NCBI GenBank assembly: GCA_037783545.1
Contig: JBBELK010000447.1
Span: 30,812 to 94,811, forward strand
Length of the DNA stretch: 64,000 nucleotides
Direction: 5' to 3'
DNA from: Henricia sp. BOLD:AAB3569
Taxonomy: Eukaryota > Echinodermata > Asteroidea > Spinulosida > Echinasteridae
In this document: positions 1-64,000 of the stretch, in pieces
Position numbering within the stretch: position 1 is the stretch's first letter
Layout: the number at the start of each line of letters is the position of its first letter
Notes under the pieces: generated by a model
Told to the model about the DNA's origin: nothing
The model's database searches: none
The model's input: the letters and a program-made list of their open reading frames with translations, nothing else
Made by a program: the position numbers and the translations under genes

Positions 1-356
1 CACCGTTGTATATGGGCCGTGTGCATGCTTGCGCGTCGTTGTTAAAGCCCTGTTTCCATATAGACGTAACAAACGCAAACTAGCAACGCAAACAGTAACG
101 CAGACAGTCGGCAAAGTTGAACCAAGTTTAACTGTTTTTCCGATTGTTTCCGTCAGTGTTTGCGTTGCAGTTGTTTGCGTCTAGTCTGCGTGCGCGCGTT
201 ACGGTTATATGTCAACTAGGCTTAAAGCACCGTGTGAACGAGCTGAACGTACATCGCGCGACGCAGATGTCACCCATGCACGTTACTGGCACATAACATG
301 GCGGAAACCATTGCATTGTTGCGTTACATTACATCACATTACAAAGTCCTATATAT
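1..356. other. Unassigned intergenic sequence
   Basis: I see no gene, RNA or clear repeat here. The stretch is CpG-containing with several ACGCAAAC-like words near 60-190 that look like degenerate short repeats, but no inverted ends could be paired. Confidence 0.4.
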
Positions 357-752
357 TACTATTCGCTGGCAGAGTGTGACGTAAATTTGCGCGCGGACGC
401 GCGTACCTCTTTGACAACGGTTCACGCTACTTCCATGTCAACGCGTTTCTCCATTCGTTTTGCACAGGAGCCACACGCGGAACATTTTTTGTTGAGTTTT
501 CTGTTACAAACGTCACAAAATAAGGCGGTATGGTAGCGTATCGCCTTGAGAGTAGGCATACATGTTGTATGAGCAAACCATAGCAAGTCATTATGGTCCT
601 TATTTTTAAATATTTTCTTCTAAAAGAATTTAGTAAAACACACTGTGCGCAAACAAAATGGATGTAAAACGTGAGCGTGAACCATGCCAATAACCATAAA
701 GTTACGGTCCAGCGCCCGCAATGTGTCGTCACGACTCTGCCAGCGAATAGTA
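357..752. mobile_element. MITE with TACTATTCGCTGGCAGAGT ends
   Basis: The left end TACTATTCGCTGGCAGAGT at 357 is matched in inverted orientation at 734-752. The roughly 0.4-kb interior has no coding capacity. A second, half-length copy of the left portion lies at 6789-6952, including the CAACGCGTTTCTCCATTCG core, so this is a dispersed family. The superfamily is not identified. No convincing target duplication was seen. Confidence 0.6.
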
Positions 753-859
753 CGATTACGAGAGTTTGTCCGTGTGACTCTAAAATATATTGTAATCGTA
801 CAACTATCGGTCAACGACGAGAATTCTTATCATTCCATTGTGATACGATTGTAATCGTA

Positions 860-1235
860 CACTGCAAAAAATATTTTCTTATAAGAAAATATTTCTTGAA
901 ATTTTCTTATATTTTTCTTAAAATATTCTTGTTTCAAGATTTTTTTAAGAAACTAAGAAAAATTTTCTAGGGCATAAGATTTTTTTTCTTGAAATGTACT
1001 GGCTGCACGGAAAACTAGAAAATATTTTATAATAAGAAAATATTTCTTGAAATTTTCTTAGATTTTTCTTAAAATATTCTTGTTTCAAGATTTTTTAAAG
1101 AAACTAAGAAAACCTTTCTAGGGCATGAGATTTTTTTTCTTGAAATGTACTGGCTGCATGGAAAATTCGAAAATATTTTCTTATAAGAAAATATTTCTAG
1201 ATTTTTTCTTAGATTTTTCTCAAATTATTCGTTTC
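860..1235. repeat. AAGAAAATATTTTCTT-rich tandem array
   Basis: About two and a half tandem copies of a roughly 150-bp unit; the word GGCTGCAYGG recurs at 1001 and 1152. The units are built from palindromic AAGAAAATATTTCTT words. The array begins with CACTGCAAAAA after TA, the same start seen on other AAGAAA-rich arrays in this window (5615-6252, 20839-23262). It therefore looks like the subterminal repeat region of a DNA transposon with CACTG ends whose other end is missing or diverged. Confidence 0.6.
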
Positions 1236-2501
1236 AAAAATTGTTTTACGACACCTTCCAGCTTATTTTGCAATGAATAGTACAAAATACCGTGACTGTT
1301 TCATATCTAAATTACCATCGTTTAATGAACCGATGGAAATAAAGTCAATATTTAATGGATAACAACGAAAACCCGAGAAATTAAGTGCATCTGTACGACA
1401 ACGTGTACCGAAACGACTTATAAAACGGCTATTACGGCATACAGCTTTTGACGGTGAAAACATGTGAAAATTACTTCAAACAAAACAAAATTCGACGGGG
1501 TAAGTAAGTAAATTATTTTGTAAGTAATTTATTATTTTGTGCACATGCAATGTAAAATGTATAGATATTTTCGCAAATTTGTATAAACAAATACTCAATT
1601 CATGCATAATTTTTAGAGAATTCAGAATTGCGAAATCAATCTGTCGTTCCTGTGATTTTATGAAATTCCCGCCTAAACCAAGTCTGGTGCCACGCCAGTC
1701 CAATCTAAAATATTAAGTTTTCCGGCCGGGGGGCCAGACTAAATTAACCGCCAACGTGTACGTGTCACATCGAGTGCCATATCACGCACGTAGCCTGATC
1801 CGGTGTGTTTGCACTTTTCTACGATCGTCCAGACTTCAAAATTCGAGCAAGAGAATAATTTTTAAAAGGTGAGTGTTGTATTTGCATCTTCATGTGGGCT
1901 TTTATTGCCACTTTTATTGTTTATTGCTAACCAGTTATTGTGTTCAGTCAGTTGTTCATGTCTGCACATATATGCACGGCCGATCGACGTGGTCGAGTTG
2001 TGCATGGCGAACTACATGTAGGCCTATGCCTATAGTACATAGCCCTAGCGTGTACATGTATATGGCATGGTATGGTAGTGTAGAGGACTAGTAATAGTAA
2101 GTATATAGGTTGTTGTGTAGTATACGTACGTATACATGTAGGTCTACATTTCTGATTGTACATGTCATGCATGTCTGCATGTACTATAGGCCCTAGGATT
2201 TGCTAGGTCTAAATGTACACTGTCATTGATTGACATTGTTCACCATGTACATTATAAAATGAAAGTGCTGTACTGCAGTAGTGGGCCCTGGGACATGCAG
2301 ACATGTGGGAAGTGCTCGTCACTGAGTTGTAAAAACATAGGGAGGCCTACAGTACATGTGCCGTATACTAGTACTAGTACTAGGCCATACAAATTTACCG
2401 GTACCACTTCACTAACTTGTCAGTTTTATAATACTACCGTACCTGGGCCTGTTGTCACGGTTATGTTTGGATAGGTCATAGGCTTCATTATTTGTTGTTT
2501 T
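1236..2501. other. Unassigned intergenic sequence
   Basis: No gene or RNA recognised. A splice-donor-like AAAAGGTGAGTG occurs near 1864 and several ACATGTAC words appear at 2010-2400. The open frames here are short and have no recognisable family features. Confidence 0.35.
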
Positions 2502-2906
2502 GGTATTTTTTTCGTATACATTGAACAAAGATTTTAAGGAAATTACCTCCTGGAATCAACACATAATGTAATTTTAAGATATACTTCCCACTTGCACTTT
2601 TGTCGCAAATGTTGCTTTTCTGTAGAAAAATCACGTTTTGTTCTTCAAAAATTGCCTTCAGTTAGTGCACAAGATAACCATTCACGCGCGCGCGCAGCGC
2701 CCTCTGTTGTCGCGCTTACGCACAGACCGCTCGCCGCGTCATTTTGTGCATTACTTTATGCAGTAATTTTATCATTTATTTATCTCAGAAATGCAACATT
2801 TGCGACAAAAGTGCAAGTGGGAAGTATATCTTAAAATTACATTATGTGTTGATTCCAGGAGGTAATTTCCTTAAAATCTTTGTTCAATGTATATGAAAAA
2901 AATACC
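2502..2906. mobile_element. Fold-back MITE, about 118-bp inverted ends
   Basis: The left arm begins GGTATTTTTTTCGTATACA at 2502 and is repeated in near-perfect inverted order up to 2906, covering the words CTCCTGGAATC and ACTTGCACTTTTGTCGCAAA. The central 150 bp is GC-rich and unique. It is non-coding and its superfamily is unassigned. The high arm identity suggests either a fairly young insertion or arm conversion. Confidence 0.75.
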
Positions 2907-4000
2907 GTCGTTTTTTTAGGCCTGCTCTAATTTTAGTTAGTATTAGTTTTTTTTTAAATGCATGTTTGTCGTTATATAAAAACTGTGATAAATGGGCCAT
3001 GTTACTTGTTATGTTAGTAAAAAATCCACATTAATTTTTTAGTTTCTGTGAGTAATGTTTTCTTTTTGATATTTTCTTTGCAGCTGCTGAAAGAATTGCA
3101 GTGCAGCTACGCAAAGGACATCTGTACAGAAGACGGGGATCGCCATGGTGGTCAGGAATCATAAAGCAGGCAGAAAATTATGCAGTGCCTGCAAAAATAT
3201 ACTAACTAGAAAACACCTGCAACGATAAGCAAGGTACGTCGTATTCATTTTGTATTTGCTTTTGTTTTATATGATAGGCGTTTGGAAGGTTACTCATCGA
3301 AAGGTCAAGACTTTTAAAATCTCATTAAAGCATACAACTGCAACCTTGCAGCCAAAGGTTAAAATCCACCACTTTCAGAAAAAAAGTGCAAATATGTTTT
3401 TGAAATAAAAACACTGGGCGTTTATCATTGCTTTTTGAAGACGGGCAAGAATGTGAAGGGGAGAGGTCAAAAAAGTGGAATAGCAAAGAGAAGAAGACAA
3501 TATTGTGCTAAAATAGGTACTAAAATGTAATGTTTAATTTTGTTTCAGAGCTTACAGTTACTGCCTGTTGCCTGCTCATTCCATTGTTGATGGCCGAAAA
3601 GGATCTGACTATATGATGTCATTGACAAGGTAACTTAATTGTCCAATGTAATTTTAAGGCTCATGGCTGTGCTGCCCGGTGCATCGTAGCTGGTGGTAGA
3701 ATGGGTTGCAGTAATATATTATTTAACTGTTCAGTACTATTATTTAACTGTTCAATACTTTAGTTTTATCTAAGACTATTCTGAGGAAAACTGGAACAAC
3801 AAATTACCTTTCAATATACCCAGCACGACATGTGATAAAAGTACATCACCCCAAACCTTTTGTTAAAACACAAACATTAATCTGATGTTTGAGACAAATG
3901 GGGAGCAAAGGAAGCCAAAGGGGTAACCATTTGTCACATACATGTATCTTGCAGACAATGCTTCCCTAATTTATAAATGAAATAAAGCTGAAAATAGTAT
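2907..4000. other. Unassigned sequence with splice-like signals
   Basis: No protein family is recognisable. There are acceptor-like TTTGCAG (about 3083) and TTTCAG (about 3549) and donor-like CAAGGTACGT (about 3229) and CAAGGTAACT (about 3630). The pieces between them have no common open frame. A non-coding transcript or an old gene fragment is possible but unproven. Confidence 0.25.
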
Positions 4001-4184
4001 ACAAATATTGACTGCTCATGAGGGTGATGGTGCAAACTATTGTCCCAAGATGATCTTGAGATGGCATGCCTGCTATTTTCCTGAGGTCGCAGGCCGAGAG
4101 AAAATAGCAGGCATGCCATGTCAAGATCACCTAGGGGCGGTATAGTTTGCACCATCACCCAAATATAGAGCAGTCAATATTTGT
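4001..4184. mobile_element. Short hairpin MITE
   Basis: A 184-bp near-palindrome. ACAAATATTGACTGCTC at 4001 returns inverted at about 4168-4184, and GGCATGCCTGCTATTTTC mirrors GAAAATAGCAGGCATGCC around a centre near 4088. Non-coding, family unassigned. Confidence 0.7.
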
Positions 4185-5614
4185 TTTATATACATGTACC
4201 TCATACATTGATTTTTTTTGTCAAATGATTGGTACATGTATTTCTTGACAAAATTAAGTTAACCGAGAGCAAGCCAAAATGCAGTGGTTGCTTAATGCGA
4301 ACGCCCGCTTGCTGGCACACGCACACATACTGGCACATGGGCGTGATATTCTCTACGCCCTGGGGAATAGTATTTTAAAACGTATTATCCTTTGACCTTG
4401 ATGCAAAAGGTCAGACAATAGTTGCGCACAGAAAAGGTTGAATTAATCCATGTCGCGTGATCTGCTTTTAACCAATCGGTGAACGAGAATCATTGTATGA
4501 GGTATATAATATTTAATATTTCAGTTAACTGATTCTTGCTATATTGTTTACTTACATTTGAACAGGAGCCTATAGTTCCAACCCCTACCCTGGTCATCAA
4601 GGGAAACCCCTTCACCACAGTGGACCTTGCCATAAAATGGATGGAACCGTTCTGTGCACCACCAGCAGTATACCATTGGGCATTTCCGCAACTTTTGCAG
4701 CTTTTTATGTGTATGGTGTAGATTATCCTCGACAGGGTAAAAACACTCCTTTTTTTATCAGCAGTACCTTGCATGTATGAGGTATATAAAACAAATATAG
4801 ACTTCGTCAGTGAGTGAATCACTAAGTTGTTGATATTGGTGATGACATCATTCAAGCTCTAGCGGGGAATTCAAACTTCAGGATCTGTCGTGTCTGATCA
4901 TGATGGCTCCAACATTGACAACCGAGTAAGTCATTCACTGACGACATCTGCTTGAGTGGAGACCTCTGCTTGAGGTAAGAGAAAAAAATCCTCACTCATG
5001 AAAAATTACCGTTGAACATGTGTGTAAACCAAGCTGATAAAATTATTTGGGTCTACATTATATTTTACATAAAGGTTTTCTAGTAACAAAGAGCGTTTTA
5101 CATGTACCTCCAAACTCTCCTTCGTAATGTAACCTGTATTCTAAACTGGTTATGTGTCCGTCCATCAAATTTCTTAATTACATGTAGAGCTCTGTTAGGG
5201 ACGGCAGTAATCCATTTGTTAGATTATAGCAAATTCCATGTTTTTAATTGAAATCAATAAAAAAATCCATATTTTGAAGGTACAAATTCCAATTTTTCAG
5301 TGAAATGCAAATTTCTGTGAGGAATTCTTTGAGAAATTTAAATAAAACCTGTATCATTGGAAATCTTTGGATGATGGGTTACGTTAGTGCATGACTTTAG
5401 AAATCTGATGAGTCTTTCATCCAGGTTTTGTCATATGATGTGTATAACATGAAATTGATGTGTGTAAAAGATAATTATTTTTTACTGTTAATCAATTTTG
5501 TATTCTTTCATTGCATGCACCTTCCTTCTTCAGCTGGGATTCAAACTCCATCTAATGACACGTCTTTTCCTCGCAACTTGCCTTATAGTGGTGACAGACA
5601 GGTTTCTAAAAAAA
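4185..5614. other. Unassigned intergenic sequence
   Basis: No supported gene. Short open frames near 4536-4721 and 5428-5631 show no domain or homology I recognise. The sequence is mixed AT-rich intergenic DNA. Confidence 0.35.
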
Positions 5615-6252
5615 TTATTTTCTTTTTTTAAGAAAAAACGCTCACCTTAACCCTTTGCTTTGACTAGGAAAAAAACAAATTAAGATTTTTTTTCTAGAAG
5701 AGCTAGAAAAAGTTTGTAGCTCTCCTAGAAAAATTTTCTTAAAATTTTCTTATTCTTGTCTCACTCCCAAGAAAATTAAGATTTTTTTTCTAGAAGAGCT
5801 AGAAAAAGTTTCTAGCTCTCCTAGAAAAATTTTCTTAAAATTTTCTTACTTTCTTGTCTCACTCCCAAGAAAATTTTTCAAGAAAAGTTTTCTAGTATGT
5901 TTTCTTAAAATAAGAAAATAATTTTCTTGTTTTAAGAAAATATATCTTATCTAAGAAAATATTTCTTAAAAGTAAGAAATATTTTCTTACGATATTTTCT
6001 TATTTAAAGAAAATTATTTTCTTAAGAAATGTTTTAAGAAACGTTTTCTAGTATGTTTTCTTAAAATAAGAAAATAATTTTCTTGTTTTAAGAAAATCAA
6101 TCTTACCCAAGAAAATATTTCCTTACGATATTTTCTTATTTTAAGAAAATTATTTTCTTAAGATAAGAAAAATATTTTCTTGGCTCACTCCCAAGAAAAT
6201 TTTCTAGTTTTAAGATTTGTTTTTTCTTAAAATAAGAAAAATTTTGCAGTGT
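5615..6252. repeat. AAGAAAA/TTTTCTT palindromic array
   Basis: Dense palindromic words such as TTTTCTTAAAATAAGAAAA recur. A direct repeat of about 115 bp is visible, with AGAAGAGCTAGAAAAAGTTT at 5696 and again at about 5795. The array ends in TTTTGCAGTG followed by TA, the inverted form of the CACTGCAAAA start at 860. I read it as the right subterminal region of a CACTG-ended DNA transposon with its left end eroded. Confidence 0.55.
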
Positions 6253-6509
6253 ATAGACCTTTATCACGATGCGGCCATCTTCCATTTTCTCCTATTAAAT
6301 GAACGTATCCAAAGCGAGGCTTGCATACATAAATTGTTTGGTCCTGTTTTGAAATCGTTCATTGTGTGCATCACAATGGCACAAGGCAGGCGCTGCGCGA
6401 TCAAGAGAGCGCGCAGCGTATCTCAACGGGAGATTACACGCGCTATATCGCGCGGTAGCGCAGACGCACTGATCGTGCCTGACACGTACGGTGGGGAACA
6501 AGACAGTAT

Positions 6510-6713
6510 GGAGGTTTAGATGCACGTAAAACGCGAACGTGAATGGCTTTGAACAGATCTGAGGAGATCTTAGAACAGATAAAAACAAAAACGCCAGATA
6601 AAACATTTGATGTGACCAAGATTCGAGCCCGAGTTAAAGAATCTCCTCATGAGGTGACCGGTGCTGAATGAATTTCGCGTTCACGTTCGCGTTTTACGTG
6701 CATCTAAACCTCC
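6510..6713. mobile_element. MITE with GGAGGTTTAGATGCACG ends
   Basis: GGAGGTTTAGATGCACGTAA at 6510 is mirrored by TTACGTGCATCTAAACCTCC ending at 6713, with inverted arms of about 35 bp. The interior is about 130 bp and non-coding. Superfamily unknown. Confidence 0.65.
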
Positions 6714-6788
6714 CTAAAGATGGACGCACCGTACGTGCGCTTCGCTCATTCCCAGCGCGAGCGAAACCGTGCGCGTGATAAGGGTCTT

Positions 6789-6952
6789 TTCGCTGGCAGA
6801 GTGTGATGTCAATTTCCGCGCTCACTTCTTTGGCAACAATTCACGCTACTTGCACGACAACGCGTTTCTCCATTCGTTTTGCACGGGAGTACGAGTCACA
6901 GTGAGAACATTTTCTGTTGAGTTTTTCTGATACAAACATTACAAAATAAGGC
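6789..6952. mobile_element. Half copy of the 357-752 MITE family
   Basis: The region starting TTCGCTGGCAGAGTGTGA matches 361-535 at about 80 percent by eye. It stops abruptly where LINE-like coding begins, so the LINE insertion or a later deletion removed the rest. Confidence 0.5.
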
Positions 6953-6955
6953 GAC

Positions 6956-8705
6956 ATAAAACGGAGAATATGTTGGTTGTCCTACCGACATCGCAAATAA
7001 TTTCAATGAATATTTTTCAACAATTGGTGTACGTATGGCCGCTGAAAATCACACAAGTTCAAATGAGGCCGATGATTCTCACGACCATTCTCTTGTTTCT
7101 TCACCAGATTACGAACATTGTTCTCTCCCTAGTATCCCAGAAGAGTTTGTCAAAAAGCAAATTGCATCTTTAATTTGTCGGTTGGGAAAGCAACAGGCCC
7201 AGATGGTACTAGCGTTAATATGATTAAAATGGCTGCACCTTTTATTACTAAGTCTTTAACGCATATACATGTATTTAACCTCTCCATAATAAATGAACAG
7301 CATCCCAAGGCATGGAAACATGCTTCAGTTACACCTATTCATAAAGGAGGCGATAAGTGCAACGCATGTAATTACCGACCCATATCAATCTTGCCGATTA
7401 TCTCTAAAATCCTAGAAAGATGGATACACTCGAACATGTACTCGTACCTTGATGAAAATAATTTCATTCCTGTTTGTCAATCTGGATATTGGCCTTTGCA
7501 CCCAACAGAAAGTACACTAAACGATTTAACAAACGAGTGTCTTCAAGCTATGGATCACGGGAGAATGACCGGAACAGTTTTCCTAGATTTCAGTAAGGCA
7601 TTTGACTGCGTTGACCATAACATTCTTTTAGAAAAATTAGAAAAGCTGAACATGTCGATTTCGGTAATAAACTGGTTTAAGTCCTATCTCAGTGATCGCA
7701 GTCAAACCGTTAATATTAGTAAACATATATCAAAATCCTTGCCTATAAGTGTCGGTGTACCACAAGGATTGTTCCTTACATATACATATGACCTGCCTCT
7801 TTATGTATCCGATAAGTTATATATGTATGCCGATGACTCTACACTAACGTGCAGTTCCGAAAGCATTGTCGAAATTGAAACTATAGCCTTAACAAGTCAT
7901 TAGACACTATTCATCTGTGGTCCGTTAAAAATAAAATCAAAATTAATGCCAGTAAAACTAAATGTATGCTAATTGGCTCAAAGAAAAAGATAAGCGCGCA
8001 TGAGCTCAGAGTACACATTAATAATAATCAAGTGCATAACGTTAAATCGTTTAAATGCTTGGGTGTTATTATTGATGAAACCTTAAGTTGGAACCAACAT
8101 GTCAAATATGTAAAGAAGACAGTTTTCTCGAAATTAGTTAAAAGAATTCGCGACTGTGTAACTCAACAGCACATGAACACCCTTATGTTAAGCTTAGTCA
8201 TGCCTAGTCTAGATTATTGTTGCACAGTATGGGGTGACCGTTACGCATCTCATAACACTGTCTTGAACAAATGCCTCAAACGTGCAGCCAGAATAATACT
8301 GAAATGCGATTTCCTAACGCCATCAGCTGACATGTTTAAAAAGCTCGACTGGCTTGCCTATCCAGAGAGAGTTAAAACAAGAAAGCTATATTTGTCTTTA
8401 GAAACATCAATTCCTTGGCCCCGCAGTATATGGCAAGTCTATTTACACCTTACGTACAAACTCGAGAAACTCGTCAATCTGCCGAAAAGACACTGAAAAT
8501 TCCCTTTGCACGAAAGGGGTCTTACGCCTCGAGTTTTGTTGTTGTTGTTGTACAAATGTATCTTATTCCAGTTTGTTAGTAATTATGAAGTTGTTCAATT
8601 TAGTATATTTGTTCTATGTGTGTTTGCAGGGCCCCAATGGAAACCAGTTTTTGTAAACTGTTTGGGCACACCCTGGGTAAATAAATGGAATAAATAAATA
8701 TAAAT
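6956..8705 (+). pseudogene. 5'-truncated non-LTR retrotransposon (LINE), reverse transcriptase
   Basis: Encodes part of a Jockey/CR1/L2-type reverse transcriptase. Visible pieces, in order: the pre-RT stretch with EYFSTIG (about 6997-7020), the GPDG region, NYRPISILPIISKILER, FLDFSKAFDCVDHNILLEKL (catalytic motif A), GVPQG, YADD (catalytic motif C, about 7828), then the C-terminal thumb and connection with KCLGVIIDETLSWNQH. The endonuclease is absent because of 5' truncation. It is non-functional. There is a frame change near 7180, a loss of about nine residues right after GVPQG where the family usually has SILGPLLFLIYIND, and another one-base frame change near 7890 followed by a stop. The 3' tail is an AAATA/AATAAA microsatellite at about 8678-8710, typical of target-primed insertion. 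Confidence 0.85.
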
Positions 8706-8834
8706 AAATGTATTATAGGCCCTACAATAAATTGACAAAACACGCGTGTGACGACCCCATATCGCTTGTAATCGTATTACAATCCATTTCCCCCCGCGCG
8801 CGAGCGTGCTTCCTGCCTCACACCGCGCGCGCCT

Positions 8835-9061
8835 GGGGCCAATTTCCTAAATTTAAAGCCGTTTAGCAGAAAAAGTTGCTTAATCCAAAATTCGTTTGCT
8901 TTAAAAATAATGGGTTGATAGTAAAAATTGTATGTCAACTTGTGTTCTTATCAAGAATAGCAGATACATACAATTTTGACTATTAACCCATTTTTTTAAA
9001 AAGCAAACAAATTTTGGATTAAGCAAATTTGTCTGCTAAACAGCTTTATGAAATTGGCCCC
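8835..9061. mobile_element. Fold-back MITE with GGGGCCAATTTC ends
   Basis: GGGGCCAATTTC at 8835 is mirrored by GAAATTGGCCCC ending at 9061. The arms continue inward through TTAATCCAAAATTCGTTTGC and its mirror. The same family occurs at 21651-21896, and a degraded end-like piece lies near 29555. Non-coding. Confidence 0.75.
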
Positions 9062-9487
9062 TAGCCTACTACCAGGGCGCCGTGCTAACGTCGTGCCAAG
9101 TTGATTTAATTGGACACGATCGACGCGATGTTTGAAGCGGGCCTAACTTTGGCAATCTCGGAACTATGCATTATCTAATGTTCGCTGCTGGTTACATAGC
9201 TTTTGTGCACTCTGTTACATGTAATAGAAAACGGATTTTATCATCAGTGAAATCTGCGCCGACGCGACGCATGATGAGCGAGCGACATCATGAGCGATAG
9301 CAGCCATGATAGGGCAAAATTTGTGAAAAACAACGACGTATGTTTTATGCAAGCGCAAACATCAAATACTCGTTGATAAAACTATAAATTATCCTCGTCC
9401 TAGAAGTTACAAGTGCTAAAGTGACAAAATGAACGTTGCGCAGCTAAGGAGAGTTTCGTGAAATCGATCTTGGGTTTATATGGCGTA
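9062..9487. other. Unassigned intergenic sequence
   Basis: GC-mixed, CpG-containing sequence with no open frame worth calling and no paired repeats detected. Confidence 0.35.
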
Positions 9488-10120
9488 CACTGTAAAACCC
9501 GAGAACACATGACGCGTTTATAAAATAAGTGCGCGTGTTTATAACGCTAAACATAGTGTGTACTTTCTAAACAGTTGTGTTTAGATCGTGTTTATATTAC
9601 TCGAACACGGCGTTTAAAAGGGGGATTTTTTTGCAGATGTATAATTAAAACCAAGTTGTGAGTCAAACATCAAATCTAAAAGAAACATTAGAAAGCACAA
9701 AGGCACATGTGATGCTGCGCTAAATGGAACACAAATTTAAGTACCAAACAACGTTATAATGAAAAGTTATTGGATTATAAGATGGAAAAATAATCAAACC
9801 TTTATTTATTTATTTTATGTAAGGAAATTGTAATCAGTCGAAATTTACAACAACTTTGCTGGAGAAATTTAACAGCTTTATTCAAACTGGGCACATGTGT
9901 ACAACAGTAAACACCAGAGTAAACACTGTGTTCAGTTTGTGTTCAGTTTACTCTTCAGCCCGCTCAACACGGTGTTTAGTTTGCACGACTGATCATACGC
10001 AAATCGTTCCTCAAGGCCATTAGGTCAGTCGGAATTTCCTCGTCCGTGTAACACCCAAAATACTTAACCAAAAAACTTAACCAAAAAACTGCATATCTTG
10101 TGAAAAATTGCATAAGAGCC

Positions 10121-12480
10121 TCAACATGGAATGGCCTCAGGAAAACGAGTTGACAAATCCATGATGGTCAACAAAAACTGGTACCCAGACTTCGTCCGCG
10201 GCAAAGGACCAACACAATCCACTGGGACTCTTGAAAATGGCTCATCAAATGCAGGAATTGGAATCATCGGTGCAGGCTTAATAGACGGTTGCGGCTTTCC
10301 CACCATCTGGCATGTATGGCACGTCTTGCAGAAATTCACCACGTCTTGGTGTAGCTTCGGCCAATAAAAATGTGCCATGACTCTAGACTGAGTCTTTCGA
10401 ATACCAAGATGACCTGCAACTGGAATCTCGTGTGCGATTCTCAGGATCTCGTCACGGTAGCAAGGAGGAACAACAATTTGATGAACAAAACTCCATTCTT
10501 CATCAGCTGGTTTCTGGGTAGGTCTCCATTTCCTCATTAACACGCCAGATTTGACGTAGTAGCATTCCGGAACCCCTCGAGCTTCTTCCTCAGAACACGC
10601 TGTCTGGGCGAGCTTCATCAAAACTGGGTCCACTTGTTGATGCTCTATAAGCGAGGAACGGCTAAACTTAGCATCTTGAGACACTCCCTCATCTTCTAAA
10701 TTATTGAAGAAGGTTTCAGCCAGCCAAACACCAGAGTCGTCCTCTATCGGCACTGACTCTGCAGCCTCCTTCTGCATCTGCTTCATCTGAGATCTCGTTA
10801 CTGCACATTCGGGGAAGATTTATGGAAACTCCTCCTCCAAAGACTGAATTTCTAGTTCCTCCACAGGATTACCAGAGACAATAGGGGATGCCAACACTTT
10901 GCCACCCGCGACGTAGTTGCCTAGCAAAAACCCAACACATTTCATCGGTAGACTAGGAACAACTCCAACAACCACAGGGCCAGTGAACAAGTCACATCTC
11001 AAATTCACCCTATGCAACGGGACAGGCATATAACTACCCCCAATACCTTGAATCAACATCTTCGCATTCAGCGAACTTTCTGGAGACAAAGACATTACGT
11101 CCTCCAGCATCATTGATTGTGACGCGCCTGTATCCCGCAGGATAACAACTGGATTATCGGCTTCATCCGTTGCGCTGGACACATCACCACGATAAATAAA
11201 ATCTTTGTAGATTTCATCAACTCGGTCGATTTCATCAACCATCTTCGAAGAAGAAACACGGTCGCCATCGGCCTCACCGGACTTCTCACGAAGTAGAATG
11301 TCATTACGGACAAAAGCGACAGGATTTTCAGAACGCTGACGCTCATCAGCCAGGAACTTGAAGCATCTCGCCTTCGAGTGACCCTTCTTGTGACAGTACC
11401 CACACGGAGGAAACACGTTCTTCTTGGCGTCACTTGGCGAAGAAGACTTCTCAGTCGGCCCGGGATCTCCAGTGCTAGACTGTGCCTCGGAACCTGACTT
11501 GACCTTATCACTGTATTTGTAGAATTTTTTTGGCTGGATATTATTGTTATTTTTGCTCATTTTGTGAGTTAAGTCATACTCATCAGCTATGATTGCAGCT
11601 TTCTTTAGCTTAGTGATCTGGTGCTCTTCCAAATGGGTTTTGATACTCAGGGGGACACTGTTTTTGAACTCTTCCATGAGTACAACCTCTTTCAACTCGG
11701 AATAATTCTTCTCAACTTTGAGCGATTGATACCAATGACTTTTTTTCTAGCGAACTCAACGTAGGTATGGCCAAACGATTTAGTCAAGTTACGGAATTTC
11801 TGCCGATAGGCCTCAGGAACCAGTTCATGGGCATTCACAATGGCTGCCTTCACTGTAGCATAATCACTACACTGGTCCTTGGAAAGTGTGGCATAGACTT
11901 TCTGAGCCTTACCCACAAAAGTGCTCTGCAGGAGCAAAGGCCAATACCTCTCGGGCCAACCGAGACTTTCAGCAGTTTTCTCGAACGACAGAAAAAAAGT
12001 TTCAACGTCATGTTCGTTGAACTTTGGCACCAACCTAACGTTTTTCGCTAGATCAAAGTCACCTGGAGTTTTCACTTTGTCTGTATTTTTCTTAGCACCT
12101 AATTCACTTTGAGGTCATGTTCGAGTTCAAGCTTTCGCATTTTTCTTTCTTGCCTTTGCCTTTCTCTCTCTTTGTCTTCAAACTCAAGTCTGAGCCTTTA
12201 TTTGTTTTCTTTCCTTTCACTTTCTTTTTCTTTTTCTTGCCTTTCTCTTTCTTGCTTCTCGAATTCAAGTCTGAGCTTTTCCTTTTCAAGCTCAATCTTG
12301 GCAAGCTCAATTTCTCGATCAACGGACTGTGGAGACTTAGCCACGTCTAGGTTTAGGTTCTCAGCGAGAACACTAACTAGCTTGTGCTTCTTAGCACTTC
12401 GAGAAATGTCCAAGGTGAGAAATTTGGCAAGTTCGTGCAACTCGTCTTTGGTCAACTGCCTTAACTATAATGGTTTGATA
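10121..12480 (-). mobile_element. Ty3/Gypsy-type LTR retrotransposon fossil (broken)
   Basis: A minus-strand relic of an LTR retroelement. Recognisable parts, in coding order: a gag-like region rich in charged coiled-coil sequence (about 12.5-11.7 kb), a CCHC zinc knuckle (C-x2-C-x4-H-x4-C, near 11.4 kb), a retropepsin-like DTGAS motif (near 11.1 kb), then an H2C2 zinc-binding domain and the beginning of a DDE integrase core (about 10.7-10.1 kb). No pair of LTRs was recognised, so age can only be guessed as old. It is clearly incomplete and broken in several places. The gag and integrase arrangement fits Ty3/Gypsy. Confidence 0.8.
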
Positions 12481-12639
12481 ATTTAAACTCCTTTTCACCT
12501 CAAGGGCCAACCTCTGCGCGTAAAACGAACGGGAATTTCAAATTTCTACCAGGGAACCCGGCCTGCCCACAACGCCCGCGGATGAGTCCCACAATTTTGT
12601 CTTTGTTTCTCTTCTTGTCTTTAACCTAAACTTGCTATG

Positions 12640-13320
12640 GCTAGTATCAGGACCAATCGAGATTACAGTAATGTATCAGGGAGAACATCTCAAACATAAT
12701 ATTATTCACCTGCTGTGGCTCCGAGGTGGAAACTGCCTGCGCTGCTCCGTCGGTCGCAACGGGGGCCGGACGTGTGACCCCAGAAACGTTCGCCGCCGCC
12801 GTGTCATCCTCTTGAACATCTTGCTCTCCCTGCTGCGCAGTTTTCGGCTTCTTGACCGCTCTGCCGACGGACTGCTCGTCCAGTGGGCCTGCCTCCACCC
12901 GTGCCAGTAGCCGCTCGAAATTTCGCCGTTGACCTCCATTCGGAGCAAGGGCCAAAATGTGGTCGATCCATGGCTTGAGCAGGCCCAAGAGCTGGTCCAC
13001 GTCGTCCCAGCCGTCCTTGCTCAGGGCGTCGAAAAATGTTGCTGAAATTCTGAAGGCTGAACAGAGTCCCTTAAAAGCGGGACTTGCCTGAGACTCCACA
13101 ACCCCGTAGGCGTCGGGTTTTTCCTGAAAGAGAGGATTGTCTGAAAACTAAAAGGCGAACGAACACTAAAGGACGATTTCGCATTGAATCGGGAAAACTG
13201 CCGTGCTCGGACACCCATGATTTTCCTGATGACGGAAAGGGAGTTTCAAATGGCGAAAAGATGAAAGCGCAAGAGCTTCAAAGAAAACTAAATTGAAGGC
13301 TGCCCGAAGGGAACGAGAAC
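12640..13320 (-). other. ORF-like segment beside the Gypsy fossil, unassigned
   Basis: A minus-strand open stretch (about 13099-12647) with an alpha-helical start and an Ala/Pro/Gln-rich tail. I do not recognise its family. It lies directly upstream of the fossil gag region in coding orientation, so it may belong to that element or to a second retroelement. No independent evidence for a host gene. Confidence 0.3.
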
Positions 13321-14560
13321 TAGGGTGTCCGCGTATGGTTACCTTGCCGTTACTAATCTTAATACAGGGCCGACACCCTACGTAGACCTGCAGCTATTCC
13401 TTTTGTTGATACTTTGTTTTGTTTTGCTTCGTTTCGTTTTATTTATTTGCTTTTTTTGTATTCTCATCGATCTTTAATATTTTATTTTACTCTACTGGCT
13501 GCCAGTACACCAAGGCCAAGCTTGGAGTTTCGTTGGCCGAGATCAACCACCCCTATGTTGGACTTTACCGAATAATTTGCATCTATAAAATACACCCATT
13601 TAGTTTTTATATCGATAAATTTTCCTTCCTATATAAGGTTACACCTACCTCCACAATATCGTATGCGATGTCCATGTCTCCGGCCGCATACAGAACTCCG
13701 AGAGAGTTGAAGAATGTATCGCAAAGGCGCTAAAATTGTCAACGGCACCGTAAACGTGCACGTAAAAAGGCGTACTGTGCATGTCCTGTGAGCGCTAATG
13801 AATTGAACCAATCAGGCGCACCACGTCAGACCTTCCAAATCTACGGTCTGTCGACTGATAATTGGGCAGATACGGCCCCCAACCGAACCACACGCATTAC
13901 GGGTAAATCCCAAAACCGCAAACTCTCATAAACAATAGACCGCCAAAGTAGAACGTCACACTCTGTGTGTTGCCATGGTTATTTGGTCCAAACCAAAACC
14001 AGTGAACCACTTCTCTGCACTTCACACAAATGGAAGCTTCAGATTACCAGCGATTACTTAGACGTAACCACCGTATAGCAACGACGTCACACTTTAAACC
14101 AGTCGGACTTTAGACGCATGAGCCATCGTGCACCAAACATATAGTGCCACTCAGAAGAATTACAAGCATCCCTAGAAAATTTAGAAAAGCTCCTTTCCAA
14201 ATAATAAGGGTCTTCATTTGAATTGCTTAAAACATTACGCAACGAATCATATATAGGAGAGTAGTGACGTCCGAGAACTGTATTCTTACTAAATTTTTAA
14301 ACCTTTCTCACTACACCTTACCGGTGAAACCCTTCGGACAAAATCTTTATCTCCGAAATACCATTGACAGTAACCCGTACACTCTCTCGATCTACTGGGC
14401 CCCGGCCCCGTGTCTTTCCTTCTTCCATGGTCCAACCATGCATGAAACGAAATATCGCCAGCACAGCTCACGTCCCACCCAGCTGGCGAGCTGCTAGAAT
14501 CACGAATGACTGGTATTAATCTGTCGCCCTCATCAGCGTGAGCGATATAAATAGTTGTTA
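13321..14560. other. Unassigned sequence between nested elements
   Basis: No gene supported. The segment at 13321-13385 contains GGGTGTCCGCG and an approximate mirror CGACACCCTACG. Short motifs near 13940-13980 resemble the 357-752 MITE family in inverted orientation (GACGTCACACTCTGTGTG-like words). Otherwise nothing. Confidence 0.3.
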
Positions 14561-14827
14561 TACTGTATTTTGAAATTCAAAAGACGACTTGTAAATACAC
14601 TGTTGTATAGTTTTAACTTGCCGTTAAACACTTCATCCCCTGTAAACGTGTACAAATGTTTAAAAACCGTTACAGTTTGTAAACGCGTCAAAGTGTTTAA
14701 ATTTGAACACTTTATTAAACATGTCAAAGTGTTGAATTAAACTAGTTGAATAAACGATGTGTTTAAATGTTAAACTCTGTGTTTACGAGACCATTCAGGA
14801 GTGTTCAACACGCGTGTTTAAGCTATT

Positions 14828-15987
14828 ACCCAGCAAACAATATAACGTTTTAAAAACGTGTAAAAACGTTTTTCAAAGGTGTCTCTTACGTTTTCTAAAC
14901 GTTGGCAAAAATGTTTTTTGGACGTTATTTTGTGGACACTTTTACACGTTTTCAAAACGTTAGTTTGCGACGTTTTCAGAACGTTTTCAGAACGTACTAA
15001 ACGTTTTAAAGACGTTTCTTTTGTTTCTGTGGACGTAAAAACAACGTACATAAAACGTTTTAGAACGTTTTTTGAAAGTGTCTGGTACGTTTTCCGAACT
15101 TTCAACAAAATGTTTTTTGGACGTTATTTTGTGGACACTTTTGGACGTTTTAAAGGCGTTAGCTAGTATGCGACGTACATAAGACGTATTTAAAGTGCCT
15201 AATTAATGTCCCCCGAACGTTCGCGGAACTTTTGAGAGAACGTTTATTATGACAGCTTTATTTATAATTTCCTTTCTTATGACGTAATCATGACGTAATC
15301 GGAATATTCTCAATGTGTAATTACATATTGACTAATTGCTTACCTGAAGTTCCAGCTCTTGATACCATCAGTCACTTACTCCTACTGGGTACATTACGAC
15401 GCTTTATATATATATGCTCCTTGGGTTTCCTTCGTATGTAGTCACGGTTGGTGAACATTGGAAACCAAATTTTTCTATTATTTCATGAAAATATTACCTT
15501 TTTAGACTATAGATGGGCTTTATATACAAAAGTATATACATTTGAAATCAGGCAGTGCGTGGTTACGACGTAAATCTTAAATCAAAGGCATTTTCCCGTG
15601 AAATTTACGAACAAATTATCCCCGCGCGATTTACTTTGTTAACAACGTTCTCAGAACGTTCCTAGAACGTTACACTGCAACGTTAAATTTTAATGTCCGC
15701 AGAACGTCGCCTCGACGTTCAAAATGAACGTGACCAAAAACGAACTTTCTCCCAACGTTATTAAAAAACGTGCTTCAAGATTCAAACATCCACAGAACGT
15801 CCCATCGACGTTCAAAACAAATATGACCAAAAACTTAGAACGTTATAATGCAATGTTATATTCAAACGTCGGCAGAACGTTCCATTGAAGTTCAAAACAG
15901 TAACTTCCACGAACGTTCGAGGAACGTTCCCTCGAAATTTAAACTAAAAACGTTACCAAAAACGAACATTCGGTGTGTTAGCTGGGT
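14828..15987. mobile_element. AACGTT-rich element with ACCCAGCAAACA ends
   Basis: ACCCAGCAAACA at 14828 is mirrored by TGTTAGCTGGGT ending at 15987. The interior is packed with ACGTTTT/AAAACGT and AACGTT palindromes, dozens of copies in 1.16 kb, and contains a direct repeat of a TTTTTTGGACGTTATTTTGTG block (14907 and 15110). No coding. It appears to be inserted within a larger element whose right part (15988-17045) also carries AACGTTTTA words. Confidence 0.6.
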
Positions 15988-17045
15988 TTATAAAACTTGT
16001 TTAAAGATATATTTGAAGCGATTTATAGATATCCAAACGAACTACGTTATCTGTTTTTCATCGTCCTAAAAACGTGTTTAGAACTGATGTCACAGAAGAA
16101 AATGTACCATTTTGGAACGTTTGATACACGTTTTAAAACGTTTTTGACGATAAAAACAATAAGTGATCTGTACAAAACCTATAGAGCTGCTGCACCGGCG
16201 GCCATGACAGGGGTCAGATTTTCTTATTTAAATGATGTAACAATAGAAACACAAAGCACCTACTCGTGCATGACACACGGTGACAATGTGACTGCCCCTG
16301 TCATGGCCGCCGTGCAAAGGCTCTATACGTGTAATTAAAGACTTATTAAAGTTTCGTGATTTCCAGAGCGTTTTAGAAACGTCCGAGCAAAACGTTTATG
16401 TCAGTACCTTCTCCTGCGTTCTTAAAACGTGTTTCGGACGTCACAGGAAAAAAAGTACCGTCTGAAACGTTTTATATACGTTAAAAAACGTTTTTGAAGA
16501 CGAAAACGTAAGAGACCAATATAAAACGTACGTGCGTTTGTTTATGTTTGAAGAATTCCAGGACAAAACGTTTTACAAACGTCCGAACAAAAGGTGTTAT
16601 GTTAGTACCCCATCTAACGTCCTAAAAACGTGTTTTGGACGTCATAGAAAAAACGTACCGTCGTGAAACGTTTCATGCACGTTAATAAAACGTTGCTGAA
16701 GATAAAAACGTATAAGTAACCTATATAAAACCTACACGTAAATTCAATTTTTTTTTCAGGAGTCCTACGAAAAACGTTTCACAAACGTCCAAATAAAACG
16801 TTTTTGTCGGTACCTTTTCTAACGTCCTAAAAACGTGCCTGGAACATCACATGAGAAAATGTACCATTTTGGAACGTTTCATACACGTTAATAAAACGTT
16901 TTATTAGACAAAAACCTAAGTCACCTTTATAAAACTTATCCAAAACGTTTTGTGAACGTTTTGTACGTGTTACAATTTTAAAAAGTGTTACCAAACTGAG
17001 CATTTATATTAAGTGTTTAGAAGCTAAACACCTGGTTTTACAATG
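15988..17045. repeat. AAAACGTTTTA-rich subterminal array
   Basis: Four or so imperfect direct repeats with a period near 200-230 bp, each containing CGTCCRAAYAAAACG-like, CCTAAAAACGTG and TACCRTYNTGAAACGTTTYAT words (near 16090, 16450, 16630, 16830). It ends in TAAACACCTGGTTTTACAATG. Interpreted as the right flank of the composite element described at 9488-17045. A short inverted GGCGGCCATGACAGGGG / CCCCTGTCATGGCCGCC pair sits at 16197 and 16292-16312. Confidence 0.5.
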
Positions 17046-17049
17046 TAGG

Positions 17050-17260
17050 GGGCCTAAGTCTTACGCCATGGCGCAAGTTGCGCAGTGTTTCGTGAACAGC
17101 CGATTTCACGAAACTTACGCATTTGCGTAAGCCCACTAAGCTTGCGCAACATTTTATTGCGTAAGTTGCGCAGCATTCTACTGAAGATAACACGCAAGCT
17201 ATGGGGCTTGCGCCATTTGTCAAAAGTTGTGCAAGCTGCGCAATGTTTCGTGAAATCTTG
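17050..17260. repeat. CGTAAG/GCGCAA repeat
   Basis: Alternating TTACGC, GCGCAAG, TTGCGCA and CGTAAG words form imperfect inverted repeats, and the phrase TTTCGTGAAA recurs at its ends. A related copy lies at 54255-54420. Probably a non-autonomous repeat family; superfamily unknown. Confidence 0.5.
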
Positions 17261-17472
17261 CTGAAAAGGCTGCCGACAATTAACTTTGTGTACTGTTTGT
17301 ACACGTGTGTTGTCACGGAGTTGTTTACCGTTGCTACAGGGTTCGCCTCGTCGCTCTAGATTAAAGATGGCTGATGACTCGTGAATAAGGTTAATTGTAG
17401 GCCAGAATCTCACGCGTGCTTTCTGTACCGTCCGGCCCTCGTATTCCTGTTTTTATGTAGAATATAATGTCT

Positions 17473-17480
17473 GGAACAGT
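17473..17480. repeat. Left 8-bp target duplication GGAACAGT
   Basis: GGAACAGT directly precedes CATAGAGTTGTAT at 17481. The identical octamer directly follows ATACAACTCTATG at 34023-34030. This defines the outer limits of the 16.5-kb composite element. Confidence 0.75.
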
Positions 17481-19017
17481 CATAGAGTTGTATTATATGG
17501 GGCGCCGTTTGTCAACTAATTATTTAGGCGAATTATGGCATTTTTTTCCATGGTTTATCTTAATTCTGTGTAAATCATGCATTTGTGTCAAAGGCCGTTT
17601 ATGGTTTACAAACAATTAAAACATCGTTTTGTACCAACACGATTCTTTACAAAACAGGAAATATACATGTAGTTGTGCGAATTCATTATTTACAAATAAT
17701 GAAAATGTCACCTCGGCGTTCCATACTTTATAAATAAAACCGACCAGTGTACATTTCAATGATTTACAAACAAGAGAATTGTATCGTTCATGGACAATTT
17801 CATGGTTTATAAATAATGAATGCTGCACATTGCTAAACGTTTTTCTGGTTTACAAATAATACAAAACTATCACTGGTGCGCAATTACATGGTTTATAAAC
17901 CAAGAAATTTGCACCGGGTTCCGATTTTCTATGGTTTATAAATAATGAAAATTGGTTAATTGACGTACAATTCCATGGTTTATAAACAATCAAAACTGCG
18001 CCGTTCTAATCAATTTTGTGGATTCTGTGGTTTGTAAACAATTAAAAATAGTCAATAGGCGTGCATTTCGATGGTTTGTAAATAATGAAAAGTGATCGTT
18101 GGCTCACAATTTCATGGTTTATAAATAATGAAAATGAACTAGTTAGCGTTGTCGCAAAATTTCATGGTTTACAAACAGAGAAAATTGAAGCTTTATACAC
18201 TTGTCTGTCGTTTGTAAAGGTTGACTATCGATAAAAAGAGAAGTATTATGCACTCGGTACATCTCAAAATACGATCATTGACGAAAAATTGAAGGGTTTG
18301 TAAACCATGAAATTCACGCTTCATAAACGTTTATTATAATCCAGTTTCATCCCGGTTAAACTCGCCCGTTTGCGAGAGCAATGGGTGCGTTCAGTTAGCT
18401 ATCATTGAGTCATAAGGGTGTTCGTTCAAAGTGTGAACAGTCCGGCAGACCATGGCAACAAAGGTATTTATGTGTACAGCTAATCGAACGCTACGGCACT
18501 GCCTCCAGCGCGCGCGCGGAAAAATCCTAGAACATATATTGCAACGTGATTAGGAATCTCCAAATTTACAAATTTGTTACGCCGTAACTAGGAATCTCAA
18601 TTTAGTTGTGGTATTTGTAAATTTGTTGACGTGTTCACAGGCGTGATTGTTCGTACTTTCAAACCATTATTTTCAGTTTATCTTCCACATTAGTTGTTTT
18701 TACGTATGAATCCCTAAATTAATAGAATCCCGACAACATGATTCTACTAGGTATTTGAAGGTCCATAAACCCGACCAGGATTTACTCGTATTTTTGTTCT
18801 GATCGCCATGATTTACTAGACCTGTTGCCAGTCTGCTTAAAGTTACACCACAGTTCGTCCCGTCTTATTGCAGCTGACGAAATAGTTGTTGCTACGAAAC
18901 TAAGCCTATGCTTATGAATTATTGTGTTAATATCACGGCTGTTCTACTGTTTTATACGCCTTTCTTAATATTTATTCATAAACGGACCAAAGCGAGGCTA
19001 TAGTTCCTCCGAAAAGT
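17481..19017. repeat. Left arm of the giant element
   Basis: Contains about 16 evenly spaced (about 42-46 bp) subrepeats of the form ATGGTTTATAAATAATGAAAA between 17600 and 18310, then a unique part with GTCCGGCAGACCATGG (about 18440), CGCGCGCGCG (about 18511) and AGCGAGGCTATAGTTCC (about 18995). Each of these is found inverted in the right arm. Little differs between the arms apart from later insertions. Confidence 0.75.
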
Positions 19018-20253
19018 AAACAAACCATTCAACGCACGCACGATGTATGGCAGCTATCGATGTCAACGCAAGAGACCTTAGCTTAGCCTCAAGTTTCGTC
19101 GATTCATGGTCGACTCCAGGATTATATCAAAAGACAGACAGTTTGCAAAGAATGCAGGTACTTCTCAGCGGCGTAGGTGCAAGATTTGAAAGGTAGGAAT
19201 GCATAACCTGATGAAATATCGTAACGAACGACATGCATGTTTGCATATGCCTACACTACACCATGCATGTACACAGTACATGCAGATTCACTGTCATGCT
19301 CGTGTCGTGCCTTCGTGGTAAAATTGTACTGAAATGCCTGCACTACATTTTCCTTTATTACGGCATATTAAAATCAACCACCAAAACGTGAAATTCTGTT
19401 AAGAAATTGTAATATTAGCATGGAAATGTTAACAAATTTCGGAAAGAATTGGGAAGTTGATCATGGCTAATTCATACCTTGTGTGCATACTGTGCAAAAC
19501 ATTCAACATTTTTATGATTAACTTCCCTAATCTTGTCAAGGTGACGACCGTCCCAAGTTTGTCCTCCATATGTTTTTTTGGGGGGAGGGGGGAAAATAGC
19601 CATATGTGGGGAAACGCACGTAGCTGCTAGCAGAAAAACATGGGCTCTATTATTAACACTTTCAATCTGGAGGACAAATACTAGGGTAAATTCGTTCAGG
19701 AAACTTTCAGGTCAGGATTTTAGCAATGAAAACACTTTAATTATGTCATGCTCCATTAATTGCATTCTAACAATCTCTTTCTCTTTCGTTTTTCTACTCA
19801 GACCCACAAATTAGCAGAGTTGCAATAAAGTACGGCATGGAAGATGGAATCTCTGTCGGCAAAGTATTTCTGCGCGGTAAAATTTGTTGTAACTTAACTT
19901 TAGGGTCTTTTTTCTAACCAAAAATTCCAATGTCACATTTAAGGTAGCAGTCACTCCACCCATGGGACACACAAACCCCGGGCACAAACCCATGTTGAGC
20001 ATTTACTAGTACATGTATTTACTTTTGCAGTCTCTATACTAGGCGAACAGTGACAAATTATTAATACAAGAATAGATCCACCTTTATAAGAAGCTTTTCA
20101 TGCTGATATTACAAAAATCATGGACAAGGCTGTCCTTAATGTGCATAATGAATTTAGTAATTACAATTAAATGCCGTTTTAGGCAAATTCCTAACAAAAG
20201 CGATTCCTTTGCTTTTTTTTCAGAAAATGAGGAATAAGATTGACCTCCATCTA
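19018..20253. other. Interior of giant element, possible exon remnants
   Basis: An ATG-initiated open stretch of about 48 codons starts near 19049 (MAAIDVNARDLSLASS) and ends at a donor-like AAAGGTAGGA near 19191. An acceptor-like TTTCTACTCAG occurs at about 19801, followed by a possible exon ending at GCGCGGTAAAA near 19880. Reading phases do not agree cleanly, so this is at best a decayed gene of the element. Protein family not recognised. Confidence 0.25.
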
Positions 20254-20264
20254 CACTCTAAAAA

Positions 20265-20445
20265 CTCCCGGGTCAATTTTTTGACCATTTCTCCGGGTCA
20301 AAATAATTTGACCCTTTTCCGGGTCAGACGATTGTTGTGATTGGATAAGAATGGTCACATGACCTGTTGACAGCACGTATTTTTGACCATTATTTCCGGG
20401 TCAAAAAAGATTGACCATTTTCCGTGTCAGGCGCTTTTTGCGATT
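20265..20445. repeat. Subterminal GGGTCAA repeats, left
   Basis: Repeated TTTGACCATTTYTCCGGGTCAAAA words and TTGNGATTGGATRRGAMTGGTCACATG phrases (near 20337, 20437 and 20500). They match in orientation-reversed form the array at 28569-29020, supporting a common element. Confidence 0.6.
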
Positions 20446-20838
20446 GGATGGGACTGGTCACATGCTTTGTGACGTCGTGTCAAAGCGTCCTATGCTTTTC
20501 TGTGATTGGCCGGAAATGGTCACATGGTTCTCGCAACCGCCGCGCCCGCGCTGGATAAAATTTTTTTCGCCAACGGTTTTCCACGTCTGTACTGCGAATC
20601 GTGCGATGTTCAAGAAAAAATCTCATGATCTACAAACATGACAAAGGTGCTTCGTGAAACCAGCATGGCTTCCTTCATCATCTTGCTGTTTTCCGTGCAT
20701 GGTAAGAAACCCACCAGGCTTAATTCTTGTGATAAATGTTACGTGCAGGTGCCCACAATTCTATTCTTTTTGTTTCGTGCGTAAACCATATGACATTGCA
20801 ATCTGCAGGTCAACTCGACCGTTTGCCATGACCCTACA

Positions 20839-23262
20839 CACTGCCAAAAATGAAATTCTTATTTTAAGAAAAAAAAACTTATTTCAAGATTTTTTTCCTT
20901 GGGAGTATAGCTAGAAAACTTTTTATTCCTAATTTCTTGATTTAAGTAATCTTTTTTTCTAGGTCAAGAATAATTTTCTAAAAATTAGAAAAACAGTTTT
21001 AAAACCTGTTTCTGATCTTCTTAGAAAAATATTCTCAATTAAGAAAACAACATCTTGAAACTAGAAAAAAATTAAGAAATCTTTTCTCACACATATTTTC
21101 TTGGGAGTATAGCTAGAAAATCCTTTTTTTTTCTTGATTTAAGTAATTATTTTTTTCTAGGTCAAGAATAATTTTCTAAAAATTAGAAAAGAGTTTTAAC
21201 AACTTTTTCTAACCTTTTTAGAAAAAAATTCTCAACTATGATAACATCTTGAAACAAAAAAAAAATTAAGAAATCTTTTCTCGCACATTTTTTCTTGGGA
21301 GACATGAAAACTTTATTTTTCTTGATTTAAGAAAAACATTTTTTCTGGGATGTCCAACACAAACGAGATATTTTTTAAGGTGGTTATTATAATTTTTTTC
21401 TCCAAACCAAGAATTATTTTCTCATTAAATTCTCTCAAAACTAGTTATTTCTTTTTAAAAATAAAGCATGCATGAAAATTATAGAGCCAATGACGGGAAT
21501 TACATTGTGCAATGAATATGGGTAATTCTCAAAATTAGGGGTCCAAAACGTTAGGTTTCCCAGTTTAGTGTTAGCGTGCGTGCGTCACTTTCCATGCAAA
21601 AAAAACGAAGAAAAATCATCAGCACGCGCGTCATATATGGAGTCCAACCTGGGGCCAATTTCATGGCGCTGCTAAGCACACAAATTTGCTTAGCACTACA
21701 TTTATTTGCTTTATAAAATGGATTACAAGCAAAAAATATACGCCAACTTGTGTTCTTCGCAAGAGTAGGAGAATACAATGTACCTTTTAATACACTATCA
21801 ATTAGGATTTTGGCTGGCAATCCATTTTTGCAAAATAAAGCAAAATAATTCTGTCCTAAGCAAATTTGTGCTAAGCAACGCCATGAAATTGGCCCCTGGG
21901 CTAGGCCTAATTAAGCTTAAACAGAAAAGAAGGTTTTGATATAAAAAATGCATAGAACCATTTTTTTTCTGCAGGCCTACATGTGTATGTAACACTGCAT
22001 ATAGGCCTAGTTCAATATTTACCAACACAAGTTTCTGTATGCATTTGTATATAGGGGAGTTTAGTGTGTGTTAATTTGATGCACTAACCGAGGCTAAAAT
22101 CTACCTAAAATGCAACTTTCTGATTTACCTGAAAGATGACACTCCCTCCATGTGTATTACAATTATCGTTTTTAATCTTATACTAAACTAATATTCATAG
22201 AATATTGAGATATGAAGCAAATACTTACAGAAATTAGGACTGTTTGAAGAAAAGAATGGTCACTCTCTCAACTTTTCAAGTGAACACATGGGTCAAAGGT
22301 CACACAGCCTCTTCCTACCATGCTTTCACTTACTATAAAGATAGGAGCTTTTTATAAATTCTCAACTTATTGTTCCTAACTTAGGATAATTAATCATGCC
22401 TAAGTTAGGAATTTTCCCAAATAAATTGTTCCTAAATGACTTAGGAACAATTAATTAGGAATGTTCCTAAACCCTAGATTTTATTATTTTTTAATAGAGG
22501 TTTAATTCTTATACCAAGAAAACTGTTTTCTTAAAACAAGATAATCTTTCTTGAAGTAATAATTATTAAACATTTCAAGATATATTTTCTTTTAAAAATG
22601 TAATGTGCAGTCAAGCGAACTTCAGAGTAGTGATAACATATTCTACTTAGAAGGAAAGGTTTTGGTCTTGTTTTGTTCTTTAGGTTTTCCTTATAGTTTC
22701 TGTTAAGTCCCCTGCAACTTGGACCTATAAAGATTCGACTAGAGCTCTGCAAACATTCCAAAATACATGTGCAAGGGGGGAGGGGGAAAGCTAGGAAGCA
22801 TGCATGTATACATGTATCTTTAATACTTCAGTCAAAGTTCACATGCTCGTGCTGTATTAAATATACACAATTTATGAACATGCTGAATGGAAAGGGAAAA
22901 ATCTTATTTTTAGAAAAGTATTCTGAGATTGGTCAAAAATATTCTTGTTTTGAGAAAATATTTTTAATTTCGGAAAAAATTAAAAATATTCTTGTTTTGA
23001 GAAAATATCTTTAATGTAGGAAAATGTTTTCTTAATGACAAGAAAATATTTCTAACGGCAACATAGAATTCAAAGCAGTTTTCTTAAAATAAGATATAGT
23101 TTCTCGTTTCAAGAAAATTACACAAAACAGCTAACACATTCTAGCATTTCAAGAAAATATTTCTAACGACAACATAGAATTCACAGCAGTTTTCTTAAAA
23201 TAAGATATATTTTCTCGTTTCAAGAAAATGTTTCTCAAGTAAGAAAATCATTTTTGGCAGTG
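20839..23262. mobile_element. 2.4-kb element with CACTGCCAAAAATGA ends and AAGAAA arrays
   Basis: CACTGCCAAAAATGA at 20839 is perfectly mirrored by TCATTTTTGGCAGTG ending at 23262. Both ends are flanked by CA. The subterminal regions are built of AAGAAAAT/TTTTCTT palindromes: about 20850-21330 in two to three repeats with TTTTCTTGGGAGTATAGCTAG, and about 22890-23245 in two repeats with AACATAGAATTCANAGCAG. The interior contains the MITE at 21651-21896 and no clear transposase. Confidence 0.65.
21651..21896. mobile_element. Fold-back MITE with GGGGCCAATTTCATGGCG ends
   Basis: GGGGCCAATTTCATGGCG at 21651 is mirrored by CGCCATGAAATTGGCCCC ending at 21896, with arms continuing through GCTAAGCAMAAATTTGC. 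Same family as 8835-9061. Non-coding and nested in the 2.4-kb element. Confidence 0.75.
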
Positions 23263-23345
23263 CATGCATGACATGTACATTGACAAATTTCTTTGGGGAA
23301 TACAATCTACTAGTAGTTCATGTGCATGGGGGCTAAAACGGTTTC

Positions 23346-23545
23346 GTGTCAACTCGGTCCCGGTCCCAGTCAACTGGTCAACTCGGTCCCGGTCCCAGTC
23401 AACTGGTCAACTCGGTCCCGGTCCCAGTCAACTGGTCAACTCGGTCCCGGTCCCAGTCAACTGGTCAACTCGGTCCCGGTCCCAGTCAACTCGGTCCCGG
23501 TCCCAGTCAATTCGGTCCCGGTCCCAGTTAACTCAGTTAGACCCC
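23346..23545. repeat. Minisatellite, 15/30-bp GTCAACTCGGTCCCGGTCCCA unit
   Basis: Five 30-bp units alternating AACTCGGTCCCGGTCCCAGTC and AACTGGTC are followed by shortened 21-bp units. Only chance open frames result. It sits at the left border of a region whose other border (24767-24830) carries the inverted words GGGACCGAGTTG, so it is probably an amplified transposon end. Confidence 0.8.
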
Positions 23546-23719
23546 GGTCCTGGAAAAAAAGAAAGTCCTGAAATCTGCCAAAATGAGGTGGGGATATGCT
23601 AAATTTTCATTTAGGAGTAATTAAACATGGTAAAGTTGGTCCCAATTAGTTGAAGTTCATGAAGTTAAATGAAACTCAATTCGGTCCCGAGTCAACTTGG
23701 TCCCAAGTCGACTGAAACT

Positions 23720-24789
23720 CAACTCGGTCCCAACGATTGAAGGCCCAGGACAACTTGACCGCTCTTGAAAAATGTACAAAAAGATTTCCAAGCAGCCGAA
23801 CTTTTCCGATTCATTTGATGGAAGCAACATATTACGATTATTTAATTTCACTGTTTGGTTGTGAATGGCAATTTGACGTAAAGCGGCTTTCGCCTTATAA
23901 AATAATAAAGTGTACCGGTAGTTACTTTAGAGCTTGTGCGAAAGCTCGCCAGGCGGTCATGCTCGTTTTCACTTAATTGTGCGAAAAAAATCGACGGATG
24001 ACCGCGGCCGCGATACGCCAAATGCGAAAGTATAACTTGACGCGAATTTGATGATTTGCGTCACAAATTCGCTTAAGTTCAACTAATTGGGCGAATGTTC
24101 ACCGCAAATTATTTGACGTCAGATTTACTTTTGCGATTTGTGTCTGAAATGGATTGCGTTCACTTTCCTGCATGTGCCGTGTCGCGGCAGGCCATGGTGC
24201 AAGCAAGTCAGTTGTTGAACATTTTGGGAATGCGGAAATTTGCTACTTCGTCACGTTTTTAGTAAACCTTGATATTTGTTTGGGTCTGATGTCCTGCGTC
24301 GTAACTTCTATTGTTCACGTTCAAATGACGTCACTTCCTACAAATTGTCACGTGCATCAGGATTTTGAGCGTAAATTGTTGTGACGCGTACGGTTGCGGC
24401 GTATTTTGAACAAATTTAGAGCAACACGAACGCGTGTTTGGAACATTTTCCAGGGTGTGTGTGCACTTAATTGATGCCGTTTAATACGCAGTAGCATTTT
24501 TCCTACGATGGCATCTGTGAAAGTGGTCAATTGGCAACGACAGCTATGGCCTTCACACTTTTCTTCACGCAGCCTACAGGGGCCTTTCCTTTGGTCCGTT
24601 TTTCATCCGTCTCGTGCATGCGTTGCGTATGCGTCTAAATCTCTCCACAGACTAATTACAGACGAACATGCGCAGCGCATACGCAGCACACGCAAAATAG
24701 ATGAAAACAAACCCAAGCAAAGGCCCCCTACGTTTATTTTCCCATGACGGTCGAGTTGTCCTGGGGCTTAGTTTGTTGGGACCGAGTTG
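23720..24789. mobile_element. Element with CAACTCGGTCCCAACG ends
   Basis: CAACTCGGTCCCAACGATTG at 23720 followed by GGCCCAGGACAACTTGACCG is mirrored by CGGTCGAGTTGTCCTGGGGC and GTTGGGACCGAGTTG ending at 24789. The interior is about 1 kb and CpG-rich with TTGACGT/GCGAAT words. No transposase recognised. Further end-like words lie outside on both sides (23660-23715, 24790-24830, 25115-25165). Confidence 0.55.
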
Positions 24790-25217
24790 GATTGGGACTG
24801 AGTTGGTTTGGGACCGAGTTGACCTGCACCCGCTAAAACCTAAGTGCTGGTGGGGGGCCTAGTATAATAGTAAAATCTTTTTCTGTCTAAACTTGTTTCG
24901 GAAAGAATTGAGAATTAGACTTTGTGAGGCTTGTGTGCAAAACATACATGTACATACATGTATGATACTAACAATTCCCTCACTACATCTTAATTTGTTT
25001 CTAATATAAATTTTTGGTTTTTCATTCAAATCTGCACATTTCAATGCTAGATGAGTCATTTCAAAGAAAAAATGTCTCAGATTAACTTCCCAACTCTATT
25101 CATGTTTCTCAACTACTGCTCGTGGACGAGTTGTCCACTCGGTCCAGGTGCGAGTTGTCTGGTCGGTATGTAATTTACAAGTTGATTGTTTTTGTAAGCA
25201 TAATTGCCTTTTTTGAA

Positions 25218-27042
25218 AATGTAAATTGTTTTTCCCTACAGAAAATAAAGTGGATGAAGAAAGTTTGATGCTTCTTAGACGCATGCTTGGAGTTCCCAAG
25301 AGTTAACATATCAAGTTTGGCTGAGAATGGAATTCCTAAAGCAGCAAAAAGCACAAGGTAGCCGTTATAGCTTATAACATTATACATGTACTTAATACTT
25401 TTTCAGAACATTGTTTCAAAATGTCTGCTTCAAGTGCAGGAATCTATGCAGGCAACTATGCTTAATTTTGCATACATGTGCACGTCGGTTGTATACCGAA
25501 CTGTATGTGTTGTCCAGTCGTACACGTACATGTACTACATGTACATGTACTTGCTCAAATCTTCATAAACTTGGCCATGTATAAGCTAAACTTAGCTTAA
25601 TAAAATAAAGTGCAAAGACAGAAAAGTTTATTTTTGCATCTGCAGGTATTTTAAGTTGACATGTTCAGCATTTCATCATGCAATATTATAACCATAAATG
25701 GTGTTTCTTGACAGATGATCACAAGAGGACCCAATTACTACATGTATGCAACTTCTCCACCGGTGTAAGATGGAAGATTCCATCAAGTCCTAAAGCGTTA
25801 GATGTTCAGCCTGTAAGTAGCATTTATTTTTATTTCTTTCTGGTAATCATACCAAGGATTCCTCAATAGTGCTCATTGCACCGTCACTCGCAAGCTTGAG
25901 GAAACCCATGAAGAATTAGAATTATAAATGACCAGAGACACCGGGGAATCCCCTTGCTCTTCACAAATTACCATTATCTAACACACTGGACCAAAGGCTT
26001 TACATCCCTTCCGAAGGATGGAGCAAGTGTGGTTGAGTGCTTTGCCCAAGGGCACAGGTACCGCAACCGGATTTGAACCCGCAACCACAAGTTTTCACCC
26101 ATGATTGCTAGTCAATGACCCAAACCAATTTTGTTTCCCTCAAAATTGGAATCACATACACAATTTCCAAGATTTGGTCGTCTAAAGATATTCTAAATGG
26201 GAAAATATGTAAAAAAAAAATACCTAAAATACCGTTTTGGAATCAAAAACATATATTTCTGACAGTGGCCGACAATCCCTTTTTCTCTTCACGACGCACA
26301 GCGGCACCGAGTTGTGGATTAAACCCAGAGCAAGCTCGATTTACGACTATAGTTTGACTTGAGTCCCTCGAACAATATAAATTATGTCATTCAAGGACGA
26401 CTATAGAGTCCAGAGACTCGTCGCTCAATCAAACTTGCTCAAAGTCCAAAGCTGGAGGTGGATTTTTTTTCTTTTCGTGAATGTGCAGTTGGTGCGTTGA
26501 TACTGGCCCGTGGAGAACATCAAGGCGAGTACAGAGTGGCCCATACTATAGTAGCACTCTCGTGTGCGCTCACGTGACGCTTTACTGTGGTTTCTTTTTA
26601 TGTTCTCTTTGGGCCACCGTCAACACACTAACTACACGTTCGCGAAAAAAAATCTCCTTCCAGGTTTAGGCTACATTCAGCAAGTTCAATTGAGCGACTT
26701 CCTGTAGAGTCCCTTGAACAATGGTAGTCCCTCAAACGATGGATAATTCTGTTGTTCGAGGGACTCTAGTCAAACTATAGTCGTCAATCGAACTTCCGAG
26801 TTTCTTGAGTGGCCATTTGACAAATTGTTTTCTCCCATTTTAGGTCGGGTTAAATATCCCAACGTACATGGAAGAGGGATGATGGAGGGAACCACTCATT
26901 GTTTGAGGAGGCAGTGGAGTCAGAGCTGGTGTTCGTGTTTGTGGAACGAAAAGCCTTGGATTATTCGGAAGTCGACTCACTTTTGACGGGAGTAGACGTT
27001 TGTTTTAAGTACCACAGCATTTTGGACATTTCCCCTTGACAT
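25218..27042 (+). pseudogene. Decayed multi-exon reading frame, family unknown
   Basis: Three or four exon-like pieces on the plus strand. (a) After acceptor CTACAG, about 25219-25355, coding NKVDEESLMLLRRMLGVPK and, in another frame, SSLAENGIPKAAKSTR before a donor AAGGTAGC. (b) About 25714-25812, coding DDHKRTQLLHVCNFSTGVRW and onward to a donor CCTGTAAGT. (c) After acceptor TTTTAG at about 26843, coding VGLNIPTYMEEG and, one base out of frame, a C-terminus with GGNHSLFEEAVESELVFVFV that ends in a stop near 27040. Amino-acid composition and splice signals look coding, but at least two frame changes break it. I do not recognise the family. It may be the element's own gene or a captured host fragment. 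Confidence 0.4.
25925..26105 (-). mobile_element. tRNA-headed SINE, minus strand
   Basis: Reading the minus strand: a box-B-like GGTTCAAATCC, then CCTGTGCCCTTGGGCAAAGC and CACTCAACCACACTTGCTCC, a conserved SINE core shared with the plus-strand copy at 51150-51345. The A-box side is diverged and the tail is eroded. Confidence 0.65.
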
Positions 27043-27470
27043 TGTTTATCTACATGAACATTCCTGCAGAAGGTAATGTAACAGTTGGTGAAGACAGCCA
27101 CACATCTGGATGCATTAGAACATTTAACTTTGGGTTTGAACTACATTCTCTGACCTCGTAATACCTTGTGTAATCTGAATTTGTACTTTCACTTGAAGAT
27201 AGTCAGAAAATATGTTCATTGATGTTTGTCAACACCCATGAACATATTTCGGCCAAAAGCACTTTAATTGTGGCTGACTTCATTTGATGTTTGGCTGATT
27301 TGTCTTTCACTAATATTGGCACATTCTGGTGCATAACTGTTGTTGTTTGACCCATGTTTCTTGCCTTAAGAAGTAATTAATAAATACCCTTATGCATCAT
27401 CATTGGCTCAGAGCACACCACATCACATGACCGTTTTTAAATGAGAGATAATAACCAGTGATAATGACCG
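26106..27470. other. Interior of nested element
   Basis: Apart from the exon-like piece at 26844-27042, this holds inverted GACTATAGT/ACTATAGTC and GAGTCCCTCGAACAATRTAA-like words (26341-26400 and 26697-26790), which suggest a small fold-back MITE of about 450 bp. No gene beyond that. Confidence 0.35.
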
Positions 27471-27845
27471 GCTTGCTCGCGCTTGTGCCCGCGCCCTAGT
27501 CGGCGCGTATGGAACACGCACACAGAAACTGCACGCTCCCAAAAGCAAAATGTGCACTGTGACATCTACCAGGTTGTGTGTGTGCGCGTACACAACACAC
27601 CTGCATTACTCGACGCACAGCTACCGGTAGAAGTGAATGCAAAACATGGCAAAACGCCAAGCTAATTTTATTAAGTTTTACCGATTTACACAAATCTATT
27701 TATGAATGGGATTAAAAGTGGGTTTGGCCAGTCTTAAACAATCCGTTTAAAACCGGCTAGCAGCTCGGGCATTATCACCGTCCAGGCGGGCCCTAGCCGG
27801 TTTTAAACGTATGTTTAAGACTGGCCAAACCCACTTTTAATTCCT
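27471..27845. mobile_element. Repeat copy shared with 35720-36080
   Basis: AACACGCACACAGAAACTGCACGCTC, CACACCTGCATTAC and AAAACGMCAAGCTAATTTT occur in the same order here and at about 35790-35990. Here the right side continues into an inverted pair, GTGGGTTTGGCCAGTCTTAA / TTAAGACTGGCCAAACCCAC, with AAACCGGCTAG. Non-coding, family unknown. Confidence 0.6.
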
Positions 27846-28568
27846 AATTATTTACATTCAGTTGATCCAAAGTATCCCAATTTAAAGGAGCGTGACCAGA
27901 TAACATTTTGAGCACTCCCATTTTCCCCATGTGTTGAGATATTGATACCATATCATGTGTCATATATTTCTCATTACCATTCTGAAATTTCGCACACTCA
28001 ATCCGTATATTTCCAGGGATGTCATCAAAAACCCACTGATGTTTTGTAAACTAATTTATTTGGTTACATAAAGCAGTACAGTACACCAACAGTACACCAA
28101 CCACATCCAAATTGGAGATTGCGAATTTACTGTTTTCTTCATGGATTGTATTTTGGGAAGATATTTTATATGATTGTTATACGGTAGTTAAAACAAAATC
28201 CATTTTTTTCCGGAAAAAATTGTCATGCTCTTTTGAACAAAGGAGTTTTCCTTGAAATGAGTGTATAAAATGCAATTTTTCAAAACGCATTTTAGGTGAA
28301 ATGATGTTCAATCTGTTTGCTCAATAAATGTATAGAACTGTTTGCCTGCTAAATGTACTGATAATCTTTATTATTTCTGTCAGGTAGTCCTGTGTCCCAG
28401 ACCTACCCAGTATGAAGGTAAGCATGTGTTCCTGGCTCAACAAGGCTTTATACATGTACCAGCAATTGACAAGCAATGACAAGTGTCCTGTGCAGCCTAA
28501 TTGCACCATCATTGGCTGTGGAACACATGCTTATTTTCTCATAATTTTTCGGCTCAGAAAGGTTTTAC

Positions 28569-29020
28569 CCAACACTCCTGAATGACCCGGAATGGCAGGT
28601 AAAAAAGGCCTGACCCAACATTCCGGGTCATTCTGACCCGGGAATGGTCGTGTCAAATATAATCCGGAATTCCGGGTCAAAGAGGTTTGACTCAACATTC
28701 CGGGTCAAAAAGCTTGACCCAACATTCCGGGTCATTTTGACCCGGAGGTGGTCGTGTCAAATCGAACCCGGAATTCCGGGTCAAACAGGTTTGACCCAAC
28801 ATTCCGGGTCAAAAAGCTTGACCCAACATTCCGGGTCATTTTGACCCGGAAGTGGTCGTGTCAAATCGAACCCGGAATTCCGGGTCAAACAGGTTTGACC
28901 CAACATTCCGGGTCAAAATGGCCCGACCCAACATTCCGGGTCATTCTGACCCGGAAGTGGTCGTGTCCATTAGAACCCGGATTCCGGGTCAAATTTGACC
29001 CATTCCGGGTCAAATTTGAC
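28569..29020. repeat. Tandem CATTCCGGGTCA array, right subterminal
   Basis: Higher-order tandem repeat with a period of about 104 bp (AAGTGGTCGTGTCAAATCGA near 28746 and 28850). It is composed of CATTCCGGGTCA and TTGACCCAACATTCCGGG units. It ends at the CCGGATGTTTTTAGAGTG terminus at 29038. Confidence 0.8.
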
Positions 29021-29038
29021 CCGGATGTTTTTAGAGTG

Positions 29039-30480
29039 TACACGGGATTCTCATCAGTCCGTATACTTCCTGACTACTTGCGGCTTCTCCCGACAGAAGA
29101 GTGTGCAATCCTTTGTCTCCACGCTTTGGTCTTCTTTAAGTAAAATGTCTTGTTGCTACTTCGTGTCTGGGGCTTCCATATTTGATAAATGATGATAAAA
29201 TTACAGCTACACAAGACTTTTTCCCCAAATGCCCTGCATCTAGCTGTATGGACTTTGTGACTTATGTTAATTGCAAAGGACAACCACACACAAAACTGTT
29301 AAAGCCTTGCTTGACACATTATATTTTGAGCATGTGATCAGCTACATTAAAGTACATGTACACTCCATGGTGTATTCACATAACATGGAGGCCTACTTGG
29401 CAGATGTACATGCAACTACAACAGTTGTTTGATAATCATGAATGAACCTCCACTGTACATGTATTTAAAATTTTTGTTGAAATTGTGAGCAAACTGTCCA
29501 AGGAGTGAATACATGTAGACACACTTTGTGTGCTCTTATGAAAGCTCCACTGTGCCCAATTTCACGGTGCTGCTTGGCTTACTGATGTCATGAGATTAGC
29601 TAGTGGATTTTGAAAGTTAATTTTTCTGAGCTATGAATTAGGTACATGTACATTCCTGCCTAAAGGCACAGGCTCTTCAGCAATGCACACGCGCCAAATT
29701 CGTGCCACGAAATACGCAGCTCCATAGAAGGCATGGAGCTGCGTATTTTGTGGCACGAATTTGGCGCGCGCGCATTGCTTTCGAGCCTGTGCCTTTAAGC
29801 TTAAACAGCACCCATGGGGTCAAAGACTTGCGACGCGTCGCAAGTACCGGTATACCAATTTCATTGCATCTCGCAACAGGTTCAGCGAGTTGCGATGGAT
29901 GTGGCTATATCTGCGACGCGTCACAAATCTTTGTGATATCGACCCCTGCTCCTGTATAGAGTCTTAGACAAGTGTACATGTGAACAAAATTTGACAGTTT
30001 GAGTCCACTTGGAAGCATGCATGCCTCCGACTACACAAAATAAATGCTACATTACAATTGAACTCCGACCTCCAAGTTTGTTTATTCTTTACAATTTACA
30101 TGTATAGACTCTAGTCATCACTCATCAGTGCTTGGGACAATTATTTTTCTGTTAAAAAATTAGATTTGTGGAAAGACTGACGTGCCTGCATTAGCAACTA
30201 AGACAGCAAGCTGTATACTAATAATAACGTTAATTAATCTGCTTATCACAAGAAAATGTTCAGGCCTATCTTTCAATCATTGCTTTCCTTCATTAGGTTT
30301 AGAGACACGATTGACGATTGATTGGTAAACTTTTAAAATGGTACGCACAGCATTACAGAACTAAAGGTGCCTTTTAAAATTTCACTCATTAATAATTCAA
30401 AAACCTTTAAAATACATGCTGCTTTGATGCATGATTTTTTTAATGGTAGGCCTAGGCCTAAATAATTCATTTGCAAATTG
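29039..30480. other. Interior of giant element
   Basis: Immediately right of the 8.8-kb insertion is an open stretch coding LPDYLRLLPTEECAILCLHA (about 29068-29130), whose frame also runs into the sequence left of that insertion. A coding segment may therefore have been interrupted. A MITE lies at 29664-29794. Otherwise I see only ACATGTAC tracts and no gene. Confidence 0.3.
29664..29794. mobile_element. Hairpin MITE with AGGCACAGGCTC ends
   Basis: AGGCACAGGCTC at 29664 is mirrored by GAGCCTGTGCCT ending at 29794, with ATACGCAGCTCCAT at the centre. It is followed by TTAA; on the left the site reads CTAA. Same family as the copy at 52220-52351, which has clean TTAA on both sides. Confidence 0.8.
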
Positions 30481-31225
30481 TCAACAAAAAAATGTAATTG
30501 GCAATTTCTCGCACAAAGGTACCCGAAATAATTGAGAAGTTGATCATGGCTTCAGACCTTGTGTGCAAAACATATGAGACACAGGCTGAACAAAATCTTA
30601 AATGTTTTCCACTTGAAATTTATTCCATCAAATATGCACATTCCAATGCTAGATGGGTCATTTTAAAGAAAATAAATTCTGATCAACTTCTCAACTCTTA
30701 CCAGTGGTACCATTTTATATGAAAAAGGAGAGAATTTACAAGTCAGACTTCTTGTACTGCCTCATAAATTATACGAATATGAGATCGGCTGAAAAATGGC
30801 AAAGATTTGTTCAAATATGAATCGTAATTTCTTCCTGCCAAATTTTTGTTTTTCAATCAGATATGCACTTACTGACGGCTAACATTAGTTAATTAGTCAT
30901 TTTTCAACTTATCGTGATGTCCGACTTGTAAATTCTTACCCGTAATAAATCAACAGACATGACAGAGGGAGGAAAAAGAGTCATCGTCGCTGCATGGCCC
31001 AATTTCCGGACACGGTTCAAAATAATTTTTTTTAAATGTCCTTCGAAGATCTGTCCTTTGTCTCTCCTAATTTTGATGTGCCCCTGCTTCTGTCGGTCAT
31101 TATCACTCAGAAATCAAAAGCAAACCTAAAAAGGTCCAAACGACGAACGTTTTACGCTGTCAACTTGGAGCACATCGGTACGTTCGTAGGCTTATCGCAC
31201 GCATACAATCCGGCACTGAAATGAG
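30481..31225. other. Interior of giant element, unassigned
   Basis: Contains the dispersed phrase GAAGTTGATCATGGCT...CTTGTGTGCAAAAC at 30534-30570, also found near 19453, 24930 and (partly, inverted) 40405. This is a low-copy repeat family in the window. No gene recognised. Confidence 0.35.
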
Positions 31226-31352
31226 TGGAACTATAGCCTCGCTTTGGTCCGTCATGAATAAATATTAAGAAAGGCGTATTCACAAGAATAAAGAGTATAT
31301 AGGCCTATATAGGCTATATGGGTCATTTTTCCCAAATGACACACAGTTACCC

Positions 31353-32553
31353 TTTCAATGGGTGAGGTCGAAATATATGTGTGTGTTAGTGTTAGTGTTA
31401 GTATTAGTGTTACAGATCTGTTAACAGATCTGTTATCTTAATCACAATTGTGACCTCAACCGCAAATTGCTGTGAGTGTGTGTAGGCCTACGTGTTAGTG
31501 TAACAGATATGTTAACATGGTGTCTCGGGAAACCGTGTTTTAGCGTTAGTGTAACAGATCTGTTAACAGATCTGTTGACTCGGCATCTAGCTTGGGAAAT
31601 GTCAAGTCGGTATAGGGTTCTGTACGACTTTCCACAATAACACGAACACACATTGATTGAAATTGTCAAAATCTTCACGGACTCACGGAGCCAACAAAAA
31701 AAAGTTTAAACCTTGGGTAGAATGCAAGATCCAACACATTTATCAGTTGTGTTGAAAATGAAACTCGATTTATTGAGAATCACGAAAGTTCCAAAATAAT
31801 CAAAATTAACACCACCCACTTCGTTCAGATTAACTTAACAGATATGTTAACCTATCTGTTACACTAACACGATGTGTAACATGAGGTGTTAAATTAACAT
31901 GAGATGTAATACACTAACACGTCAACATCATGTTAATATCTAGTTAACAAGGTGTTTGTTCTGAGGTCACAATTCTGATTAAGTTAACATTATGTTATAT
32001 ACGAACACTAACATGCAACCCAGAGTTGTGACTTCGCCCTATGTACAGTGCAGCAGAGAATTAACATGGTGTTAACACCGTATTAACATATCTGTTAACA
32101 CGGTGTTAACCTGGACGTTCAGTTAGAGGTCGAGATTAATGCCGTGTTAACAGATCCGTTAACAGATCTGTTAAACTAATGCACCTATCAATTGTTTCCA
32201 CCACAACCCCCCCCCCCCCCCCCACCCCCCCCCCCCCCCCCCGCTGCCCCACCCCCCCCCCCGCTGCCCCACCCCCTAGGTGGGGGTTTGATCAAATTTT
32301 TCATGCCCCAGGGTGGGGCATTTGGCCCATTTTCTGTGCATTTATTTGCATTTTTGCGCATGTTTTGCACCCGAGGGTGGGGATTTTTGTCACCTAAATG
32401 TTGCCCCAGGGGTGGGGATTTTGTCACGCAAAAAGTGACAATCCCCACCTCTTAGGTGGTAGCCCGGGGGGCTCGGGGAGGTGTGGGGGAAACAATTGAT
32501 AGTGCATAACACTAACACATAACACACAGAGAATTGTAACCTCACCCACTGTA
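31353..32553. mobile_element. GTTAACAGATCTGTTAAC-rich element inserted in the right arm
   Basis: The left border TGGGTGAGGTCG (near 31359) is mirrored near 32538-32550 by TAACCTCACCCA. The interior has many GTTAACAGATCTGTTAAC palindromes and GTGTTAGT repeats. The left arm of the giant element lacks it, supporting a later insertion. Exact ends and target duplication are uncertain. Non-coding. Confidence 0.5.
32180..32506. mobile_element. Nested MITE with TATCAATTGTTTCC ends and poly-C tracts
   Basis: TGCAC and TATCAATTGTTTCC on the left (32180-32199) are mirrored by GGAAACAATTGATA and GTGCA on the right (to 32506). Both sides are flanked by TAA, compatible with a 3-bp duplication. It contains C-runs (about 32207-32260) and the pair CACCCCCTAGGTGGGGGT. 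Non-coding. Confidence 0.65.
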
Positions 32554-32816
32554 TCATTTGTAAAACACGAGTCAAACTTTATAATTTTTTATAACAAGAC
32601 TTGAGTCAATTGTGAGTAAAAGTATAACAATTCCCAATTTGGTTGCCACGGAACTGAAAACTTGCGTGTGTACCCCGCCAGCTGACTGGAGCTAGTCTAA
32701 GGTCAAGCAACAGAGAACACAAGCGCCATGACATATTTATAAATTGGGTACCGAAATTAAGAATCGGGTGATAGAGGGCCTTATTAGTTTAGGTTGATTT
32801 CTAATCACGTTGCAAC

Positions 32817-32902
32817 ACTAGTCTGGTACCCGGACCAAAAATTCTTTGACTAGACTATTCAGTCGTTGTATGTGGAATATGTGGAGCGGGAACCAGTCTA
32901 GT
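32817..32902. mobile_element. 86-bp MITE in the right arm
   Basis: ACTAGTCTGGTACCCG at 32817 is mirrored by CGGGAACCAGTCTAGT ending at 32902, flanked by TGCAAC on both sides. The left arm has an uninterrupted GTTGCAA site at the matching position, which confirms insertion. Similar interior words (GTGGAATATGTGGA) occur near 38832 and inverted near 37285. Confidence 0.75.
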
Positions 32903-34022
32903 TGCAACACATGTTCTGGGAATTTCCCGCGCGCGCGCTAAAGGCTGTGCCGTGGCGTTCGATTAGCTGTAAACATAAATACCTTTGTTGCCATGGTCTG
33001 CCGGACTGTTCACACTTTGAACGAGCACCCTTATGACTCAATGATAGCTAACCGAACGCACCCATTGCTCTCGCAAACAGGCGAGTTTAACCGGGATGAA
33101 ACTGGATTATAATAAACGTTTATGAAGCGTGAATTTCATGGTTTACAAACCCTTCAATTTTTCGTCAATGATCGTATTTTGAGATGTACTGAGTGCATAA
33201 TACTTCTCTTTTTATCGATAGTCAACCTTTACAAACGACAGACAAGTGTATAAAGCTTTAATTTTCTCTGTTTGTAAACCATGAAATTTTGCGACAACGC
33301 TAACTAGTTAATTTTCATTATTTATAAACCATGAAATTGTGAGCCAACGATCACTTTCAATTATTTACAAACCATCGAAATGGACGCCTATTGACTATTT
33401 GTAATTGTTTACAAACCACAGAATCCACAAAATTGATTAGAACGGCGCAGTTTTGATTGTTTATAAACCATGGAATTGTACGTCCACTAACCAATTTTCA
33501 TTATTTATAAACCATAAAAAATCAGACCCCGGTGCAAGTTTCTTGGTTTATAAACCATGTAATTGCGCACCAGTGATAGTTTTGTATTATTTGTAAACCA
33601 GAAAAACGTGCAGCAATGTGCAGTATTCATTATTTATAAACCATGGAATTGTCTATGAACGATAAAATTCTCTTGTTTGTAAACCATTGAAATGTACACT
33701 CGTCGGTTTCATTAATAAAGTATGGAACGCCGAGGTAATATTCATTATATGTAAATAATGAATTTGCACAGCTACAAGTATATTTCCTGTTTTGTAAAGA
33801 ATCGTGTAGGTACAAAACGAAGTTTTAATTGTTTGTAAACCATAAACGGCCTTTGACACAAATGCATTATTTACACAGAATTAAGATAAACCATGGAAAA
33901 AACGTGCTATAATTCGCCTAAATAATTAGTTTACGAACGGCGCCCCATAGTATTACGGCCACGAAATTATATACGTCCGTGATTACGGCTTATACAACTC
34001 TATGGGCTTATACAACTCTATG

Positions 34023-34030
34023 GGAACAGT
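34023..34030. repeat. Right 8-bp target duplication GGAACAGT
   Basis: Second copy of the octamer found at 17473-17480, directly after the right terminus CTCTATG. Confidence 0.75.
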
Positions 34031-34088
34031 CTAAAAAGGTCCTCCATTGACCCTTGTAAGGCACTTGGTGGCGCTATTTTTTTAAAAG

Positions 34089-34172
34089 ATGGCCGCGCTT
34101 AGAGTTTCGCCTTTTTTACAAGATTTTGATCATTTTAATGTTAGTTGTCTCCATGTTGTTAAGAATGGCTAG
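34089..34172 (+). other. Upstream ORF overlapping the RMDN start
   Basis: An ATG in AAAAGATGGCC context opens a 27-codon frame (MAALRVSPFLQDFDHF...) that stops at 34172. It overlaps by 8 nt the preferred main start at 34165, in a different frame. If the transcript starts upstream of 34089, such an overlapping uORF would be expected to reduce main-ORF translation or force leaky scanning. Transcription start is unknown. Confidence 0.4.
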
Positions 34173-34484
34173 AAACCTTCATTTTAAAGAAATTTTACCT
34201 GCTCTTGGTGTTGGTATTGTGATCGGGGCGGGTGCCGTATTGTCCAATCGGTTACCATGGTTACGCTCGCAGTCAGATTTACCATGTTTACGGTCGAAAT
34301 TGGACAAATTGACCATGTTGACGGAGTCGATTGCTAGTTTGCAGAGGGAATGGCGGGAATTTCGGCAGACGTTTTCTGCGCAGACGAGTGGATCCGGCAT
34401 CAGAAAGACTAACTCAGGATTCATCTCGATTCATGCGAGCAGCGGTGATGATGATGATGACTTCTTCGAAGAGGCTTATGAAGG
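34165..34484 (+). CDS. RMDN3-like: RMDN3-like protein, coding exon 1
   Basis: First coding exon of a regulator of microtubule dynamics (FAM82/RMDN) protein. In vertebrates RMDN3/PTPIP51 is an outer-mitochondrial-membrane tether that binds ER VAP proteins. The start at 34165 (AAGAATGGC) has A at -3 and G at +4; an in-frame ATG also exists at 34138. Residues 10-26 (ILPALGVGIVIGAGAVL) form a membrane anchor. Residues 42-70 look like a short coiled coil. SGFISIHASSG (84-94) resembles the YFTASSG neighbourhood of PTPIP51, followed by DDDDDFFEEAYE (95-106), an acidic FFAT-like patch. The donor is uncertain. GAAGG|GTTAGC at 34484 gives the phase needed by exon 2 but is weak; GAGCAG|GTTACC at 34497 is out of phase. 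A transposon boundary lies at 34485-34506. Confidence 0.75.
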
Positions 34485-34667
34485 GTTAGCTGAGCAGGTT
34501 ACCATGGTTACCTCAGCTCTGACTTTATCGTGTGGTTTTCTGTATTAGAGCTGAGGATACTTACCAACATGAACATGATATCTCAAAACATTGAAATCAA
34601 AATGTGTAACTTTCTCCCAGTCATCATGGTCATGTCAGTGACACACTAATTCCCCCTGGGACTCACC

Positions 34668-35344
34668 TACCCCTAGAACTATGGGGTATATAGTATCCCC
34701 CATAGGTAATGTTGTTTTTTTCCAATATGGCGGCGCCTGAACTTTAAGATCGGACCGAAACGTTTTCAGCTAGCGCAATAATCCTCTGCCCAATCGCCAC
34801 CAAACTCCGTCTGATAGTTCTTGAGACACTCACCTTCAACCTTGCGTGTGTCTACGGAATTTCGGTACCATTTGTCCATTAAATTCTCCGAAAATAATGT
34901 TGGGAAATGAACGGGAACATGTGCGATGCATCCACATGCATGATCGAGACATTCGGTAAAAGCCGGATTTTCCGGAACTCCCGGAGTTGCCGGAACTGCT
35001 GGTACAAACAAAAATCCCAGCAGTTCCGGCAACTCAGGGAGTTCCGGAAAATCCGGCTTTTACCGAATGTCTCGATCATGCATGTGGATGCATCGCACAT
35101 GTTCCCGTTCATTTCCCAACATTATTTTCGGAGAATTTAGTGGACAAATGGTACCGAAATTCCGTAGACACACGCAAGGTGAGTGTCTCAAGAACTATCA
35201 GACGGAGTTTGGTGGCGATTGGGCAGCGGATTATTGCGCTAGCTGAAAACGTTTCGGTCCGATCTTAAAGTTCAGGCGCCGCCATATTGGAAAAAAACAA
35301 CATTACCTATGGGGGATACTATATCCCCCATAGTTCTAGGGGTA
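34668..35344. mobile_element. Fold-back element, about 330-bp arms, 9-bp duplication
   Basis: TACCCCTAGAACTATGGGG at 34668 is mirrored by CCCCATAGTTCTAGGGGTA ending at 35344. The two arms of about 330 bp are nearly identical and separated by about 14 bp near 35007-35020. GGACTCACC flanks both sides (34659-34667 and 35345-35353), a 9-bp duplication typical of Mutator-like elements with long inverted ends. The mirrored open frames are by-products of the palindrome. High arm identity suggests a recent insertion or gene conversion. Confidence 0.85.
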
Positions 35345-35659
35345 GGACTCACCCAAACCTTGTCAGGTATAACCACTATGCAGGTCCTTGAGCAGTTGAG
35401 GGAAATAACAAGCCACGGTGACCACCGCATCGGTGTTGTCTTGTGTGCAACACTGTACGATGTAGCGTGACGGTGTAACTGTAGCTGTCTGTGTACAATA
35501 GAATGTCAATGCGCGTTGGTACCAGCTCCAAATGCGGCCAACCAGTCTAAACTTATTTTTAGATCTCGTCTCGGGTCTGGTAACCAACGCGCATTGACAT
35601 TCTTTTGTACACAGACAGTCGCACTGTCACGCCACATCGTAGAGCATTGCACACAAGAC

Positions 35660-36245
35660 AATAGACCGATCCAGTAAGCTCCGCCCATTTAGAAATTGCC
35701 TAGCAACATGCCACACATGTGAAGCACGTGTGCAGTAGAGTCGCTTCGCCGTGCCGTGCGTCAGCGTCTGCGACCTGGTCAGCGCGTATTGAAACACGCA
35801 CACGCACACAGAAACTGCACGCTCGAAAGCAAATTGTGCACTTAAGTATCCGGTCGTGTGCGTGCACGTACAACACGCCTGCATTACGCGTAACGCGAGC
35901 GATCGGACAAAAACATCTCGACACACATCTAGAACGCAGTGAATGCACAACATAGCAAAACGACAAGCTAATTTTGGTGAGTTTTTCCCGTTTACACAAA
36001 AACACATTGATGAAGGGATTAAAAGTAGGTTAGGATAGTCTTATACAATCCGTTTTAAACCGGCTAGGGTCCTCCGCGCTGATAAAAATGATGTTTATGG
36101 TGTTTTTGCGTCACTCGTGCTGCATTTGCCGTAGCTCTGTGCACAACATTTTGAGGACTCGGGTAACCAAAGATTTTGGTTACCTGAACCTGAGGCTGTG
36201 ATTGGTCAATTCCAAAATGGGCGGAGCTTACTGGATCGGTCTATT
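35660..36245. mobile_element. Nested element with AATAGACCGATCCAGTAAGC ends
   Basis: AATAGACCGATCCAGTAAGC at 35660 plus TCCGCCCA is mirrored perfectly by TGGGCGGA and GCTTACTGGATCGGTCTATT ending at 36245. The interior shares the AAACTGCACGCTC to CAAGCTAATTTT block with 27471-27845. Non-coding. Confidence 0.7.
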
Positions 36246-36505
36246 AACACCGACTGTCAGTATACCTATTTTTTTCGCTGCAACTGTAGGCTAAATCTTC
36301 ACCGTGGCTCGTTATTTCCCTGAAGGACCTGCGTAGTGGTTATGCCTGACAAGGTTTGGGTGAGTCTCAGGAAGAATTAGTGTGTCACGGGGAGAAAATG
36401 ACACATTTTGGATTTCAGTTTTTTGAGATATCGGGTCCATGTTGACAAGTTCTCTCAGCCTAGTAATACAGATAACCACATTATAAAGTTAGAGCTGAAG
36501 TAACC

Positions 36506-36970
36506 TCAGCTAGGATGGTTCAATAATGGGGGCATATATCTGCCAGAATAGTAATTAGACACAACATCCAACAACTGGCGTTTTCATGCAGTATAACAAA
36601 TTTCTGAAGATTCTGAAGAACTGTTCATCAGTCTTTCACTGCAGTTTGCCAAGATTTTCGGCTCTCTCTCGTTTTTTTTCCTCTAAATTCTAAATAAAGA
36701 GCCATCCTGTAAATATTGCGGCAAATGAGACTCCGGGCACCACTTTGGAAATCAGAAAGGATGTAACGATATTTTGTTATTAGTTACCAAATTTTGTGGG
36801 ATAGGGGGTGTTTATCCTTTAAAAGCAGGCACGCGCACCCACAATAGGGGTGGGGATATTTTATGTCTGTCCGCAATAGGAGGCCTATTTTGTTTGCGTG
36901 AGAATGCACAGTATGGGTTCGTCCGGCATACAGAGCAATCCTGCCCCCCGATATTTTGGCTGTGTTACTA
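36506..36970. other. Intron 1, unassigned
   Basis: Intronic sequence without recognisable repeats or exons. The open frame reported at 36774-37025 has no family features and overlaps a transposon end. Confidence 0.4.
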
Positions 36971-39324
36971 TTCCGCTGTTTTAACCTCGTCTCGTTTTGG
37001 GCCATACATGTACCTCTTCGGCTAAATGCCAAATCATCATAAGAACATTACATTGTACATACATATAAATATAACATTTCAACAATGTTCACAACCAAAC
37101 TATCAGGCTCCTTTTCGTAGCCTTTCTAAAATAACAACTGATTTATCAAAACGGAAATTGTTTAAACTAAATTAGTAATATTTTATGTTGTTTCAATCAG
37201 TTACAAAAATAGAATAAAACGCCGCACAGTTGAAATATTTCTGAGCGAGGTTCGCTATCCCTCGATTAGACTGGTTTCCCGTCCACATATATATTCGACA
37301 CACGAACACAATTTTCGGTTGTACCCACCACCCTAACATACCGTACAGGGCGCTGGGACGGTCTGATGTGCTTTCACAGATTTCTGTGACGGAAACATGT
37401 GATGCAAAGGTCCATAGAGTTACAGATGCGTGGAGCATCGTGGGATGCTTGCTGCCAGACGAATAATTAATAAATAGTATGTTAACCCTTATTGCAAAAA
37501 TGAATAAAATGAGTGTACTGCAAGATGTGCGAGACTTGATTTGTCTACTGGAAAAGTGTTATGTCCGTTTACAAGAAAAAGACGTTACCTCGTGATCATA
37601 TGTCGTATACAATTTTGGCCAATGAGGGCGCAAACAGATCAGCCCGGCCTAGTGCCCTGTAAGGGCTGTGGGTGTGAGCGAAAAACATGATTATGATGAG
37701 GACCGAACGCAACATGGTGCCTGATCACCATAGAAATGAAATTTATACCAAGCTTGGGATGAGAGAAAAATCATAACGGTCTTTTTGGGATTCGAACACG
37801 AGACCTCTGACTCACCGAGCAGACACTCTACCAGCTGAGCTATAAGGCACAGTTGGTATACTCCCTCAGGTTTTCCCTATTTACCAAATTTTTCTCCCGA
37901 AGTTGCATGTTGGCGCAACTGTACAGTGTATATAGACGTAAAGTAACGAAAGCAACATTTGGCATTGTTCCTAATCACCATATAAATGAAACAACAAAAC
38001 TCGGGTTGAGAGAAAAATCGTAAATATTGTTCCTAATATCTTATATTCACATTTGCTCCCCTCTCAAGGAGCAACACCACATAAGAGGTGAGGATTGACA
38101 ACATCCCCATCTTCATGAGGCATCGCAAGTACGGCGGGGAAGATGGAGGGGAAAACAATACATGATACATGTACATGTAGGTGCACTTAGTATATATATG
38201 TCATCTTCAACATTTTTCTGTCATAAGTTGAATAACTACTTTTCCCGTATTAGGACGACCGTTTTGGGAAGAGTGCTCTGGGGAACCACTAAAACGGCAA
38301 ATTTGTCGGCAAGAAACTCTGCCGTTGACACCCATTTTTTCGACTTAAAGTTCTCATAAAAATGTTTTTCAACCTAGACGAAAATGGTTACAAACCTAAT
38401 AAAAATGGTGAGAAACCTAATAAAAATGGTTTTTGACCTAATAAAGATGGTTTTTGAAGCACTTGGCGTTAGGACGACCGGCTATCGGTCGCCCTAATGC
38501 GGTCGGTCGTCCTAATACGCCTTTTTTACCCATAACCGGTCGCCCTAATACGGGAAAGGCAGTTTGTTAAATACAGATATTGAACTTAGGACCTAATATT
38601 GACAGGTGCATAATAATTCACTTTTGTTGCACAACGCTGACCACCGGGTGCCAGACTATTTCATTTTCGCACGATGTGACAGAAGATCCCTCCCCCCCCC
38701 CACACCCCCAAATTTGAAAATTCTCAGGAGTTTGTGGCATCTGTGATGCTAGGACGTAATGTCAGGTTCTTGATTAAAAAAAGACTTCTACAATGCCGGT
38801 CCTCATAAAGTCATAATCGTGTTCGTGTGTGTGGAATATGTGGACGAGAAACCATACCGAGCGATAACGAACCTCGCTTAGAAATATTTAAACTATGCAG
38901 CGTTTTATTCAATTTTAGTAACTGATGAACAATATAAAATATTACTAATTAAGCTCACGTGATAGCCAATCCCAATCAGTGGGAAACAACTCGACTGTGA
39001 TTCGAGACAACCAGTTGGCTGCATAGCTCAATTGGTAGGGTGTCTGGAGCCAAATTGCTTTTCACTGCATCCAGATTTCCCAATGAAATAACCTTGAAAT
39101 AACCTTCTGGGCATATGCGCGTTAAAAGTCAATTCTCACTCGAATGGGACGGGAATTTTGAAAAAAAATCGCTGATTTCTCGCAGGAGCCTGATAGTTTG
39201 GTTGTGGACATTGTTGAAATGTTATATTTATATGGTACAATGTAATGTTCTATTAACCATGATGATTTGGCATTTAGCCGAAGAGGTATACATGTATGGC
39301 CAAAAAGAGGATAAAACAGCGGAA
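36971..39324. mobile_element. 2.35-kb TA-flanked element with about 350-bp inverted ends
   Basis: TA-TTCCGCTGTTTTA at 36971 is mirrored by TAAAACAGCGGAA-TA ending at 39324. The arms continue through GGCCATACATGTA, GGCTAAATGCC, ATGTTCACAACCAAACTATCAGGC and TTACAAAAATAGAATAAAACG (37200-37222) to about 37320 and 38820. TA duplication suits Tc1/mariner-like or other TA-targeting groups. The interior has a tRNA-like SINE head (37788-37850) and CGGTCGYCCTAATRCGG repeats near 38240-38550. No transposase seen, so non-autonomous. Confidence 0.75.
37788..37850 (-). other. tRNA-like SINE head or tRNA pseudogene
   Basis: On the minus strand: TATAGCTCAGCTGGTAGAG (box A and D-arm) followed about 30 nt later by GTGTTCGAATCCC (box B and T-arm). 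The acceptor stem does not pair (GTGCCTT versus AAAAAGAC), so I do not call a functional tRNA. A similar A-box, TAGCTCAATTGGTAGGGTG, lies on the plus strand at about 39026. Confidence 0.6.
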
Positions 39325-39705
39325 TACGTATACATTATTCTTTCATTTTACAATGTTTTAAGGCAGATTTTACATCTTACCGTAAATGCGGAAATTCTTT
39401 GTCATTGTGCTAGAATTGGCTAATTTCTCATTAAACATTTAAAAAATGGCTGTTAACGGAAGTTGGCGAAAGTTGATGGTAATTAGTATGACCCCACACT
39501 ATGAACGTGACAATTGGACGTCACATGACCACATTCATGTGACTACATTGTAACTTATGTTCAGTTTGTTGTCTGTCGCCTGAGGTGTACAATGTATAAT
39601 GAACCTGATCGACGTTCTTAAAATTGCTCCACTAAGTGTGCATAAACCTATGAGGCGGACGCCAACTCGGCAATCTTTTTTTAACTCATTTTCATGAAAG
39701 CCAAA
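39325..39705. other. Intron 1, unassigned
   Basis: No exon or repeat recognised in this part of intron 1. Confidence 0.35.
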
Positions 39706-40085
39706 AAGAGTTCAAGAATCAACATCCCACCACTTTTTCTTTGATACACATCAAACGTACTGACAAACATGTCCCGAAAACAGAAATATTGCAAATGCGA
39801 AAAACCATCGGGGATTCCCTTTGTACGTGGGAGAGTCCGAGTACATGTACCGCGCTCCCAGCTTGGTATGCGCAATGCAACACTCGCAACTTGATATGCG
39901 CAATGCAACACTCGCCGCATCGACACGCCGCGGTTGTTTGAGTGTGCTGAACTGCGAGCCCATGTTACATTGACTCCCCCACCACAAAGGGAATCCCCGA
40001 TGATTTCTTGCATCTGCAGCATTTCCGTTTCGGGACATGTTTGTCGGTATGTTTGATATGTTGATTCTTGAACATGCCTTTCTAA
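39706..40085. mobile_element. Fold-back element
   Basis: TTCAAGAATCAACAT (39711), ACTGACAAACATGTCCCG (39757) and ATCGGGGATTCCCTTTGT (39807) are mirrored by ACAAAGGGAATCCCCGAT (39983), CGGGACATGTTTGTCGGT (40031) and ATGTTGATTCTTGAA (about 40055-40070). Arms are about 125 bp, with a GC-rich centre containing a short direct repeat, TATGCGCAATGCAACACTCG. Non-coding; exact ends uncertain. Confidence 0.6.
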
Positions 40086-40631
40086 AAACCCTGTGTACAA
40101 ATTTCCAATATACGCTCCTAACCGGGACGGCCTGAAATGTTACGAGCGGCCTGAAATGTTACGAGCGTACATGTATGTACATGTACATAGAAATTTGTAC
40201 ATGTATGGTTTTAGAAAGGCATGTTGTCACACTATTTATAACCTTTTTTGGGTTAAGTTATCTCTTCAGAACAACTGAAACTTATTTCTTATATTTTGAG
40301 ACCAGACAAAGGTATTTCCTCGAAAATATGGTCTGTGTTGCCAAAATGCCCCCTTTACTGTGACCCACGTGTTTAGTTTGGCACACAATGTTTGAAGCCA
40401 TGCATGATCAACTTCTCAATTTTTTCCCGAAAAAGCTATGAAAGTTTGAAATATAACACTTGCTGAAAGCATTGAAAGTTCTGAATTGGTCAACAGTCGA
40501 GTTAGTGTTTGATGTTAAATGGTCAAGTTGATTGAACAATTTGTTGCATGTACATGTTGCATGTACATGTGTAGTTTCCCCAAGTCAAAATGCCTTCTAC
40601 GTTATAAGTGTTTTTTTTGCTCTGTTTTCAG

Positions 40632-40806
40632 ATTTACTACTCCGCCAGAAGCTCTCCTGTACAAAGACGCTGAGGAATCTGTGGAGTTTGAAGGAGAAAC
40701 CAACTTGGAACTTGTCGCATTCCTGAGGGGAATTGATAAATTTTTCCTTGGCACAGATGAGGAACATGAAGAAGCCCTTAATCAATTATTGTCAAAGAGA
40801 TTACAG
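40632..40806 (+). CDS. RMDN3-like: RMDN3-like protein, coding exon 2
   Basis: Acceptor TGTTTTCAG|A; 175 nt encoding residues 107-165. The pattern LVAFLRGIDKFFLGTDE then EALNQLLSKRLQ matches the first helices of the RMDN domain (in human RMDN3, roughly LLQQADELHRGDE ... FQLLLNNKL). The first base completes a codon begun in exon 1 (phase 2). The exon must end at TTACAG|GCGAGT to keep frame and family spacing with exon 3, so the donor dinucleotide appears to be GC rather than GT. Read-through of this donor would continue open to the stop at about 40867. Confidence 0.85.
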
Positions 40807-41528
40807 GCGAGTAGAGCGATTTGCATATTCATCAACAAAATAATCATGTCAATATATGATGTCACATAGTATATGATGTCGCCATTTAATTTGCATATTG
40901 TTTTTTCCCTTAGTTGTTTGTAAACTCAAAGAGTAAGCATTCAGTAATCAGCTTGCATATATGGGCTGTAATAAATAATCCTAGACCCCGTTCTCACGAG
41001 AGAAATCACTTCGACGAAGAGATTTCCTGATTTCCAACTTTTTAGACCACCCCCCTGTACGCAACATTTGTCACCCATATAACAGTACGTTGGGTGGTAC
41101 GCATTGGCTCTCAATGCCCCTCCCCCGTCATGCGTACGTACTCTATATGGACAGCCCCACATCTCTACATTCGACGAAGAGTAGAGTCGCTTCACTCGAT
41201 GAAGCAAATAGCTTGATTCTACAAAGAGATTTGACACGTAAAGAGATGGGGCACCGCACAGCTTCATTGGATCTTTGTTAGCGGTTGCCTAATGTGAACA
41301 GAATCACTCTTTATTAATTCTTCGTTCAATCGTTTTTTAATTATATGTGAATGAACACTTCATTAATGATGATTAACTAATCTTCGTTAAACGAAGCAAT
41401 TTTTCTAGTAAGAACGGGGTCCTAGTCATGTCAGTAGCAGAAGACTTTTTCTTAAGAATTTTGTAGGCTCAGGAATGTCATACATCACCAACATTAAAGT
41501 CAACATTGTTTCATTGTTTCATGCGTAG
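40807..41528. other. Intron 2 (GC-AG type)
   Basis: Begins GCGAGT and ends ATGCGTAG. It contains inverted words CTAGACCCCGTTCTCAC / AAGAACGGGGTCCTAG (40980 and 41411) that outline a small MITE of about 440 bp with GAGATTTC/TTCGACGAAGAG words. No other feature. Confidence 0.5.
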
Positions 41529-41640
41529 TGCTCGGACAATGTGCACTTTATGTGGAGACTGGCAAAAGCACACCTACTTGCTTCAGATGTGGCTACCAAA
41601 AAGGGAGATGATGTACGGAAAAAAAGGCTGATATTTGATG
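41529..41640 (+). CDS. RMDN3-like: RMDN3-like protein, coding exon 3
   Basis: 112 nt encoding residues 166-202 plus the first base of 203. HFMWRLAKAHLLASD matches the RMDN hallmark FLWRLARAYSDM; the exon continues with KKGDDVRKKRLIFDG, the charged linker of the family. Donor TTTGATG|GTAAGA. The intron starts directly with the first unit of a 69-bp satellite that itself reproduces this donor context. Phase 1 agrees with exon 4. Confidence 0.9.
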
Positions 41641-44600
41641 GTAAGAGTGCTGGCTAAAAGCAGTATCATGAATGATTCAAGAATATCACTTCGCTTGAGA
41701 GTTGAGATGGTAAGAGTGCTGCCTAACAGCAGTATCATGAATGATTCAAGAAGATCACTTTGCATGAGAGTTGAGATGGTAAGAGTGCTGCCTAACAGCA
41801 GTATCATGAATGATTCAAGAAGATCACTTTGCATGAGAGTTGAGATGGTAAGAGTGCTGCCTAAAAGCAGTATCATGAATGATTCAAGAAGATCACTTTG
41901 CATGAGAGTTGAGATGGTAAGAGTGCTGCCTAACAGCAGTATCATAAATGATTCAAGGAGATCACTTTGCATGAGAGTTGAGATGGTAAGAGTGCTGCCT
42001 AACAGCAGTATATCATGAATGATTCAAGAAGATCACTTTGCATGAGAGTTGAGATGGTAAGAGTGCTGCCTAACAGCAGTATCATGAATGATTCAAGAAG
42101 ATCACTTTGCATGAGAGTTGAGATGGTAAGAGTGCTGCCTAAAAGCAGCATCATGAATGATTCAAGAAGATCACTTTGCATGAGAGTTGAGATGGTAAGA
42201 GTGCTGCCTAACAGCAGTATCATGAGTGATTCAAGAAGATCACTTTGCATGAGAGTTGAGATGGTAAGAGTGCTGCCTAACAGCAGTATCATGAATGATT
42301 CAAGAAGATCACTTTGCATGAGAGTTGAGATGGTAAGAGTGCTGCCTAACAGCAGTATCATGAATGATTCAAGTAGATCACTTTGCATGAGAGTTGAGAT
42401 GGTAAGAGTGCTGCCTAAAAGCAGTATCATGAATGATTCATAAGAAGATCACTTTGCATGAGAGTTGAGATGGTAATTAAAGAGTGCTGCCTAACAGCAG
42501 TATCATAAATGATTCAAGGAGATCACTTTGCATGAGAGTTGAGATGGTAAGAGTGCTGCCTAACAGCAGTATATCATGAATGATTCAAGAAGATCACTTT
42601 GCATGAGAGTTGAGATGGTAAGAGTGCTGCCTAACAGCAGTATCATGAATGATTCAAGAAGATCACTTTGCATGAGAGTTGAGATGGTAAGAGTGCTGCC
42701 TAAAAGCAGTATCATGAATGATTCAAGAAGATCACTTTGCATGAGAGTTGAGATGGTAATAGTGCTGCCTAAAAGCAGTATCATGAATGATTCAAGACGA
42801 TCACTTTGCATGAGAGTTGAGATGGTAAGAGTGCTGCCTAACAGCAGTATCATGAATGATTCAAGAAGATCACTTTGCATGAGAGTTGAGATGGTAATAG
42901 TGCTGCCTAAAAGCAGTATCATGAATGATTCAAGAAGATCACTTTGCATGAGAGTTGAGATGGTAAGAGTGCTGCCTAACAGCAGTATCATGAATGATTC
43001 AAGAAGATCACTTTGCATGAGAGTTGAGATGGTAAGAGTGCTGCCTAAAAGCAGTATCATGAATGATTCAAGAAGATCACTTTGCATGAGAGTTGAGATG
43101 GTAATAGTGCTGCCTAAAAGCAGTATCATGAATGATTCAAGAAGATCACTTTGCATGAGAGTTGAGATGGTAATAGTGCTGCCTAAAAGCAGTATCATGA
43201 ATGATTCAAGAAGATCACTTTGCATGAGAGTTGAGATGGTAATAGTGCTGCCTAAAAGCAGTATCATGAATGATTCAAGAAGATCACTTTGCATGAGAGT
43301 TGAGATGGTAAGAGTGCTGCCTAACAGCAGTATCATGAATGATTCAAGAAGATCACTTTGCATGAGAGTTGAGATGGTAAGAGTGCTACCTAAAAGCAGC
43401 ATCATGAATGATTCAAGAAGATCACTTTGCATGAGAGTTGAGATGGTAAGAGTGCTGCCTAACAGCAGTATCATGAATGATTTAAGAAGATCACTTTGCA
43501 TGAGAGTTGAGATGGTAAGAGTGCTACCTAACAGCAGTATCATGAGTGATTCAAGAATATCACTTTGCATGAGAGTTGAGATGGTAAGAGTGCTGCCTAA
43601 AAGCAGTATCATGAATGATTCAAGAAGATCACTTTGCATGAGAGTTGAGATGGTAAGAGTGCTGCCTAAAAGCAGTATCATGAATGATTCAAGAAGATCA
43701 CTTTGCATGAGAGTTGAGATGGTAAGAGTGCTGCCTAACAGCAGTATCATGAATGATTCAAGAAGATCACTTTGCATGAGAGTTGAGATGGTAAGAGTGC
43801 TGCCTAAAAGCAGTATCATGAATGATTCAAGAAGATCACTTTGCATGAGAGTTGAGATGGTAATAGTGCTGCCTAAAAGCAGTATCATGAATGATTCAAG
43901 AAGATCACTTTGCATGAGAGTTGAGATGGTAATAGTGCTGCCTAAAAGCAGTATCATGAATGATTCAAGAAGATCACTTTGCATGAGAGTTGAGATGGTA
44001 ATAGTGCTGCCTAAAAGCAGTATCATGAATGATTCAAGAAGATCACTTTGCATGAGAGTTGAGATGGTAAGAGTGCTGCCTAACAGCAGTATCATGAATG
44101 ATTCAAGAAGATCACTTTGCATGAGAGTTGAGATGGTAAGAGTGCTACCTAAAAGCAGCATCATGAATGATTCAAGAAGATCACTTTGCATGAGAGTTGA
44201 GATGGTAAGAGTGCTGCCTAACAGCAGTATCATGAATGATTCAAGAAGATCACTTTGCATGAGAGTTGAGATGGTAAGAGTGCTACCTAACAGCAGTATC
44301 ATGAGTGATTCAAGAAGATCACTTTGCATGAGAGTTGAGATGGTAAGAGTGCTGCCTAAAAGCAGTATCATGAATGATTCAAGAAGATCACTTTGCATGA
44401 GAGTTGAGATGGTAAGAGTGCTACCTAACAGCAGTATCATGAGTGATTCAAGAAGATCACTTTGCATGAGAGTTGAGATGGTAAGAGTGCTGCCTAACAG
44501 CAGTATCATGAATGATTCAAGTAGATCACTTTGCATGAGAGTTGAGATGGTAAGAGTGCTGCCTAAAAGCAGTATCATGAATGATTCAAGAAGATCACTT

Positions 44601-45265
44601 TGCATGAGAGTTGAGATGGTAAGAGTGCTACCTAACAGCAGTATCATGAGTGATTCAAGAAGATCACTTTGCATGAGAGTTGAGATGGTAAGAGTGCTGC
44701 CTAACAGCAGTATCATGAGTGATTCAAGAAGATCACTTTGCATGAGAGTTGAGATGGTAAGAGTGCTGCCTAACAGCAGTATCATGAATGATTCAAGAAG
44801 ATCACTTTGCATGAGAGTTGAGATGGTAAGAGTGCTGCCTAAAAGCAGCATCATGAGTGATTCAAGAAGATCACTTTGCATGAGAGTTGAGATGGTAAGA
44901 GTGCTGCCTAACAGCAGTATCATAAATGATTCAAGAAGATCACTTTGCATGAGAGTTGAGATGGTAAGAGTACTGCCAAACAGCAGTATCATGAATGATT
45001 CAAGAAGATCACTTTGCATGAGAGTTGAGATGGTAAGAGTGCTGCCAAACAGCAGTATCATGAATGATTCAAGTAGATCACTTTGCATGAGAGTTGAGAT
45101 GGTAAGAGTGCTGCCTAAAAGCAGCATCATGAATGATTCAAGAAGATCACTTTGCATGAGAGTTGAGATGGTAATAAGAGTGCTGCCAAACAGCAGTATC
45201 ATGAATGATTCAAGAGGATCACTTTGCATGAGAGTTGAGACGGTAAGAGTGCTGCCTAAATGTGC
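41641..45265. repeat. 69-bp satellite, about 53 units, seeded at the exon-3 donor
   Basis: Tandem array of 52 full units and one partial. Each unit starts GTAAGAGTGCTGCCTAACAG and ends GAGAGTTGAGATG, so every unit border reads GAGATG|GTAAGA, the same as the true donor GATG|GTAAGA. By inspection about 43 starts are GTAAGA; the rest are GTAATA or GTAATT. Variants (AACAGC/AAAAGC, AATGAT/AGTGAT, CTGCCT/CTACCT) define unit types. Because 69 is divisible by three and the unit lacks stops in one frame of each strand, 908-codon open frames arise on both strands; I do not consider them genes. Confidence 0.95.
42963..44480. repeat. Higher-order duplication of 11 satellite units (759 bp)
   Basis: The order of unit variants at 42963-43721 (including three consecutive GTAATAG units, the CTACCTAAAAGCAGCATC unit and the following AGTGAT unit) is repeated at 43722-44480. 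The diagnostic CTACCTAAAAGCAGC occurs at 43385 and 44144, exactly 759 bp apart. A second, shorter block duplication is visible between about 41917 and 42474 (units with ATCATAAATG followed by AGTATATCATG). Confidence 0.8.
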
Positions 45266-45690
45266 TGCCACAATGTGGCTTGGCAATCAGTGTGCTGAAT
45301 GATTAGCTGCCGGACTCATCATTTAGAGGTTATGGGTTCGAGCTCTATTGTGATCAACGTGCCTTTGTCCCTAGAGAGACGCTTCATATGCCTCGGTAAC
45401 CCAAGAAGCGAAATTTTGGGAGCTTTTAGGGGGTATGCCACAATCTAATGTAACTGTTGATAGGGTTGTGCGCCTTGGCCAGGCTGCTAATGAAGCAAAA
45501 TGGTTCTGTTGATTCCCTGATGGCAGCAGTAATAATGCCAACAGTGCCAGGAGTACCTTCCTACATGTACATGTACATGTACAATGTAGGTAGTTTGTGC
45601 TACAGTAAACTCTCATTATAGCACTCTTTAAGGGACCAAACTAATGTGTACTTGTCTCGTATTCAGAAAGCAAACCAATGCATATTTCTA
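45266..45690. repeat. SINE-like fragment at the satellite border
   Basis: GAGGTTATGGGTTCGAGCTC (about 45327-45346) resembles a tRNA T-arm and box B. The following GTTGTGCGCCTTGGCC and CCCTGATGGCAGCAGTAATA (45460-45540) recur inverted at about 55370-55450. This marks a dispersed SINE-like repeat. Confidence 0.5.
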
Positions 45691-46740
45691 AGTGGCTGTG
45701 GTTGGTCAGAAAACAGCGTTTTTACCATAAGATCGTGCATTTTATAGAAATAATTGCGCGCAAGAAAACAAATTGCACTTTTGACAGAATGTTCACTTTT
45801 ACATACAGGAATAATAATTAATTATTATTTTGTTTGTTATTAACTTCATTTAAGTATATATAGCCCAGTGAAAAGAATAAGTGACGTTTAAGTGCTTATC
45901 TGTAAGAACCACTTAATAATGAGTTGGTCCGCCGTCTTTTCAAATCACCCTAACGCATCTTTGCGCATTTTGTTTATCAAATTTTAAATGAGCTGCTGAT
46001 TTAAGTTCGCCTAAAATGCACTGCAAATTCAGCAAACAGGTGTTTTCACATGCAGGTGTTTTCAAACGGGTGTTTTCCCTCGTAAGTTGAGCACTAGTTT
46101 TAATTTGTTTGCACTTTGCACTTTGCACTTTGCATTATTGTTTTCATATGCATGTTGACGAGGTGTTGCAACCACATGTGTAACTGTATCCAGCGGCCAT
46201 TCGAGATGAAATCATCTTTATACTGTAGATGAAAATGCAATACCTCACCGTGCACAAGTCACCACCCAATCTCTGGAAGACAACAGGATTGAGCGGATGG
46301 AATGACCAGCTAGATCTTCCGACTGCAATCCTACAGATCCTCAAGCGGACAACCAATAAGAAAGTGAATGACCACCTTTTTTCAGTATTTGTAGCACATT
46401 GCACTGAGCCTGGGCCATCTTAAATCAGCAGCGCTTTCAAAATGCACTAAACAGTATGCGGAAGTGTCCTGAAGTGGTTTCAAAAGACGACAATATGCTC
46501 TTATTTTTTAAACAGTTTCTGGAGATAATCACAAACGTTGCTCACTCTTTTTACCGGGCTACCTAAATAAAGTTAAGACAATGAGGAAGAATACCCCAAA
46601 ACAATGAATACTTTTATTCCTGTATGTAAAAGTGAACATTCTGAAAAAGTGCAATTTTTGTTCTTGCACACGTACGGTTTCATAAAATGCATGATTTTAT
46701 AGTGAAAACGCTGTCTGTTGACCGACAACAACCACTCATT
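45691..46740. mobile_element. 1-kb inverted-repeat element in intron 3
   Basis: AGTGGCTGTGGTTGGTCAG near 45692 is mirrored approximately near 46720-46738. The arms continue through ATGCATTTTATRRAA and TGTTCACTTTTACATACAGG (45789; mirrored CCTGTATGTAAAAGTGAACA at 46619). The interior includes a 64-codon plus-strand open frame (46229-46423) of no recognised family. Exact ends uncertain. Confidence 0.6.
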
Positions 46741-46897
46741 GTGTGTGAATGAAAATGACTCCAATGGCTATAGGGATTCATGGTTTAACTTGACTTGGGA
46801 CTCGAAGGCAGTTCGACTTGACTTGCGACTCGAGCAGAGGGAGTCTTGTTACAACCCTGTAATAAGTAGTCCTTGTTATAACTCTTGTTTACTACAG

Positions 46898-47034
46898 GCA
46901 AGGACTATGCATTCACAGCTATCTCCATAGATGAAGACAGCGCTGATGCTCATAAATGGTTTAGTCTCCTCATCGGCTTAGCGACAGATTATGTTTCTAA
47001 CCAGGAGAAGCTCAAGCTAGGATATGCATTCAAG
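46898..47034 (+). CDS. RMDN3-like: RMDN3-like protein, coding exon 4
   Basis: Acceptor TTTACTACAG|GCAAGG; 137 nt encoding residues 203-248. DYAFTAISIDEDSADAHKWF aligns with the RMDN signature ...ALEKGDESADCHLWYAVL, followed by NQEKLKLGYAFK, matching the ...RIQSGFSFK end of that helix pair. Donor AAG|GTGAGA, phase 0. The last 93 nt of this exon and the first 28 nt of the intron are tandemly triplicated immediately downstream. Confidence 0.9.
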
Positions 47035-47282
47035 GTGAGAGCTGCTTAGCGTTTATTACAGTGCTGATGCTCATAAATGGTTTAGTCGCCTCATCGGCTT
47101 AGCAACAGATTATGTTTCTAATCAGGAGAAGCTCAAGCTAGGATACACATTCAAGGTGAGAGCTGCTTAGCGTTTATTACGGTGCTGATGCTCATAAATG
47201 GATTAGTCTCCTGATCGGCTTAGCAACAGATTATGTTTCTAATCAGGAGAAGCTCAAGCTAGGATATATATTCAAGGTAGGT
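46942..47282 (+). repeat. Tandem triplication of exon-4 end and donor (121-bp unit)
   Basis: GCTGATGCTCATAAATGG starts at 46942, 47063 and 47184, a period of exactly 121 bp. Each unit has 93 nt of exon 4 and 28 nt of intron (GTGAGAGCTGCTTAGCG...). Copy 2 is preceded by TTATTACAG, an acceptor-like AG, and followed by GTGAGA. It could be used as a 94-nt exon (47062-47155), which would place TGA as its second codon. Copy 3 has ACGG instead of ACAG and the donor GTAGGT. Reading through copy 1 also meets TAG after GTGAGAGCTGCT. Confidence 0.9.
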
Positions 47283-48435
47283 GGTGATGTTTTCAACAGA
47301 GTTTTTAACTTTTTATAGTGTTATTATAGTGTTGTATAGTACACGTTAATTGTTTGTAATTAGAACTTTGTTAATGAGCAGTCAAACAAAATTCTACTGG
47401 ATTATGTGATGTTTTATATGATTCATGTAGCAAATAAATGAATAAATAAAATGACAAATAAAAATGAAAATCATCAAGGCACTCTTTCATCAAAGATGTT
47501 GGTATAGAATCTAGTGATACATACATGTACATGTATCACTAGATCCTATACCAACATCTAGTGATACATACATGTACATGTATCACTAGATGTTGGTATA
47601 TCTAGTGATACATACATGTATCTTTGATGGCAGATCCTTGATTATCTTTGCAATGTCGGCTAAGGACAATAAGGTGGAGAAAGAATTTAAACTCGCACCA
47701 ATCCTCGATCTGTACAGATATTGGCCTACTGCACAGTGGTTTAAAAGCCAGTACCACCCAGACATGACAAAATACCACAAACTTACTTCAATATACCTTC
47801 GATGTAGTCACTTTGCACACCCATTCAACCTATTTGCAATCTAAAACAGCTCATTACCCAGCCGCAAAACCTCCAAGAGGCTCTAAAACGCACGCAGTTC
47901 ACGAAAGCTAAAGCGCCTTCTATTGACGATTACTTTGACATTGTTTGAAGTTATGCCCATTTCAAACTCCCGTTGAGCCGATGCCGAATTCTGGCGGTTC
48001 GTTTGAAGTGTTCTCTGGAGTGTTTATTAAAAACGCATATTTAAATCATATTTTGTTTATTTTGGGACGTTCATATTGTATTCCTTTCATATGAACATCA
48101 ACCTCGGAAGCCACTGAAGTAGATGACAAAATAGAGCGCCTTTACCACAATCGGTGATAAAGTGTCCATTCGGTTTTTCTCATGAGACTTTGGCAAAACT
48201 AGAAATGCCTCAGCTAATACACATGTAGTTCATCAAGATGCTTTTTCCTGATGAACTGCCTTTATTTTTTCAGCTCTTTTTCCCCCACTTATATCCCTCA
48301 CAATTCAAATTTGTCGTGCGACCTTTTCCCCTCGAATAATCTCTCTCGCAATCCCACGTAACTTGGTTTTTGCCGTCCAACCTGTTTTTCTACATACTTT
48401 TAATTATCATACAACATTATTCATAACCCACATCC
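47283..48435. other. Intron 4, first part
   Basis: Holds a nested palindrome block (47497-47625) and otherwise unassigned intronic sequence. The open frame at 47590-47844 is not recognised as part of any gene. Confidence 0.4.
47497..47625. repeat. Nested palindromes, ATGTTGGTATA / TCTAGTGATACATACATGTA
   Basis: TCTAGTGATACATACATGTA and its mirror TACATGTATCACTAGA occur alternately, framed by ATGTTGGTATA and TATACCAACAT. Single strands could form stacked hairpins. Probably a local inverted amplification of a 50-bp sequence. Confidence 0.75.
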
Positions 48436-48664
48436 CAGGGCTCGAAATACCCACCGGACCGGTGGACCGAGGCCAGTAATTTAAGCCTCGGTCTAGTGCT
48501 TTCTCTACCGTACTAGACCAGTGGTCCAGTGCATTTTTAAACTAACGAACAGTAAATCCACGTTCCTTGTGGCTTTGGTCTTGTAAAAATAGCATCGGTC
48601 CAGTAAATGATGTAAGCTACTAACCCTGTGGTCTAGCAGATTTTTTCATGAAATTCGAGCCCTG
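48436..48664. mobile_element. hAT-like MITE with CAGGGCTCGAAAT ends
   Basis: CAGGGCTCGAAAT at 48436 is mirrored by ATTCGAGCCCTG ending at 48664, with subterminal ACCGGACCGGTGGACCG words. CAGGG-starting ends are typical of hAT non-autonomous elements. Flanks share CATCC but a full 8-bp duplication is not preserved. Confidence 0.65.
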
Positions 48665-49199
48665 CATCCCCTTTCATCGGAAACCTGACGAGAAGTTCAC
48701 ACAATGGACCTCGCAGAGCCACGATGTTGCTCACTGTTGACAACTATCGTCAATAGAGGGCGCTATTCATTTACTATGCGATAGCTGTAGGGAGCAATGT
48801 GGGCCGTAGACGTCTTTGAAAAGGTCGATTTGTTTCGCTCAAAGAGACTTTGCGCTCATTTTGCGGCGGATTACTTTTGTAGCCTTGTAACCAAAGTAAA
48901 AATTTTTGATAAGAGTGGAAAGTTTTGCCCTGGCCGTTTATGGCCGATTGTAAAAATATCTGACTGAACACATTTTGCCTGTTTTTCATATTTTTCAAAA
49001 CTTCTCGATAAGCTATCACTGCTTCGTTTGCCACTTTACTAATAATTATTTAAAACAATCATTATGGAAAGAGCATTTCAAGGACTAAAATATAATGCAT
49101 AGAACATTTTTAAAAACTGTTGTTCTATTCGGCAAAATATGAGATTTAGTTCAGTTGACTGGACGTTTTAATTACTCGGCTTATTCTCATAGTGTTACA
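48665..49199. other. Intron 4, unassigned
   Basis: A minus-strand open frame (49034-48774, 86 codons) has a helical composition but no family I recognise. I treat it as unproven. Confidence 0.3.
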
Positions 49200-50465
49200 T
49201 TAAGGCTACAAATAGGCAATTTTTCGGGGCTCAAAAAAGCTTTTTTGCCCCAAATCTATTTTTTCAGATACAACTGACTTGTTATAAGTCAAAAAACTGC
49301 AAACCAAAATCGGCCGAAATGTCTGGGTCTTAAACCACTGTGTACTGTGTGATACATCCTGATTCTGTCTGAGATCCTCAAAATTACTGGTGAAAAAGTT
49401 TACAAACCTTTCAGCCACATCCTGTTGATGGTAGCACCCTGGCTGCTGATCCATATGACATCCTTTTGACCGTTCGGAATAGCTGCCGGGAATCAAGCCA
49501 GCTCCTCCTTGTGGTATTTGGTCTTAGCATTATTGAGATGCTGACAGCTATCCCTGTAACCCTGGTGATCACTTTCCAAACAAGATTCCATCCACTTCCT
49601 TTCACACTGCCGTTTGAAACGCTTGGCATCTCGCAGGTGGTTGGAGTACCACGGATTGTGTGGACGGAGTGTGACGGTACGTTGGACTTCATGAGTATGT
49701 TTGTCAAGGTTGTACCTTGAAGTCATTCACGTTGATGTGCTTAAGTCGTCTGAATACAGTGGTTATTATTGATGAGCTGGGTTTGGACAGTTTGATCTTC
49801 ATGATGATAGCTGCATGATAAGATGGATACAATTTTCTCCATATTCCTTGCAACAACCAAGTCCAGTATGTGGCCAAGCCGGTGTGTAGGGCCGACAACT
49901 AGTTGAAACAGGTCAGCAGATGTCAATAAGTCTACGAATCTGCGAGGTTTACTTTCATCAGGCTTGTCGACATGTACATGGGTCTTTCCACGCTAATGGG
50001 CCTATTTGAAAAATAAGTCAATAATTCCTTTCAGATGTCTTCAGTTTATATCAAACTTAAAGAAATTTCCTTGTACTGTTCCCAGGAGATAACTTTTGCC
50101 AAAAAATGTAAGAAAATATGCTGCCACAACATACATTTTTGTAAAGCTTGTGTACAAATTTTGCATGTAACGGTGGATAGACAAAATTGTGACATGTATA
50201 TCACACAGATACCACCACCTATCTCTATTGACCCGAGGAATATGATGTACATGTATTTTGAAATCAGGGAGTGCATTTCCCAAGTCAGCCAGAACCTTAT
50301 TATCACGATCATCACCCTTTAGCCACGTTTCAGTAATGGCCAACAAGTCTAACTTGGCCGTGACGATCACATCAATGATGGAAGTAGAACAGTTCTTCTT
50401 CTTCTTCTTCATCGATTGGCATTCCACAGACCGAAGGTTGCAAAAAATGACAGTATTTGTCACTG
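49200..50465 (-). pseudogene. LINE fragment, endonuclease to pre-RT region
   Basis: Minus-strand remains of a CR1/L2-like non-LTR retrotransposon. An apurinic-type endonuclease start with CNLRSVECQS and LDLLAITETWL (about 50440-50330) is followed, after unrelated sequence (about 50250-49990), by FQLVVGPTHRLGHILDLVVA (about 49895-49835), then VTLRPHNPWYSNHLRDAKRF (about 49680-49600) and the pre-RT words AERFVNFFTSNFEDLR (about 49415-49370). The reverse transcriptase domain is missing and frame changes are present, so it is dead. It lies antisense in RMDN intron 4. Confidence 0.8.
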
Positions 50466-51149
50466 GTTAGCCAATGGTTGACGCCGAGTGATAACAGGAT
50501 GTATCTTATGTTTAACATGCCTACCCCCCACAACTGCCTTTCCTAGAATTACAAATCAATTTCATTACTATGCTATTTTACACAAATACAAAGTAACTGG
50601 TATAATACAAAAAGTGCTGGAAACAATGAGCTACACATGTAATACGGACCAAGCTAATGCAAACAAGTGCTAATACAAACCAAATTTTGATTTTAGAACT
50701 ACCTTTAACTGTGAACCATGTGGTTTTTCTGAGGCATAAACACGGCCACAATAAATGTGAAGTGGTAGTTTTCCCACAAGCTTTGACATACTTGTAAGGG
50801 GCAGGTCACTCCGGCCTTGATATTGTCTGAATTTAAAAGAGCACTGAGGCCAACTGGAGGGGCACCATGACCAACTTTGTTCCAAATGTGTACTGGTTAT
50901 TAGTGTATACAAGCCTCATGAAATATAAGAGGACAGGGCATGCTGGCCAAATTGGCTTCAGAAAGTGTACATCTTGAAGAGGCATCGGAGGCAATTTACA
51001 GTTACAGTAGCAGGGAATGGGGCCAATGGCCTTACTGACCTTGGTTTGAGGCCTCTTCCCAGTACAACTGTGTACACGAAAAATGCTATTTCATACAATA
51101 TCTGTGACGTCAAAGTGCCGATTCCGTACAAAATATCCAGTATTCATAG
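50466..51149. other. Intron 4, last part, unassigned
   Basis: No exon or repeat recognised beyond GGCC/ATGTGG scattered words. Confidence 0.35.
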
Positions 51150-51345
51150 TCTCTAATGGCCGAGTGGTCTAGTGCGTCGAACTTAAGTTCCTGTGCTAGT
51201 ACTAGAATGTAGGTTCGATTCCTGGCCGTGACGGGTTGTGGCACCTGTGCCCTTGAGCAAGGCACTCAACCACACTTGCTCCCATTCCTGTAATTGGCGG
51301 TCCCTCCGCTGTTGGATGTGGTATATAAATAAATAATAACCCAAC
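51150..51345 (+). mobile_element. tRNA-headed SINE
   Basis: TGGCCGAGTGGTCTAGTG (box A, Ser/Leu-tRNA-like) and GGTTCGATTCC (box B) are followed by the conserved core GCCCTTGAGCAAGGCACTCA and CCACACTTGCTCC, then a TATAAATAAATAATAA tail. The same core is found inverted at 25925-26105. It ends about 60 bp before the exon-5 acceptor. Confidence 0.8.
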
Positions 51346-51403
51346 AGTAAACAATTCAAAACCTTGTTTAGACCAAGATGTTGTATTTTTATCGCGTAAA
51401 CAG

Positions 51404-51481
51404 GAACACATGTTGAAAGCACTGGAGCTGAGACCCAGTGACCCCTACTTGTACAACTACTATGGAAGATACATATATGAG
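51404..51481 (+). CDS. RMDN3-like: RMDN3-like protein, coding exon 5
   Basis: Acceptor GTAAACAG|GAACAC; 78 nt in phase 0 encoding residues 249-274 (EHMLKALELRPSDPYLYNYY...). This is the TPR-like helix pair corresponding to [21 protein letters not shown] in RMDN3. Donor GAG|GTATGG. Confidence 0.92.
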
Positions 51482-52219
51482 GTATGGTTTATATTTTACA
51501 TTCATAAATAGTACACCTTGCGATTTTTCTCTCATTCCAAGTTTGGTTGTTTCATAAATACCCAAGACAGTTCACCCATTCCTATTGGTTGGGAGGCTGG
51601 GAGCACGTCTTGTGGCCGGTCTTAAAGGGGCAATCAGAGTTTATTTTCTGGGTCTGTCCACAGAATTGGACCCATTTGACCAGTGTAGATAAGAAAAAAA
51701 ACAAATAAGTAAATATAACATGAAGTATTTGAAGCATGTTGTCCCATTTTGCTCCTTTACATTCTGTATCACCTACATTGTATTTTCTCCAATGACCAAA
51801 AATAAGCCATTTATTCTGAAATTCTAAGAAATTACGGGGGTTTCTTAAAGACATTGGGCCGTAACTACGAAAGGTGTTTTTCTGTTGTATGCGTTCAAAT
51901 CAAAACATGCGCTTAACTTAAGTCAACCACTACGAAGTTTCATTGTTACACGCGTACAAAATAAATAATACGTCACATTAAACGCCCGTCTTTAACGAAC
52001 AATGAAAATTCTTAAACATGGGTATGAGGTAGTTTTGCAGGCATTTAGCGCCATTTCAAACCAAGCAGTAGACGAGGAAACTAGGTATGGACGCGCGGCA
52101 GATACTGGAACTTACCCAAGAAGAGGGCAGTGAAATTGAAAATAAGGATCGAAGAGGTACGCCGCGAGTAGAGACAGGAGCAATGCTTTAGAGGAGTATG
52201 ATGACGTCAGTTTTATTAA

Positions 52220-52351
52220 AGGCACAGGCTCGTCAGCAATGCGCGCCCGCCAAATTCGTGCTCGAAACACGCAGCTCCATGCCTTTGCTATGGAGCTGCG
52301 TATTGCGTGGCACACATTTGGCGGGCGCGCATTGCTGACGAGCCTGTGCCT
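52220..52351. mobile_element. TTAA-flanked hairpin MITE
   Basis: AGGCACAGGCTCGTCAGCAA at 52220 is mirrored by TTGCTGACGAGCCTGTGCCT ending at 52351, with TTAA directly on both sides. Second copy of the 29664-29794 family. TTAA targets suit piggyBac or Kolobok-type elements. Confidence 0.85.
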
Positions 52352-53696
52352 TTAAACGCTTCCGACTTACCAAAGACACATTCAGTGAGTTGCTGCGGTT
52401 TTTAAGACTGGAAAAACTACATGTACATGTAGAACATCCAACACAATCCTCTTCCATCTGTGCTACAGCTACAATCCTGGACAAAATAGTTGGGACAGTT
52501 GAAGTGTGTACTCCCGCTCCCCCGTTCAATGTTGACACCGACTGCTGCAGATTTCGGTGGCGCACACCCCAGCGACCCATCATTGTGCGGGGGAGCAGGG
52601 GTAGCGCGGGGTTTAGCTCGGGTAGCGCGGGGTTTAGCTGGGGTGACCCAAGCTATTTTGCTAAGATTGTAGCTTGTGCTGTGCGTTTCTTTGCATGTGG
52701 GTCATTCCACATAATTGTGGGTTAGTTGTTTAGCATTCCTCAGCAAGTCTTTGGTCAAGCTGTGCATCATGTTTCAGCTTCGATTTGCACAATTAGAGGA
52801 GCGCAGTGTTCTCCAACATGTAAAACAGGCTTGGTGGCCCGCCATCCTTTCCGCGGCGCCCGCCATGCTTTAGAAGTCGCCGCCAAGCTTTAAAACCATG
52901 CCGCCAAGCTTTAAAATTGTTGACTTTACAAGACTTTACCCAGAGCAGACATAACTCAGAAACATTGAGTGCTTGATTTTCAAAGCTCATTATAAAATGA
53001 ACCTTTTGCCTACCTTACCTACATGTACGCGGTACGGTGTAGTGTATGTTAGGCCGGCGCAGCAGCGCTAGCCATCTAGCTACATGGAAGGGCGCCCTCT
53101 TTAGGCCGAGGTTCAACAATTTAGTTTTTAACCGGGGTTTTTACGAAATAGAAAGCTGAATAAGTAAAATCCACCGCACTGCTATTTTTATTCAAATGTA
53201 TCTATAGGTAATTCATAAAAATATAAAAAAATAACTTATAAAAATGTTGAATAAGGCTAAAAGAACCGCACATTTAAAATAGCCAGTCGAGAAGCGCAGC
53301 ATGGACTCGTGCAAGTCTAGTCGCCCAGCCATGTGACATGCAGCCATGCACAATCTAGCTTTACCTGCTTACCGTGTCTTGTGCGTGACGGTCCGGCGAT
53401 CGCAAAGCTCCGTTGATCGGCCGGCCGATGTCGTGAAGCCGTGGAAAACATGTTATTTGTTGGCTCGTCTTCGTTTCCGATGATCATGTTTTAATATTCT
53501 TTTAATTATCCACGTTCATAAAAAGGTACATACAGTGTAGGCCTACTTACCAGGTATTAAAAATTAAACTGTATTTTAGTCAAAACTAAATTTGACCGCC
53601 GGCAGTTTGCCGAGATGAAAAAAAAAGTTTTTTCTACCCCATTTTTGGGATACTTTTCCTTCCACATGCACGTGGATACACGTTTTCATGTATCAT
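52352..53696. other. Interior of intron-5 element
   Basis: A short direct repeat, GGGTAGCGCGGGGTTTAGCT, occurs at 52599 and 52620. The words GCCGCCAAGCTTTAAA/CCGCCATGCTTTAAA recur at 52862, 52889, 52908 and 53890. No gene recognised. Confidence 0.35.
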
Positions 53697-53875
53697 GTAT
53701 GTTTACATACATGTATGAACATGTATATATACATGTATTTTCATATATATTTACATGTGTATATATACATGTGTATATACATGTGCATATACATGTGCAT
53801 ATACATGTGCATATACATGTGCATATACATGTGCATATACATGTGCATATACATGTGTATATACATGTACAATCA
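53697..53875. repeat. ATACATGTGCAT microsatellite
   Basis: About nine near-perfect 12-bp units ATACATGTGCAT (53763-53860) are flanked by degenerate TATACATGTA units. The alternating purine-pyrimidine sequence is the only source of the open frames here. Confidence 0.9.
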
Positions 53876-54254
53876 TGTTCGGTACCCTGCCGCCATGCTT
53901 TAAATTTTAGAGTTGGAGAACACTGGGAGCGTGTTCAGATTTTTCCCGAAAATTGATTTTATTTTAACCTTTGAATCATATAAAATACCTTCCCAAAATA
54001 TTTTCCATGGGAAGAAAACAGAACATGTGCAATCTCCAATTTGGATGTGGAAACAGAAAGGTTGGTGTAGTCACTGCACCGCTTTATGGAACCAGATAAA
54101 TTAGTTTACAAACAATGGTAGTTTTTTGATGATATCCTTGAAAATATACGAATTGAGAACACGAAATTTCAAAATATGCTGAACGACATGGTATACACAA
54201 ATCTCAACACCCATAGGGAAAATCAGGGATTCAAAAATGTGATCAGCAGCCGAT

Positions 54255-54420
54255 TTTACTAATCCTTACGCACTGCGTAAGTTCACATGCGCAACCTTGA
54301 ATTGTGTAAGCCGCGCAACATTCCTGTTTATATACACGCAAGCCTATAATGGGCTTATGTCATTTTAAATAGTTGCGCAAGCTATGCAATTTTTCGTGAA
54401 ATTAGCTGCTGGTGACGCTC
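54255..54420. repeat. CGTAAG/GCGCAA repeat, second copy
   Basis: Matches 17050-17260 in the order TTACGCA, GTAAG, GCGCAA, ACGCAAGC-TAT-GGGCTT, TTGCGCAAGCT and TTTCGTGAAAT. Confidence 0.5.
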
Positions 54421-55099
54421 CTTTAAGACGCATTGTATGAGCTAACCCAAAACTCTGGATGCTGCAAGGTGGGTATACACCAATCCGTTAACTAAGGTCT
54501 CCTTCCCTGTACATCCGCCATACTGTAGCTGGGGGGCTTCCACTGAATGAACTGCATGCTTTTTTGCTGTTGCTGAAGCTGCATTTGTTTACTTCGAACA
54601 AGTTGCGCGTCTTTGTAGGGTTGTGTAGGCGAAGGCGGGCGCGTTCCAAAATGGCGTATTTGCACATGTTCGAAAGGGGTCAATACCATTGATTTTTATA
54701 CATACATGTACATACATACGGAGCTTAATGGTCAATACTGCAAGGATTGTATAGTGCAAAAATATTGGGTGACCGCCGTCCGACTGTCGGTTTAGGCGTG
54801 TACAGCGAAACAGCCTGGGCTGCGTTCGACTTACGCAAACGTTACCAACGTTCGCCACTGGCCACAGGTGCATTTGTGCACGCATCTATGGAACTTGGTA
54901 CAAGTTGTTGTGAACGTTGCAAAAGTTCGCGTACTTGGAACGCAGCCTAAGGCACGGACAATAAAACAGCTGTTTAAAATATTTTGTAATGAGCGCTTAA
55001 AGAAGTTGCTTAGTAATACGCGTACAAGTCAGTTTTATCCGCGACTAATCTCTAGACCCGCCATAAACACCCGTTAAACACTTTTCGTAGTTACTGGCC

Positions 55100-55795
55100 A
55101 TTATGTTCATAACATGGACTGTCTCAAGTGGATGGATCTAAAAAGGTAAGAGGGTTGTATTTTTACATTCATAGACTATCGACATTTCAATCGTCATTTT
55201 TGGCGAGGCCTAGTCTTCACACAGTACAAACTCTGATTACCCCTTTAAAGTAACATAAGATTAAGACCAGCTGGTCTAGTTTTAAGCACTTGTCTGGCTC
55301 TAGTCACTTTTAGAGTAGATGTAAAATGCAGTCATCTGAAAGCAACTTGGACTGAATGTGACAAATTTGGCCAAGGCGCACAACCCTATGAGCACTTAGA
55401 TTGTGGCATTCCGTGCACTGTTGCCATTATTACCGCTGCCATCAGGGAATCACCAGAATTGTTTTACTTCAATTACATGTACACAAAGTGCACAACCGTA
55501 TCAGCAGTTAGATTGTGGCACGTCTCCCCAAGTATTGCTCGAACCCACTACATATGTATAGTCATGTGCCAACATCAATTGACCATTATGAATCCTGTCG
55601 TTTATAAACAATATTAATATACTGCCTTCAAGTACAAATATATCAATGGCGTGTTAAAACTACACAAACACATTGGCACCAGTGGGGCTCGAACCACAAC
55701 GTATGCATGGCTGTGTACCCATTAGACCACACGTGCTCCCATAACGATCAGTAATGCTGCCCTACCCACACTCATACATGTTTTCTGATGATCAG
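55100..55795. other. Intron 5, last part
   Basis: Contains an inverted copy of the SINE-like repeat (GGCCAAGGCGCACAACCCTA at 55372; ACCGCTGCCATCAGGGAATC at 55432) and a minus-strand tRNA-like piece at 55690-55742. Nothing else seen. Confidence 0.4.
55688..55742 (-). other. tRNA-like SINE head
   Basis: On the minus strand: GGAGCACGTGTGGTCTAATG (A-box side) and TTGTGGTTCGAGCCCC (B-box side). It lacks a pairing acceptor stem and lies in a repeat, so a SINE remnant is more likely than a tRNA gene. Confidence 0.45.
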
Positions 55796-55948
55796 GTTGC
55801 AACGATAAGTTGGATTCTAAGGAAAGCCGCCGCGGCTCTTTACGGTGAACCGCCTTCAGGAACCATCGATGAGGCTCTGGAAAACTTCCTGAAAGCAGAA
55901 GAGTTACAACCGAAATTCTTCAGTACAAATGCACTCTATGTTGGAAAG
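55796..55948 (+). CDS. RMDN3-like: RMDN3-like protein, coding exon 6
   Basis: Acceptor TGATCAG|GTTGCA; 153 nt in phase 0 encoding residues 275-325. VATISWILRKAAAALYGEPP matches [20 protein letters not shown] of RMDN3, and IDEALENFLKAEELQPKFF matches VEDALQSFLKAEELQPGFS. Donor GGAAAG|GTAGGC. This is the strongest family match in the gene. Confidence 0.95.
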
Positions 55949-57362
55949 GTAGGCATTTTATTTGTTCTTCAAGCCTAGCGTACATTTACCTTGCAACTGG
56001 AAGCAACTCAACTGATCAGTTGCTGTCGATGTGTGCACACATGGTCAGACACACTTGTTTAACTGACACCAACCACCAACCAGTTGGAAGTATGCATAGG
56101 GGAGCGGGGGCCAGTTAGAACAATTTTCACAATATCGTCTATGAAACATTAACGGAATTTATTAAAGAAAAAACAGCTATTCCACTTTAAAGGCAGTATG
56201 TATACATGATTGGTATCTCGAAGAATCGAAAATTTTCACAGATTTACACATAACTTACACGATATAAACATGATGACGGCAGAAAACTTCCCCTGAAATA
56301 GTTTTGTCTGAAGTGCTATAGTTTTTGAGAAGTTAGTAAAACAATTAGTTTTCGTCTCATGAGACGAAAATTCCTTTCGCCCCAAAACCATTTCGCCCAA
56401 GTGCCATTTCGACACCAAACCACTTCGCCCAAGTGCCACTTCACCCCAAAAAAAAAAAAAATCACTTCGTCCAAAAACTACCTCGCCCAAATGCCACTTC
56501 TCCCCAAAACCAATTTGTGCATAGGCCGTGGTTCAGGGCTAAGTGGTTCAGGGTAAAGAGGTTTTGGGGCGAAATGACTGCAAACCCTTTTTTGACCGTT
56601 TCCTCAAAAGTTAGACGAAGTACGGAGCTGGTTTTTGCTCAGGTTGGTTTTAATCATGCATATCATCAATCACACAGGGGAATAAAACTATTTGACACAA
56701 TTTACCAATACATACTAAAAGCATAGGCCTACATATGTACAGTATACCGTATGTGGGCTACAAATGGAGTCTATAAAATGTTCGGCCTCGTTGATGGTTT
56801 CTCGTATTTTTGAGATACCAAACATAGTATACTGCCTTTAATGCAACATTTCTGAATAGTAGAAAATTACTCGGAAGGTTAAAAAAAAAATTCCTTTCTC
56901 ATTTCAATAGGATTGTAGCACATGTGCTGTGGAAAATATTGTGAATGGCTGTTGCTAATAGCAACATATGAGTGGCACCATTTCGTAAAAATAACTACAG
57001 CCATGGAAGAAATTATCAATGTTTCAACATACTCCATGTTCCAACTAGCGCCATGCTCCCCTACATTGATGAAACTGACCGCAACTACATGTAGTTGTCA
57101 GACAGAACATGAGCAACTTGTGGCAACTAAGATTTTTCCAGTTGCCAATAGTTGCAAGTGCGCGTACATCAATCTTTTTAAGCAACTGATCAGATGCTCC
57201 CAGTTGCCGTGAGTTGCTTCTAGTTGCCGGAAGCGTCAGTTACTACTAGTTGCTTCCAGTTGCAAGGTCGTATACGCTAGGGTTTAGTTTTGATGCACTA
57301 CATTTTGTACATACTAAAATGATTTAAAACATCATTGTGAGCTGCAAACTAGAGCAGAGAAC
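55949..57362. other. Intron 6, first part
   Basis: CACTTCGCCCAARTGCCA words repeat five times at 56380-56510, a degenerate minisatellite of about 33 bp. GTTGCNNNNAGTTGC words appear at 55995-56085 and 57110-57260 in opposite orientations, which may outline an element of about 1.3 kb starting CGTATACGCTAGG-like at its right end (57268-57285). No exon seen. Confidence 0.4.
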
Positions 57363-57366
57363 TTAA

Positions 57367-58194
57367 AGGGACACACCGGCTTCGTTGGGCTATTTTGAGC
57401 TCGAAATAGACCCATACATTATTCTTAAGCGCTTTCCAGAGTAAATTAGATATATCCTGAAAAGACGCCGTCAAATTTGGCAGTTTGAGCATTTTTCCAA
57501 AATTCAAAGTCACGTGACTTTTCGGAACCAGATTCTGGTTCCGAAAAGTCATGTGGTCTTGTAAGGTAGTTGTATTTCCAGCCGTAGAAACCAGCGCGAG
57601 TTGCTTTTGTCATTCGCGCATCGCGGTTGGTTTCTCTTATTGTTGGAAAATAATGTCCTACGGACACTAGCCAATGTACATACTGTATTTTCCAATAGGG
57701 GCCTACATGTATGTACACAAATCTGCCAACAGATTTCATAAGAAGGGTTTCTGAGTGTTGATATGGGTGCCCGGAGAGAATCTCTCAGATTTTCGCATCT
57801 TCGCTTCGCGTTCGCGGCGATGAATAATATCCGAAGAAAAAACAGCATAGGCCTCTTGAGGGCGCTAAAGACACCAAAACGTTGCATTCGATGTGCTTCC
57901 TCGAGTCAGCGCTGACCTGAGGGATCATGCAAGGTGTAATGAGTCAGGGAAAACAAAGAATCAAGGTTAAACACGTATCGACCCATATTAAACGCCACCT
58001 TTATTTACAAACACATGATACATGATACCTCGCGACGGCTGGTAAAGCGTATAGCCCAACATTTGTCCCTTTTGTTTTAATTTCTAGTTAATTACGTGAC
58101 ATTTTGATAATTCTTTTTCACAACGACCATCCAAATATTATTGTCAAGGATGCTAGATTGCTACATTATGTAAACAGTAAGCCGGTGTGTCCCT
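57367..58194. mobile_element. TTAA-flanked element with AGGGACACACCGGC ends
   Basis: TTAA-AGGGACACACCGGC at 57363/57367 is mirrored by GCCGGTGTGTCCCT-TTAA at 58194/58195. The 828-bp interior is non-coding. A second copy starts at 61310. TTAA duplications suit piggyBac or Kolobok superfamilies; AGGG-starting ends lean to Kolobok-like, which is inference. Confidence 0.85.
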
Positions 58195-59056
58195 TTAAGC
58201 ATATACGTACAGCCGCACCTCGATACGAAGACCTGACATTCTGCTTACAAAAAAAGAAAAAAAAGAAAGAAATAGGTCCGAATCCTTTGTTCTACACGTA
58301 TATTGTTTTAATTTTTGATAATACAAGTTTTTGTTGTAACAAGGTAATTTTCAAAGTTCCAAGGACCTCTTTTTAACGAGGTTCGACTGTCTACCGTACA
58401 TGCCCTGTATACAGAATTTGCAATGTGCCAACATTGGTTCGACTGTCTACATGCCCTGTATACAGAATTTGCAATGTGCCAACATTTTAGTCAATCATTT
58501 TGATTGAAAAAACCTTGGTCAAATGGAAGATAAAAGTGGTTTGAACTGTACAGTAGAATGTTTCCGCCCAAAGATTATCTTTTTAAAAAGAAAATAATTG
58601 AAAATGATTTATATTAATGTGTGTGCATCCTCATGTTAACGCAACTATAGCTCTCTATGGTAATATAGCTCTCTATTGTGTGCAGTACATGTACATGTAT
58701 ATAGTTCAGGAGCCAACCCAAATACAAATTACAACCTCTATAAAGAGGCCACCTCTTTATAGTGGCCAGTTTTTTACGGTCCCGAGGATGGCCACTATAG
58801 ACAAGTTTCACTGTAGGAGGATAGCTTTATCTATAATTAGTACAGATCAGGAGCGGATCCAGGATTTTGAAAAGGGGGGGGGCGTGACATTTTTAAGCAT
58901 GAAATGCTGATGACAATGAAATAGCGAGCGCGTAGCGCGAAGCCCTAACGGCTTCTAGATGTATTCTAGATGCTCTGTAGTGCGATCTGGGGCAATGTTT
59001 AACCACTTTAAGCAGGAAAGTGTGCACAAAAAGTGGATTAAAAGGGGCGGCGTGCG

Positions 59057-59124
<68 letters not shown>

Positions 59125-59403
59125 ATCCACCCCTGCAGATATTAAACTTGAATTTAGAAAAATATGAACAAGCAATATTAAACCTTTTGTTTTTTAGGTT
59201 CACTGTGCTCATATACAGGTACATTCATCCTAAGCTTAAAGGGGAAGTACATGTATATAACAAACAAACCAAATATTGATATACAGTACAAACAACAAGA
59301 AACATGACACATTGAAACTTAGATTCCAATTTCACAAAGAAGTAGTAAAATGACAAACTTTGTGGCAGTCGCAGTTTGACTGAGATTGTTTTATTCTTCA
59401 CAG
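58195..59403. other. Intron 6, last part
   Basis: Contains a direct repeat of TCGACTGTCTACATGCCCTGTATACAG-like words at 58384 and 58438, the hAT-like MITE at 58848-59135 and its long C-run. No exon. Confidence 0.4.
58848..59135. mobile_element. hAT-like MITE with CAGGAGCGGATCC ends and a 66-base C-run
   Basis: CAGGAGCGGATCCAGG at 58848 is mirrored by GGATCCACCCCTG ending at 59135. CAGGGGCGGATCC-type ends are characteristic of hAT non-autonomous elements. The right subterminal C-run has expanded to 66 Cs (59057-59122). The 8-bp duplication is not intact; flanks share only CAGAT. Confidence 0.7.
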
Positions 59404-59484
59404 TGTTATTTACAGAAGCGAGACACAAAGAATGCAGTATCGTGGTTTCAGGCAGCATTAACCATTCCAGGACATTCAGCTGAT
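59404..59484 (+). CDS. RMDN3-like: RMDN3-like protein, coding exon 7
   Basis: Acceptor TTCTTCACAG|TGTTAT; 81 nt in phase 0 encoding residues 326-352 (CYLQKRDTKNAVSWFQAALT...). It matches [20 protein letters not shown] of RMDN3, the last TPR-like helix pair. Donor GAT|GTAAGT is near-consensus. Confidence 0.95.
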
Positions 59485-60860
59485 GTAAGTTATTCACAGT
59501 TCATGCAAATCTTATGGGTAGCTGAAAGTATTGCTCATTTTACTAGGGTGCAATTTTACATGCAATACAGTAAAATCGCGTTTAAGTCGAAACCAGGATA
59601 ACTCGAAACTCCGTTTACCTCGAAGTGATCGCACATTCCCGACATAAGAATATAATTTTGTGCACACGAATACTCCCGTAACTCGAACTTCCAACACGAG
59701 TAACTCCGTTTAGCTCGAAATTGTTTCAGCTAGTCCCAAAAGAAACCGCTTCTGACACGATCACAAAGAAGTGTGAAAAGCTCTTCATGCGTCACAACTG
59801 TCAATTTCAACTTCTCTTTTCATCGAACAAGTCAAGAAATGCAAACACATGCACGCAATCGAACTCGTAACCGCAATGAATCGGGCCTTCCTGGAACGCC
59901 TGAATGGTACCGGGGCCAATTGATGTCGGGGTGGGGGGGAGGAGTGGTGGTGGACATCCTGGCCCTGCAGGATCCATTATTATGAGCTGTGACACATCGG
60001 TTTGTCTACGGTTAAACGAATAACAGTGTAGTTAACGGTAAATTGTTTTTCTTAATTGTGTGCGCTAATTCGAATAATTTGCATAAAATGTTCACATTTT
60101 CATTGAATTAATACTTTTAATGAAACGTTTGACAACAGAAACATGGGTCTTGACACCTTGATTGCCAACTTTGGTCAAGGATCGGCGGAGATATACAGAA
60201 GTTGCATTTTACCTTAAGGCTGCAGCTAATTTGCATATTAATTAGTTTTTTAAAAAATGCTCAAGGGTGACGAGTGGCACCCGTCGGAATATTGTTCTAC
60301 AGGGTCCAAAGGACAGGAAAATGCAAAAACATTTTGTGCGGACCATTGTGCACGGTTCGCGTCAAAACAGGGGTTTGACACCCGGGACTAATACAGATGC
60401 TGTTATAACCGCAGTATTTCTTCAAGAGAAATTATTCTTACCCAACTGCTAAATTGACAGCAAGTTTCATCAGAAAACTATGGCGGTGAGTCGAGTCATG
60501 TGATACTAGACTGGCTTTATGAGCTACAGATAAAGGGGACGCTACAGGTATCAATGACTGTGATGCGATGAATATTACATTAAACAGTTATAGTTGTTAG
60601 TGACATCGCCCGATCTTGACTCGCATCCACAGTGTATCATGCAAGAATTGTCAAGGGGTTAGGAGTTGAGGTGGGGCTTTAGGATGCTATAGTACATATA
60701 AGTTTGCCTTTTCAGCTTATGCTTTGGGCAGGGTTATGCAAATGGGCCCTTGTTCCCGGCCGGCCGTGCTTGTGGGACTTTGTGTATTGAGGGTTGGGAA
60801 GAGACATTTCTGGATCTTCACATTTTCAAATGAAATGACTTGTTGCAATTATATTTGTAG
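59485..60860. other. Intron 7
   Basis: Short words TAACTCGAA/TTCGAG recur at 59570-59730. No exon, RNA or clear element recognised. Confidence 0.45.
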
Positions 60861-60911
60861 GAATTGAAATCCAAAGAGGAAGCAGAGCTTTACCTCAGGA
60901 AATACACGTAA
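60861..60911 (+). CDS. RMDN3-like: RMDN3-like protein, terminal coding exon 8
   Basis: Acceptor ATTTGTAG|GAATTG; 48 nt in phase 0 encode ELKSKEEAELYLRKYT (residues 353-368), then the stop TAA. This corresponds to the C-terminal helix of the family (DLAIQKDLEELEVILRD in human RMDN3). The total deduced length of about 368 residues lies between human RMDN1 (314) and RMDN3 (470). Confidence 0.88.
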   Translation, partial: ELKSKEEAELYLRKYT

Positions 60912-60949
60912 AGCAAGGAGAGGGCTCATGTGATTGAAGACGACACTGT

Positions 60950-60985
60950 AATAAAAGACATGAGGTAGAAGGAACTGCCAATAAA
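60950..60985 (+). terminator. Candidate poly(A) signals of the RMDN-like gene
   Basis: AATAAA occurs at 60950 and 60980, 39 and 69 nt after the stop codon. A very short 3' UTR is implied. No downstream GT-rich element was evaluated, and longer UTRs remain possible. Confidence 0.45.
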
Positions 60986-61309
60986 GCTAGCTACTAGCTG
61001 ACAGAGGAAGCTATAATAGCTGACAGAGGTACACGTACATGTACGTACGTGTGAACTTGTCTGACATTTGGGCTACATTCGGGCGTACAGTTCTTGTTAC
61101 TCCAGAGTAATGCATGTATGCACAAATAGCCATCAGTCAAGATGGCTGTCTCTTGCCATGACTCACAAATACTGCTCAAAAGAAACTGAAGCAAATACAG
61201 ACATTCAACATGTACATCACAGGAAACCCCCTGGAACTTTTGCAGTGTTTTTGATACTGTCTGGAACAAACCTTAGTGAGTTGTTTCAGTTATCGAGTTG
61301 ATACATTAA

Positions 61310-61886
61310 AGGGACATACCGGCTTTGTTGGGCTATTTCGGGGTCGAAATAGACGTAGCACTAGCCCCTTACATGTTTCTGAAAATAGATTAAAGAGAAC
61401 CTAAAAATAATCCACAAAATATGGCAGTTTTTGAGCATTTTCAAAAAATAAAGGTCACCTGATTCTGGTTCCGATAAATCACGTGGTCTTGGAGTTAGTG
61501 TTATTTCCAGCCGTAGAAACCAGCGCGAAGTGCTTTTTGTCATTCGCAGTTGGTTTATCTTCTTGTTTAAAAGATACATACAAAAATCTGCCAACAGTGT
61601 TGATACCGTCAAGAGAATCTCTCAGATTTTCGCGTCTTCGCTTCGCCGCGATATATCCGAAGAAAAAACAGCATAGGCCTATTGAGTGCGCTAAAGACAC
61701 AACAAGTTGCGTTCGAGTTGCTTCCTCGAGTCGGCGCTGAACTTAGGGATCATGCAAGGTGTGATAAGTAAGGGAAAACAAGGAAACGAGGTTAAACACG
61801 TGTCGACTCATATCGGATGCCACCTTTATTTACAAATACATAATACATCGCGACAGCTGGTAAAGCGTATAGCCCAACATTTGTTT
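61310..61886. mobile_element. Second copy of the AGGGACAYACCGGC element, right-truncated
   Basis: TTAA-AGGGACATACCGGC at 61306/61310 and the following TTTGTTGGGCTATTTCG match 57367 onward. Homology continues through GAAACCAGCGCGA and GGTAAAGCGTATAGCCCAAC and ends at about 61886, before the right terminus. Confidence 0.8.
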
Positions 61887-62779
61887 AAGAGCACACTCCC
61901 CATTTGTTGGGGAATAGCGAGAGCATACTCTCACTGACCCGGGTGTAATTGTTCGAATGCACAGGAGTACTACTCATGTTAACACGAGTACACGCCCGAA
62001 CGCAGCCTTGTCATGTATTTTGGGGGAGTTGGGTGGAGGCTGTTGGGATGAGGTTAGGTAGACTAATATTAAAGATGGATTAATAGAGTTAAGAACTATT
62101 CACATGGGCACTAAGGGCACAATATTCTCACTCTTGAGTAGCCTTGAGAAACACAGCTAGAATTAGAAGCATGGCGTTTTTGTTTCTAATCCTGATAATG
62201 CCCGTATGAATTGTTTTCTTCTCGTTCCAAGTATGGTCAGTGTTTCTTTTCAATGGTGATTAGGCACCATATGACCATACCTAATTTTATCCGATAATTC
62301 CTTGTGAGTGGCTAGATTCATACTAATATTATATTACCAGTGTAAAGGGGTTAAGTTAGTATGTTAGGGGTTAAGTTAAGTATGGTTTTCCATGATTACT
62401 TTTTCCACTGAATGGACAAGCTTATACTTTCGAGGGACATGTTCTGTAGGATACATCATGGAGGTAGGATACATGTACATGTAGAAAATCCCAGGGGCGG
62501 TAGAGGTGGAGGGCCTAGGTAAGGGGAATGGTGTTTGTGGAGAAAAACACAACACTTCCAAATTTTTTACTGCCTAATCGAAAACACCTGTACTTTTGCA
62601 AATTGGTGAATACAATGTATGTTTTTCAAGCAAGTTGGTGTTTTTTTCTGTTTTTCCTGATCTCGTTTATAAGGTATTTTGTATTTTTTTGGCACTATAT
62701 ATTCACTATTTTAATAGGTGGCTTTTATTGCATAGAATTATTAGCAAGGTTGTGTTTCTGCACATTTTAAGTGTGTTAG
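61887..62779. other. Downstream intergenic sequence
   Basis: No gene recognised. A short repeated GGGGTTAAGTTAGTATG occurs near 62346 and 62368. Confidence 0.4.
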
Positions 62780-62787
62780 GCTAACAC

Positions 62788-63188
62788 TAGACTTGATGTC
62801 AAGTCTGTAACTAGACCGGTTGGTTCGTAAACCGCAGCAGCGTAGTCGCGAATGGACTGGGAACAAGTCTAATCGACCTCTAGTTACAGACTTGAGAAAC
62901 CTGTTTCCGTTTTGTACACGGTCTATGGAGTTTGCTACCAGAATTGGACGTAGAGAGCTGATTGGTCGAAACGCAGGACAACATTAATATTCATGTTACT
63001 CCTCTGACTTGTTCTATGGCAACTGCGTGATTATATATTACGCGCCATGAATGCATTGATATTGGCGCGAATACAGGTTTCTCAAGTCTCTAGACAGGTA
63101 CTATTCATAACAACGACTGTTGCGTGTGGGGATTATAGGCGTCAGACGAACCAAATACGACTGTCTAGAGACTTGACCTCAAGTCTAG
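62788..63188. mobile_element. hAT-like MITE with TAGACTTGA ends and 8-bp duplication
   Basis: TAGACTTGATGTCAAGTCT at 62788 is mirrored by AGACTTGACCTCAAGTCTAG ending at 63188. GCTAACAC flanks both sides (62780-62787, 63189-63196). The interior has a second inverted pair, AGACTTGAGAAACCTG / CAGGTTTCTCAAGTCT (62888 and 63073). An 8-bp duplication fits hAT. Non-coding. Confidence 0.8.
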
Positions 63189-63196
63189 GCTAACAC

Positions 63197-64000
63197 ATAC
63201 AATGTATAACTAAGAGCAGAGTACGAAAAATGGCTTAAATTAATAAGCTGTTGTAACACCATGGAGGTACCTCCATGGTAACACAACATATAGATTGCAA
63301 CCATTGCTTTCTATACAATGTGTTACGAATCAATAATTTCAGTCATTTTCGTATGGTGAAACTTCTGTGCGTACATGTGGGTTTCCTGTAGTCTTGTGCC
63401 AAGACCTGATGGGGATGCTCGTCAATCGGTCTGGACCATCGAAATATATACACTGGATGAAGTATGCAATAGCGGTTGGCTGTATACTAGAATTGAAACC
63501 ATGCGCCATTAAGCATGGAAACCTTACACATATACATGTACATGTACTGTAACAGACATCAAATGACCCCATTAAGGAGCGAAACACATTACCTTTATTC
63601 ACTTTGATCACATTATAGGTTCGTATTTAGTAACAGGTATATCATATGGAATTGCAACTGTTTCCAAAACGATTTAAAACACTGACAGTCTAGTGGCTGT
63701 TTCGTATTAGCACCGTGTTGTGTCGCTATTGCATGCACAGTCTGTGCGGCACCATGCAGATTGGTCAATGTCAGTGTTTGTGGTATCAGACCTGTTGGGC
63801 GAGGATCCCCATCGAGTCCGAGTACGAGACTATATAGGTTCCCTCAAAATGTTTTACTAAAGTCCTTGCAATTAGGCATGTTTAAACAAATTAACTTTGT
63901 ACAACGACTTATTTTACAAACCAATATGTTTTACCTTTTGTATTCTTAAATAAGCGATTGCATATTAATTGCATTTTATGACTACAATGTATTTGATTCC
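63197..64000. other. Downstream intergenic sequence
   Basis: Only a short palindrome, ACCATGGAGGTACCTCCATGGT (63258-63279), and ACATGTAC tracts are seen. No gene is supported up to the end of the window. Confidence 0.4.

Follow-up and report, generated by a model that had tools for sequence, protein, structure and literature searches.

The opening part of intron 3 in the gene studied here is a tandem array of about 3.6 kb in which a 5′ splice site recurs with every unit. The locus raises the question of how the donor of a single exon came to be multiplied in this way, and whether the additional copies have any effect. The window (the whole stretch of DNA that was analysed, 64 kb) was searched for exons, and their boundaries were assigned by our own reading of open frames and splice signals. 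The translation of the joined plus-strand exons matched RMDN3 (PDB 7cc7, which we take to be the human protein) with an E-value of 1.7e-41, and the Pfam family RMD1-3 matched the protein from exon 3 onward (E = 7.2e-39). Judged by this predicted protein, the host gene is RMDN3/PTPIP51-like. The features needed below, in window coordinates, are as follows.

41529..41640, plus strand: exon 3, 112 nt, ending ...TTT GAT G (open frame CSDNVHFMWRLAKAHLLASDVATKKGDDVRKKRLIFDG; homology to RMDN3, 7cc7)
41641..41646, plus strand: GTAAGA, likely genuine 5′ splice site for exon 3, heading unit 1 (by homology)
41637..45259, plus strand: 69-bp minisatellite of 53 donor-headed units, mostly GATG|GTAAGA (Tandem Repeats Finder and splitting at the donor)
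41655..41657, plus strand: TAA, the first in-frame stop after exon 3, at intron +15
41641..46897, plus strand: intron 3, 5257 bp (of which about 1.6 kb is not array)
46898..47034, plus strand: exon 4, 137 nt (GKDYAFTAISIDEDSADAHKW...GYAFK; homology to 7cc7)

At the junction of exons 3 and 4, the alignment to 7cc7 has no gap (FDG-KDY versus LDG-KEE), and the codon of the shared glycine is split G|GC across it. Because the alignment is gap-free at this point, 41640|41641 is supported as the true boundary and is likely to be the genuine exon 3 donor, in agreement with the first-pass annotation, which had ended exon 3 at 41640. Searching the 740.7-Mb assembly with the exon 3/4 pair gave 5 matches, strong only at this locus, the fifth (E = 3.96) lying elsewhere; no second RMDN copy or other allele was found in the assembly. 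Further upstream, intron 2 (40807-41528) seems to begin with GC (ACAG|GCGAGT), with the protein alignment gap-free across the junction. A candidate exon 1 (34060-34530) would encode a hydrophobic N-terminus and an acidic stretch, DDDDDFFEEAYE, which we take to recall an FFAT motif.

Tandem Repeats Finder placed the array at 41637-45259 with a period of 69, 52.3 copies, 96% matches and a score of 6630. Splitting at the donor gave 53 unit heads, reading GTAAGA in 43 cases, GTAATA in 9 and GTAATT in 1, and the bases 5′ of the heads were GATG in 52 and GACG in the remaining one. The earlier estimates of about 53 donor copies in a 69-bp array, about 43 of them GTAAGA, were thus borne out. Both edges had to be moved. 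The first unit had been said to start on intron base 1, whereas the lag-69 identity is unbroken from 41637 to 41649 (in the stretch displayed) and lost at 41636, which puts the start of the repeat on the four final exon 3 bases, GATG; the array end, given before as 45265, lies near 45259 according to Tandem Repeats Finder.

Unit lengths were 69 bp (47 units), 71 bp (3), 72 bp (1) and 74 bp (1), with the last unit incomplete. Counting the latter, 22 distinct unit sequences are present, and the two commonest types (12 and 8 copies) are one C/A site apart. Aligned units differ on average at 2.8 positions (52 units, gaps counted), and unit 1 shows 5 differences from the consensus. The region 42000-45000 of the array is also strongly strand-biased, with a GC skew of about +0.3 on the sense strand.

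The explanation that we favour, with a probability of about 0.74, is a minisatellite that arose by tandem duplication over the exon-intron boundary and has been tolerated, its donor copies having no selected function. The array would probably be a variable number tandem repeat (VNTR). A segment reaching from four bases inside exon 3 to about 65 bases into intron 3 would have been duplicated in tandem, and the array then enlarged and reshuffled by slippage and unequal exchange, the donor in every copy being inherited by descent. It would be tolerated because the first copy always keeps exon 3 and its donor intact. The first donor would be used nearly always, with occasional slips by one or a few units, and mRNAs made from later donors would probably be destroyed, a stop lying 15 bases into the intron. 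We infer all four elements of this account, namely the duplication origin, the use of the first donor, the decay of mis-spliced mRNA and neutrality.

Several observations bear on this origin. In the order of unit variants, the block LLLBM occurs twice at a distance of 11 units, and a lag of 11 is also the commonest among identical unit pairs (10/41; lags 1-25), which points to unequal exchange. An array starting at random in the non-array part of intron 3 (about 1.6 kb) would have its edge within 5 bases of the donor in about 0.7% of cases (11/1638, a post hoc figure); the position of the array is therefore probably no accident. The exon part shared by the units amounts to four bases, and the array may instead have originated immediately within the intron and met GATG by chance. 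A 301-base query over the first units gave 21 matches in the genome (740.7 Mb), all at this array, and a 30-base core allowing up to 3 mismatches gave 49, again all in this array, against 0 for the reversed control; both searches may miss diverged or very common sequence. That the unit was found at no other locus is as expected if the array grew from the donor. The earlier proposal of such growth stands in so far as the array starts at the likely donor, its units hold GATG and the donor, and the unit was found only here; the duplication itself is the part that we infer.

Donor-anchored arrays of this kind are already known in human genes, and the statement that no system like it had been described is refuted by ABCA7, IFI6 and CBS. 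In the RMDN array, the first unit holds the donor of the exon (edge at 41637, donor at 41641 by homology) and the donor-like sequence is repeated in 53 heads, 43 of which are calculated to pair with U1 at least as well as the true donor. When introns are gained through tandem duplication, the duplication event reportedly multiplies splice signals; a new intron is made in that case, whereas in RMDN the donor of an old intron would have been multiplied. For IFI6 (6-16, G1P3), a minisatellite with multiple splice donors is said to have been described by Turri in 1995. According to the accessible part of PMC4526556, two downstream repeat units of IFI6 serve as donors. The repeat units are alternative donors there, as they could be in RMDN, but their use gives isoforms, whereas the downstream donors of RMDN would bring a stop. 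For human CBS, the available text of PMC2630376 names a polymorphic 31-bp VNTR, c.1444_1467+7, of 16-21 copies, which the accessible part of PMC1395315 tabulates as exon 13-intron 13. By this name, the unit spans the boundary of exon 13 and intron 13 and hence carries the donor, with 24 exon bases per unit (our reading of the name) as against 4 in the RMDN array.

The likeness extends to ABCA7. As described in the accessible sections of PMC5954066, intron 18 of the human gene has a 25-bp VNTR (23.7 copies in the reference sequence), and exon 18 uses the first GT of this array as its donor; the donor one unit downstream is used in about 2% of cases, retaining one unit and shifting the frame. 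In both genes, an intronic array lies directly at the exon, with the canonical donor in its first unit. The differences are that ABCA7 has a 25-bp unit, known length alleles and a disease link, whereas the RMDN array has a 69-bp unit and 53 copies, and that the retained unit causes a frameshift in ABCA7 but in RMDN is a multiple of three with an immediate stop. A VNTR that goes with donor choice and does not carry donors itself is found in the accessible part of PMC6692358. Nothing closer than ABCA7, IFI6 and CBS was found in the accessible text of the open papers, PMC9909926 included. The RMDN array enlarges the small group of donor-anchored VNTRs described in human genes by a large example from another animal genome, and offers a natural test of splicing choice among about 43 equal donors some 69 bases apart.

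By analogy to ABCA7, the length of the array might modulate splicing, and since exon 4 has 137 nt, its skipping would cause a frameshift and reduce the output of RMDN. We regard this as possible but unlikely. The layout is that of ABCA7, in which the next exon, exon 19, is skipped more often as VNTR alleles lengthen (up to 9.7 kb), and 3.6 kb falls within the ABCA7 allele lengths of 315 to 9711 bp (PMC5954066, accessible part). However, the share of the downstream-unit donor in ABCA7 is constant with VNTR length (same source and part), so the length effect there does not act through decoy donor use.

Much less probable than this is the arrival of a satellite beside exon 3, the first unit of which replaced an old donor. 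In favour of it, arrays holding GGTAAG are not rare in this genome and several belong to dispersed families, as seen in a survey of 33 places (17 + 16 loci). These were drawn from the first-listed matches of two genome pattern scans, leaving out some listed places beside or repeating others (e.g. C54:369521 and C64:3518059). Tandem Repeats Finder detected an array with at least two GGTAAG in 30 of the 33, the exceptions being L053, L055 and L091, and the arrays included shared families (L049/L090/L094, L084/L089, L092/L093/L095 and L050/L052). Considering first rows of the output, GGTAAG lay 0-6 bases from the left edge in 6/30 (L037, L044, L049, L084, L089 and L090), with units of about 19-40 bp, in which chance makes an edge position likely; further edge cases would come from minor rows of L080 and L087. 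In the 63-bp family, L093 and L095 start on GTAAGG, without the first G. A donor-like word inside an array unit is common in this genome, and one at the edge of an array is not in itself unusual.

The scans themselves gave 1343+2485 matches versus 1183+1046 for the control, and 1284+2393 versus 399+598, but these counts include overlapping matches within single arrays many times and no enrichment was drawn from them. With three copies of AGGTAAGT required as a stricter pattern, the matches numbered 6+10 versus 6+3 for the control. As a separate observation, three apparently dispersed element families (L084, L089, L049, L090, L094, L092, L093 and L095) carry internal GGTAAG minisatellites with units of about 40, 31 and 63 bp.

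Against an arrival, a dispersed satellite has its unit at several loci, whereas the 69-bp unit was found at this locus only, and exon 3 ends where the RMDN3 alignment is gap-free. No other stretch of the window qualified as the origin of the unit, the matches being of just 10-11 bases (E = 1.6 or worse), and the stretch between the array end and about 45306 showed no other match at E = 0.001. Two dispersed repeats follow.

45309..45570, plus strand: dispersed repeat shortly right of the array, SINE-like by eye (genome copies of about 75-86% identity)
45690..46755, plus strand: dispersed fold-back repeat in the remainder of intron 3 (copies elsewhere and an inverted self-match)

A further alternative, to which we give marginally less credence than to the arrival of a satellite, is that the decoys are functional, recruiting many U1 particles and thereby shielding the intron from premature polyadenylation or timing its splicing. 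Pairing was calculated as an RNA duplex with the 5′ end of U1. Heads equal to or slightly better than the true donor numbered 43/53 (-8.0 or -8.2 kcal/mol), and the other 10 paired more weakly (-5.1 kcal/mol). In the 60.4 kb outside the array, the value of the true donor is reached at 39 GT sites of the plus strand, so that U1-type sites have a density of about 11.9 per kb in the array versus 0.65 for that strand elsewhere in the window, a difference of about 18-fold; 49 sites of this strength lie on the minus strand of the window as a whole. This density is what a telescripting role would call on. On the other side, the poly(A) signals of intron 3 are a single AATAAA at 46566, lying 1.3 kb past the right edge of the array, and a single ATTAAA within the array at 42476.

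Conservation of the donor columns gave a mixed picture. Across the 47 full-length units, letters other than the consensus occur 8 times in the ten donor columns (0.8 per column), compared with 0.95 per column for the other 59, and 42/69 ten-column windows vary as little or less. Counted by copies, conservation of the donor columns does not exceed that of the remaining columns, with no clear sign of selection. The +5 G is lost in 10/53 copies, and the less well pairing form with T at +5 has multiplied in its turn. If each kind of change is scored once instead, 1/10 donor columns is variable (one change) versus 14/59 others (15 changes), and 19/69 windows show as few kinds, which is a weak lean towards constraint on the donor. 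The suggestion that decoys influence U1 recruitment, intron retention or polyadenylation thus found no support, since donor columns are unexceptional, 10/53 have lost the +5 G and poly(A) signals are few.

For the repeated donors, no function is shown and neutrality fits best, as the duplication reading has it; weak constraint on the donor columns, counter to full neutrality, may nevertheless act. The exon 3 frame meets TAA at intron +15, so any donor of units 2-53, if used, would give an early stop, and decoy use should be unproductive. When donors are of equal strength, splicing can favour the one closest to the acceptor; the array would in that case be harmful, not neutral. No stable RNA structure was found around the donors, since 151/200 shuffled versions of 41560-41850 folded as well as the native sequence (z = 0.74). 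A coding repeat of 23 amino acids was rejected. In its favour, 69 is divisible by three and an open frame of 912 codons exists, but the opposite strand is likewise open (908 codons), the exon 3 frame hits a stop, the 71- and 74-bp units break the frame, and no Pfam match was obtained at E = 0.1.

The most interesting part is the recurrence of donor-spanning arrays in the same genome, of which three more were recognised over likely real donors.

46937..47278, plus strand: 121-bp × 2.8 tandem repeat covering the 3′ part of RMDN exon 4 and its donor (Tandem Repeats Finder)
G000:C23:5589357-5592512, minus strand: L068, 75-bp array at the end of a PH-domain exon in a DOCK9-like gene (homology across the junction)
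G000:C23:5591354-5594445, minus strand: L030, 43-bp × 13 array (11 GGTAAG) at the end of a putative upstream DOCK exon (exon order and strand)

The exon 4 repeat has three donors, at 47035, 47156 and 47277. Its copies 2 and 3 resemble unused pseudo-exons, being out of frame or having a stop.

L068 has 22 GGTAAG donors spaced 75 bp apart (73 bp in the last two gaps), each unit consisting of about 60 exon bases, the donor and a little intron. The exons flanking the junction, when joined, match the PH domain of DOCK9 (PDB 1wg7; E = 1.1e-10) in an alignment that spans the junction and has a one-residue gap two residues before it. With Pfam, PH scored 17.2 bits on the two exons (E = 0.0077, below the cut-off) and 38 bits (2.5e-9, above it) when part of a further exon was added. 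About 1 kb upstream of L068, the L030 array starts inside an exon and ends in a donor. This exon, of 27 residues, scored 17.7 bits against the DOCK N-terminal family, below the cut-off, and 16.2 bits in a genome-wide profile search, at positions 65-93 of the profile. Two exons on the same strand precede it, at profile positions 2-41 (above the cut-off) and 36-66 (below), so that order and strand support the putative L030 exon more than its score does. From sequence, both L068 and L030 look like real exon ends. In all four arrays (RMDN exons 3 and 4, L068 and L030), a stop in the exon frame occurs within 17 bases after the first donor.

A tentative and rather doubtful generalisation is that exon ends serve as cradles of minisatellites in this lineage, donor-spanning duplications being self-healing through an intact first copy and mRNA decay. 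If true, it predicts arrays over donors and few over acceptors. A genome of this size has in the order of 200,000 donors, so a few overlaps between arrays and donors are expected by chance, and four donor-spanning arrays from few inspected places do not prove an excess. Taken with the RMDN array, the others raise the question of whether donor-spanning tandem duplications are favoured or merely spared by selection.

Open frames were read at 6 of the 33 surveyed places; L068 and L030 were exon-like, L037 and L044 gave nothing clear, and L057 and L054 are unproven. At L057 (G000:C23:5543783-5546948, minus strand), on the strand of the DOCK gene, an 80-bp × 6 array may span an exon end (CTTAG|ATTGCG...CTATAG|GTAAGT). 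L054 (G000:C9:2021177-2024342, minus strand) comprises eleven units of roughly 80-115 bp, each with TTTTACTGCAG, about 13 bases and GTAAGCAG, which looks like an acceptor, a micro-exon and a donor repeated together.
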